Shown: in pieces, positions 1 to 64,000 of the stretch
Numbering within the stretch: position 1 is the first letter of the stretch
How the letters are laid out: the number at the start of each line of letters is the position of its first letter
Source of the DNA: Pseudomonas sp. R76
GTDB lineage: Bacteria; Pseudomonadota; Gammaproteobacteria; Pseudomonadales; Pseudomonadaceae
Assembly: GCF_009834565.1 (NCBI RefSeq)
Contig: NZ_CP019428.1
Span: 3,224,001 to 3,288,000 of the forward strand
Reading direction: 5' to 3'
Length of the DNA: 64,000 bases
The notes under the pieces: model-generated
Database searches by the model: none
Seen by the model: the letters and a program-made list of their open reading frames with translations, nothing else
What the model was told of the DNA's origin: nothing
Translations under genes and position numbers: made by a program

Positions 1-822
1 CGGGCGCCATACCAACTCGGTGTCACTTTCTGTAATCAGTGCAGTGAGGGCAGGGGACCAGTCTACAAATTCCTGTGCGACCCTTGCGGTCGCCGCTGCC
101 TTATCGTTGAAGTCGATCGCGGCAAACCAGCTTTCGGGTTTGGTGAGCGCTACGTAGGTGTGAAGCGTGGCGTCAGCCTCACGATGTGCCTGAATTCCTT
201 TTCCTGGCTGAAGTGCGAATAGCGCACCTGCACCTACCGCTTTGGCCGTTGCGGGATGCCGGGTGTCGCTGTTATATAGGTAGCTTTCAACTAGCGACCG
301 TCCCATGTACTCGGGAGCAGCGTCGCTGAGCAGAGGCCTGACCCTTGACCATGCACCGTCCGCTCCTACTAATAGGTCGGTGACAATATTACTGCCATCG
401 GCGAATGTGACCTCGTGCCGGCCTTCGCCAAGGGAGCGCACTCTATTAACTTTGTGCCCCCAACGCACGGTACCGGCAGGAAGAGAGCGGAGAAGCATCT
501 TTCGGAGCTCGCCGCGCATGACCTCTGGACGACCACCGCTGCCCTCGTCGGCTTTGTCGAATAGAATTTTTCCTTTGTAATCAAGTACGCGAGTCGCCTC
601 GTGCCCCTCCATAATCAGGTCTCGGAAATCCTCAAACAAGCCTGCTGCTTGCAAAGCCAGTTGGCCGTTGTAGTCGTGAATATCGAGCATCCCGCCTTGC
701 GTGCGAGAGTTTGCCGATGGCTCTGCTTCAAAGACTGTGACTGCGATACCATGGATGCATAGGACGCGGGCCAAAGTGAGACCGCCTAGTCCTGCGCCGA
801 TAATTGTGACGGAGAGGTTCAT
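1..822 (-). CDS. Tet(X)-like FAD-dependent monooxygenase, C-terminus cut by window edge
   Basis: Class A flavoprotein monooxygenase, predicted to hydroxylate an aromatic or polyketide-like substrate with NAD(P)H, FAD and O2 in the cytoplasm. The 274 visible codons start at ATG 822. They show the dinucleotide fold GAGLGG (residues 9-14), then RTQGGMLDIHDYNGQ (about 40-54), which matches the region of Tet(X) that follows its first beta-alpha-beta unit. The second flavin motif GADGAWSRVR follows. Family members are about 380 residues, so roughly 100 residues lie beyond position 1. The gene is transcribed away from the peptide-transport operon, and no partner gene is visible. A small palindrome, TATCAGATA, sits just upstream of the start (about 830-838) and may be an operator. 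Tet(X)-like is a family statement only; tetracycline is not shown to be the substrate, and other FAD hydroxylases share this architecture. Confidence 0.85.
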   Translation of the reverse strand, partial: MNLSVTIIGAGLGGLTLARVLCIHGIAVTVFEAEPSANSRTQGGMLDIHDYNGQLALQAAGLFEDFRDLIMEGHEATRVLDYKGKILFDKADEGSGGRPEVMRGELRKMLLRSLPAGTVRWGHKVNRVRSLGEGRHEVTFADGSNIVTDLLVGADGAWSRVRPLLSDAAPEYMGRSLVESYLYNSDTRHPATAKAVGAGALFALQPGKGIQAHREADATLHTYVALTKPESWFAAIDFNDKAAATARVAQEFVDWSPALTALITESDTELVWRP

Positions 823-998
823 AGCATACCTATCAGATATAAGTGAAGGGCCTGCGACGCTCGCTTTATGATTGATGGCGTCGCCACTGGTTCTCTAGCA
901 CCTCGCAAGCTCGTTGCTTAACGCTTTTCAAGCTCTACTGGTGACAGCTAATTTGACAGTCTCGCGGAGCTTATTCTCCTCTTCAATGTACAGTTTGT

Positions 999-2108
999 TT
1001 ATGGCGCGGTCGCTGGAACGGCTCGGTATACGGCGACCTGGTCTGAACCTATGGTTTCTTTCAACACGTAGGTCGCCCCGTCTTTGATTTTGACCTTCCA
1101 GTGTTTTTTCGCCTTTGATGCTTTTGCGTTAAAGTCCGACTCAGGCACGTTGTCGAAGCTGTCATATCGGTACAGGTTGTACTCCACGTCTGGCTTGAGC
1201 CCAGATACAGTGACAGTCAAGTTGATCTTCGCGGAAGCAGGACGAGTATTGGAGCCTTCGCCCATGGCCGGTTTTTCTTCATTCACGTCGGTTTTCAGAC
1301 GAACCGGCAGCGTCTTGCCGTCTCCGTCTATAATCCCGGTAATGGCCACGCCATAGTTTTTTACGCCGCTAGGCAAAGAATACACCGGTCGAGACTCGTC
1401 GTTAGCCTCTTCGCGGTTCGCCTGAAAGGCCCCAAACTTGAAGCGGTAAAGGTATTTCGGTTTTCCATCGGGCGACCACAGACCGTTATCGCTGAACGCA
1501 ATGACGTCATCAGCGTAATAGGTAGCAGGCTCGGTGACCGGTTGTGTGGACGAAACGCCAATGACGGGAACGATATGGTCGTATTCATCATCACCAGCGC
1601 CTCCATCTTCATTTTCGAATTGGGAAAAGTTTTCATAAACGCTGATGATGACCGGATAGCCCGACACCACATTACCTTTTACCCATGCCAGGAACTTATT
1701 GGCGTTCGGCGTGGTAACGCTGTCCCACTCAACAGCTTTCAAGCGCATTTGAGCCGCGGCAGCGCCATCGTTCACGCCCAGTAGTAATTGGCTGCCACGT
1801 TTGGATTGTTTGGTGTTAGGGCTGGCAATTGCACGGGCATCGAACTGTGAGACGTATTGGCCATAGTAGAGTCCAGCACTGATGAGCGCCGTTTCACCGC
1901 AATAGCCATAGTTCGCTTCCCATTGAAGACGTGGGGGAATGTCGTTCATTTGGGTACCGTTTTTTGTTGCGGTTATAGTTGCTGGTTTGGACTGGGTGTC
2001 TGCTGCATAGGCTATTGAGAAAGGCGTACACAGGGCCAAAGCCATTAACAGACACAGAGGTCTTGGAGGCGTGAAGTGGCTTTTCATGGGCATGCTGAAG
2101 TCAAACAT
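999..2108 (-). CDS. Secreted papain-like (C39-type) putative cysteine protease
   Basis: Predicted exported protein of 369 residues. A GTG lies at 2117, but AAGGTG sits about 5 nt before the ATG at 2108, so 2108 is the better start (ATGs further in, residues 6 and 8, are also possible). The N-terminus has a hydrophobic signal segment ending near AYA-A (about residue 35). The mature part has NYGYCGETALISAG (Cys70), YDHIVPVIGV (His178) and FSDNG (Asp207/Asn208), the order and spacing of a papain-like or C39-like Cys-His-Asp/Asn site. The last ~120 residues look like a beta-rich domain. It is the last gene after the peptide ABC genes and an aminopeptidase, which suggests secreted proteolysis feeding peptide uptake. 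The protease activity is inferred from these three motifs; the exact family is not recognised. Confidence 0.6.
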   Translation of the reverse strand: MFDFSMPMKSHFTPPRPLCLLMALALCTPFSIAYAADTQSKPATITATKNGTQMNDIPPRLQWEANYGYCGETALISAGLYYGQYVSQFDARAIASPNTKQSKRGSQLLLGVNDGAAAAQMRLKAVEWDSVTTPNANKFLAWVKGNVVSGYPVIISVYENFSQFENEDGGAGDDEYDHIVPVIGVSSTQPVTEPATYYADDVIAFSDNGLWSPDGKPKYLYRFKFGAFQANREEANDESRPVYSLPSGVKNYGVAITGIIDGDGKTLPVRLKTDVNEEKPAMGEGSNTRPASAKINLTVTVSGLKPDVEYNLYRYDSFDNVPESDFNAKASKAKKHWKVKIKDGATYVLKETIGSDQVAVYRAVPATAP

Positions 2109-2164
2109 TCTTATCACCTTTACTGAGTGGGTTGAGAAGTGGGGTATTGATCCATGTCGAAAAG

Positions 2165-3673
2165 TCAGCGTGCTGACAGGTCATGCGTTGTCTCCAAGTC
2201 ACGCACCAGCCGATCCAGCAGACGTACGCCCCAACCCGTGGCCCAGCCTACGCTACGTGAGGATTTAGCGACTTCGTGAGCGGGCCCGGAAATGTCCAGA
2301 TGCGCCCACGGCACGTCATTGACGAAGCGTTGAATGAAGTTTGCCGCTGTGCTCGCACCGCCAGAGGGCGCGTCGGCATTGCGCATATCGGCTATTTCTG
2401 AATTCATCTCCACATCGAAGTTCGGCCCCATTGGCAGACGCCACACCAGTTCGCCAGTTGCACTGGCTGCGTGTTCAAGTTGTTTGGCAATTCCGTCATC
2501 ATTGGAAAAAAGCCCAGCGCGGTCGTGACCAACAGCGGTGACAACGTCATAGGTCAACGTGGCCAGGTCGATCATAAAGCTGGGCCGAAACTTGGCTTGC
2601 ACATGCCATAGCAGATCTGCAAGGACGAGGCGGCCCTCATAATCAGTGTCGATGACCTCAATGGTCTGGCCGGACAGCGAACGTACGATGTCCCCTGGAC
2701 GTTGGGCCTTCCCGCCTGGCATGTTTTCCACCAATCCAATCGCCCCGATGGCATTGATCTGCGCTTTGCGACGCGCCAATGCCAGCATCAGGCCTGTTAC
2801 ACAAGCAGCGCCGGCCATGTCGCCCTTCATCTCAGCCATCCCTTCAGCCGATTTGATGGAGAGACCACCCGCGTCGAAACACACGCCTTTACCAATGAAT
2901 GCACAGGGCGCCATGTTCTGATCGATCGCACCGTTCCAGCGAAGGATTGCAACATGAGTCTCTTCTGCCGACCCCTTGCCAACCGCCAACAACGCCCGAA
3001 ATCCAAGACGCTCCAAATCTTTCTCGCGCAGAATCTGAACCTCAATACCGGCCTCGCCAAGTGCACCTGCGCGCCGTGCAAACTCCGAAGGAGTCAGCAC
3101 GTTCGCTGGTTCATTGACGAGAGAGCGAGCCAGCTCTACGCCTTCGGCGACGGCCGATTCGCGGGAGTATGCAACCTGGTCAGCATCAACTGATCGTGTC
3201 AACAGGGTCACCCAGCGTTGCTCAGGTCGCTGGGGCTCCGGCTTGTGTGTTCGGTAGATATCGAAGCTATAGCTGCCGAGGCGGAAGCCCAATGCCAGTT
3301 CTGCAGCTGCATTGGTTGGGTAGTGACTGCTTTGTGGGAACTCTACAACGATCAGGAACCGCGCGGCATAACCGGCCACTGCCGCTGCCCGACCGCCCAG
3401 TTCGACTGGATCGAGCGTGCCGTCACCAACGCCTATAAAAATCACACGGCGGCTGTTGATTATGAGCCTCATGCTCTCGTCGGCCTTGCCGCGAAACCCT
3501 TCTTCAGCAGCGGCTCGTATCAGCAACGTCGAGTCTAGGTCGCGGAGTAATTGAGTGCTGACCGGCCCAAAAGTCAGCGCAGCCCCCACAAACACGATTA
3601 GCGTCGCCTCAGGCTCAGCATTCCAGCCGGCCGGGCTGAGATCGGTGAAAGAAATGGTCAGTGATCCAGACAT
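2165..3673 (-). CDS. pepA: M17-family leucyl aminopeptidase
   Basis: Cytosolic dimetal aminopeptidase that removes N-terminal residues from peptides. At 502 residues it has the usual length. The N-terminal half is the variable macro-like domain. The C-terminal catalytic domain shows FIGKGVCFDAGGLSIK (Lys262, Asp267, Lys274), EMKGDMAGAA (Asp285) and DTDYEGRLVLAD (Asp344, Glu346, Arg348), the metal and bicarbonate-site residues of M17 enzymes. The usual signature reads NTDAEGRL; here the Asn is Asp and the Ala is Tyr, so this is a divergent paralogue rather than the housekeeping copy. It lies 56 nt after the second ABC ATPase gene on the same strand, so it probably trims the peptides that transporter brings in. 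Confidence 0.9.
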   Translation of the reverse strand: MSGSLTISFTDLSPAGWNAEPEATLIVFVGAALTFGPVSTQLLRDLDSTLLIRAAAEEGFRGKADESMRLIINSRRVIFIGVGDGTLDPVELGGRAAAVAGYAARFLIVVEFPQSSHYPTNAAAELALGFRLGSYSFDIYRTHKPEPQRPEQRWVTLLTRSVDADQVAYSRESAVAEGVELARSLVNEPANVLTPSEFARRAGALGEAGIEVQILREKDLERLGFRALLAVGKGSAEETHVAILRWNGAIDQNMAPCAFIGKGVCFDAGGLSIKSAEGMAEMKGDMAGAACVTGLMLALARRKAQINAIGAIGLVENMPGGKAQRPGDIVRSLSGQTIEVIDTDYEGRLVLADLLWHVQAKFRPSFMIDLATLTYDVVTAVGHDRAGLFSNDDGIAKQLEHAASATGELVWRLPMGPNFDVEMNSEIADMRNADAPSGGASTAANFIQRFVNDVPWAHLDISGPAHEVAKSSRSVGWATGWGVRLLDRLVRDLETTHDLSAR

Positions 3674-3728
3674 GGTGATGCCTACAGAATAGGAATATTA
3701 GGTATGACAGTCTTGGGGCTGTTCATCG

Positions 3729-4718
3729 TCAGAGGGGGAAGTGACACGCCACCTGTCGACCTTCGTCAAGACTGCTCAACAACGGACGCTCGACTCGGCA
3801 GCGATCGCGTACGGCGGGACAGCGTGGATGGAAATGACACCCTGCGGGCGGATTGGCCGGGCTGGGAATTTCACCCTTCAGCACGATGCGTCCGGCGGCC
3901 TCGGTATTTCTGAACCGGGGCAAGGGAATCGCAGATAGCAACGCGCGGGTATAAGGATGTGCAGGGCGCTGAAACAGCCTATCCGTTGGGCCAATCTCCA
4001 CAATCGCTCCGAGGTACATAACAGCGGTGCGTTCCGAGACGTGCCGTACCACGCTCAAGTCATGGGCAATAAATAGGGTGGTCAATTCGAGCTGCTGGCG
4101 CAGGTCGTCGAACAGGTTGACGATTTGCGCCTGTACCGACACATCCAACGCAGAGACAGGTTCGTCAGCAATGATCAATTTGGGCCGCAGGGCGAGCGCG
4201 CGGGCAATCCCTATGCGTTGTCGCTGCCCACCGGAAAACTCATGGGGGTATCGATCAAGAAAAGACATCGGCAAGCTGACGAGGTCCATCAACTCTTGCA
4301 AGCGACGGGCAATCCCGGCTTTATCCGCAACCTTATGTACCCGTAGCGGCTCGGCCAACAGGTCGCCAACACGGCGCCGAGGGTTGAGTGAGGCTGCCGG
4401 GTCCTGAAAAATCATTTGCATATGCTTTCGCAACGGTCGTAATTGACGCTGTGAAAGCGGCGCAACGTCGATGCCGTTCAGCATGATGCGCCCGCAGGTC
4501 GGTTCGTACAGACGCATCAGGCAGCGCCCCAGCGTGGATTTTCCACAACCGGACTCACCCACAACTCCAAGGGTTTCTCCAGGGAATACTTCAAAGGAAA
4601 CGTTGTTCACGGCTTGCACAATCTGCCGCTTGGCCATGGCAAAGGTCTTGCTCAGATGCTCGACGCGAAGCAGCGGCTCGACGTTATTCATGGAAGACGA
4701 GGCATGTGGTGCTTTCAT
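3729..4718 (-). CDS. Dipeptide/oligopeptide ABC transporter ATPase (DppF-like)
   Basis: One of two ATPases that energise the peptide importer encoded upstream. The start is placed at ATG 4718 because it overlaps the stop of the preceding ATPase gene as ATGA, a classic translational coupling; an in-frame ATG at 4691 is an alternative. It shows Walker A GESGCGKST, signature FSGGQRQRIGIARAL and Walker B LIIADEPVSALD, followed by the C-terminal oligopeptide-transporter extension with a Cys-rich CHFHPRCPAVRDRC segment. Length (about 330 residues) is normal for DppF/OppF. The usual partner arrangement with DppB, DppC and DppD is intact. Substrate size (di- or oligopeptide) cannot be read from the sequence. 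Confidence 0.92.
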   Translation of the reverse strand: MKAPHASSSMNNVEPLLRVEHLSKTFAMAKRQIVQAVNNVSFEVFPGETLGVVGESGCGKSTLGRCLMRLYEPTCGRIMLNGIDVAPLSQRQLRPLRKHMQMIFQDPAASLNPRRRVGDLLAEPLRVHKVADKAGIARRLQELMDLVSLPMSFLDRYPHEFSGGQRQRIGIARALALRPKLIIADEPVSALDVSVQAQIVNLFDDLRQQLELTTLFIAHDLSVVRHVSERTAVMYLGAIVEIGPTDRLFQRPAHPYTRALLSAIPLPRFRNTEAAGRIVLKGEIPSPANPPAGCHFHPRCPAVRDRCRVERPLLSSLDEGRQVACHFPL

Positions 4719-5731
4719 AAAGAGGCATCCAGGTTGACCAGCGGTTGAGGGCGCAAAGCGCCTCGTTCGTTGCTTCTTAGCCAACACAAGGCTTCGTGCG
4801 AGTGCTCAGCCTGGCGAGGAGGCGGCTCTGCGCAGGATGGGCGGCATGCATGACAGCGTGGTCCGAAGACGCAACCTGAAGGACGGTTGTCCGGTTGTGG
4901 GGGAGAGCCGGGGATCGTGATAAGCCGATCCGGACGCGGACCTGTCAATGGGGGTATTGAGTCCAGCAGGCCCCAGGTGTAGGGGTGCCAGGCATCATCA
5001 AAAATAGACTGGCACGACGCCTGCTCTACAATGCTGCCCGCATACATGACCAGCACGCGGTCCGCTATTTCAGCGACAACGCCCATATCGTGGGTGATCA
5101 GCACGATGGAGGAGCCGAAATCGCGCCTCAGTCGTCGCAAAAGATCCAGCACTTGAGCCTGGACGGTCACATCCAGAGCGGTAGTGGGCTCATCTGCAAT
5201 CAGCAAGGCCGGGTTGCACGAAAGCGCCATGGCTATGACCGCACGCTGGCGCATGCCGCCTGAGAGTTGATGGGGATACTGCTCGGCTATTGCGCGAGGA
5301 TTGGCAATGCCCACCTCACCCAGCAGTTCAACAGCGCGGTTCCAGGCAACGCGCCTCGACACACTGGTGTGGTTTTGAATCTGTTCGATTATTTGTTGGC
5401 CAATGGTGTGTACCGGTGTCAGTGCCGTCATCGGGTCCTGAGATACCAGAGCAATCTGGCGTCCTCTGATCTGATGGAGCGATTGTCTGGAGGCGCGGAG
5501 AATATCTTGACCTTTGAACAGCGCGGTTCCTTCAACGGTGGACGAGCGTGGGTCGAGCAGCCCCAGCATGCTCAGCAGCGCCACCGTCTTGCCGGAACCG
5601 GACTCCCCTACGATGCACAGCGTTTCCTGCTCATTCACTTGGAACGAAATTTTGTTGATGATCTCCACCGGACCTTTACGGCTGGCAAAGGACACGCACA
5701 GATCACGCACATCCAACAACACAGAGGTCAT
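4715..5731 (-). CDS. Dipeptide/oligopeptide ABC transporter ATPase (DppD-like)
   Basis: Second ATPase of the peptide importer, 338 residues. It has Walker [10 protein letters not shown], signature [15 protein letters not shown], Walker [13 protein letters not shown], the switch His in ITHD, and the C-terminal extension with [14 protein letters not shown] typical of DppD/OppD proteins. It follows the first permease gene by 1 nt and overlaps the next ATPase gene by ATGA, so all are co-translated. It should pair with the 3729-4718 product as an asymmetric ATPase dimer under the two permeases on the inner face of the cytoplasmic membrane. Confidence 0.92.
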
Positions 5732-5732
5732 T

Positions 5733-6704
5733 TCAATGGTTCCTTACGCGAGGGTCGAGCCACGCATAGGTCATATCGACCAACGCATTGGCCAGCACTA
5801 CGAAGAATGAGGCGTACATGACGCTTGCCATGATCACAGGCAGGTCCAGGTTCTGCAGGGAGTCGTAGGTAAGTTTCCCAACACCATTGAGGCCAAAGAT
5901 CACCTCAGTCATGAGTGCGCCGCCACCCACCAGCGCGCCGAAGTCCAGGCCAAACATGGTGACGAAGGGGACAAGCGACATTCGCAAGGCGTGATGGAGT
6001 AATACGCGGGTTTCCGACAGGCCTTTTGCCCTCGCGGTGCGTATGTAGTCTTCTTGATAGATTTCGACGATATTCGCCCGCAGCACTCGCCCATATAGGC
6101 CGATAAACCCCAACGCCAACGTGAGCCAGGGCAATAGCAGAACCTTGAACCAGCCGATCGGATCCTCCAATAGCGGCACATAACCAAGGGCCGGTACCCA
6201 GGAAAAAAGCCATGTCTCGTGCAGCCGATTCTGCGAAAGCAAATTGGTCATTTCGCCGAGCCAGAACACCGGAATGGCCACTCCGGTAAGCGAAAAAATC
6301 ATCAGCAGACGGTCGACGGGGCCGTGGCGAAAAGCAGCGGCGACGATGCCCACAATGAGCCCCCCGATCACCCAAAAAAACGCTGCACCGAATACCAGAG
6401 AAAGCGTTACTGGCGTGGCTTCAGTGATTGCGGGCACTACCTTAAGGCCGCGATTGACGAATGACACCAGATCCTGGGTGACGAAGAGTTTTTTCATCAT
6501 CACCACGTATTGCACCGGCAGAGGTTGATCCAGGCCGAAGTCAACGCGTACTGCGGCGAGCGTTTCCGGGGTGGCATTTTTGCCCGCTATGCGCGCCGCC
6601 GGATCGGAGCCCGGCGTGGCGAAGAAAATTGCAAATACCAGGATACTGATGCCCAGCATCACAAACAGCATCTGGAGAAGGCGTTGGAATAGGATGGCTG
6701 GCAT
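5733..6704 (-). CDS. Peptide ABC transporter permease (DppB-like)
   Basis: Integral membrane permease of 323 residues. It begins with the typical DppB N-terminal helix (MPAILFQRLLQMLFVMLGIS), then a periplasmic segment of about 70 residues and further hydrophobic helices. The EAA loop that contacts the ATPases reads EDYIRTARAKGLSETRVLLH. It ends close to the membrane with YAWLDPRVRNH, a common DppB ending. It lies between the second permease gene (7 nt upstream) and the first ATPase gene (1 nt downstream). It should form a heterodimer with the 6712-7803 product. Confidence 0.92.
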   Translation of the reverse strand: MPAILFQRLLQMLFVMLGISILVFAIFFATPGSDPAARIAGKNATPETLAAVRVDFGLDQPLPVQYVVMMKKLFVTQDLVSFVNRGLKVVPAITEATPVTLSLVFGAAFFWVIGGLIVGIVAAAFRHGPVDRLLMIFSLTGVAIPVFWLGEMTNLLSQNRLHETWLFSWVPALGYVPLLEDPIGWFKVLLLPWLTLALGFIGLYGRVLRANIVEIYQEDYIRTARAKGLSETRVLLHHALRMSLVPFVTMFGLDFGALVGGGALMTEVIFGLNGVGKLTYDSLQNLDLPVIMASVMYASFFVVLANALVDMTYAWLDPRVRNH

Positions 6705-6711
6705 GCTGGCC

Positions 6712-7803
6712 TCAAGGTCTCAATTTAGCGCGTGGATCAAATGCGTCACGTACGCCATCGCCCAGAATGTTGAGTGCCACAATGGTGACGATTATCGCCA
6801 GCCCTGGGGCGGTGGATACCCATGGACGGCTGTAGAGCAGGCTTTGGCCGTCACGGATGATCGTGCCCCAGCTCGCACCGGGGGATTGAACGCCAAGGGA
6901 CAGGAAAGACAATGAGGTTTCCGTGGCGATGCTCAGCGCCATGATCAGGGGCACAAACACAATTAATGTGGTGATCACGTTGGGCAGGATGTCCCGCAGC
7001 AGGATGCGCCAAGGGGGCACACCGAGGCCAATGGCTGCGAGCACGAATTCGCTTTTTCGGAGGGCGAGCACCTGTCCCCGAATGGGCCGGGCCACGTACG
7101 GCACATAGATGATTCCAATGATCATGATCGGAATGACCAGGCTGCCGGAACTGATAACAAAAGGCCCAAGTTGGATGTGCGTTGTCAGCAGCACGATGGA
7201 GAGGCAGATCGCAAGCAGATAGATCGGAAACGCCCATAGCACATCCAGTGTGCGGGACAGTATCTGGTCAACCCAGCCTCCAAAAAAGCCTGCGCATATA
7301 CCCAAGACTGCAGCCAGTACCAGCGTGATCAGGGTCGAGACGCCCCCAATGAGCAGCGTCGCTTGCCCGCCATACAACAAACGTGACATCACATCACGAC
7401 CTTGCTCGTCGGATCCCAAAAAGTACGCATTGAAATGCCAGGTCGGACCGATTGGAATTACGCCAATGCCCAACCCCTCCATATTGGGTGCGAGTACAGA
7501 AATGCGTTCGCCATCGAGTGTGATCGCTCCATCCAGGTTGGAACTGAATGCGTCCACTCCCACAACCCGTTCGGCATATATCGGCGCCAATAGTGAAGCG
7601 CCGATTACCATCAGTAACACGGTTGCAGCGACTATCGCCAAGCGGTCGCGCCAGAGCTTCTGCATGGCCTGGATCCAGGGGCCAGGTGCAGGTGGGCTCG
7701 TCAACTCCGTCAGGACGGGCAGCGCGGACAAGATGCCAGGTTGGGCTGCGGCATGGTGTTCCTGTGCTGGACACGTGCGCGCCTGCTCGGGTGGCCTGCT
7801 CAT
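6712..7803 (-). CDS. Peptide ABC transporter permease (DppC-like), with long N-terminus
   Basis: Second permease, 363 residues, which is longer than the ~300 usual for DppC. The first ~45 residues are a Pro- and Ala-rich hydrophilic extension before the conserved first helix (WRDRLAIVAATVLLMVIGAS). The periplasmic loop, later helices, the cytoplasmic EAA loop (VLALRKSEFVLAAIGLGVPP) and the terminal GDGVRDAFDPR are standard. The start at 7803 follows the stop of the binding-protein gene by one nucleotide. A later start inside the extension cannot be excluded, but no better ribosome site was seen. Confidence 0.9.
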   Translation of the reverse strand: MSRPPEQARTCPAQEHHAAAQPGILSALPVLTELTSPPAPGPWIQAMQKLWRDRLAIVAATVLLMVIGASLLAPIYAERVVGVDAFSSNLDGAITLDGERISVLAPNMEGLGIGVIPIGPTWHFNAYFLGSDEQGRDVMSRLLYGGQATLLIGGVSTLITLVLAAVLGICAGFFGGWVDQILSRTLDVLWAFPIYLLAICLSIVLLTTHIQLGPFVISSGSLVIPIMIIGIIYVPYVARPIRGQVLALRKSEFVLAAIGLGVPPWRILLRDILPNVITTLIVFVPLIMALSIATETSLSFLSLGVQSPGASWGTIIRDGQSLLYSRPWVSTAPGLAIIVTIVALNILGDGVRDAFDPRAKLRP

Positions 7804-7804
7804 T

Positions 7805-9493
7805 TTATTGCACCCACGCCAGCGTGTAAGCCCAGGCGTTCGTCGCCGTATAGAACTGGAAATTACCCAAGCGCTTGGAGACTAGTGTCACTTGTTTCGG
7901 GTTGAAGAGGGGGATCAAGGGGGCTTGCTGCATCGCCTCCCGATCAATCGCGGACCAAAGCTCGCCGGCCGCTGCTGGGTCAGTGCTGCCAAGCAGCAAT
8001 GCCTTATCAATACTGGCCTGCAAGGCTTTATCGCAGAAACCGGACATATTGGGCGACGAATCAGACCCCGGACGGAAGGACTTGCACCCAAGCAGTACAT
8101 TCAGGAAGTCGCTGGCAGCGGGATAGTCGCCATACCACTGAGTGACAGACATCTGGACTTTATTGGAAGAGTTCTGAATGTAACCGTATTGGATATTTGC
8201 CGATAAAGATTTGACGCTGGCGTTGTAGCCGATGGCGTTGAGAGTGCTCTGCAGATAGGCACCGACGTTGCGAGAGATATCGCCGTCATCAATCACCAGC
8301 GTGACTGCCTGACCTTTGGTTCCCGACTCTTCAACCAGCTGTTTTGCCCGTTCCAGGTCTGGTGCGGACCATTGGCTGCCAGGGGTTTTGCCGTAGAGAC
8401 AAAAGAGCTTATGCCCTTGCACGCCTGGTGGAAGCACTTGGCAAGTAGGGCTGGCGAGGTTACGTCCCCCGAAAAAATTGATCAGCGCTTTGCGATCGAT
8501 GGCATACGCCAGGGCCTGACGTGCCTTGGGCGAATCAAACGGTGCCAGGTTGACGTTAAGTGGCAGGTACCACAACGCCAACTGCGGATCGAGGTGAACC
8601 TGGCTTGAGAACTTCGTACCGATTTCCGCCAGGCGAGTTACTGGCGGCTGGTCAAACATTACATCGGCCTGGTCATTGGTGACGGCGTTGATCTGGGCAT
8701 CAGCCGTCATGCCAAAGTGTAGTTCAAAGCGGTCAGCGTAGCCGTCCGGCTGAGCCTCTGCGCTCCACTCTTTGAAATGGGGATTACGAACCCATACAAG
8801 CGACTGGTTCGGGTCGTAGCTCTGGAACGTATAAGGACCTGTTCCGGGTATTGGCTCAATCCCTGCATCGCGTGGAGCGGTCTGCGCCGGCAGGATCGAA
8901 GCGTGGGGCATCGAAAGCTTGTGAAGGAATTCGGCATCTGGCGCGGTGAGGTTGATCGTAATGATGCGGTTCGCTTTGTCCGCTACGACTCCGCCATCAA
9001 GGGTGCAACCGGCGGCGTTTGCAAGACAGGCGTCAGCGCCGACGATCCCGTTGAACCATGTGCCAGAGGTTGGGCTCGACACTTTGAAAATGCGTCGCAA
9101 CGATGCCACGACGTCATCAGTGGTGAGCGGCTGCCCATTGGAGAACGTTATTCCGTCACGCAATTTGAGCGTATAGGTTTTGCCTTCATTCGTTACAGTG
9201 GGCATTTGCTCGGCGAGGTCGGGGACCACGTTCAAACTCTCGACACCGCCTGCCTTTTTGAAGGTCACAAGACCATCGTAAACACCCGAATAGTAATTGT
9301 TGTAGAGCGGGGCATAGTTGATTTGAGGGTCGAGCGTGCCGCCCGCCGACTTGGCGATTAGTCGTACCGTTCCGCCGCGGTGCGCTTTCATCAGGGCGTC
9401 CCGACTTTGATCCGCCTGCGAGAGGCTTGGCAGGAGACCGAGCGCCATGAGTGCGACGGTCAAGGAATATAGAACTTTGGTGTTTCGCGCCAT
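7805..9493 (-). CDS. Periplasmic peptide-binding protein (SBP family 5)
   Basis: Solute receptor for the ABC importer, 562 residues, within the normal range of family 5 binding proteins (DppA/OppA). It has a signal peptide (hydrophobic core VLYSLTVALMALGLLPSL, cleavage likely after SQA, about residue 27). The mature part carries the family pattern TLDPQINYAPLYNNYYSGVYDGLV, RDGITFSNGQPLTTDDVVASL and the mid-protein KARQALAYAIDRKALIN. It heads the operon SBP, permease, permease, ATPase, ATPase, aminopeptidase, secreted protein. A LysR regulator is encoded divergently 155 nt away, with an inverted repeat between, so substrate-dependent induction is likely. The ligand (peptide or other nickel- or sugar-type ligands also bound by this family) is inferred from the aminopeptidase neighbour. 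Confidence 0.9.
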   Translation of the reverse strand: MARNTKVLYSLTVALMALGLLPSLSQADQSRDALMKAHRGGTVRLIAKSAGGTLDPQINYAPLYNNYYSGVYDGLVTFKKAGGVESLNVVPDLAEQMPTVTNEGKTYTLKLRDGITFSNGQPLTTDDVVASLRRIFKVSSPTSGTWFNGIVGADACLANAAGCTLDGGVVADKANRIITINLTAPDAEFLHKLSMPHASILPAQTAPRDAGIEPIPGTGPYTFQSYDPNQSLVWVRNPHFKEWSAEAQPDGYADRFELHFGMTADAQINAVTNDQADVMFDQPPVTRLAEIGTKFSSQVHLDPQLALWYLPLNVNLAPFDSPKARQALAYAIDRKALINFFGGRNLASPTCQVLPPGVQGHKLFCLYGKTPGSQWSAPDLERAKQLVEESGTKGQAVTLVIDDGDISRNVGAYLQSTLNAIGYNASVKSLSANIQYGYIQNSSNKVQMSVTQWYGDYPAASDFLNVLLGCKSFRPGSDSSPNMSGFCDKALQASIDKALLLGSTDPAAAGELWSAIDREAMQQAPLIPLFNPKQVTLVSKRLGNFQFYTATNAWAYTLAWVQ

Positions 9494-9533
9494 CTATCTC
9501 GTCCTCATGCCAACACTTGCGAGGCGGCTATTG

Positions 9534-9556
9534 CTGATTTCACTATAGGTAATCAG
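9534..9556. promoter_or_regulatory. LysR-type binding site CTGATT-N11-AATCAG
   Basis: A perfect 6+6 bp inverted repeat with an 11-bp spacer, containing the T-N11-A pattern of LysR-type operators. It lies between the divergent peptide-transport operon (start 9493) and the lysR gene (start 9649), where such a regulator would act on both. No other repeat in this 155-bp gap is as good. Confidence 0.6.
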
Positions 9557-9648
9557 TAGCCAGTCGTTTCACGGAACATAGGGCGATACCGTGTAGATGT
9601 GAAATTTCTTTTGTTGTAGATCAAAATAAAAATTGCTTATGATGAAGA

Positions 9649-10530
9649 ATGCTCAAATATGCCCATAGTTTCTGTGTCCTTGCTCAAGAGCTGCACTTCA
9701 GCAGGGCCGCTTCACGTCTGCACCTCACGCAACCGGCGTTATCCCACCAGATTAAGAAGCTGGAGGAGGAAATTGGCTGCACGCTTTTAATCAGATCGCC
9801 GCAAAAAGTGATGCTCACTGAGGCTGGCCTCATTCTGGCCAGGGAGCTGAGCGTCGCGCTGAACCAGATGAACAATGCTGTCCAGCAAGCTCAGGATGCA
9901 GAGCGTGGCGATGCAGGCGCTTTGGCAATTGGTTATTGCGAACTGCCGGAAGCCGGGCGTATGTCACTGATCATCCGGCGCTATACGACGATGTATCCGG
10001 GTGTCGACGTGACGCTACGCAAACTTTCCACCAACGATCAGGTTTCCGCGCTTACCACGGGTTCCATTGATATCGCGTTTCTTCACCCCCCCGTGAACGC
10101 TGTGCAATTGGTGATGCGGCCCGCTGGCGATGAGTGGATGGTGGCGGTGCTGCATGCCAATCATGTATTGGCTGACCGTCCGACGTTGCGATTGGCACAC
10201 CTTAAAACTGAACGTTTGATTGTGTGTGCCGAAGAAACCGGAGCTTTTATGTACAATTCCATATTGGCTGCCTGCGGCAGTGCGGGATTTCAGCCGAGGC
10301 TGCGTGAAGAAAAAACCAGTTGGCATACAATGCTTGACATGGCGGCCTCAGCCTTAGGAGTCGCTTTTGTTCCCCACTCTATGAAAGGTTTGGGCAATGC
10401 GAATTTAGTATTTCGCGTAGTAGATGACCTGAATGTAAAACTGGAAACAGCGATCGCTACGGGAGCGGAACCAATTCGCCCAGCAGTAAGTCGGTTCCTC
10501 GAGGTCGCGCGCGAGTGTCTGGCTAAATGA
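9649..10530 (+). CDS. LysR-family transcriptional regulator (divergent to peptide operon)
   Basis: DNA-binding regulator of 293 residues. The N-terminal winged helix reads FCVLAQELHFSRAASRLHLT...SHQIKKLEEEIGCTLL (residues 8-52), followed by the linker helix and a periplasmic-binding-like effector domain from about residue 90. The N-terminus is a few residues off the usual LysR opening, but ATG 9649 is the only sensible start. Its position and the CTGATT-N11-AATCAG site point to control of the peptide transport and aminopeptidase operon and of itself. The effector is unknown. Confidence 0.9.
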   Translation: MLKYAHSFCVLAQELHFSRAASRLHLTQPALSHQIKKLEEEIGCTLLIRSPQKVMLTEAGLILARELSVALNQMNNAVQQAQDAERGDAGALAIGYCELPEAGRMSLIIRRYTTMYPGVDVTLRKLSTNDQVSALTTGSIDIAFLHPPVNAVQLVMRPAGDEWMVAVLHANHVLADRPTLRLAHLKTERLIVCAEETGAFMYNSILAACGSAGFQPRLREEKTSWHTMLDMAASALGVAFVPHSMKGLGNANLVFRVVDDLNVKLETAIATGAEPIRPAVSRFLEVARECLAK

Positions 10531-10583
10531 AAAGCGGGTGTGTCATAAACGGATGCTACGGTGCTTGAACTGCAGACTCACAA

Positions 10584-11381
10584 TTAAGACGCCTGATTGC
10601 CTAGCCGTTTTTGCCGTCTAATCGCTTGATAGTCGTGGCAAGCGTCTCCGAAGGCTTTAAACAATGCGGTCGATATACCGTCATCAAGCACTGCCTCCGG
10701 GTGCCACTGGATTCCTACAGCGAATGGGTGGCCTTTTACACTTGCGGCTTCCACAAGACCGTCAGGCGCTACTGCCTCGATGGTCAGTCTATCAGCGATC
10801 CTATTGACTCCTTGGTTGTGTAGAGAGTTGACTCTGACGTGAGTCTTGCCTGTCAAGCGATGAAGAATAACTGCTTCGGTCAATTCGACGTCGTGCTTAT
10901 AGCGATAACGAGAAACCAGGTCCTCTTTGGGGTTTTCGCGGTGATACTCCTGTCGTCCCGCGGCATATATATCAGCATTGAGCGTTCCACCAAGAGATAC
11001 ATTCATCTCTTGGAAGCCGCGACATATGGCCAGAACTGGTATGCCGCGAGCGGCAGCTGTAGGCAATAAATTCAAAGCTACGTGATCACGTGCGTGATCC
11101 GATAACATGGGTAAAGCGGTATGTTCTCCGTAGCGGAGCGGATCAACATTTGATGCTCCTCCAGGGAAAAGCAAACCATCGAACGCATTGAGATAGGAAT
11201 TATCTTCTTCCGTGAGCATTGCGGGAATGAGCACCGGATAAACTCCTGCAATTAAGACGAGCGCCCGTAAATAACTGTGTTTGACCGTGTGCGAGTCGTG
11301 ATCCTCGATCAGTAATCGATCGCACATGACACCTACAATCGGACGGTTACATTCGTAGGCGTGCTGAGTGATTTTGTTCAT
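10584..11381 (-). CDS. Class I glutamine-amidotransferase-like hydrolase (PuuD/TdnT type)
   Basis: Gamma-glutamyl hydrolase family protein of 265 residues, using ATG 11381, which overlaps the upstream stop as ATGA. It has the triad of class I GATases: Cys120 in LAICRGFQEMN, and the His-x-Glu in GIQWHPEAV near the C-terminus. PGGASNVDPLRYGE after the first strands is typical of PuuD-like enzymes, which cleave gamma-glutamyl amides made from amines (gamma-glutamyl-GABA in putrescine breakdown). The same fold serves aniline pathways (TdnT-like). Coupled translation with a truncated ferredoxin-reductase gene suggests the remains of an oxygenase/gamma-glutamylation pathway whose other genes are lost. 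Family call is firm; substrate is unknown. Confidence 0.8.
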   Translation of the reverse strand: MNKITQHAYECNRPIVGVMCDRLLIEDHDSHTVKHSYLRALVLIAGVYPVLIPAMLTEEDNSYLNAFDGLLFPGGASNVDPLRYGEHTALPMLSDHARDHVALNLLPTAAARGIPVLAICRGFQEMNVSLGGTLNADIYAAGRQEYHRENPKEDLVSRYRYKHDVELTEAVILHRLTGKTHVRVNSLHNQGVNRIADRLTIEAVAPDGLVEAASVKGHPFAVGIQWHPEAVLDDGISTALFKAFGDACHDYQAIRRQKRLGNQAS

Positions 11382-11986
11382 GAGGCTTGTTCTTGAGTAG
11401 CGCACGTTGAGGCAAAGATTTTGAGTGTGAAGTGCTTTTTTTGAACCTGATGAAGTGTGGGTGTCGACCCATTGGTAAGCAGTCGACGTGCCAACATGTG
11501 ATCCTGCGGGCTGTTTACGCTGTCAACAGCGATTAGGCCGCCCTCTCTGAAGTAGTAGATTGAAAACTTACGATCTTCGACTGAGCCAGTTAAGACCTGA
11601 TCCGTTGAACCGTTATGGAGGCCAGCAATCTGCAACTTTAGATCGTATTGGTCCGACCAAAACCATGGTAGTGATTTATGAGGTGCAAGGGCGCCAGTCA
11701 AGGTCTCAGCTGCGACTTTTGCCATATCGATTGCATTCTGAACTGACTCAATGCGGGACAATCCATATCCTTCCGCCAGCCAATGGCAATCGAACGCCGC
11801 GCAATCCCCGGCCGCCACGATCAGCGGATCGCTGGTACGTGCAAAAGCATCCACAACAATACCGCCGTGCACCTCCAATCCACATTGCAGGGCGAGTTCC
11901 ACATTAGGAATTACTCCAATACCCACCACGACGATATCGCACTCAAGCAGCGTACCGTCGCTAAGTTCAACGGCATCACATGTCAA
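11378..11986 (-). pseudogene. 5'-truncated FAD/NAD ferredoxin reductase (C-terminal half only)
   Basis: About 200 residues matching the second half of oxygenase-type ferredoxin/rubredoxin reductases. It keeps the end of the NAD domain (LECDIVVVGIGVIPNVELA), the second flavin motif (PLIVAAGDCAAF), then RIESVQNAIDMAKV and the reductase C-terminal motif PWFWSDQYDLKLQIAGL. The N-terminal FAD-binding GxGxxG half (roughly 190 residues) is absent, and no homologous continuation is visible upstream of about 11986 in any frame. It cannot bind FAD normally, so it is treated as a truncated gene. Translation of the following hydrolase gene is coupled to its stop (ATGA at 11378-11381). Confidence 0.8.
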
Positions 11987-12319
11987 TATTGCTCAGATGA
12001 ACCTCAGTTATGCATTGGAGCGGCCTGAGGCCTTTATTAAGCTAGTGCCCTCTTTTCGCCTCGTTACCGAGGGAGGGATGTAGTTCTTCTTCAGTTCCTT
12101 AGTTATGTTGCTCGGCGGCAACCGCTGATCTTCATCACTGCCGGCGCCGACATTGACTTGCTTTCTATGATAAATGCCGCGAGGTGATCGAGGGCGCCGT
12201 GCTTTGAGAGAAACTGTTCGGTTGGATTTGGACGCGGGGTTTTGGGTGTTCATACCATCATTATCAGCCCATGCCGAGCCGAGTCTAAGCGTTTCCATTT
12301 GTTGACCGGGCGGAGCGTT

Positions 12320-12386
12320 CATTCTATAAAACTATTAAGCTTAAGCCGGTTATGCTAAATACTGATGGGGTGTTGATGAAATTATG
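12320..12386 (+). pseudogene. Remnant of an IclR-type regulator gene
   Basis: About 65 bp that align by eye at roughly 80% identity with positions 29590-29655 inside the intact IclR gene. The shared core includes AAGCTTAA(G/A)CCGGTTATG and AAATACTG. The translated piece reads ...KTIKLKPVMLNTD against KTTKLKPVMPNTV in the intact protein. A one-base deletion and stops surround it, so it is a scrap, not a gene. The rest of 11987-12483 shows no supportable gene. Confidence 0.55.
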
Positions 12387-12483
12387 TTCTTTGGATTGGC
12401 ACGATTTAAGCTCACTCCGACCGGGTTCTGCCCTAGCGTAGTCCGCCACGGTGATGATAAAGCTATTTCCTACCCCCCCCCCC

Positions 12484-13470
12484 TTACTGTTGAGATAGAG
12501 TTACTAGCTGATTGCGAAGCCATATATGCCCCGGATCATTTGCTTTTTGAGCATGCCAAACGGCTTCCAACACCGACGTTTGCCCTGGATAGGGTAACGG
12601 TCGATAGTGAAGACCAAATCTTTCCTGAAATGCTTGAGCCAATGGCTCAGGTACAATTCCCACAAGGTCGCTGTCAGCTAGCACTTCAGGCAACGCCAAC
12701 GAATGAGGTAGTGTAAGTGCATAACGGGGTGTCTGCCCAATTGATGCAAGCGCATGCTCCAGACTTTGCCGATCGAACATATCTGACTGGCGCGCTAGAC
12801 CGCGCTCTGATATGAAACCGTTGACCGCGCCTTCCTCCTGTCCACCTACCGATATAACTGCCCACAGTTGCCCCGCAAGATGATCAAGAATGATCTGCTT
12901 ATTTGACAGGAGCGGGTGATCTCTACGCATTACCAATACATCCCGCTGCTGCCAGAGCGAAACACTCTGTACCCTTTTTGGGAGATCAGCGAATGTTCCA
13001 AGAACCAGGTCAATTCGTCCCACATCGATTTGATCTGTTAGATCCAGGCGCGTAGATGGGCGCACCACCAACTTAATTCCAGGGGCGGCAGTGGAGAGAT
13101 GCTTAATAACGCGTGAGAGTAGTACTGACGTGACGTAATCAGTGGCAGCTAGTGTGAACGTTCTCGACGTAGTTGCAGGATCGAAAGTCTCAACCCCTAC
13201 CGCGCTATAGATTAGGTTCAACGCGTCCTTGATCGGTCCCGAGATTGCCTGAGCACGAACTGATGGTTCCATCCCATTGGCGGTACGGATGAATAGCTCA
13301 TCCGACAGAGACTCACGCAACCGACTGAGTGCGTGGCTTACTGCTGATTGACTCAAATTGAGTTGCTTGCTAGCCAGCAGAATACTTCGATTTTGATAAA
13401 TAGCGTTAAACACTCTTAGTAAATTCAAATCGAGTCGGATTGTGCTAGGCATTACATCGTCTGAAATCAT
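12484..13470 (-). CDS. LysR-family transcriptional regulator (NodD-like)
   Basis: Regulator of 328 residues starting DLNLLRVFNAIYQNRSILLASKQLNLSQSAVSH, the winged-helix pattern of the NodD/SyrM-like LysR branch (DELFIRT follows it). An effector-binding domain runs from about residue 100. ATG 13470 has AGGA about 9 nt upstream; ATG 13452 is an alternative start. The stop at 12484 directly abuts a run of about 11 C residues (12473-12483), so slippage would alter only downstream sequence. It faces away from the UbiA paralogue at 13643 across 172 bp, which is the most likely target. Base composition is lower in GC than the flanking operons. Confidence 0.88.
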   Translation of the reverse strand: MISDDVMPSTIRLDLNLLRVFNAIYQNRSILLASKQLNLSQSAVSHALSRLRESLSDELFIRTANGMEPSVRAQAISGPIKDALNLIYSAVGVETFDPATTSRTFTLAATDYVTSVLLSRVIKHLSTAAPGIKLVVRPSTRLDLTDQIDVGRIDLVLGTFADLPKRVQSVSLWQQRDVLVMRRDHPLLSNKQIILDHLAGQLWAVISVGGQEEGAVNGFISERGLARQSDMFDRQSLEHALASIGQTPRYALTLPHSLALPEVLADSDLVGIVPEPLAQAFQERFGLHYRPLPYPGQTSVLEAVWHAQKANDPGHIWLRNQLVTLSQQ

Positions 13471-13642
13471 AGTGCATATCCTGCATTTTGCTAATGTAAA
13501 TTCTTCTCTTGCTTTGAATCACCCAAACAGTTTTTCTTAAGCGAAGGCGTTGACACGTCAGCACGCTATCATACGCGCTTGCAGAATTTAGTGTCTAGAA
13601 ATTGAACCTTTCTGTGCGTGGACTGGATAAGGTTTAGGTCTT

Positions 13643-14590
13643 ATGGGTGCAAGCATTAGAGCTAAGAGTACGGCTACGTTGAAAAATGATATGGATTTGA
13701 ATGATATTCACCACAATGACTTTGTGTCTATGTATTTGCCATTATCTTGGCAGCCTTATGCGAGACTAATGCGTGTCGATCGGCCGATAGGCATCTGGTT
13801 GACTTTATTTCCTGCTTTGGCTTCATTGTTTTTGAGTGGTGGGAAAATACCCGAATTCAAACAGATTTTAGTATTTTCAATTGGGGCGTTTTTGATGCGC
13901 AGCGCTGGTTGCGTGATTAACGATATATTTGATAGGCGCTTTGATGCTTATGTCAGTCGCACTCGCTCTCGTCCTCTTGCTAATGGATCATTGAGGTTAA
14001 ATAATGCACTTGTCTTTTTAGCAATACTTCTGGTAATGGCAGCTAGTCTGCTTATATTTCTCAGCTATGCTGCTGCACTCTTAGCGCTTTGCTGTATACC
14101 TTTGATGTTTTTCTATCCATTGTGCAAACGTTTTACTCACTGGCCACAAGCGTTCCTAGGTGCTACATTTAATTGGGGTGTACTTATGGCTAGTGTCGAA
14201 ACGGCGGGTAGCATCACTCAGTGTGCTTTGTATCTGTGGGTTGGTTGTATCTTCTGGCAGCTTGGTTACGACACCCTATATGCTTACAGTGATCGCTTGG
14301 ACGACTTGCGTTTAGGGTTGCGTTCTACAGCCGTTCTTTTCGCGGATAACGGAAAAAAATGGGTTGCAGGCTTTTATATAATGGCGATGTGTTTTTGGCT
14401 GATAGCAGGGCTAACCTCAAGTGGGTCATGTTCATTTTTTATTTTTCTTATTCCAATGTCGATGATGCTGCTCTTTCAGGTTTCACAGTTTAATGTTGGT
14501 AGGCCGGATAACTGTAATTATCTGTTTAGGTCAAATTTCCATATTGGGACTCTACTTTTAATAGGCGCGTTCTCGGCAGTTATATGTTAG
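13643..14590 (+). CDS. UbiA-family prenyltransferase paralogue
   Basis: Integral membrane aromatic prenyltransferase of 315 residues, AT-rich compared with its surroundings. It carries both Asp-rich Mg-diphosphate motifs: NDIFDRRFD (93-101) and DTLYAYSDRLDD (210-221). Between them lie about seven hydrophobic helices. HWPQAFLGATFNWGV is also typical of 4-hydroxybenzoate polyprenyltransferases. AAGG lies about 10 nt before ATG 13643; later ATGs (for example residue 17) are possible because the first ~30 residues are not conserved. No other ubiquinone gene (such as ubiC) is adjacent, so this is probably an accessory copy that could prenylate another aromatic acid. A divergent LysR gene is its only likely regulator. 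Confidence 0.85.
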   Translation: MGASIRAKSTATLKNDMDLNDIHHNDFVSMYLPLSWQPYARLMRVDRPIGIWLTLFPALASLFLSGGKIPEFKQILVFSIGAFLMRSAGCVINDIFDRRFDAYVSRTRSRPLANGSLRLNNALVFLAILLVMAASLLIFLSYAAALLALCCIPLMFFYPLCKRFTHWPQAFLGATFNWGVLMASVETAGSITQCALYLWVGCIFWQLGYDTLYAYSDRLDDLRLGLRSTAVLFADNGKKWVAGFYIMAMCFWLIAGLTSSGSCSFFIFLIPMSMMLLFQVSQFNVGRPDNCNYLFRSNFHIGTLLLIGAFSAVIC

Positions 14591-14927
14591 CTTGTTCTTC
14601 TGTGTTGATAAAAGTTTGATGGGTTATACTTCCTGCCTGTTCTATGCGGCAGAGTCAAGTTGAAGGGTTAATATTCATAGCTTTGTGTTTTTCTGTAAGT
14701 TTTGTTTCGGTTAATTTGCAGGTGAATCTGGTTGTGGACTCGAAGGTGAGTACTGCAGACACATGACTGGGTGACTGCTTTCATCGAGGTCGATCTCCTA
14801 TGGATTGCACCTCGCTCGAAAAGTATGAGCTGTTCCAGCTGGCATATCTAAGCATGTCAAATAATTGCATAAGCATAGCTCTGCTTATTTGTTCCAGCTA
14901 TTTATGTAAATAAAGGAGTGGTTTGAA
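14591..14927. other. Intergenic, 337 bp, no gene seen
   Basis: AT-rich spacer between the UbiA paralogue and a small exported protein gene. I see no coding frame, repeat or terminator I would defend. The AAGGAG ribosome site of the next gene lies near 14912-14917. Confidence 0.5.
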
Positions 14928-15137
14928 ATGAAAAAATTTACACTTTTCGTGGCGACTGTATTGACAGCCTTTCCGCTATTATCCGCCTTAGCTTCAGATG
15001 GATCTGAGGCACTAAGGCGCTGGAAGGAAGCATTCGATAATGAGCAGCATCGACTAAGGCAGGTGTCTCGACAAGATGAAACTTTCACATGCGTTCACTC
15101 GTCTATCCAGCATACCGAAAAGCCTTCAGGTCCTTAG
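14928..15137 (+). CDS. Small predicted exported protein, unknown function
   Basis: A 69-residue product starting MKKFTLFVATVLTAFPLLSALA, a clear signal peptide with a likely cut after ALA (about residue 22). The mature part starts DGSEALRRWKEAFDNEQHRL and is charged and helical. AAGGAG is about 9 nt upstream of ATG 14928. The last ~20 residues (FTCVHSSIQHTEKPSGP) look unlike the rest, so the reading frame may have been truncated or shifted near 15075. No family recognised. Confidence 0.5.
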   Translation: MKKFTLFVATVLTAFPLLSALASDGSEALRRWKEAFDNEQHRLRQVSRQDETFTCVHSSIQHTEKPSGP

Positions 15138-15282
15138 GCGCTGGTCGCTGCTAGCCAGCAGACAAGGAACCCGCGAACATTGTCGGTCTACGCACAGCTC
15201 TTGGAACTCAATTGAGACTGCTGATTCAGGGGGGGGGAGGGCAAGGTATTTTTCGATTGATTTTCTTAATCGTTTGGGGAGA

Positions 15283-15480
15283 TTCAATGTTTGATTTGTA
15301 CTTACTCAGGTTTTGCGCTTGGTGGAAATTGACGAGGTGCTGAAATAAGCTCCTCGGCATGGCTTCGGGTGTCGCCGCTGCAACCCCGTCGCGGATGTGA
15401 TACAGCCTTAACCATTCCAATCCTGCGCTCCGAACCTTCCAAGGGTGCATCATTGGGCGTATCCTATTGTAGGACTGTGG
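15283..15480 (-). repeat. Decayed IS fragment, related to 30978-31110
   Basis: This stretch aligns by eye with 30978-31110 at about 75%: both start GATTCAAT and share GTTTTTGCGCTTGG-like and AATTGACGAGG blocks, one with a single-base deletion. On the minus strand both give frames ending in QAQ(N/K)L. The second copy lies beside an IS3-type orfA fragment, so I read both as parts of one IS type, not identified further. Confidence 0.45.
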
Positions 15481-15672
15481 ACATCTACAAGAAAAAATAG
15501 GGATGTAAACGTGACCCACCTTTTCGCCAGTTAGAGGACGGCGTCTGTCTATTCTTTTTTTTTGCTATGATCAAAGATACAGGAAGTTTTATCCAGTTGT
15601 GTCGTTGCATTTGGCTATTACCCATTGATCTTGTCATGTGAATTTAACTCTAAATTGATTAGGATGTTATTC

Positions 15673-15990
15673 ATGCTGGTAATTGAAGGGAGTCTGGCAG
15701 ATTGCAACCAAAAATGCTCGTTTTGCTCTGAGCAAAAAGCAACAGCGTTGTGGATGGGAGATATTGATGTTTTTGTATGCTCTATTTGTGCTGTTGAGCT
15801 CTTACCTCAACTTATGGCAGATGCTATTGTGGGGGCAATCAATATTCAAAATTTACAAAATTTGATGCAGGCTTCACACTCAATACAGAAGGAAAGGCTA
15901 ATTTTGGAGCGTTTTCACAAGGCTTTTAGTAGCGCACTGATTCGTAAAATTCGCATTGAATCCGGTAGTCTTGATGATCCCGATAAATAG
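15673..15990 (+). CDS. Small protein with two CxxC pairs (zinc-ribbon-like), unknown
   Basis: About 105 residues from ATG 15673, which has AGGA about 9 nt upstream; in-frame ATGs at 15625 and 15664 are further options. The N-terminal part has CSFC and, about 24 residues on, CSIC, separated by EQKATALWMGDIDVFV. This is the layout of a small treble-clef or ribbon zinc site. A helical segment, VELLPQLMADAIVGAINIQNLQNL, and a charged C-terminus follow. AT-rich, isolated, same strand as its neighbours. Function unknown. Confidence 0.55.
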   Translation: MLVIEGSLADCNQKCSFCSEQKATALWMGDIDVFVCSICAVELLPQLMADAIVGAINIQNLQNLMQASHSIQKERLILERFHKAFSSALIRKIRIESGSLDDPDK

Positions 15991-16964
15991 ATGGGTTTTA
16001 GGATTGGGTTGATTGCTGGTACCCTTTCTGAAGCTAGTTTCCTAGAGTTTTTCTTGTTTCGGCACTTTGGTTGTTAAGGGCCATATAACTGTCCTCAGAT
16101 TTGACGGGTTCAGGGTGAGGGCCCTGTTTGTGTACCATTCTTCAATTTATAACGTGCCCGTCGTTCCAGTATTAATAGTTAGGCGGTAATCGAATAGCCG
16201 GTTTACTCAGCTATTTGAGATAGAACATCATGAAAATGCTTTTACCGCCGCATCACTGGCAAATATTGTTAGCTCAGTCTCGCTGACTTTGTCTAATGTC
16301 TTGAACGTGTGCCACATTGTTTCTTCGCCCCGGTCTTGTTCTCCTGGGGGGCATCGGGTTTAAGACTGCGGAGGCTTGGTATCCAAGTCACGAGCTAACT
16401 GGCATCCCGTTAGGCTCAGCTTTTGCACTTTCGTCGGTTGTACTTGTTGATTCTCTACGTTTGCCGTGTCGTATGCCTATGCCTTGGCGGTTTTCTTCTG
16501 CTCTCTGAAACTATCTGATTATCGATAACCGCATGGGTCTAGTTGCGCCTTATGTATGTCCGTCAGGGAATTGCGCGTCCAAGCCTCGCAGGAAAACTCT
16601 TTGTTTTGATCGCGCCCGCGATAACGATGTAAAAGCTGTCTGCTGTCTCGTAATGGACTGAGCGCACAGTTGGCAATAGAGCTCTAGCAAAATAATTACC
16701 AATAACAAGTGATGATATTCAAGCCCGAAGTTTGAGATCTCGCCGTACTGCGTCATGATCTCGCGGCTACGGTAATGCAAGGAATCCACCGGCGACTCCA
16801 GCAGCTTCTGAAGCATCCCTATGGTTGCGGGAGCCTCGACGTAAATTTGGAATATCACTCAGCCGAGTTTGAACGTGTGACGTCAAACTGGCTAACAACC
16901 GCCCGACTGTAGTCTAGAAGAGCTGTTTCTAACGATGCCTCCAACTCGATTTACTCAGAACTCT
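15991..16964. other. Long AT-rich region, no defensible gene
   Basis: Nearly 1 kb without a coding frame that shows a recognisable domain or a good ribosome site. It ends in a G-rich run just before an IS1182-type transposase remnant, so it may be older IS debris that has decayed beyond recognition. Confidence 0.4.
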
Positions 16965-17340
16965 GCAGGGGGGGGAGGCGACAATCGTGACCGCAATTTC
17001 ACCAGCGCCACCTCTTGTGGCGAATGGGAGAAATTGAATCGAGTATCAACCATTACGTGAAGGCACTCGATTCTGCTGATCGACACTGGCAAATTCCGAC
17101 GTGGGGTTAGAGGAGAAAATCGCCAAGCTCAAAACTTGTACGAAAGAGCTTAAGTCGATCGAAGTCCCGCTCAACGGCTCACCGAATAAAACAGGTCTCA
17201 CTAACCTTTCCGGAGAGCCATTCCATGATGATATGCAGCACCGGATGCGCTGATTATAACTTGGAGACAGCAGTCGATAAACACTCAAAATGCTGATATG
17301 TCAGCGCTTTACCCTGTTTCGTCACGAACGCTTTATTATG
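16965..17340 (+). pseudogene. IS1182-family transposase remnant with frameshifts
   Basis: Read across at least three frames, the plus strand gives GDNRDRNFT, then EIESSINHYVKALDSADRH, then LEEKIAKLKTCTKELKSIEV, then QVSLTFPESHSM and ADYNLETAVD. These are consecutive motifs of IS1182-type DDE transposases (typical forms: NRDRNFT, IARYLxALDTADR, QVSLTDPxSRSM, VGYNVQTAVD). Frameshifts between the blocks and an internal TGA mean it is dead. Neither IS end was identified. Confidence 0.75.
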
Positions 17341-17367
17341 ACATACAAGTTTTTTCAGAAAAATCTA

Positions 17368-17916
17368 TCATCGCAGCTTGCTGGCAAGGCCCTCTACGAA
17401 AATAGACATTCCCGCATTAAATATATGTGAAAACTCATCGGCTGAGAAATTTCCTCCGTAGTCAGCCTGCTCCTCAAGCACACTGCCAACTGTGTAACGG
17501 CTCGCAGCAAGCATTCCTGTTCGTGCATCAGCATATGAAAGGCCCGCCGCCCGACACAAGAAAGCCAGTTTCAACTCGAGTCGCTCAAGATCTGTCCCAT
17601 GCGGACGTGTTCCCGCGTGCAATCGCGCACCGTCCCGATGCGCGAGGAGAGCGATTCGAAAATTTTTCATATTAGCTGTAAACCATTGGCGCCAATCGTC
17701 ATCAAGCTCAGGTAGTAGATTGCTTCGGTGCTGGGCCATGGCAGCCTCAGCCATGGCAGACATCAAATCAGCCTTGCTTTTGAAGTGCCAATAAAGCGCT
17801 GGCTGCTCGACGTTCAGCCGCCTGGCCAGGTGACGTGTGCTGAACTGATCGATGCCGACCTCATTCAACAACTCAAATGCTGCGCCAAGCACAACCTCAC
17901 GATTCAGACGAGCCAC
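17368..17916 (-). CDS. TetR-class repressor
   Basis: About 182-residue repressor related to the tetracycline repressor itself, not just the wider TetR superfamily. From the GTG at 17916 it reads (M)ARLNREVVLGAAFELLNEVG, then a helix-turn-helix with QFSTRHLARRLNVEQPALYWHFK. TetR proteins also begin MARLNRE. AAGGA sits 7 nt before this GTG, which decides the start over upstream in-frame codons. The C-terminal domain has RDGARLHAGTRP and TVGSVLEEQ, where TetR has RDGAKVHLGTRP and TLGAVLEQQ (ligand pocket region). It faces an FAD monooxygenase gene 66 bp away with two tetO-like sites between, so ligand-induced expression of that enzyme is expected. Whether tetracyclines are the ligand is unknown. 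Confidence 0.9.
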   Translation of the reverse strand: MARLNREVVLGAAFELLNEVGIDQFSTRHLARRLNVEQPALYWHFKSKADLMSAMAEAAMAQHRSNLLPELDDDWRQWFTANMKNFRIALLAHRDGARLHAGTRPHGTDLERLELKLAFLCRAAGLSYADARTGMLAASRYTVGSVLEEQADYGGNFSADEFSHIFNAGMSIFVEGLASKLR

Positions 17917-17926
17917 ACTTGCTTCC

Positions 17927-17955
17927 TTATCAGTGATAAAGTATATCGGTGATAA
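17927..17955. promoter_or_regulatory. Two tetO-like operators
   Basis: TTATCAGTGATAA (17927-17939) is a perfect 6+1+6 palindrome, and ATATCGGTGATAA (17943-17955) is a close relative 16 bp away. Classical tet operators have the core CTATCA-N-TGATAG. The pair lies between the divergent tetR-like and monooxygenase genes, overlapping where both promoters must be. A similar pair is found at 37762-37790. Confidence 0.75.
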
Positions 17956-17982
17956 AGATATACCCAATGCTGGAGTCTGCCC

Positions 17983-19479
17983 ATGAAAAATTGCGAAACA
18001 GCTCAAAATCAAACGGTGTTGATTGTCGGAGGCGGGATCGTTGGACTGTCCGCTGCACTCTTCCTCCAGCACCACGGTGTACCGTTCACCTTGGTCGAGC
18101 AGGGGGCGGAACTTTCGGCCTTACCGCGTGCTCGCGGATTTTCGGCCAGGACGCTTGAGCTCTATCGATCCATCGGATTACAGGGCCCGATCGAGCGAGT
18201 AGCGGCTACGGCCTGGAAACAAGGGGCTTTCGGAGGCGCCCGTCGAGGTCGGTCGCTGTTGGAGTCGGAACCGCTGCCGCTTGCCGACATAGGCAAGCTC
18301 CATACCTATGCGGACCCATCACCATGCCAACTGACCGCGTGTCCCCAGACACTAGTAGAGCCCGTGCTCCTGGCGGCCCTTCGGGAGCGCGGAGGCGACA
18401 TGCGGTTCAGTGCAAGGTTGGTGCGCTTTGAACAAGATGATCAATGTGTCCGCGCAGTCATACGTAATTCTGATGCCTCGGAAACAAGGATTGATGCTGG
18501 CTATCTTTTCGCCGCTGACGGCGCAAGAAGTGAGATTCGTCGCTCACTTGGAATCGCACGGCAAGGGATTGAGCCCAATCGCCATTATCTCAATGTCTAC
18601 TTCGAAGCTGATCTGACTACCGACGTCGCCGGAAGAACCTTCAGCCAGTGTGAGGTCGCTAACGGTATAGTGTCAGGTGTTTTCCTGGCCATGAACAATA
18701 CGACACGCTGGTCCTTTCACATTTCTTATGACCCCTCCTCTGAAGATCCGGAACGCTGGTCCGAAAGTCAGATCATCTCAATGATCCAGGCTGCTATTGG
18801 CTATGACCTTCCAGTGCGACTTCTGCAGCGGTCCGCCTGGAATACGCGCGTGAGAACGGCAGACAGCTATCGGGTTGGTCGGTGCTTTCTAATGGGTGAC
18901 GCAGCGCATACGATGCCCCCTTGGGGCGGATTCAACGCGAATACCGGCATAGCCGATGCGTATGACCTTGCCTGGAGAATAGCGTACGTTCTGAAGGGAC
19001 AGGAGTCCCCTTCGATTCTTAATTTTTACGAGAAAGAACGCCGCCCGGTAGCGATACGCAACGGAGAGCAGGCTTGGCTGCGTACAGATTTCGAGGCGCG
19101 CTTTCAGATTCAAACGGCTGCAAATGCGCAAACGCACGCACGATTGATCGATTATGGAGCTCTGCAGATGCGCTATCGTTACGGCGCTAATGATACCGTC
19201 GACGCGTTGCGCGCCCAGCCAGGCACACGCTTCCCTCACACTTGGATTGAATGGAAGGGCGAGCGTCACTCGACCCTTGACCTGTTTGGGCGTTCATACG
19301 TGGCGGTTTGTGGACCTTCTGCCGAAAAGCTAGCTGATGTGGTCTCCTATCGAGTAGGAGACGACTTCCGTTTTCTGGAAGAAGGTTTTGATTGGCGGCA
19401 ACTTACGGGCTTGGAAAATGATGGTGTGGTCATGGTGAGGCCCGACGGTATCGTCAGTGCTGTGAATTTGGATTCGTAA
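17983..19479 (+). CDS. FAD-dependent aromatic/polyketide monooxygenase
   Basis: Class A flavin monooxygenase of 498 residues in the PheA/TfdB-like family, which also contains rifampicin- and anthracycline-type hydroxylases. It has the N-terminal GGGIVG fold (about 13-18) with VEQG ending the second strand, RGFSARTLELYRSIG, the FAADGARSEIR motif, and GDAAHTMPPWGGFNANTGIADAYDL, which binds FAD phosphate and ribityl. The C-terminal thioredoxin-like domain is present. TGGAG lies about 8 nt before ATG 17983. Expression is likely controlled by the divergent TetR-class repressor through the tetO-like pair. Substrate is probably a planar aromatic that is also the repressor ligand; this could be detoxification or catabolism. 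Confidence 0.88.
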   Translation: MKNCETAQNQTVLIVGGGIVGLSAALFLQHHGVPFTLVEQGAELSALPRARGFSARTLELYRSIGLQGPIERVAATAWKQGAFGGARRGRSLLESEPLPLADIGKLHTYADPSPCQLTACPQTLVEPVLLAALRERGGDMRFSARLVRFEQDDQCVRAVIRNSDASETRIDAGYLFAADGARSEIRRSLGIARQGIEPNRHYLNVYFEADLTTDVAGRTFSQCEVANGIVSGVFLAMNNTTRWSFHISYDPSSEDPERWSESQIISMIQAAIGYDLPVRLLQRSAWNTRVRTADSYRVGRCFLMGDAAHTMPPWGGFNANTGIADAYDLAWRIAYVLKGQESPSILNFYEKERRPVAIRNGEQAWLRTDFEARFQIQTAANAQTHARLIDYGALQMRYRYGANDTVDALRAQPGTRFPHTWIEWKGERHSTLDLFGRSYVAVCGPSAEKLADVVSYRVGDDFRFLEEGFDWRQLTGLENDGVVMVRPDGIVSAVNLDS

Positions 19480-19551
19480 CTACCGCGAACAGGGACTTCG
19501 GAACTCTTCGTTTGTCATTTAAGCAAATGAGTTCTGTCATTTTGTATGCAT

Positions 19552-19679
19552 CGGCTTGAGAACTGGGTGGCGTTGTAGTCTATAGGCACCGTGCCGATAG
19601 ACAACAACCATATCCAGCAGCAAGTTCGACCTTGGGCTCTTGGAAGAAAAACTGGCTATTTGCCGGTTCCCTACGCAGC
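19552..19679 (+). pseudogene. IS66-family TnpC fragment (5' exon side of the intron)
   Basis: The plus strand reads RLENWVAL, a stop, SIGTVPIDNNHIQQQVRPWALGRKNWLFAGSLRS. PIDNN, RPWALGRKNWLFAGS are landmark residues near the end of IS66 transposases. An in-frame stop and the loss of all upstream sequence show it is a remnant. Homology stops exactly where the group II intron begins (GTGTG at 19680). Confidence 0.8.
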
Positions 19680-20480
19680 GTGTGAGTGAAATTTTGGAGT
19701 TGTTGCCGCATTGAGGGCAGCCGGCTTAGCTGAGCAAGATGGCATGCCCGGACGCTTAGTTCGCCAGTTAAAGCTGGCAGAGAATAGCCGATGAAAGTTC
19801 GATACTGGTAAGAAATGGTGAATCAACCAGACTCCGAGTCATGCACGTTGCACCTCGAGGTGCAGGGTGAAGCGTTGACAGGGGAAACCGATGGGCTAGC
19901 CATTGAGCCGGGTACTCAGGAATTCGGGATGCCGATGCTGTTAAGCGAAGCAGAAGGCAATACGGAGCATGACGTTATACGCCAGTCATGCTCTGATCCC
20001 GTGCGGTCGGAGACCCTGTGCACGTCGGGAAGTCCTTTGCACAGAAACTGGTAGATCTCATGGGTGCCCGATACGCAAGCACCGGGCGGAGCAGGAAAGG
20101 CCAAAAGCCGTAACCCTGCTGCCCACGCTGATGAGAAGTCGGATACGTCTGTAGTACCTGAGAAACCATCGAACAAAGGGCCTTGCCCTGCGCCGCGATG
20201 CTGCGGTGGGCGTGGACGGCATGTCGTGGCGAGACTATGAGGAAGGTCTTTTCCAGCGCGTGACCGAGTTGCACGGAAGACTTCACAAAGGAGCCTTCCG
20301 GGCAACGCCATCGCGGCGGGTCTATATTCCCAAAGCTGATGGTAGGCAACGCCCGTTGGGTATTGCTTCTTTGGAGGACAAGATCGTACAGCAGGCAGTT
20401 GTCACTGTTCTGAATTCGATCTATGAGGAAGACTTTCTTGGGTTCTCGTATCGGTTTCGACCGCGCCGCAGTCAGCACGA

Positions 20481-20553
20481 TGTGGGTAATTGCACAGACT
20501 TGCCCACCTATTTGCATTCGATCTGACCAGTCATTTGCATCGGATTTAACCAG
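20481..20553 (+). repeat. Left end of the cassette: terminal sequence plus two internal repeats
   Basis: Terminal TGTGGGTAATTGCAC, then TTTGCATTCGATCTGACCAG (20511-20530) and a diverged second copy ending TTTAACCAG (about 20531-20553). Confidence 0.7.
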
Positions 20554-20642
20554 CATGCTTCGTGGCCCCTTCCGGCAAAAGCAGGCATCCGCACATGCCG
20601 TTTCGGCCAGGTGCTTCTAAACGCCGCTCTGTAGATCACGGT

Positions 20643-21071
20643 TTACAGACTTTGATAGCGCCGTTCGAAATCACTGGCCAGCTGTTCAAGGGTGACGCTC
20701 CCCAAGCGATCTATAAGCAATGCCTGCGCCGCATCAAACGCTTCGGTTAGCGCAGCGTTCACCGCTTGTTCGACCAGGCATTCTGGATGGTCAGTCGACA
20801 AACCGATGGCGAAAAGCGAGGACGAGCCCAAGGCCTGATGGATGTTCAACAGTGTCATCTCTGCTAGTGGTTTCGCCAGCGTCCACCCTCCACGGTGTCC
20901 CTTTTCTGAGCGCACATAACCTTCTTCCTTGAGCAGCGCCATGGTCCGCCGAACCACCACTGGGTTGGTACCGAGCATCTGCGCGATGGTATCGGACGTG
21001 GCGGGCTGTTCATGGCGAGCCATGTGGATCAGGACGTGCAACATGCGGGACAAGCGAGTGTTATTTCTCAT
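20643..21071 (-). CDS. Rrf2-family regulator, cassette cargo
   Basis: A 142-residue winged-helix regulator: MRNNTRLSRMLHVLIHMARHEQP, then TSDTIAQMLGTNPVVVRRTMALLKEEGYV and the wing SEKGHRGGWTLAKP, a pattern typical of the Rrf2 family (YwnA/HypR-like branch). The three-Cys cluster that binds Fe-S in IscR or NsrR is absent; only one Cys (in HPECLVEQ) remains, so a thiol or electrophile sensor is more likely than an Fe-S sensor. It is divergent from the flavoprotein gene at 21213, with a long inverted repeat between, so it probably represses that gene and itself. Confidence 0.85.
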   Translation of the reverse strand: MRNNTRLSRMLHVLIHMARHEQPATSDTIAQMLGTNPVVVRRTMALLKEEGYVRSEKGHRGGWTLAKPLAEMTLLNIHQALGSSSLFAIGLSTDHPECLVEQAVNAALTEAFDAAQALLIDRLGSVTLEQLASDFERRYQSL

Positions 21072-21114
21072 GAATAGCGGATTCCTGAATTACTGGCAGT
21101 GAGTATCGCTCGAT

Positions 21115-21167
21115 ACAACATAAGTTACGAGACTGTTGACACGCCGGGATCATGTAACTTACGTTGT
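21115..21167. promoter_or_regulatory. Inverted repeat and promoter between cargo genes
   Basis: ACAACATAAGTTAC (21115-21128) and GTAACTTACGTTGT (21154-21167) are inverted copies matching at 13 of 14 positions with a 25-bp spacer. A TTGACA -35-like hexamer at 21136-21141 lies between the arms, pointing to the flavoprotein gene; 17 bp on, the -10 overlaps the right arm and is weak. This suits an operator for the Rrf2-type regulator. Confidence 0.6.
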
Positions 21168-21212
21168 TTCTAGAGTTCTTCGAGCAGGTCGAAGAACCAG
21201 GGAGACTGACCT

Positions 21213-22100
21213 ATGGTTTATGACGTGATCATCGTTGGCGGCAGCTATTCCGGCATTTCCGCAGGTTTGCAACTGGCACGGGCGCGCCGGAAGGTGTTGG
21301 TGATCGATGCAGGTCAACGCCGCAACCGATTTGCTCACAGCTCACATGGATTTCTTGGGCAGGACGGTCGTAATCCCGGCACGATTGCCAGCGAGGCACG
21401 TGCTCAGTTGCAGGCATACCCCACAGTAGAGTGGCTTTCACAACCCGCCATCCAGGCAAGGTCGGACGATGGTGGATATGTGATAACAGTCGCGAATGGG
21501 GAACAATTCGCGGCGCGGCATTTGATCCTGGCCACAGGGGTGGTGGATGAGTTGCCTGAGGTTCCCGGATTGTCAGAGAGCTGGGGTCAGCGGGTGTTTC
21601 ATTGTCCGTATTGCCACGGTTATGAATTGGACGGCGGACCGATTGGAGTATTGGCGGCTTCGCCAATAGCCATCCACCAAGCGCTAATGTTGCCCGACTG
21701 GGGACCCACAACCCTATTCCTCAACGAGATACTCGAACCTGATGCCGACCAGTTGGCAAAGCTGGCCAGGCGCGGGGTGGCGGTGGAGCGCGAACCTGTT
21801 CTGTCGGTTGGAGGGGAACAAGCCGATGTGACGCTCGCCAGCGGTCGTGTGATCAAACTTGCAGGGCTGTTCACTCAGCCTCGGACACGCATGGGCAGCC
21901 CACTGGCGGCGCAACTGGGGTGCGAGTTTGAAGCCGGCCCGACGGGTGAGTTCATCAAGGTCGATGCGATGCGCCAAACAAGTGTCTCCGGCGTATTTGC
22001 CTGCGGGGATGCGGCAATAGCCGCAGGTAATGTGGCAATCGCTGTGGGTGATGGTGCACGCACGGGCGGCGCGGTACACCAGTCACTGATCTTTCGCTGA
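21213..22100 (+). CDS. Thioredoxin-reductase-like flavoprotein lacking the NADPH motif, cassette cargo
   Basis: A 295-residue two-domain flavoprotein of the thioredoxin-reductase family. It has the FAD fold GGSYSG (about 9-14), ILATGVVDELPEVPG, the redox-active CPYC in VFHCPYCHGYE (about 132-135) and the terminal FACGDAA. The NADPH-domain GxGxxA loop is replaced by IGVLAASPIAIHQAL. Loss of that loop with CxxC retained is seen in dithiol oxidases of the GliT/HlmI/DepH group, which use O2 instead of NADPH. So it may be an oxidase for small dithiols rather than a thioredoxin reductase. Complete and unbroken, with the Rrf2-type gene divergent to it. Confidence 0.8.
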   Translation: MVYDVIIVGGSYSGISAGLQLARARRKVLVIDAGQRRNRFAHSSHGFLGQDGRNPGTIASEARAQLQAYPTVEWLSQPAIQARSDDGGYVITVANGEQFAARHLILATGVVDELPEVPGLSESWGQRVFHCPYCHGYELDGGPIGVLAASPIAIHQALMLPDWGPTTLFLNEILEPDADQLAKLARRGVAVEREPVLSVGGEQADVTLASGRVIKLAGLFTQPRTRMGSPLAAQLGCEFEAGPTGEFIKVDAMRQTSVSGVFACGDAAIAAGNVAIAVGDGARTGGAVHQSLIFR

Positions 22101-22188
22101 ATAGGTTTAGTAAGCGGACTCAGCGATGATGCATCCACCACCGTGACCGCTTTGGGTAGTTCTCTGACGGTCTTCACTACGGCCTGTG

Positions 22189-22283
22189 CTGGTCAGGTCG
22201 AATGCAAACGGTTGGTCAGCACGGATGCAATTCACTGGTCAGTGGCAATGCAAATGGGGGTTCAAGTGGGGTGCAATTTCGCA
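22189..22283 (-). repeat. Right end of the cassette: three internal repeats plus terminus
   Basis: On the minus strand from 22283: TGCGAAATTGCAC, then repeats ending TGACCAG near 22235-22255, TGACCA near 22213-22232, and TTTGCATTCGACCTGACCAG at 22189-22208. The last is almost identical to the left-end copy at 20511-20530. Confidence 0.7.
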
Positions 22284-23213
22284 ACGATGCGCTGGATGCG
22301 TTAAGGGTCGCGCTGAAAAGCCAAAAGATGAACTGGATATTGGATGCGGATATCACGTCGTTCTTTGATGAGATCGACGATGAATGGGTGCTGATGTTTC
22401 TGGGGCACAGGATTGCAGACCGGCGCTTGCTCGGGCTTATCTGCAAATGGCTTCAAGCGGGTGTTTTGGGGGATGGCCGTAGGGTGGCTGCGACCAAGGG
22501 GGCGCCCCAAGGCGCCCCCAAGGCGCAGTGATATCAACGCTCCTGGCGAATATCTATCTTCACTACGGGCTGGATCGATGAGCAAGGCAGTGGCGCGAGC
22601 GCCACGCGCGTGGCGATATGATTGTCGTGCGCTACGCGGATGACAGTGTGGTGGGGTTCAGGACGAAAGTGCAGGCTCAGCAGTTTCTGATGCAGCAGCA
22701 GGAACGGTTGGCCAGGTTCGGCCTATCGCTCAATGCCTCGAAAACACGACTGATTGAGTTTGGTCGTCTTGCTGCGAGAAGTCGTAGAAAGCGAGGTTTA
22801 GGTAAACCGGAGACATTTGACTTTCTGGACTTCACGCACTGTGGTAGTACCAACAGAAGCGGTGGGTTTCAAATACTGCAACTGACGGTCAAGAAGCGAA
22901 TGCTTGCAACGCTACTGGCTATCCGGGGTGAGCTGAAACGCCGACGTCATGAGCCTGTTCGGGTCGTGGGTCAGTGGCTTAACCGGGTTGCCAGTGGGTA
23001 CTTCAATTACCACGTGGTGCCGGGAAACCTAATACGTCTTGACGGTTTTCGGTTGGCGGTATGCTGTCTCTGGCGGCAAGCCCTCAAACGTCGCAGCCAC
23101 CGTCATCGGCTTCAATGGTCACGCTACGGACGCCTTGCCGACCTCTATATACCAAGACCGAGAAATGCACATCCTTATCCAGAGAATCGCTTTGCGTCAC
23201 GTACCCAAGGCAG

Positions 23214-23280
23214 GAGCCGTATGCGGTAGTTCCGAACGTACGGATCTGTGCGGGGGCGGCAGGTAACTGCCGTTCCTACC
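23214..23280 (+). ncRNA. Group II intron domains V and VI
   Basis: Just after the maturase stop, GAGCCGTATGCGG...CGTACGGATC (23214-23246) folds as the conserved domain V hairpin with its AGC-like lower stem. The next stem, GGCGGCAGGTAACTGCCG, is domain VI with a bulged-A candidate. The 3' intron end is placed at about 23279-23280 (CTAC or CTACC). Confidence 0.7.
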
Positions 23281-23333
23281 GCGGCCGTTTCATGATCGGT
23301 CAAATCCACTTCAACGAGTCTGGGCCACGTTAG

Positions 23334-23756
23334 TACTTTAGTCACGATTAATTCGGTTCGTGAAACGTCAATCCCAACTACGCTCTCTAAATTCAAGGAT
23401 CCGTCATGCCTGAGGTGAAAGCTATCACGGTGTTTCGACGGGTAGTTGAGTCGCTCCAGTATTGGTGTCGTCGCCTGCCGTCACCAACGCAACCGATGTG
23501 CCTAAGCACCTAGCGCCCGATACTGCGAGGGCAATCATCGAGACCGCACCCTACGCTCACCAACGGGCATGCGGTGCGCTATTTATTCAGATTTGAGCCT
23601 TTTATTCGGACGAGGATCGACAAGGCTTCCTGTGCCTCCCGAAAAAAAAATCCTACTTCGCACGAAAACTCTTGAGATTTTGTGTCGCGCGGCGTAGAAA
23701 CTAGTTGTGATTTTATAGAAACCAATACTAATTAAATAGCAATTTGAAGGGTCAAG
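23334..23756. other. Spacer after the IS66/intron island, no gene
   Basis: About 420 bp, becoming AT-rich towards the aldolase gene. The minus strand from 23396 starts MNLESVVGIDVSRTEL, faintly like an IS110 transposase start, but it does not continue. GAAGGG about 7 nt before ATG 23757 is the ribosome site of the next gene. Confidence 0.4.
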
Positions 23757-24680
23757 ATGTCACTAATTGATGGAAAATTGCGCGGAATTGTCGTCGCCAC
23801 AACGACCCCATTTTCGGCGGACGGGAGAGTTTGCAAGCAGTCTTTGCAGAATCATGTGGATTATTTAATAGGGCAAGGGGCCGCTGGATTAGCTCCTTTG
23901 GGAGGGACGGGGGAGTACCCCGCACTATCAAGCCAGGAACGTATTCAAGTGGTTGAGTGGACGTGTGAGGCTGCGCGTTCCCGCGTACCAGTCATCGCAG
24001 GTGTTTTGGCGACTGGATATAACGATGCGATCTATGCAGGTCAGCAGGCCAAAAAAGCCGGCGCAGACGCAGTAATGCTAGTGACGCCTTTTTACACGAT
24101 CGGTGAAGATGAAGGCGTCTACGAATATTTTGCAAACTTCCAGAAAGCTATCGGTATTCCTATCATTTTGTATGAAATACCACGTAGAACCAATGTTGAG
24201 TTAAGTGCTGAAATAATTGCAAAAATGGCAAATGACGGTGTCATTGTTGGCATGAAGTATTGCGGTCTGAAAATCGACAAGTTGATTCGGATTGTCCAGT
24301 TGGCTGGAGACAAATTATCCATTTTATCTGGTGAAGAATCGCTATTTCTTGCACATCTTGCTATCGGTGCAAAAGGCGGCGTACTTGCGGTGGCCAATCT
24401 CGATCCGGGTGTTTGGATCAATATGCAGAGTTTGGTAGAGCAGGGACAGATGGCAGAAGCAATAGAACTGCAAGCTAAATACTCAGCTTTGATTTCAGCA
24501 ATATATTCAGAAATGAACCCGATCGGATTGAAGGTTGCAATGCGAGCTATTGGCCTGGAACACACTGGTTCTGTTAGATTGCCACTTACGCCTGCGAAAA
24601 ATACAACCGTTAATAATGTAATGAAAGCGCTAGCCGACTCTGGCATGGCAAAAAACATTAAAACAATAACTGAGCATTAA
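23757..24680 (+). CDS. DapA-family aldolase/lyase
   Basis: Class I (Schiff-base) aldolase of the dihydrodipicolinate synthase/N-acetylneuraminate lyase family, 307 residues. It has PLGGTGEYPAL (usually GTTGE; one substitution), Tyr139 in YEIPRRT and the Schiff-base Lys167 in GMKYCG. These enzymes cleave or form 4-hydroxy-2-oxo acids with pyruvate. An aminotransferase gene follows at 3 nt and an amino-acid ABC importer after that. I infer catabolism: the imported amino acid is transaminated and the 2-oxo product cleaved (4-hydroxyglutamate-type chemistry would fit). A housekeeping DapA role is unlikely given the context and low GC. Substrate not determined. Confidence 0.88.
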   Translation: MSLIDGKLRGIVVATTTPFSADGRVCKQSLQNHVDYLIGQGAAGLAPLGGTGEYPALSSQERIQVVEWTCEAARSRVPVIAGVLATGYNDAIYAGQQAKKAGADAVMLVTPFYTIGEDEGVYEYFANFQKAIGIPIILYEIPRRTNVELSAEIIAKMANDGVIVGMKYCGLKIDKLIRIVQLAGDKLSILSGEESLFLAHLAIGAKGGVLAVANLDPGVWINMQSLVEQGQMAEAIELQAKYSALISAIYSEMNPIGLKVAMRAIGLEHTGSVRLPLTPAKNTTVNNVMKALADSGMAKNIKTITEH

Positions 24681-24683
24681 AAA

Positions 24684-25904
24684 ATGGAAAACTCTCTCAT
24701 CACCGGTGTGCGAATATCCAGCAGAATGAAAGAAGTTAAAACCTCTAAAATCTATGAGTTAATTTCAAAAGTGATCGATTTGAATGCAAGGGGCATAGTT
24801 GTTCATGCTCTTACTGCAGGGGAGCCTGATTTTGATACGCCTGAACACATAATTGCCGCAGCAAAAGAAGCAATGAGGGCCGGTGTTACACATTACACAC
24901 CTGTACGTGGTTCGTTAGAGGTGCGGGAAGCAGTTCTAAATAAATTTTCACGTGAAAACGGGCTAAATTTCGAAGATTGCAACATAATGGTTGCTACGGG
25001 ATCAAAGCAAATCATCGCCAACGCGTTCGCTGTTACATTAGAGCCAGGTCAAGAGGTTTTACTTCCGACGCCTTACTGGGCTGCGTATACGGGAATGATT
25101 TATGCTGCCGGCGGTGTTCCTGCCTATGCAATTACAAGCCGGAAGAATGGCTACAAGCTAACCCCAGAGCTACTCAGAAACAGTATCACGCCAAAAACGC
25201 GATGGCTGGTTTTGAATACTCCAAGCAATCCATGTGGAATTATTTATTCCACGCAAGAGTTAGTTCAGTTAGGAAAGGTACTCGAAGAGTTTCCAAACGT
25301 TTATATTTTATCGGATGAAATTTATGAGAAAATCAACTATTCAGATGATCATCACGCATCGATTGCTAAAACCTGTCCTGCGCTCACCAACAGAATTATA
25401 ATTGCTAATGGTGTATCTAAAGCGTATGCAATGACTGGCTGGCGATTAGGTTATGGGGCCGGGCCTTCTGATATTATTAATGCGATGGCTGATTATCAGT
25501 CACAAACGACACTAGGCCCATCCTCGATAAGTCAAGCAGCAGCCGCCGCAGCGCTCAACGGACCAACAGACTCCCTCGAAAGAATGGTGGATTCTTACAG
25601 GAGTAGGAGAGATCTGGTAGCAGAAATTATTTCAACCACAAATAAAATTCATATGCACAGTCCGCAGGGGGCTTTTTATGCACTACTTGATGTGAGTGAC
25701 TCATTAAACAACAGTATGATTTTTAGAAATTCCCAACGCAAAGATGAGGACTTCGCAGCATGGCTGCTGGATACTCACCGTGTTGCAGTTGTTCCCGGCT
25801 CCCCATTCGGAGCGCCTGGCACTGTCAGAGTGTCCTTCGCAACGGACCGTGAAACAATTGAAAAGGGACTCTGCAAATTGATCAAGGCCGTTGAACAGAT
25901 TTAG
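24684..25904 (+). CDS. Class I/II pyridoxal-phosphate aminotransferase
   Basis: Fold-type I aminotransferase of 406 residues, aspartate-aminotransferase-like (branch Ib). It has AGEPDFDTPEHI near the N-terminus, ATGSKQ for the phosphate loop, NTPSNPCG, the Asp in ILSDEIYEKI and the PLP Lys246 in SKAYAMTGWRLGY; the substrate-carboxylate Arg lies near the C-terminus in PGTVRVSFA. It lies 3 nt after the aldolase gene, so the two are probably co-translated. It likely converts the imported amino acid to its 2-oxo acid for the aldolase. Confidence 0.9.
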   Translation: MENSLITGVRISSRMKEVKTSKIYELISKVIDLNARGIVVHALTAGEPDFDTPEHIIAAAKEAMRAGVTHYTPVRGSLEVREAVLNKFSRENGLNFEDCNIMVATGSKQIIANAFAVTLEPGQEVLLPTPYWAAYTGMIYAAGGVPAYAITSRKNGYKLTPELLRNSITPKTRWLVLNTPSNPCGIIYSTQELVQLGKVLEEFPNVYILSDEIYEKINYSDDHHASIAKTCPALTNRIIIANGVSKAYAMTGWRLGYGAGPSDIINAMADYQSQTTLGPSSISQAAAAAALNGPTDSLERMVDSYRSRRDLVAEIISTTNKIHMHSPQGAFYALLDVSDSLNNSMIFRNSQRKDEDFAAWLLDTHRVAVVPGSPFGAPGTVRVSFATDRETIEKGLCKLIKAVEQI

Positions 25905-25996
25905 CGAAAAAACTGCAAGATATTTTACAGCCTCGGTAATGCTCAATAATCCTGAGTGTGCAATGTCAACTCAAAATAACAAAAAGGTAAAATGAC

Positions 25997-43703: not shown

Positions 43704-45176
43704 TTAGGACTGCCCTTGATGGTGTAGGCAGAAATATTTGGTTTCGACAAAGGCTTCGAAGCCCTCGGTGCCGCCTTCGCGGCCCAGCCCCGAGGCTTTC
43801 ATGCCACCGAACGGGATCGGGTGGCCGGTGAACTTGACGCCGTTGACGGCGACCATCGCATGGTCTAGACGGCGAATCAGAGGGTAGATCAGGTCCAGGC
43901 GATTGGAACAAATGTAGGCGGCCAGACCGTATTCGGTGTCGTTGGCCATTTCGATGGCTTGCTCAAGGGTATCGAACGGCATCACCCCGGCAATCGGAGC
44001 GAAATTCTCTTCACGGTAAATGCGCATTTGCGGCGTGACATCCGCAAGCACGGTCGGCTGGTAAAACAAGCCACCCAAGGCGTGAGCCTCGCCGCCCACC
44101 AGGCGTTGCGCGCCCAGCTTTAGTGCATCGGCCACACGTTCGGCGGTCACGTCAAAAGCGGCCTGGTGCATCAGCGGGCCGATGTCGACCGGTTGCTCCT
44201 GCTCGCCGATCAGCGCCGGGCCGACCCGCAGCTCACGCACGGCGGCGGCAAAGCGACTGAGAAACGCCGGGTAAATCGAGCGCTCGACTATGATCCGGTT
44301 GGCCGCGCAGCAATCCTGGCCGGAAGTCTGGAATTTGGCTTCCACTGCGATCTTCACCGCCAGTTCCAGGTCTGCATCGGCGCAGACAATGAACGGCGCA
44401 TTGCCGCCCAATTCCAACGCGACCTTCTTCACGTCCTGGGCAATTGCTTGCAGTACCAACTTGCCGACCCGGGTCGAGCCGGTGAAGCTGACGGAGCGCA
44501 CGCGGCTGTCCTGAACCAGAGTCTGCATGGCCATCTGCGGTTCGCCCAACACCACGTTGAACACTCCGGCGGGGAAGCCGGCCTCTTCGGCCAACTGGGC
44601 CAAAGCGAATGCCGAATAGGGTGTTTCGTGGGCCGGTTTGATCACCACCGTGCAACCGGCAGCGAGTGCGGCAGCTGCTTTGCGGGTGATCATCGCCGAA
44701 GGGAAATTCCAAGGGGTCAGCAGCGCACACACGCCGACCGGTTCCTTGACGGTGCCGAGGTGCGCGCCCGGGATATGGCTGGGAATGTTCTGCCCATACA
44801 GCCGCCGGGCCTCTTCGGCGAACCACGGAATGAAACTGGCGGCGTAGGCGATTTCGCCACGGGATTCGGCCAGAGGCTTACCTTGTTCCTGACTGAGAAT
44901 GCGCGCGAGGTCCTCCTCATGCTCAAGGATCAATGCGGCCCAGCGCCGCAGAATCGTGGCGCGCGCTTCCACGCTAAATTCGCGCCAGCCAGCAAAGGCC
45001 CGATGCGCCGCATCGACTGCCGCGACAATCTGCGGCTGATCGAGCAGCGGCACATGGCCAATCAATTCAAGGTTCGCCGGGTTGTGCACGGCGATGCTGC
45101 GACCACTGTCACTGTGGACCCAATGCCCATTGACGTAGCATAGGGCTTTGAACAGCAGCGGGTTTCTGTAGCTCAT
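43704..45176 (-). CDS. NAD(P)-dependent succinate-semialdehyde dehydrogenase-like ALDH
   Basis: 490 residues. ATG 45176 has GGAG 8 nt upstream, better than the GTG at 45185. ALDH landmarks: TPWNFPSAMITRKAAAALAAGC, KPAHETPYSA, FTGSTRVGK, ELGGNAPFIV and the catalytic Cys in FQTSGQDCCAANR. The pattern matches GabD-type SSADHs. It would feed succinate semialdehyde to the TCA cycle as succinate. It lies 11 nt before the aminotransferase start. In the trigonelline scheme it would be the final enzyme. Confidence 0.88.
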   Translation of the reverse strand: MSYRNPLLFKALCYVNGHWVHSDSGRSIAVHNPANLELIGHVPLLDQPQIVAAVDAAHRAFAGWREFSVEARATILRRWAALILEHEEDLARILSQEQGKPLAESRGEIAYAASFIPWFAEEARRLYGQNIPSHIPGAHLGTVKEPVGVCALLTPWNFPSAMITRKAAAALAAGCTVVIKPAHETPYSAFALAQLAEEAGFPAGVFNVVLGEPQMAMQTLVQDSRVRSVSFTGSTRVGKLVLQAIAQDVKKVALELGGNAPFIVCADADLELAVKIAVEAKFQTSGQDCCAANRIIVERSIYPAFLSRFAAAVRELRVGPALIGEQEQPVDIGPLMHQAAFDVTAERVADALKLGAQRLVGGEAHALGGLFYQPTVLADVTPQMRIYREENFAPIAGVMPFDTLEQAIEMANDTEYGLAAYICSNRLDLIYPLIRRLDHAMVAVNGVKFTGHPIPFGGMKASGLGREGGTEGFEAFVETKYFCLHHQGQS

Positions 45177-45329
45177 TGCGTTCACTCCAACTTGATTAAC
45201 GCTAGGGCAGTGCGGGAACGGTAACCGGAGGTTTGGCGGGGTGCGGCAGTGGTTTTTTCTGCTTGTGTGCCGTCAAACAGCAGTTTTTACGGTGAGCGGG
45301 CCAACCCGCTCAGCGCAAAGACTGCGGCG

Positions 45330-46361
45330 TTACTGAGCGGCTTTGGCCTTGGCCACCCAGCCATCCATCGTCACCTTGTTTTCACTCATCCAGTCATCCG
45401 CCAGCTTGCGGATGTTGCGTTCGCTGGAGCCGTCCTGGCTGATGGTTTTTTCCCAATAGCTCCACGTGTTCTGGGGGAACGTCATTTGCTCCACCAGGGC
45501 CTTGATGGCCGGATTGGCCGCGACAAATTGCTTGTTACCGATCGCGTACCAGTTCCACGCAGCCATGGCCATGCGGCAAGGGTCGGCGCCGCCAGCGCAA
45601 CCGGTCACCCCTGGAGTTAATGCCGAAACGGTGCTCGGAACATTGCCAGGCAAGGCATCGAATGGTGTCGGCAGCCAGACCACGTCTTTACCCGGCACCA
45701 TGGTGTTGGTCATCCACGACGGCGCCCAGGCATAGAAAAACACCGGCTCGCCACGTTTCAAGCGCGCGACGTTTTCGAACATCAGCGCCTCATATTTGCC
45801 GCGCACGGGGTTGACGGTGGCCTTGAGACCGAACTTGTCGAGTTGATAATCGACCACGTCGCCGCAACCCCAGCCCGGATCGCAACTGATCAGGTCAGCC
45901 TTGCCGTTCTTGCCGAACAGCCCGGCGATCTTCGGGTCTTTGAGTTGTTCCAGGCTGGTGATGTGGTAAGCGTCGGCGGTTTTCTTGTCGATCATGTAGC
46001 CGTTGTAGCCGGCGCCGGTGATAGAGCCGCCGCCCACCACTTCGGTGCGATCCTTGACCTTGTCGAAGCTGGGTTGCAGCTGGGGTAGGGTCACGTCCAT
46101 CGATAGGTCCAGGTCACCCTGGGCCGCTGCGGGGAAAAATAGCGTGGTGTTGACGGTGCTCAACTTGGTCGCATAACCCAGGCGCTTGCTAGCCTCAATG
46201 GCGATTTTAGTGATGACATAGTTACCGCCGGTACTTTCCGACTGCACGAAGCGAATGGTCTTGCCTTTGCCTGGCAAGTCGTCGGCCATCACTTGAGTGC
46301 ACGCCAGACCAACCAGGGACAACGTTGCTGCAAATCCAAGCAAGGCTTTGAGTGGACGCAT
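45330..46361 (-). CDS. Quaternary-amine (glycine-betaine-type) binding protein
   Basis: Periplasmic receptor of about 343 residues. Start at ATG 46361 (AGAGGAAA upstream), with signal peptide MRPLKALLGFAATLSLVGLA cut after VMA. The mature protein shows the ProX/OpuAC pattern (KTIRFVQSESTGGNYVITKIAIEASKRLGY, GGGSITGAGYNGYMID, VFFYAWAPSWMTN). In this family a set of aromatic residues cages the quaternary ammonium group; Trp and Tyr are plentiful here. A bacterium using an N-methylated betaine as a nutrient would need such a receptor. The specific ligand is not readable. Confidence 0.9.
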   Translation of the reverse strand: MRPLKALLGFAATLSLVGLACTQVMADDLPGKGKTIRFVQSESTGGNYVITKIAIEASKRLGYATKLSTVNTTLFFPAAAQGDLDLSMDVTLPQLQPSFDKVKDRTEVVGGGSITGAGYNGYMIDKKTADAYHITSLEQLKDPKIAGLFGKNGKADLISCDPGWGCGDVVDYQLDKFGLKATVNPVRGKYEALMFENVARLKRGEPVFFYAWAPSWMTNTMVPGKDVVWLPTPFDALPGNVPSTVSALTPGVTGCAGGADPCRMAMAAWNWYAIGNKQFVAANPAIKALVEQMTFPQNTWSYWEKTISQDGSSERNIRKLADDWMSENKVTMDGWVAKAKAAQ

Positions 46362-46434
46362 GATAATTTCCTCTTTTTTTCTCGTTATGTTTAAGGCGAC
46401 GCAGTCAAAAACGGGCATTAGGAATTCTTTCTTT

Positions 46435-47331
46435 TTATGCGTTTACCGGTCGGGGATTGATCAGGCGCTTGAACAGCGACTGGCGTTTACGCACGGACGG
46501 TTGCGCCAATTTCTGGGTGATCCGGTCGAGCATCATCGCCAGCAACACAATTGCGATCCCGCCCACAGCGGCGCGGCCAACATCCATCCGCCCAAGCCCT
46601 TGCAACACTACCAAGCCCAGGCCTTCGGCGCCGATCATCGCCACCACCACCGACATCACCATGGCCGTGAGCACTGTCTGGTTGAGGCCGCCGAGGATTG
46701 TGGGGATTGCCAGGGGCAATTGGATTTCCCAGAGCAATTGCCGGCGATCGGCGCCAAAGGCGTGGCCAGCTTCCACCAGTTCGGTGTCCACCATGCGAAT
46801 GCCCAGGTAGGTGAAGCGAATCAACGGCGGGCAGGCGGAAATCACTACAGCAACCTCACCCGACACCGTGCCAACTCCGAATAGCATCACCACCGGCACC
46901 AGGTACACGAAGGTCGGGGTGGTCTGCATGATGTCGAGGATCGGGCGCATCACCTGCCAGACCCGTTCGCTGCGGGCGCACCAGATGCCCATGGGAATCC
47001 CGATGACCATGCAGATCACGATCGCCGTGGTGATCAGCGACAAGGTGGTCATGGCCTCGTCCCACACCCCCAGCACGGCAATCGCCACCAGCGCCGCTGC
47101 ACTGAACAGCGCCACCCCCAGGCTCGCGGCGCGGTAGGCCACGAGGAACATCAGCAGCACCATGATTGGGAAGGGAATGGCGTGGATCAGCGAGTCGCTC
47201 AACGCCAGCAAGTGCTCCACCGGCCAACGAATCGCCAGGAACATCGGCCGCAAATGAATGCCCATCCACTCGACGCCTTGGCTGATCCATTGGTCTACGG
47301 GGAAAACCGCGATGTCTTCTGAACTAAGCAT
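46435..47331 (-). CDS. Quaternary-amine ABC transporter permease (ProW-like)
   Basis: About 298 residues from ATG 47331, which overlaps the ATPase gene by 8 nt. ProW-type permease with five or more helices. The EAA loop VEAGHAFGADRRQLLWEIQLPLAIPTILGGLNQT is nearly identical in pattern to ProW. Forms a homodimer in this family. Overlap with the ATPase gene implies coupled translation. Confidence 0.92.
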   Translation of the reverse strand: MLSSEDIAVFPVDQWISQGVEWMGIHLRPMFLAIRWPVEHLLALSDSLIHAIPFPIMVLLMFLVAYRAASLGVALFSAAALVAIAVLGVWDEAMTTLSLITTAIVICMVIGIPMGIWCARSERVWQVMRPILDIMQTTPTFVYLVPVVMLFGVGTVSGEVAVVISACPPLIRFTYLGIRMVDTELVEAGHAFGADRRQLLWEIQLPLAIPTILGGLNQTVLTAMVMSVVVAMIGAEGLGLVVLQGLGRMDVGRAAVGGIAIVLLAMMLDRITQKLAQPSVRKRQSLFKRLINPRPVNA

Positions 47332-48520
47332 GATGTGCAACCTCCGCAGCGCTTGGGCAATGGGACGCGACGCTGGCAATACAATCGAGAATGTGGGCGC
47401 TGCTCAGGGTGCCGATAAACAGCCCCTCGCCATCGACCACCGCCACCGGCAGGCCCGGCTTGAGCAGGCGCGCCACTTCCACCAATTTGGCGTTGCCCGG
47501 CACGCTGACAAACTGCGGCGACAGGCGTTGCAGCGCGTCGGCGCCTCCACCGACCGCCAACAACGCGGCGGAATCGAGCACGCCGACCGCTTTGCCTCTG
47601 ATGTTCAGGACGAAAGCGCTGGAGCTTTCATTGCCGACGATGCGGGTGTCGCCCTGGACCAGCAATGTGCCTGCGGCATCCATGATCGAAAGGGCATCGA
47701 ACAGTCGTGAGCGGTCCACATCCCGAGTGAACGCTGCGACATAATCGCTGCCCGGATCCATGACGATTTCCTGGGGCGTGCCCTCGCGCACCACTTGACC
47801 GTCGGCCATGATCGCGATGCGTGTACCCAGCTTCAGCGCCTCCTGAAAATCGTGGGTTATGAACAGAATTGTTTTCTTGAGGGTGCGCTGCAGACGCAGC
47901 AGTTCGTCCTGCATTTCCGTACGAATCAGTGGATCAAGCGCGCTGAAGGCTTCGTCCATGATCAGCACATCGGCATCCGTGGTCAGTGCACGGGCTAGGC
48001 CAACCCGCTGACGCATGCCGCCGGAGAGTTCGTGGGGATGGTGATCGGCCCACTTGGCCAGGCCAACAACCGCCAGCACTTCTTCAGCGCGCTTGCGGCG
48101 CTGGGCCAACGGCACGCCCCTCAACTTGAGGCCAAATTCGGTGTTCTCGATCACGGTTTTGTTCGGCAGCAGGGCGAAGTGCTGAAACACCATCGAGATG
48201 CGGGTTCGTCGTACTTCTCGCAGCTGGCTTTCGTTAAGCGTTACTAGGTCTTCACCGTCGAGCAGGATTTTGCCTGCCGTCGGTTCGTTCAAGCGATTGA
48301 TGCACCGCGCAAGGGTGGATTTGCCCGAGCCGGACAAGCCCATGATCATGTAGATCGCGCCGCTGGGAATCGACAGCGATACGTTGTTGAGGCCGACCAC
48401 CGTGGCGGTCTCCGCCAGGATCCGGTCTTTGCTGGCGCCAGCGGTCAAGAGCTGCATGGCTCGATCGGGCGCCGAAGAGAACACCTTATACAGGTTCTCG
48501 ATCTTTAGTCGTTCGCTCAC
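47324..48520 (-). CDS. Quaternary-amine ABC transporter ATPase (ProV-like) with CBS domains
   Basis: About 398 residues; GTG 48520 has GGAGG 6 nt upstream, better than the TTG at 48523. ATPase with Walker A GLSGSGKST, signature [15 protein letters not shown], Walker B LIMDEAFSALDPLIRTEMQDEL. The C-terminal ~120 residues (VDRSRLFDALSIMD... GTLSSAHILDCIA) fit the tandem CBS module with which ProV/OpuA-type ATPases sense ionic strength. Its 5' end is 172 nt from the CMD-like gene, so it may have its own promoter. Confidence 0.92.
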   Translation of the reverse strand: MSERLKIENLYKVFSSAPDRAMQLLTAGASKDRILAETATVVGLNNVSLSIPSGAIYMIMGLSGSGKSTLARCINRLNEPTAGKILLDGEDLVTLNESQLREVRRTRISMVFQHFALLPNKTVIENTEFGLKLRGVPLAQRRKRAEEVLAVVGLAKWADHHPHELSGGMRQRVGLARALTTDADVLIMDEAFSALDPLIRTEMQDELLRLQRTLKKTILFITHDFQEALKLGTRIAIMADGQVVREGTPQEIVMDPGSDYVAAFTRDVDRSRLFDALSIMDAAGTLLVQGDTRIVGNESSSAFVLNIRGKAVGVLDSAALLAVGGGADALQRLSPQFVSVPGNAKLVEVARLLKPGLPVAVVDGEGLFIGTLSSAHILDCIASVASHCPSAAEVAHHA

Positions 48521-48695
48521 CAATTGCCTCCAATTGTTGTTTTGCTATCTGCGGAAATTTCATCAAGAGAAATTTTTGGGCTACTGGCAGTCAAAGGTCC
48601 GTCGGTGGTGCAGTCGCAATGGGCAACGCAAAAATTTCTTGTTGTTCGACAAAGCAGTTACAGCATGAGCGTGGGGCGGGTGCAAGGGGTGGGCG

Positions 48696-49091
48696 TCAGC
48701 CGGTAGGTGATTCCATCGAGGCCATGCCTTCCCGGGCCTTGCGGGCTACGCGGAAGGCTTCGACGCCCGCCGGAATGCCGCAATACACCGCGATTTGCAC
48801 CAGGGCCGCGCGCAATTCCTCATCGGTCAAACCGTTGCGCAGGGCGCCGCAAAAGTGCACGCCAAACTCCTCCATGCGCCCCAGCGCCGCGAGCATGCCC
48901 AGGTTGAGCAGGCTGCGTTGCTTGAGGTCCAGGGCGTCGTCGGTCCAGACCATGCCCCAGCAATATTCATTCAACACGTCCTGGAACGGCCGCGAGAAAT
49001 CGTCGGCCCGGCCCAGGGACTGGTCGACGTAGGCGTCTCCCAGCACTTGGCGGCGTACGCGCTCGCCACTGGCCTGCAATGACTTATCCAT
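48696..49091 (-). CDS. Carboxymuconolactone-decarboxylase-like protein
   Basis: 131 residues of the AhpD/PcaC fold: LKQRSLLNLGMLAALGRMEEFGVHFCGALRNGLTDEELRAALVQIAVYCGIPAGVEAFRVA. It has His84-type residues of the gamma-CMD family and no CxxC of AhpD. It overlaps the alpha/beta hydrolase gene by 8 nt (ATGGATAA). In beta-ketoadipate pathways such proteins decarboxylate a lactone; here it may handle an intermediate or assist the hydrolase. Function in this cluster unknown. Confidence 0.85.
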   Translation of the reverse strand: MDKSLQASGERVRRQVLGDAYVDQSLGRADDFSRPFQDVLNEYCWGMVWTDDALDLKQRSLLNLGMLAALGRMEEFGVHFCGALRNGLTDEELRAALVQIAVYCGIPAGVEAFRVARKAREGMASMESPTG

Positions 49092-49896
49092 GGTGGGTCT
49101 CCGAATCGGTTAAAAAATCGAGCATCAGCGCCGCCACTTGCTGTGGTGCCTCTATCAGGATGCAGTGGCGCAGTCCCGGCAGAATTCGCAGGGTCGAGCC
49201 TTGGATTTGCTTGTGCATGAACGCCGCCATGCGCTGGTTGGAGCCGAGGTCATCGGAGCCGGTGGCAATGAGTGTCGGGCAGTGGATCTGCCCCAGTTGC
49301 TCGCCGAAATCCGATTCGGCCAGCACCCGGTACGCCGCGGCGTAACACACTGGGTCATTGGCAGCATTCCGTTGCCGCAAGCGCAGCACGGCATCCGGGT
49401 TCTGTGCCTGAAATTGCTCGGTCAACCAACGCGCCAACGAGGCTTCGTAATGCGCCACCGGCTCGCCGGCTTGCAGGGCAACCAGGCGCGCTTTAACTCG
49501 CTCACGTTCTTCGGCATTACGCCCGGCGACGGTCGACAACAGCACCAGCCGCCGCACCCGCTCAGGGTGCGTCAGAACCAGGCGCTGGGCGATCAAACCA
49601 CCCAACGAAAACCCCGCCAGGTCGAATCGCCCAAAACCCACGTGTTCGGCCAGCGCCAGGGCTTCACTGACCAGATGGTCGATTTCATAGCGCCCCGGTG
49701 TACGGGACGACTGCCCATGGCCGCGCAAATCGAAGGTCAGTACCGTGAAACCCTCCTTCAAGTCCTGCACCACTTCGGCCCAGGCTTCCAGGCTGGAACC
49801 CACGCCGTGTATGCACACCAGTGGTCGCGGCCCGTGCCCATCGAGGCGGTAGTTGAGCGTGACATTCGCCACGCTGAGTTGTTGTGCGTCGCCCAT
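49084..49896 (-). CDS. Alpha/beta hydrolase (PcaD-like)
   Basis: 270 residues: HGVGSSLEAW oxyanion loop (30-39), DLRGHGQS, the nucleophile Ser97 in GFSLGGL, and His near the C-terminus (GLRHCILIEAPQQV). PcaD-like enol-lactonase architecture. In the cluster it lies between the LLM oxygenase and the CMD-like gene. In a pyridine-betaine route such a hydrolase would split the ring-opened N-formyl-N-methylamino intermediate; that assignment is inference. Confidence 0.88.
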   Translation of the reverse strand: MGDAQQLSVANVTLNYRLDGHGPRPLVCIHGVGSSLEAWAEVVQDLKEGFTVLTFDLRGHGQSSRTPGRYEIDHLVSEALALAEHVGFGRFDLAGFSLGGLIAQRLVLTHPERVRRLVLLSTVAGRNAEERERVKARLVALQAGEPVAHYEASLARWLTEQFQAQNPDAVLRLRQRNAANDPVCYAAAYRVLAESDFGEQLGQIHCPTLIATGSDDLGSNQRMAAFMHKQIQGSTLRILPGLRHCILIEAPQQVAALMLDFLTDSETHHG

Positions 49897-49899
49897 GGC

Positions 49900-50976
49900 T
49901 TACCCCGCCACCGTTTCGCGACGTTTGACGCGCTCGCGCTCGGCGAACACCGGCATTACCTCGTCGATGAACAGGCGAAGGGTTTGCTTCTGCAATTCGA
50001 ACGGCAGGTTGAAGGTCAGGCCCAGGCAATATTGATCGACGCCGGCCGCTTCATAGTCGAGCAACTTGGCGATGATTTCGTCCGGGGTGCCGAACATCAG
50101 GTTGCGGCGGATGTTGTCCGGGTTGTAGTTCTCCTTGCCGCGCACCGCTTCAAACGGCACCGGCTCAGGGAAACCGTTGTGCACGGTGCCGACGTTCTGC
50201 ATCAGGTTTTCGAACGCACGGCCAAAGTCCATGCTGTGTTGCACCGGCACTTGCCAGTCTTCCGGGTTGGCGTAGACGCAGGTGCGCCGCTGCATCATGA
50301 AGCGTGGGCGCGGCACGTGGGGGTTGTCGGCCACGGCCTTGTTGAATTTCTCGCCCAGCACGGCGATCTCGGCGGCCGGTAGGGAGAGCGGGGTAGAGAG
50401 AATGTTGGCGCCGATGCCCACCGCCCAGTCGAAGGTGCCCGGGTCACGTGCGGCCACCCAGATGCGCGGGTGGTCTTTTTGCAAGGGTTTGGGCACCGCA
50501 GCGGTCAGCGGGAATTTCCAGTAATGGCCGTCGTGGGCGTAGTCACCGGTCCAGAGTTTCTGCACCGCCGGCACCAGTTCCTTCATGTAGCCGACGCCTT
50601 CCTGCTGTTGTAGGCCAGGGGTCATGCGGTCGAATTCGTACTGGTAGGAACCCCGGGCGATGCCGAATTCCAGGCGGCCTTTGGTCAAGTGATCGCACAG
50701 CGCTGCTTCCCCGGCCAGGCGGATCGGGTGCCAGTAGGCGGCCGCGATGGTCGCGGTGCCCAGGCGGATGCGCTCGGTGTGCTGGCCTAGCCAGGTCAGG
50801 GTCTGGAACGGGTTGGGCGCGATGGTGCATTCCAGGGTGTGGTGCTCGGACGTCCACAGGGTTTCGAAACCGCCTTCGTCGGCGATCTTCGCCAGCTCCA
50901 GCAGGTTGGCCATGACGGTCTGCATCGGCACGTCCGGGGAGAAACGTTCCATGCTCAGGGATACGGCAAATTTCAT
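49900..50976 (-). CDS. LLM-class flavin-dependent oxygenase
   Basis: Bacterial-luciferase-fold monooxygenase of 358 residues: MKFAVSLSMERFSPD, then FETLWTSEHHTLECTIAPNPFQTLTWLGQHTERIRLGTA, and RLEFGIARGSYQYEFDRMT. These use reduced FMN supplied by a separate reductase. The reductase partner is two genes upstream at 52529-53467. It may open the ring of an N-methylated pyridine or similar heterocycle (as in trigonelline breakdown) but many LLM enzymes act on other substrates. AGGAG lies before ATG 50976. Confidence 0.88.
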   Translation of the reverse strand: MKFAVSLSMERFSPDVPMQTVMANLLELAKIADEGGFETLWTSEHHTLECTIAPNPFQTLTWLGQHTERIRLGTATIAAAYWHPIRLAGEAALCDHLTKGRLEFGIARGSYQYEFDRMTPGLQQQEGVGYMKELVPAVQKLWTGDYAHDGHYWKFPLTAAVPKPLQKDHPRIWVAARDPGTFDWAVGIGANILSTPLSLPAAEIAVLGEKFNKAVADNPHVPRPRFMMQRRTCVYANPEDWQVPVQHSMDFGRAFENLMQNVGTVHNGFPEPVPFEAVRGKENYNPDNIRRNLMFGTPDEIIAKLLDYEAAGVDQYCLGLTFNLPFELQKQTLRLFIDEVMPVFAERERVKRRETVAG

Positions 50977-50994
50977 GTGAGGCTCCTTAAATAA

Positions 50995-52506
50995 TCAGCG
51001 CAGGCGAATCACGAACGGGTCCTGCATCTCGCCGGAGTAGTCGATGATCACGTTCTTGGCGCGGGAGAACTCGCGCATCACATCAAAGCCGCCGCGTCGC
51101 CCGTAGCCGCTCTGTTTGAAGCCGCCGTTGGCCGACATGTAGGCCGAACTGCGGTAGGTGTTGATCCACACCGTGCCGGCGTCAATGCGGTTGGCAAAGC
51201 GCAGGGCGCGGTCGATGTTCTGGGTCCAGATGCCCGAGGCCAGGCCGTAGGCGGTGTCGTTGGCCAGGCTGATCATCTGTTCTTCGGAACTGAACGGCAT
51301 CACGCCCACCACCGGCCCGAACAGCTCGTCGCGCATGAACGGCATGTCGTTGCGGGCGTTAGCCATTACTGTCGGTTCGAAGTACCAGCCTTCGCTCAGG
51401 TGCGCAGCGCTTGGGCGCTTGCCACCGATGGCAGCCTGGGCGCCTTGTTGCAGGCCGCTGGCGATGTAGCCTTCGATTTTTTGCAGCTGGGCTTGCAACG
51501 CCAAGGGGCCGATATCGGTATTGGCTTCCATGGGGTGGCCCACGGTGATTTTTTGCGTGCGCGCCACCAGCGCTTCCACAAATTGGTCATAGATCGAGGC
51601 TTCGACAAAGCAGCGCGATCCGGCCACGCAGCTTTGCCCGGCGGCGGCGAAAATCCCCGAGACCACGCCGTTGACGGCTTTCTCGATGTCGACGTCGGCG
51701 AACACCACGTGAGGTGATTTGCCGCCCAATTCCATCTGGCACGGCACCAGGTTGTTCGCGGCGTTGCCGGCAATGCGGCGGCCGGTGTCGGTGCTGCCGG
51801 TAAACACGTACTTGGCGATGTCCGGGTGGCGCGTCAAGGCATCGCCGGTGATCGCGCCGTTGCCGGTGACCACGTTGACCACGCCGGCCGGGAAGCCCGC
51901 CTGGATGATCAATTCGGCCAGGGCCAGGGTGGAGGCGCTGGCATGTTCCGATGGCTTGATCACCACGGTATTGCCGATCGCCAGGCACGGCGCCAGGGTG
52001 CCGGTGAGCAGCATCAGCGGCGAGTTCCACGGGGTGATCATGCCAACCACGCCCAGGGGCTCGCGGCTGCTGTAGTTGAGCTGGTTGAGCTTGTTGACCG
52101 GGATCACCTCGCCTTGCAGCTTGTCGGCCATGCCGGCGAAGTAGGTGTAGGCGTCGGGCAGGGCGCTCATTTGCGCGCTCATCTCGCGCAGCAGCTTGCC
52201 GTTGTCACGGGTTTCCAGCAGGGCCAGTTCCTCGGCGTGCTCGGCCACCAGTTGCGCCAGGCGATAGAGCAGCTTGCCCCGTGCGGTGGGCGTGATGTCG
52301 CGCCACTGCGGGTCGTGGAAGGCGCGCTTGGCCGATGCCACCGCGCGGGCGACATCGCTGGCGTCGCTCTGGGCGAACTCGTACCAGGCCTGGCCGGTGG
52401 TGGGGTCGAAGCTGTCGACATAGGTGCCGCTGGCCGGTTCGACGAAGCGGCCGTCGATAAACAGGTTGAGACGATTGCCCTCAAGGGCGCTGACCGTGGT
52501 TTTCAT
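50995..52506 (-). CDS. Aldehyde dehydrogenase
   Basis: 503 residues from ATG 52506. ALDH fold with TPWNSPLMLLTGTLAPCLAIGN, KPSEHASAST, FTGSTDTGRRIAG, MELGGKSPHVVFADVD and the catalytic Cys in AAGQSCVAGSRCFVE. It is distinct from the SSADH-type gene at 43704, so the cluster has two ALDHs with probably different substrates. It lies 18 nt from the LLM gene and 22 nt from the reductase gene. In the trigonelline scheme it would oxidise the first ring-opened aldehyde or hemiacetal. Confidence 0.9.
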   Translation of the reverse strand: MKTTVSALEGNRLNLFIDGRFVEPASGTYVDSFDPTTGQAWYEFAQSDASDVARAVASAKRAFHDPQWRDITPTARGKLLYRLAQLVAEHAEELALLETRDNGKLLREMSAQMSALPDAYTYFAGMADKLQGEVIPVNKLNQLNYSSREPLGVVGMITPWNSPLMLLTGTLAPCLAIGNTVVIKPSEHASASTLALAELIIQAGFPAGVVNVVTGNGAITGDALTRHPDIAKYVFTGSTDTGRRIAGNAANNLVPCQMELGGKSPHVVFADVDIEKAVNGVVSGIFAAAGQSCVAGSRCFVEASIYDQFVEALVARTQKITVGHPMEANTDIGPLALQAQLQKIEGYIASGLQQGAQAAIGGKRPSAAHLSEGWYFEPTVMANARNDMPFMRDELFGPVVGVMPFSSEEQMISLANDTAYGLASGIWTQNIDRALRFANRIDAGTVWINTYRSSAYMSANGGFKQSGYGRRGGFDVMREFSRAKNVIIDYSGEMQDPFVIRLR

Positions 52507-52528
52507 GCAAGTGTCCTGTGTGTGCGGA

Positions 52529-53467
52529 TCAAAGCGGGGCGTTTTCGAGCATCGCGATGCGCCCGCTGGCGGCGGAGCCGGTGTAGATGCCGAATTGCTG
52601 GTTCTCGCGTTCGCGGGCATAGCGACGCACCACCGAGCGCAGTTCGTTGACCGGCATCAGGTCGATGGGCAGGTCGTCCAGCGGGAAGAAGCGCAGGGTG
52701 TCGGGCAGTTCGGCCTCCAGCGCGCCAAGTTGGGCGCGATAGATCAGGAAGCCCGGGTCGGTGTCATCCACATCGAACACCGAATACAAGAAGGTCGACT
52801 CCAGTTCCACCGGCAGGGCGCTGCTGCCGGCATCGATAAAGCCCTTGCGTTTGCCCGCCACCGGCAGGGTCCAGCCGCCCTGGCCGTCGGCGCGGAACAG
52901 AATCGCGCCGTCGGTTTCGATCAGGTAGCCGATGATCATTTTGTGCGAGTCCAGCCAGCTGGCCGGCAGCGGGTCCTGGATATTCGCGTAACGCCCACGG
53001 CAGAAGCACAGGGGTAACTTGGGGCTGGTGCCGAAAGCGCGCACCTGGCCGATCAGCACCAGGTGGTCGCCGGCGTCGATGCGCTGGTGCACGCTGCAGT
53101 CGAACCAGGTCAGGCTGTCGGTGAGGATGGGCGCACCGGTGTGCACGGTGTCGTGGTTGACGGTGTGGAATTTGTCCGGCGACTTGGAGGCGAAGGTGCC
53201 GGAGACATCCACTTGCCCTTCATGCAGCAGGTTGACGGCAAAGTGTTCGCTGGCCGCAAACGCGCCATGACTGGCGGCGGATTTCCCGACGCACACCAGC
53301 AACAGCGGCGGGTCGAGGGAAACCGAAGTAAACGAATTGGCGGTCATGCCCCGAGGGTTACCGTCGGCGTCATGGGTGGTGATCACGGTCACGCCGGTCA
53401 CAAAGGTGCCGAAGGCCTGGCGCAAGGCGCCCGGGTCGACGGCTGCAACGTTGTCGGTACTCGGCAT
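52529..53467 (-). CDS. Flavin reductase with a Nudix-like C-terminal domain
   Basis: 312 residues. The first ~165 are a flavin reductase (FGTFVTGVTVITTHDADGNPRGMTANSFTSVSLDPPLLLVCV, GQVRAFG), which would supply reduced FMN to the LLM oxygenase. The remaining ~145 (GYLIETDGAILFRADGQGGWTLPVAGKRKG ... RFFPLDDLPIDLMPVNE) resemble a Nudix fold with a GGWTLP entry but no REUxEExGU box, so hydrolase activity is doubtful. It may be a ligand-sensing or docking domain. Single gene, not a frameshift fusion. Supports a two-component oxygenase with the LLM protein. Confidence 0.8.
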   Translation of the reverse strand: MPSTDNVAAVDPGALRQAFGTFVTGVTVITTHDADGNPRGMTANSFTSVSLDPPLLLVCVGKSAASHGAFAASEHFAVNLLHEGQVDVSGTFASKSPDKFHTVNHDTVHTGAPILTDSLTWFDCSVHQRIDAGDHLVLIGQVRAFGTSPKLPLCFCRGRYANIQDPLPASWLDSHKMIIGYLIETDGAILFRADGQGGWTLPVAGKRKGFIDAGSSALPVELESTFLYSVFDVDDTDPGFLIYRAQLGALEAELPDTLRFFPLDDLPIDLMPVNELRSVVRRYARERENQQFGIYTGSAASGRIAMLENAPL

Positions 53468-53580
53468 CGGAGTGCTCCTGTTGTTGGGGTGTCAAGCAAG
53501 CCTACGGGCGGTTTCAACCCCAGGCTTGCGACGATCACGGGTAAAACCCTGGAAAGTTTTGCGCGGTTTCAGCGCAGGGC

Positions 53581-54180
53581 TCAGTCCTTGGGCTGCTCGG
53601 CTTCCATTTCCGCCATGTCCTGATAACGGTCGGCAATGCGCGGGTGAGCACGGGAGCCGTCCGAGGCACCAATGGCGATCAGCACCTCATCCGGCCCCGG
53701 GGCATCGGCCACCTGGAAGTTGGCGGTGAGGAAGTGCGAGCGCTTGCCGGTTTCGCTCTTGTGCACCATTGGCAAGGCGAGCAGGGCGCCCGGGGCGTTG
53801 CGGGTGTTGGTGAAGCTCAGATAGGCGGTGCCTTCCACGGCTTCGCGGAACAGGTTGCCAAAGCGCAGGGTGTGGATCAGGCCCGAGGCGTGTTCGATCT
53901 CACCGTTGACGCCCACGGCGGCCGCCTTGCCAAAGGCCTCGACTTTGCCACCCGGCATTAGCGCAATCAGGCGGCGGGTCATTTCGTGGCCCAGGCCGGG
54001 GGCCAGGCGCAGGATCTCGGGGCGCAGGTTTTCGACGAAGCCTTGGCCAGCCCAGGGGTTTTTCAAGATGGCGGCCACCACGACCAGCGTGATGGGTTTG
54101 CCGGCGTCCTTGCCCCCTTCGATAAAGGTTTCTTCGATGAAGGTGCAGTATTTCCTGACGCCCAGATTGTCCAGATTCAT
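53581..54180 (-). CDS. DUF1185/AA_synth-family protein
   Basis: 199 residues from ATG 54180: VRKYCTFIEETFIEGGKDAGKPITLVVVAAILKNPWAGQGFVENL, GEIEHASGLIHTLRFG, GASDGSRAHPRIADR. The family is named for amino-acid synthesis but has no proven catalytic role. It is the first gene of the minus-strand series and faces the PucR gene. In the known trigonelline pathway one conserved hypothetical protein assists the semialdehyde step; this or the CMD-like protein could fill it. Function uncertain. Confidence 0.75.
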   Translation of the reverse strand: MNLDNLGVRKYCTFIEETFIEGGKDAGKPITLVVVAAILKNPWAGQGFVENLRPEILRLAPGLGHEMTRRLIALMPGGKVEAFGKAAAVGVNGEIEHASGLIHTLRFGNLFREAVEGTAYLSFTNTRNAPGALLALPMVHKSETGKRSHFLTANFQVADAPGPDEVLIAIGASDGSRAHPRIADRYQDMAEMEAEQPKD

Positions 54181-54356
54181 GATGAGGTGTCGCCCTTGTG
54201 GCTGTTGGTTTGATCCAAGGCTATGGGCAAAGGCAAAATCCGTCTTCCTCCTTTTCGGCGCATAAAAGCAGTGGACATTGCTCTGAAGTGGAGCAAGTAT
54301 CAGGCGGGCCGGGCAGGCACTTTGGGTGCCATGTTCCACACGTTCAGGTGAGCGCC

Positions 54357-56129
54357 TTGAATCGAGAAATGCAGATACTGTCGCTGCGCGACGTGGCCAG
54401 CCAGATCAACTCCGGCGGCGACTTGCAGTCGATGCTGCACCAACTGGTGTACGCCAGCTGCCGCCATACCCACTGGACCATGAGTTCGATCATGGCCATC
54501 GACATGGAGGCGGGGTTTGGCCATGTGATCGCCCGTCACGACCCCACCCTGGTACAGCGCCCGCTGGTGGACAGTTGGGAGCTGTCCTCCAGCCCGGTGA
54601 TGACCGCGTTGCAGCGCAACGAACCGGTGTTTATCCGCGACGTGCGTGATTGCGAGTACCCGGGCTATCGCCGCGAATCGGTGGAGCGCGACTACCGCAC
54701 GGTGATGGTGATGCCGATGAACTGCACCGACTTTGACGGCCGGCCCATGGTGCTCAGCGTGATTTCCCGCACCTTGATGGACGTGTCCGAAGAAGACCGG
54801 GTGTTCCTCGGCATGATCATCCACCTGGGCGTCATCGCCGTGGAACGCCAGCGCCAGCTGGAAGCCGAACGCCGCGCCGCCGAACGCATGCAGCAGGCGC
54901 TGCATGTGCACACCTCGATGCTGGAACACGTGCTGGGTGGCGGTTCGGTGGGGTCGCTGTCGCTGATGGTCGGCAACCAGTTGCCCAACCCGGTGATAGC
55001 GGTGGACTTCACTGCCAACCAGGTGGTGGCGGGGCGCTCACCGGACACCGCGCTGTTCGACGACAGCAGCTGGCAGGCCGCTGCGGCCGGCGTGCTCAGT
55101 GTGCAGATCACCAAGACCGCCCAGGACAGCCTGCGCAGTGCCCTGCGGAACACCGTCAACCTGTTTCTCGATGACGGCCAGCGCCAGTTCACCCTGCGTG
55201 CGCAGATCGAACCGCTGATGGTCGACCATGAGCTGGTGGGTGCGCTGGTGTTGTTCCCGGTGGCGGCGCCGGTCAATGAACTGGATTTGCTGATGCTCGA
55301 AAGTGCCAAGTTCGCCCTCAGCGTGCAGATGATGCGCAGCTTTATCCGCTTCCGGTTCGAGACCCGCACCCAGACCGAACTGCTGTTCGAAGTACTCGAA
55401 GGCCGCTGGCGCGATGCCGATGACATCCAGCAACGGGCCCAGCGCCTGGGCATCCAGTTCAACCAGGCGCAGCAGATGATCATCATCGACTACGGCGCCA
55501 AGGCACGCGAAGCCAAGAACCTGCACCACAACGTCGCGCGCATCCTGGCCCGCGCAGCGATCCCGGCCACCGTCATCAGTGTCGATAACGGCCTGGTGTG
55601 CCTGGTGCCCGCCGAAGGCGAGAAGGGCCGCGAGCGCCGGGCCAAGGTCAAGCGCCAGATCGCCGAAGACCTGGCCCACTACCTGGGCGGCGAGCCGCTC
55701 CTGCTGGCCAGCGGCGTCTGCCACGCCCTGACCGATTACCCCGGCGCCTGGGAACGTTGCCGCCGCCTGATCGACATCGCCCGCTCGTTTGGCCGCAGCG
55801 GGCCGATCTCCGACCAGGACTTCGGGCCCATCCCGATCTTCGTGGCTGCGGTGGGCGGCGAAGACATCCGCACCTTCGTCAACGAGAGCGTCGGCGCCAT
55901 GCTCGAGCACGACCGCAAGCACCAGACGCCCTACCTGGAAACCCTCACCGCCTACCTGCGCGAAAGCTGCCACAGCCAGGCCTGCGCCGACGCGATGGGC
56001 GTGCACGTGACCACGCTGCGGTATCGCCTGGCGCGTATCCAAGAGCTGTTCGGTATCGATGTGGAGACGCCGGAGCGCCGGTTCGCCATAGAGCTGGCTA
56101 TCAACTTGCAGCGAGTGATCCAAAACTGA
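54357..56129 (+). CDS. PucR-family regulator with GAF domain
   Basis: About 590 residues. TTG 54357 has AGGTGA 5 nt upstream; ATG 54369 and GTG 54348 are also possible. A GAF-like sensor (SLRDVASQINSGGDLQSMLHQLVYASCRHTHWTMSSIMAIDM to about residue 170) leads to a middle domain and a C-terminal PucR HTH (SQACADAMGVHVTTLRYRLARIQELFGID). PucR proteins answer to purines, amines and other small nutrients and turn on divergent catabolic genes. It faces the AA_synth/reductase/ALDH/LLM series, so it is the likely activator of the whole cluster. Confidence 0.88.
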   Translation: MNREMQILSLRDVASQINSGGDLQSMLHQLVYASCRHTHWTMSSIMAIDMEAGFGHVIARHDPTLVQRPLVDSWELSSSPVMTALQRNEPVFIRDVRDCEYPGYRRESVERDYRTVMVMPMNCTDFDGRPMVLSVISRTLMDVSEEDRVFLGMIIHLGVIAVERQRQLEAERRAAERMQQALHVHTSMLEHVLGGGSVGSLSLMVGNQLPNPVIAVDFTANQVVAGRSPDTALFDDSSWQAAAAGVLSVQITKTAQDSLRSALRNTVNLFLDDGQRQFTLRAQIEPLMVDHELVGALVLFPVAAPVNELDLLMLESAKFALSVQMMRSFIRFRFETRTQTELLFEVLEGRWRDADDIQQRAQRLGIQFNQAQQMIIIDYGAKAREAKNLHHNVARILARAAIPATVISVDNGLVCLVPAEGEKGRERRAKVKRQIAEDLAHYLGGEPLLLASGVCHALTDYPGAWERCRRLIDIARSFGRSGPISDQDFGPIPIFVAAVGGEDIRTFVNESVGAMLEHDRKHQTPYLETLTAYLRESCHSQACADAMGVHVTTLRYRLARIQELFGIDVETPERRFAIELAINLQRVIQN

Positions 56130-56907
56130 TTACTGCCAGCCGATTCAGCTGCGCTCTGAAATTCAAGTTTTGGACTATGACATTGTTGCGAGCATTTTTT
56201 TGTGTGTGGCGTTGGTTCTTTGTAGGGAAGAGTGGGATTGTTTCTGGTGACCGAAAGCGGCCCTATCTTCTCACTAGCTCTGGTCTAGTTTCTGACTGGA
56301 GAGCAAGGGGGATTTTGTATGGATATGTTGAGGTAAGTCCGGGGGACGCACTTCCCCAACAAGAGTTCGCTGCATCACATCGCCAAGTGTACTGGGTTGT
56401 CCAGAAATACCTTCTGAATATGAGTGATAGCACTCCAAGCCAATCGACCGGTGCGAAACCCGCAAAAAACTCAGCCCCTTCCACGGCTCGCTAGAGTGCC
56501 GAATCGTTCCGGTCAAATCAAAACCGCTGCACAAAGGCGCTTTTCGAGCGGATCATACTTGAGGGTGACGACGTTAGCCGCAGCCAGCTTGAGTCCTTCG
56601 GGATCTCTAGAAAACCAGGATGACCACTACAGGCTCTCGCATCCACTCGCGCTTTCCGGCTCCAGACCGGAAAGCGCGAGACAGCATTGAACTTTCGGGT
56701 ATTTCAATGAGCTGTTTGGCAGTGGCTAAATACCTACCAGATTCGAACGAGCGCTCATTGGATACGCTTCCCATGCCCAAACAAGTAGTCCATAATTTTG
56801 TCTATCGAAAGCGCTGATAATCCAAAAATATGAATGCTTTCAGAGGGTTAGATGAATTGTAAATGACCCGTTTCCTACTCCATCTCCTAATTCCTTGCGC
56901 TATACCC
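56130..56907. other. Spacer before the integrase, with a perfect 14-bp inverted repeat
   Basis: About 780 bp with no defensible gene. It contains a perfect hairpin, CTCGCGCTTTCCGG (56646-56659) and its inverse (56667-56680) with a 7-base loop. There is no T-run, so it is not a usual terminator. No tRNA gene is present. Confidence 0.55.
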
Positions 56908-58176
56908 TCAATTTGAGGTCACGCGCGCAGCGTTTTGCCGCAACTTGTCTAAGTAGTTCACCCATTGTTGAGCCGCCTCCCGGCGTTGCACTAGTAATTG
57001 CGCGCGGGCATACACAGCCCCCAACGCACCTGGCATCCGGTGGGACAAGGACAGTTCGAGCACTATTGGATCGATACCTAAGTGCTCATGGGCAATGGTT
57101 CTGTAGGTCGCGCGAAAGCCGTGAGCAGTGATGTCGTACTCTGGCCAAATACGCTGAAAGGACTTGAGCATGGAGGTCGGGTTTATGGGGCGTCCCGGAT
57201 AGACCGGCGAGACGAACACCCAGCCTTTGCCTTCTTCATCTACCACGCGGGTTTTATGTAGCTCGCGTAACAGAACCAAGGCTTGTTCAGGCAATGGCAC
57301 GATGTGTTTGCTCTTGTCCAGATGCTTGGTCTTGCTCACCACATAACGCCAATCGGCGCCCACCAAGTCGACATCTTCCCAACGCATCTGCACGAGTTCG
57401 CCAGGGCGGACCGGCAACATCACCAGTAGACGCATCGCGGTGGCAACGCTGCCGTCGTTGCAGTCATCCAGGCGTAGAAGAAACCTACCCAGGTCCGCGG
57501 GCCTTTCGATCGCTGGGTTGCTGGTCACAACATGGCGGATTTTCAACTCTTCAATGTTACTAAGCGCCACATTGCGTTCCACCCATCCGCGCCCCTCGGC
57601 AAAGCCCAGGACGGCACGGATGATGGTACGCACGCGCCGGGCCATGGCCATGGTGCGCTGGCGGCGCAACTCCGTAATGATTGTGGTGATGTGCTCCAGT
57701 TTGATCTCGCTAACCGGTTTTTTACCAATCGCGGGCAAGATGTGGTTGTTCAGCGCTCCGTTAAACCCCGAGATGGATTTCGTCACCAGTTCGGCCGACT
57801 TGAATGACAACCATTGCTCGGCCACGTACGCGAAGGTGCGCTCTTCATTGAGCAACTGTGCCTCGATTTTTGCGGTCTTGGCCTTGAGCGGGGCGGTGTG
57901 ATTAGCCACGTCGCGCCGTGCGCCGCGAGCAATGTCGCGCGCCTCCTTCAGGCCGATGTCGGGGTAAGCGCCGATAGAGAAGCGGTTTTCCTTGCCATGC
58001 AGTCGATACTTCAAGCGCCAGAACTTGGAGGGCGCTCTGCCGACCTTGCTCGACGCCCTCACCTCCAAGTAGAGACCAGGGACTTCGCCATCAGCGTGTT
58101 TGCCGGGTTCGGTTAGCGAGCGAATCAAGGCATCGCTGAGTTTTCGTTTGAAAACAGCCGTGTTATCTGAGGGCAT
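56908..58176 (-). CDS. P4-type tyrosine integrase
   Basis: About 422 residues from ATG 58176; the in-frame ATG at 58188 has no ribosome spacing, and AAGGA lies about 11 nt before 58176. N-terminal Arm-binding domain (KLSDALIRSLTEPGKHADGEVPGLYLEVR), core-binding helices, then the catalytic domain with Arg in VRPGELVQMRW, HGFRAT, SHRMPG and the nucleophile Tyr in AVYARAQ. Complete active site, no frameshift. Such integrases insert islands, usually at tRNA genes; none is visible within 1 kb. It probably marks an island edge. Confidence 0.9.
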   Translation of the reverse strand: MPSDNTAVFKRKLSDALIRSLTEPGKHADGEVPGLYLEVRASSKVGRAPSKFWRLKYRLHGKENRFSIGAYPDIGLKEARDIARGARRDVANHTAPLKAKTAKIEAQLLNEERTFAYVAEQWLSFKSAELVTKSISGFNGALNNHILPAIGKKPVSEIKLEHITTIITELRRQRTMAMARRVRTIIRAVLGFAEGRGWVERNVALSNIEELKIRHVVTSNPAIERPADLGRFLLRLDDCNDGSVATAMRLLVMLPVRPGELVQMRWEDVDLVGADWRYVVSKTKHLDKSKHIVPLPEQALVLLRELHKTRVVDEEGKGWVFVSPVYPGRPINPTSMLKSFQRIWPEYDITAHGFRATYRTIAHEHLGIDPIVLELSLSHRMPGALGAVYARAQLLVQRREAAQQWVNYLDKLRQNAARVTSN

Positions 58177-58179
58177 CGG

Positions 58180-58229
58180 TGGGGGCATCCTTTTTAAGGA
58201 ACCGAAATTTGCCCCCAATTATGCCCCCA
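58180..58229. repeat. TGGGGGCA repeats over the integrase start
   Basis: TGGGGGCA at 58180-58187 and its inverse TGCCCCCA at 58210-58217 and 58222-58229 flank the start region. They may be integrase arm sites or autoregulatory sites. Confidence 0.45.
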
Positions 58230-58329
58230 TAAGCTCTGGAATCCATTGGATTTAGACAGACGGCAGAAGACTGTAATTGCAAATAAGCTATTGTTATATA
58301 AAAACTTTATGGAGTTTAGTGGAATTCCA

Positions 58330-59244
58330 TTACAGGCTATCGGGGTCCCCAAAAAACATCTGAATCCGCGACCGCAACCACCGTTCCCCCGGATCATTAT
58401 CCTGCGACCCACGCCACGCCATGTGCAATTCAAACGAACGCACCGGCAACGGCGGGTCTTCCGCCCGCAATCCACCTGCAGACGTCAGCGCCTCAGCCGC
58501 ATAATCCGGCACGGTCGCCAGAATATCCGTGCCCGCCAGTAACGTGCCCAGACCGTTGAATTGCGGTACGGCCAAGACCACGTGGCGTTTGCGATCGAGC
58601 TTCTCCAGCTCTTCATCGATAAACCCACTCAAGTCGCCGGCGAATGACACCAGCGCGTGGGGGCGTGAGCAGAAGTCGTCCAGGCTCAGGGAGCCGGGCA
58701 CGCTGTCGGCGCGCAGCAGTTTCGGCAGGCTGCGGCGCAGCACCTTGCGTTTGGCGTTGGCTGGCAGGTCGGCGGTGTAGCTGACGCCGATGGAGATTTC
58801 ACCGGAGGCCAGCAGGCCCGGCATCAGGATGTAGTTGACGCGGCGCACTACCAGCACAATGCCTGGGGCTTCGGCGCGCAGGCGTTTGAGCAGTTGGGGC
58901 AGCAGGGCGAATTCGACGTCGTCGGACAGGCCGATACGGAACACGGCCGTGCTGGTGGCCGGGTCGAATTCGGCGGCGCGGCTGACGGCGGTGGAAATCG
59001 AGTCCAGGGCCGGAGAGAGCAGGGCGAAGATTTCCACCGCGCGTGCCGAGGGCTCCATGCTGCGGCCGGTGCGCACAAACAGCGGGTCATCGAACAGACC
59101 ACGCAGGCGCGACAGGGCCGCGCTGATGGCCGGCTGGCCGAGAAACAGCTTCTCGGCGGCGCGGGTCACGCTGCGCTCATGCATCAAGGTTTCGAATACG
59201 ATCAAGAGGTTCAGGTCGACACGACGCAGGTCGTTACGGTTCAT
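58330..59244 (-). CDS. LysR-family transcriptional regulator
   Basis: 304 residues: VDLNLLIVFETLMHERSVTRAAEKLFLGQPAISAALSRLRGLFDDPLFVRT, the NodD/SyrM-like LysR branch, with effector domain to the C-terminus. The stop is 154 nt from the integrase start. It is divergent from the oxidoreductase gene at 59533 across a 288-bp gap that shows no clear T-N11-A box to my eye; it may still regulate that gene. GC-rich, core-like. Confidence 0.9.
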   Translation of the reverse strand: MNRNDLRRVDLNLLIVFETLMHERSVTRAAEKLFLGQPAISAALSRLRGLFDDPLFVRTGRSMEPSARAVEIFALLSPALDSISTAVSRAAEFDPATSTAVFRIGLSDDVEFALLPQLLKRLRAEAPGIVLVVRRVNYILMPGLLASGEISIGVSYTADLPANAKRKVLRRSLPKLLRADSVPGSLSLDDFCSRPHALVSFAGDLSGFIDEELEKLDRKRHVVLAVPQFNGLGTLLAGTDILATVPDYAAEALTSAGGLRAEDPPLPVRSFELHMAWRGSQDNDPGERWLRSRIQMFFGDPDSL

Positions 59245-59532
59245 CTTGTGTCCTGGAAGAGTCAGCGTGCTTGACGAGAGCGGTCATATAAGAGCCCTAA
59301 GGTTCCATTTAGAAGCATGACCGGCATGAATCTTACGGGCAAAGGCTGGTACTCTGCACCGGCTAATTGAGTTTTCCTACGGCCCAATTGAGTTTTTCTA
59401 CACGCGCTGGGGTCAATTGCTCAGTTGCGGAATCAATGGCAGGCATGTCGACTATTAACGGCGACCGGTGGTCTTACCTGGAAAGCCCAGATAGAGTTCA
59501 TGGCATTAGAGGTTACTTTGACGAGGTTTGCG

Positions 59533-60555
59533 ATGTCCCGCACGATCCGTTTTCACAAGTTTGGTCCGGCCGAGGTGCTCAAGTGCGAAGAGCATGTAGC
59601 CGCGCAGCCCGCACCGGGCGAAGTGCAGGTGCGTGTCGACGCGATTGGCATCAGCTGGTATGACATTTTGTGGCGCCAGAACCTGGCGTCTTCCCATGCA
59701 CGTCTGCCGTCCGGCCTTGGCCATGAGATGGCCGGGGTAGTGGTTGCCCTTGGCGACGGCGTGGATGACCTGGCAGTGGGCGATAAGGTGGCCAGTTTTC
59801 CGGCCGAAAGTCCCAATGATTACCCGGTGTATGGCGAACAGATCGTCCTGCCCCGTTCGGCCTTGACCCGCTACCCGGATGTCTTGAGCCCGATTGAAGC
59901 CAGCGTGCACTACACGCCGCTGCTGATTGCCTACTTTGCCTATGTGGACCTGGCACGGGTCAAGCCTGGGCAATTTGCCTTGGTCACCGACGCCAGCCAC
60001 TGCGCCGGCCCCTCGTTTGTACAACTGGGCAAGGCCCTGGGTGTGCGGGTGATTGCTGCCACCAAGGACAGTGCCGAGCGTGAGTACCTGCTGTCCCTCG
60101 GGGCGGAAAAGGTGATTGTCACCGAAGAGCAGGACCTGCTCATGCAGGTCAACAAGTTCACCGACAACCGCGGCGTAGATGTGGTGTTCGATGGCTTGGG
60201 TGGCCCGCAGATGTCGTTGCTCGGCGATGTGCTGGCGCCGCGTGGCAGCCTGGTACTTTACGGCTTGCAAGGTGGCAACCAGACGCCATTCCCGGCCTGC
60301 GCGGCGTTCCAGAAGAACATTCAGTTCTTTGTGCACTGCATCGGCAACTTCACCGGTAAGCCGGAGCTGGGCATCATTCAGGATCAGGTGGCGTTGCAGC
60401 GTGCCTTGCGTGATATCAACCAACTGACGGCCGATCGCGTGCTGGTGCCGCTGAAAACGACGGTGTTTCCGTTCAACCAGTTCGTGGAAGCGCACCGTTA
60501 CATGGACGAATGCCCGTGCCGCGAGCGCGTTGCATTGCAGGTTGAAGCTGTTTGA
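59533..60555 (+). CDS. Zinc-type alcohol dehydrogenase/quinone oxidoreductase family protein
   Basis: 340 residues from ATG 59533 (GAGG 6 nt upstream; earlier in-frame ATG codons are not credible). MDR superfamily: MSRTIRFHKFGPAEVLKCEEH, GHEMAGVVVALGDGVDDLAVGDKV, and a Rossmann domain near DRGVDVVFDGLGG. The usual catalytic zinc Cys in the N-terminus is not evident (ISWYDILWRQN), which suits the quinone-oxidoreductase branch. Substrate unknown. Likely regulated by the divergent LysR gene. Confidence 0.88.
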   Translation: MSRTIRFHKFGPAEVLKCEEHVAAQPAPGEVQVRVDAIGISWYDILWRQNLASSHARLPSGLGHEMAGVVVALGDGVDDLAVGDKVASFPAESPNDYPVYGEQIVLPRSALTRYPDVLSPIEASVHYTPLLIAYFAYVDLARVKPGQFALVTDASHCAGPSFVQLGKALGVRVIAATKDSAEREYLLSLGAEKVIVTEEQDLLMQVNKFTDNRGVDVVFDGLGGPQMSLLGDVLAPRGSLVLYGLQGGNQTPFPACAAFQKNIQFFVHCIGNFTGKPELGIIQDQVALQRALRDINQLTADRVLVPLKTTVFPFNQFVEAHRYMDECPCRERVALQVEAV

Positions 60556-60848
60556 TATGTAGGAATATTCGCAAAGGAGTATTCCAAACCCCTGGCGCAT
60601 GGGGCAAATGCGCCATTTGACAGGGCTTAACCTGCGCCTTGCCCGACGCGATAACGGGCCGCTCGGTCCTGTAAACGATACCTTTCTCCCCGGCGCCGCC
60701 CTGAAACTCAGTGCGGCGTTGTTGTGTCTGCGTTATCCGCCTTTCGCCGGATGATCATCTGAACTGGTTTTTCAACAAGTTCTGTATCTGTTAATCATAA
60801 TTCCAGCCCTGATAATTGAGTCTTCACTTTGAACTCAAGGACTGAGTA

Positions 60849-61049
60849 ATGAATGATTTATTGACGCTGCTGCAAGCACTTTCTGCAACTAATAGTGCAG
60901 CCTCTGCCCCTGCCCGAGGATGCGGGTATTTTCAGGGCAGCTTTCAAACAGCGCGCAAGCGAGGATCAACATTTGGCAAATTATATTTGTCAGGCAAATC
61001 TTTTAATTCCGGGTTAAAGCGCTGTAGGAAGCTGTCGGAATCTTCCTAG
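60849..61049 (+). CDS. Small hypothetical protein
   Basis: 66-residue frame with AAGGA 8 nt before ATG 60849: MNDLLTLLQALSATNSAAS, then a basic, Ser/Arg-rich tail. No family recognised. The good ribosome site is the main support; it may also be a leader or chance frame. Confidence 0.4.
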   Translation: MNDLLTLLQALSATNSAASAPARGCGYFQGSFQTARKRGSTFGKLYLSGKSFNSGLKRCRKLSESS

Positions 61050-61270
61050 GGTTGTCGCGAAAGGCGCCATAACCCTCGGCGTAGAGGCATTAGCCCGTCG
61101 GAACACTCCACGGACGGCCGGGTGCGCCGCTTATGTCGATTTGTTGCAAGGTGCTAGTGTTCGTGCTTCGCGAGCACGGCAGGCGGGCAACATTCTTACA
61201 GATGCAATAGATCGAGCAACTACGCTCGGTAGTTGTTTGAAACTGATATTTCAACTCAGGTAGTAGAACT

Positions 61271-62704
61271 ATGAGCGCTATTCACGAACAGGCGATGAAT
61301 TATGTTTATCAACAAGTTCAGCAACGGTTGATTGGGTATTTCACGCGCGCGGAACGCACCGCACTTCAATTGTTGATCCAGCGTATTGTCGTGGCGGCGG
61401 GTGGCATGGAACAGATAGGCGATTACAAGGTGCTGGTGGCCCACGGCGGCGGGGAAGTCAGCACCTATACCCTGGCGCTGTTGCGTGCCGCCCAATTAAG
61501 CATCGCCGGGCGAGCGCCCAGAACATTCCAGTTGCGGGTCGCTACGCTGCGCCACGTGGGCATGACACAGGAAACCCTCGACACCATCCATCGTGGTTAC
61601 AGCCGATTGTTTTTCCACGACGACGACCGGGTTGAGCTGCTGATGGTGGAAAATGAACAGGTGCTGCCCTTTAACTACCAGCGCCCGGTATCGACGCCAG
61701 GGCGTGAATCCAGCCAGCGCCAGCGGGTGATGATCGGTCACCTGACCTCCGGCGATGTGCGCGCAACGCTGTGCAATGACACCTACCTGGCATTGGGTGA
61801 TTTCTACCAGCGTGTCACTGCCTGGGATGGCGGGGTGCATGCGTTGGTCAGCGGCGATTCCGCGCGCAAGCAGGGGCAGTTGCTCGCCTGGTTGAAAAAA
61901 TCCGCGCAAGCCAAGGAAGACAAGGCGCCCACGGGCAAGCCTGCATCGCTCACCGGGTTGTTCCGCCGTATGGACGAATGGAGCGACGACTTCTACCGGG
62001 ATCTGTTTGGCGAGCACTATGTACCAAAGGCCGACGCCAGCGCCGGTGGGCACCGCCACTTGGCGTATATCGGCGTTGCCGACCTGCTCGAGGGCACCGA
62101 CCGTGGCTGTGCGCCTGTGCTCAGTGAGTTCATGGCCTATACGCCGGACCCGCTGGGCTTTCATTTCAGTCACCCAACCTTCGCCAATCCATTGTTGATG
62201 GCGCACCTGCGCGGCCTGCAGGCCGAGTGCCTGCGAGAGTTGGATTACCAGGAAGGTGTGGAAGGTTTCTTGCGGCAGGCGGCGGAGTACCTGCGTCGCC
62301 GGCAGATTCCCGACGCGCTGATAGCCCAGGCCGTCAGCCGCGAAGGGCGTGACTTGTCGAGCAACCTTGCCGAACAGTTCTTTGGCCTGGATGAAGGCCA
62401 ACTGATCTGCCTGTTGTTTTCACCGTTCATTCATCACGGTGAACGCCTGGAAGGTTACCTGCGCCAGTGCCACCCCGGCATGCTGGTGGCTCTGCCTGAA
62501 CTGCACAAGGTGCTGCAGGGCAAGCCGGCCGCCGAGATGTTGCAACAATGGGTCGCCGACACCAGCGGGGTGCCGCTGCCATTGCTCCAGCACCTGTACC
62601 GCAAACGGCCGATGACGCTCGTGCCGGGCGGCCGTGCCGATTACGGGCGTCACGAGCAGTCTATGGCCGACGGCGACCTGGCCTTCCAGCTGTCCGGGCG
62701 ATGA
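61271..62704 (+). CDS. Unrecognised 477-residue protein, coupled to a MocR regulator
   Basis: Complete soluble-looking protein; no domain recognised. The N-terminus (MSAIHEQAMNYVYQQVQQRLIGYFTRAERTALQLLIQRIVVAAGG) is helical, the middle has mixed strands and helices with charged stretches (QLLAWLKKSAQAKEDKA), and the C-terminal third is helical (EYLRRRQIPDALIAQAVS). No signal peptide or membrane segment. The stop overlaps the MocR start as ATGA, so the two are co-translated. Function unknown; probably a partner in a regulated pathway. Confidence 0.6.
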   Translation: MSAIHEQAMNYVYQQVQQRLIGYFTRAERTALQLLIQRIVVAAGGMEQIGDYKVLVAHGGGEVSTYTLALLRAAQLSIAGRAPRTFQLRVATLRHVGMTQETLDTIHRGYSRLFFHDDDRVELLMVENEQVLPFNYQRPVSTPGRESSQRQRVMIGHLTSGDVRATLCNDTYLALGDFYQRVTAWDGGVHALVSGDSARKQGQLLAWLKKSAQAKEDKAPTGKPASLTGLFRRMDEWSDDFYRDLFGEHYVPKADASAGGHRHLAYIGVADLLEGTDRGCAPVLSEFMAYTPDPLGFHFSHPTFANPLLMAHLRGLQAECLRELDYQEGVEGFLRQAAEYLRRRQIPDALIAQAVSREGRDLSSNLAEQFFGLDEGQLICLLFSPFIHHGERLEGYLRQCHPGMLVALPELHKVLQGKPAAEMLQQWVADTSGVPLPLLQHLYRKRPMTLVPGGRADYGRHEQSMADGDLAFQLSGR

Positions 62705-64000
62705 CGCTGCGTGGTGAGCGGCAGGCGGATTTCGCCTATCAGGCGGTCTACCGCTACATGATTAACCTGATCAACGAGGTCAGTACCGATACGCGGGTGA
62801 AACTGCCGTCTTTGCGCCAGCTATCCCAGCGCCTGAATGTATCGATCTCCACCATCCAGTACGCCTACTCACTGTTGGAAAAAGAAGGCCGGGTGTATTC
62901 GGTGGCCAAGTCCGGCTATTACGCCTGGCCACTCTCCGGCAGCCCTTCGACGGTGCCCAGCGGGGATCTGCTCGAGCGCCTTTACGTCGCCGCCCGCCGC
63001 CCTGGCATGGTGGTGCTCAGCGCCGATGAGCCCGCGCTGCTGGCCTCGCTGGACGCAACGTTGCTGCGCCTCGAGCGCGAGCTGGTGCGCCAGCATCCGC
63101 GCCATTTGCAATCGTGGTCCCAGCCCTGCGGGGTTTGGGAGCTGCGCGCGGCGTTGGCGGCGCGGTACACCTCTTCGCCCAGCCGCTGCTGGCACGCCGA
63201 CGACGTGTACATCGGCGCCGACCTGCGAGGCGTGCTCGACATTCTGATTGAGGTGCTGGGTTTGCGCGGTTCCAGGGTGATTGTCGAGTCTCCCTGCGAC
63301 TGGCTGATCCTGCGCCTGCTGCAGGACGCGGGGGTGCGCATCATCGAGTTGCCATGGGCGCCCGATGGCCGCCTGGACCTGCCGGCGCTCGAAGGCACGC
63401 TGATCGACGAAACCGTGCAACTGGTGTTGCTCTCATCAGCGGTCAGCCTGCCCTCGGGGGTTGCCATGCAGCCTTTCGAACGCCTGGAAGTCGCGCGGTT
63501 GCTTGAACAATACGGGTGTTGGTTGCTGGAAAACGACACCTACAGCGAGCTGGGTTTCCAGCCGCAACAGGCCGCGCTGCGCGACCTGGTCAACCCCGAC
63601 CGGTTGGTGGTGTTTTCCTGTTTCGAGAAGATACTCGGGCCAGAGGCGCCGTATGGCTACCTCCTGTCCCGGCACATGAGCGGCGAGTTGCAGCGTCAAT
63701 TCCTGTTGCGCTCTTTTCGGTTGTCCTCGATTCGCCAGCGCGCCATTGCGCGGCTCTATCACAGCGGGCAAATCAACCAGCACCTGAACACCTTGCGCCA
63801 GCTATTGCGCGAGCAAGCAGGCGAGATGAGCCAGCGCCTGGATCACCACCTGGGCGAGCAAGTGACCTATCGCATGCCCAGCGGCGGCGCCACGTTCTGG
63901 CTGGGCTCTGTGCATGCGGTGGACATGCGCCAAGTGTTCCAGCATCTGCTGGCCCGCCAAGTGGTGGTGGCGCCGGGTGAACTCTTCAGCCTCGGTGGCC
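62701..64000 (+). CDS. MocR/PdxR-type GntR-aminotransferase regulator, C-terminus beyond window
   Basis: At least 430 residues. GntR winged helix (YRYMINLINEVSTDTRVKLPSLRQLSQRLNVSISTIQYAYSLLEKEGRV, 18-66), then a fold-type I aminotransferase domain with GADLRGVLDIL, ENDTYSELG and the PLP Lys region VFSCFEKILGP. MocR proteins bind PLP and regulate vitamin B6, amine or amino-acid genes. ATG 62701 overlaps the upstream stop as ATGA. The C-terminal domain is incomplete at 64000. Confidence 0.88.
   Translation, partial: MTLRGERQADFAYQAVYRYMINLINEVSTDTRVKLPSLRQLSQRLNVSISTIQYAYSLLEKEGRVYSVAKSGYYAWPLSGSPSTVPSGDLLERLYVAARRPGMVVLSADEPALLASLDATLLRLERELVRQHPRHLQSWSQPCGVWELRAALAARYTSSPSRCWHADDVYIGADLRGVLDILIEVLGLRGSRVIVESPCDWLILRLLQDAGVRIIELPWAPDGRLDLPALEGTLIDETVQLVLLSSAVSLPSGVAMQPFERLEVARLLEQYGCWLLENDTYSELGFQPQQAALRDLVNPDRLVVFSCFEKILGPEAPYGYLLSRHMSGELQRQFLLRSFRLSSIRQRAIARLYHSGQINQHLNTLRQLLREQAGEMSQRLDHHLGEQVTYRMPSGGATFWLGSVHAVDMRQVFQHLLARQVVVAPGELFSLGG

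Follow-up and report, generated by a model that had tools for sequence, protein, structure and literature searches.

The window analyzed here is a stretch of 64,000 nucleotides from the genome of Pseudomonas sp. R76 (6.83 Mb; G and L numbers are our handles for genomes and loci, and this genome is G000). The letters of the window place in it an element of 1801 bp (20483-22283), inserted in the reverse transcriptase gene of a group II intron. Between two end modules, the element carries divergently oriented genes for an Rrf2-family regulator and a flavoprotein, and we find no transposase inside it. The features are collected in Table 1.

Table 1. Features of the element and of its insertion site, in window coordinates.
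Feature	Position	Strand	Basis
Group II intron reverse transcriptase, upstream part	20206-20482	+	TIGR04416 positions 19-110, 108 bits
Target site duplication, left copy ACGATG	20477-20482		Letters and empty site
Left end module	20483-20577	+	Tip TGGGTAATTGCAC; two 23-bp-spaced repeats; matches in other genomes
Rrf2-family transcriptional regulator, 142 aa	20643-21071	-	PF02082, 112 bits
Intergenic dyad, 20-bp arms, 85% complementary, 25 bp apart	21109-21173		TTGACA at 21136
Thioredoxin-reductase-like flavoprotein, 295 aa	21213-22100	+	PF07992 (pyridine nucleotide-disulphide oxidoreductase), 77 bits
Right end module	22147-22283	-	Tip TGCGAAATTGCAC; three 23-bp-spaced repeats; matches in other genomes
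Target site duplication, right copy ACGATG	22284-22289		Letters and empty site
Group II intron reverse transcriptase, downstream part	22290-23229	+	TIGR04416 positions 209-349, 70 bits (ORF 22618-23229)

An exact 6-bp target duplication, ACGATG, flanks the element on both sides. It is a short duplication of the kind known from the IS21 family, where target duplications are 4-8 bp. The preliminary description had placed the element at 20481-22283 (1,803 bp), with a 4-bp duplication, ACGA. We dropped that version because the 6-bp repeat is exact, and because the tips of delimited relatives mostly start TGNGNAATTGC, which puts the tip of this element at 20483 and therefore gives it its 1801 bp. 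The tips are of the TG..CA type. In the left module, TRACCAG blocks start at 20524 and 20547, with an additional degenerate unit near the tip; in the right module, complements of the block start at 22189, 22212, and 22235. The repeated blocks that had been noticed before, two on the left and three on the right, are thus where they had been reported, 23 bp apart.

Out of 15 matching plasmid records we fetched three, from Pseudomonas plasmids (L232, L233, and L234), in which the intron is intact and runs uninterrupted, ..CAGCACGATGC.., through the insertion point. When the element and one ACGATG are removed from the window, the reading QHDALD is restored, the same reading that had been obtained with ACGA, and the empty sites agree with it at the junction. 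Judged from these letters, the duplication and the empty site together show an insertion at this locus. The downstream part of the reverse transcriptase has a broken frame in the window, and the joined flanks match the intact introns at the DNA level. We also observe that, compared with the intact plasmid introns, the host intron is short of about 200 bp within the ltrA frame (window 20184-20192). By its sequence, it is an intron that was, or became, defective besides the insertion.

The preliminary description proposed a two-gene redox or detoxification cargo. The two genes are there, while the role is a family assignment only: the protein families suggest a part in thiol or redox stress. The regulator has one cysteine, at residue 98. 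The flavoprotein carries the motif CPYC, at residue 131, and its best NCBIfam match is TRX_reduct at 63 bits, under the cutoff of 343 for that model. The intergenic dyad with its TTGACA is a possible operator and promoter, through which the Rrf2 protein would regulate the divergent flavoprotein gene. For the flavoprotein, dN/dS is 0.21 against G222 and 0.11 against G046; for the regulator, the values are 0.05 and 0.03. The two genes are under purifying selection, and because of these low values both look functional. The same cargo recurs in two genomes. In G222 (97.5% identity over 1583 bp) it lies within a 12.4-kb element, L091; in G046 (93%), a stretch of 19.9 kb showed no recognizable end pair. 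In both genomes, the similarity to the window ends at the inner edges of the window's end modules. A second stretch in the window's own genome (L002, G000:C1:1364085-1365031) matches the cargo in its flavoprotein portion, with 73% identity, and is without the ends of the element.

How widespread are these ends? A query made of the two ends joined matched at least 224 of 398 Pseudomonas genomes at E ≤ 0.1, the window's own genome included, and at least 187 of the 398 at E ≤ 1e-3. These counts are possibly low, as the search scored two first-look candidates per genome (three in the IstA search reported below). As examples of individual matches, the left end is found elsewhere with 94% identity over 87 bp (E-value 3e-32), and the right end with 87% over 139 bp (E-value 3e-41). 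In 228 other genomes drawn from the class, the right end has no match. Plasmids carry the ends as well, with 33 records matching the left end (29 Pseudomonas, 2 Stutzerimonas, 2 uncultured) and 35 matching the right one (34 Pseudomonas, 1 uncultured).

We fetched 40 regions with strong end matches, built models of the ends, and tested for target duplications at 56 loci selected for strong end matches, the window among them. A candidate pair of inward-facing ends is present at 29 of the 56, and for the other 27 there is none in the fetched stretch. Exact duplications flank the pair in 24 of these 29 loci, which corresponds to 24 of 35 candidate tip pairs; in 8 cases the duplication is exact at the 6-bp level. 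For random pairings (n = 4757), the corresponding frequencies are 2.0% and 0%. The end pairs of L033, L076, L081, and L096 have no exact duplication, and for L103 a duplication is exact only when offset by 1 bp. Examples are TCAGAC around 1.3 kb (L032), GCTTTT around 1.3 kb (L034), GCATG around 6.4 kb (L073), ACCTTC around 12.4 kb (L091), and CCATA around 18.4 kb (L075). The ends recur across Pseudomonas around unrelated cargo, beyond chance; a search for the same ends with other cargo in other genomes, as had been suggested from the window alone, does find them.

We take as delimited cassettes the 22 elements that pass the scored test, the window's included, plus two accepted by eye (L103 and L095). 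These 24 range from 964 to 18,375 bp (median 3.5 kb), and none contains a relative of IstA, IstB, or the ORF346 protein introduced below. One of them, L094, has an unrelated DDE transposase (68% over 457 aa), to which L090 has a weak match. The cargo is diverse. L107 carries Type I restriction, specificity, and methylase genes; L073, a Type I specificity gene; L106, a HEC-06-like gene (123 bits); and L110, homologues of MkoA (1291 bits) and MkoB (225 bits), genes that we take to be those of Mokosh. These last lie at L110:556-7063, in an element of 7.2 kb without a transposase and with IS21-type ends. A Pfam tally of 106 cargo ORFs, which gives the 25 commonest families without mapping them to elements and takes in the ORFs of L081 and L096 (no exact duplication), includes among the matches listed GmrSD, N6-methylases, ABC and MFS transporters, OprD, CoA-transferases, and regulators.

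The cassettes would have to be moved by a transposase encoded elsewhere. In the window's own genome, searches with NF033546 and with the cognate IstA give no match, and PF01695 gives three weak ones (22-27 bits, one over the Pfam cutoff) in frames of 506-826 aa, which we infer to be other AAA+ proteins; we therefore rejected the idea of a helper in this genome. IS21 transposases above the NCBIfam cutoff are present in 45 of 199 Pseudomonas genomes. At the best 30 IS21 loci, which belong to other clades, the end models have no significant match at the locus's own istA, and the sole significant match among the 30, in L115, falls on the end of a separate cassette, which lies just outside that IS21 element. 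A group with a 509-aa transposase has terminal repeats of the same layout and of other sequence (ATTCCACG..ATCCGGCCAC). These best-scoring clades were rejected as helpers, since they lack matching ends at istA and the repeats of the 509-aa group differ.

The cognate IstA loci came from a further set of 20 IS21 loci. The clade, with 60-100% identity to the cognate IstA used as query, is present in at least 9 of 398 genomes, one of them with a fragment, and the next relatives are at 43-45%. Its IstA scores 250 bits against an NCBIfam IS21 cutoff of 160, and its IstB 231 against 200. Beside istA and istB there is a conserved third gene, ORF346, for which we found no Pfam, NCBIfam, or PDB sequence match, and structural similarity that is weak only. 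Three transposons with all three genes were delimited by ends of the window type and exact duplications: 12,547 bp with CAGTG (G037), 15,169 bp with CCTTG (G115), and 13,888 bp with CCAGGA (P. schmalbachii, L249). A fourth, of 10,018 bp with CTGATT (G378), was read from the letters. These helper transposons are more than simple IS elements: between G333 and G070, the copies share an identical stretch of 19.5 kb, which includes the repeats following istB, and their far end lies beyond it. Only transposons bearing ORF346 had ends of the window type on both sides together with duplications. The preliminary description had called the ends IS21-like and had suggested looking for them with istA and istB; both ideas are borne out by these four transposons, which lie in relatives and share the ends and the kind of duplication.

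Two other stretches of the istA/istB modules deserve mention. In the G115 transposon, a dense internal array of end-type repeats, about 20 bp apart, follows istB (L199:10447-10623), and other istA/istB modules have shorter versions of it; the array is possibly regulatory. Also after istB, about 209 bp (L191:7181-7389) are conserved at 77% among the distant modules L191, L199, and L201; their minus strand may have a gene for a small protein.

The ends behave as modules. As an example, L073 and L079 share ends of 97.7% identity over 133 bp and 95.3% over 106 bp, while their cargo is unrelated, and the remaining matches between them are cross-matches among the end repeats. In the closest pairs, homology ends at about 106 bp for the left type and at 125-134 bp for the right type, often near GGCAGAGAACGRCC. 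More distant pairs have scattered stops, with one end type reaching up to 171 bp inward (L091/L109). The sharp inner edge thus holds, in these alignments, for the closest pairs. We counted 33 occurrences of the core motif, compared with 7 in a single Markov shuffle (831 kb), and part of these occurrences come from the ends; this is at most a hint that a dispersed Pseudomonas repeat is the route by which cargo enters. The pattern GGCAGNNNNCGRCCMAAAGCNG does not occur in the window's own genome.

Insertion sites can be shared too. Six loci in as many genomes (L105, L107, L109, L100, L106, and L095) have one insertion site with the duplication GAGCC, flanks 84-95% identical, and different cargo. 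This site probably lies within an integrative element, because in L107 it adjoins a phage-type integrase gene and a DUF3987 gene. A flank of the same site is present at one end of L141 (G059).

What process could produce such a family? One possibility is that the cassettes are deletion derivatives of full transposons that lost istA, istB, and ORF346, with the cargo already inside and no special exchange. The full transposons do have cargo beside their module, and the window's cargo is also that of the 12.4-kb L091, from which a shorter form could arise by deletion. Against this, near-identical ends surround unrelated cargo in L073 and L079, with homology ending at the inner edges, and no module remnant is found in the 24 cassettes; we regard this origin as somewhat unlikely. 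Alternatively, the cassettes could be variable gene slots, their cargo swapped mainly by homologous recombination at ends or flanks, with transposition rare or past. The six GAGCC loci are what one would see in that case, and no unit has been found at two different sites: neither the window cassette nor the L079 cassette has a further full-length copy at another site in the 298 genomes searched for each, and for L079 the other genomes had one end or part of the cargo. This result speaks against transposition of whole units. However, elements elsewhere have different exact duplications, which recombination alone would not give, and in the window the empty site and the duplication point to an insertion, so that recombination as the main process is unlikely.

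The cassettes might also be moved by some other transposase, such as that of a different and commoner IS21 clade. Such a helper would account for ends that are common while the cognate clade is rare, and the 509-aa group has the right layout of repeats. But the sequence of those repeats differs, the 30 loci have no significant end-model match at istA, the match in L115 being outside the element, and both-side ends with duplications are confined to the transposons that bear ORF346. We consider another transposase very unlikely.

The window cassette is very probably a non-autonomous transposon, a mobile insertion cassette of a Pseudomonas family with IS21-type ends, and it would have been moved in trans by the ORF346-associated clade. 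Movement in trans appears to us the best reading because IstA/IstB transposons share the ends and the type of duplication, and the assignment of this helper to these ends, which relies on their match in sequence, is likely. The IstA of this clade would bind the 23-bp repeats with their TTTGCAT-N5-TGACCAG sequence, perhaps together with ORF346, and IstA and IstB would insert whatever DNA two ends enclose, with a duplication of 5-6 bp as the result; the cassettes would borrow this machinery. As no helper was found in the window's own genome, insertion into the intron would have occurred in trans in an earlier host, or from an element since lost, which probably either brought the cassette along or inserted it. 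The family would gain cargo where DNA becomes joined to an end module at its inner edge, the ends serving as reusable brackets.

How does this compare with known systems? Non-autonomous cassettes and IS21 elements are already known, and our comparison draws on PMC3281130, PMC4444841, PMC10122671, PMC8649781, PMC3189936, and PMC9330008. Mobile insertion cassettes (MICs; De Palmenaer et al. 2004, cited in PMC3281130 and PMC4444841) are described there as genes between IS-type ends, with no transposase and with movement in trans assumed. The window cassette resembles them in its coding cargo between two ends, its lack of a transposase, its target duplication, and the cognate autonomous element in relatives, and the name mobile insertion cassette, given to it in the preliminary description, appears well chosen. 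It differs from MICs in its multi-repeat ends of IS21 type, in family cargo of up to 18 kb, in genus-wide recurrence, and in a likely helper that has a third gene and is a cargo-bearing transposon in its own right. With the IS21 family (PMC10122671), the window element shares multiple terminal repeats, and the helper IstA and IstB score above the NCBIfam IS21 cutoffs; unlike that family, the window element has neither gene, and full members are at least 10 kb, with cargo and ORF346. Full members resemble the transporter IS (tIS) of PMC9330008 in having passenger genes with a transposase. They greatly exceed an IS in size, however, and a transposase is what the window cassette lacks. Tn7-like transposons (PMC8649781) likewise have diverse cargo, defense genes included, decoupled from the core; here, however, the helper core scores as IS21 IstA/IstB, and most members were found coreless. 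Tn7-like elements have a TnsA/B/C core with a TniQ/TnsD target selector, and for ORF346, with its weak structural similarity, a selector role is conceivable. A MITE is under about 300 bp and non-coding, unlike this element of 1801 bp with two genes. In a full-text literature search, whose coverage lacked most subscription papers and ISfinder, we recognized no published description of the cassette family.

A broader proposal, which we make tentatively and would put at less than an even chance, is that Pseudomonas has a cargo-trading system. It would consist of end modules of about 105 and 125-134 bp acting as interchangeable brackets, and of a rare IS21-type transposase with a dedicated ORF346. 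New genes, often for defense, would be joined repeatedly at a fixed inner junction, and most members would have no transposase and would depend on full transposons that are rare.

Because annotation goes by transposases, cargo elements that have none readily escape notice. Ends of this type occur in about half of the Pseudomonas genomes sampled. Some of the ends enclose Type I restriction genes, or genes that are GmrSD-like or Mokosh-like, and all of the cassettes may be moved by a single rare helper clade. The family thus poses the question of how new cargo joins so precisely to near-identical ends. The ends also offer a way to delimit islands that are at present unexplained, and they name a candidate helper in IstA, IstB, and ORF346.
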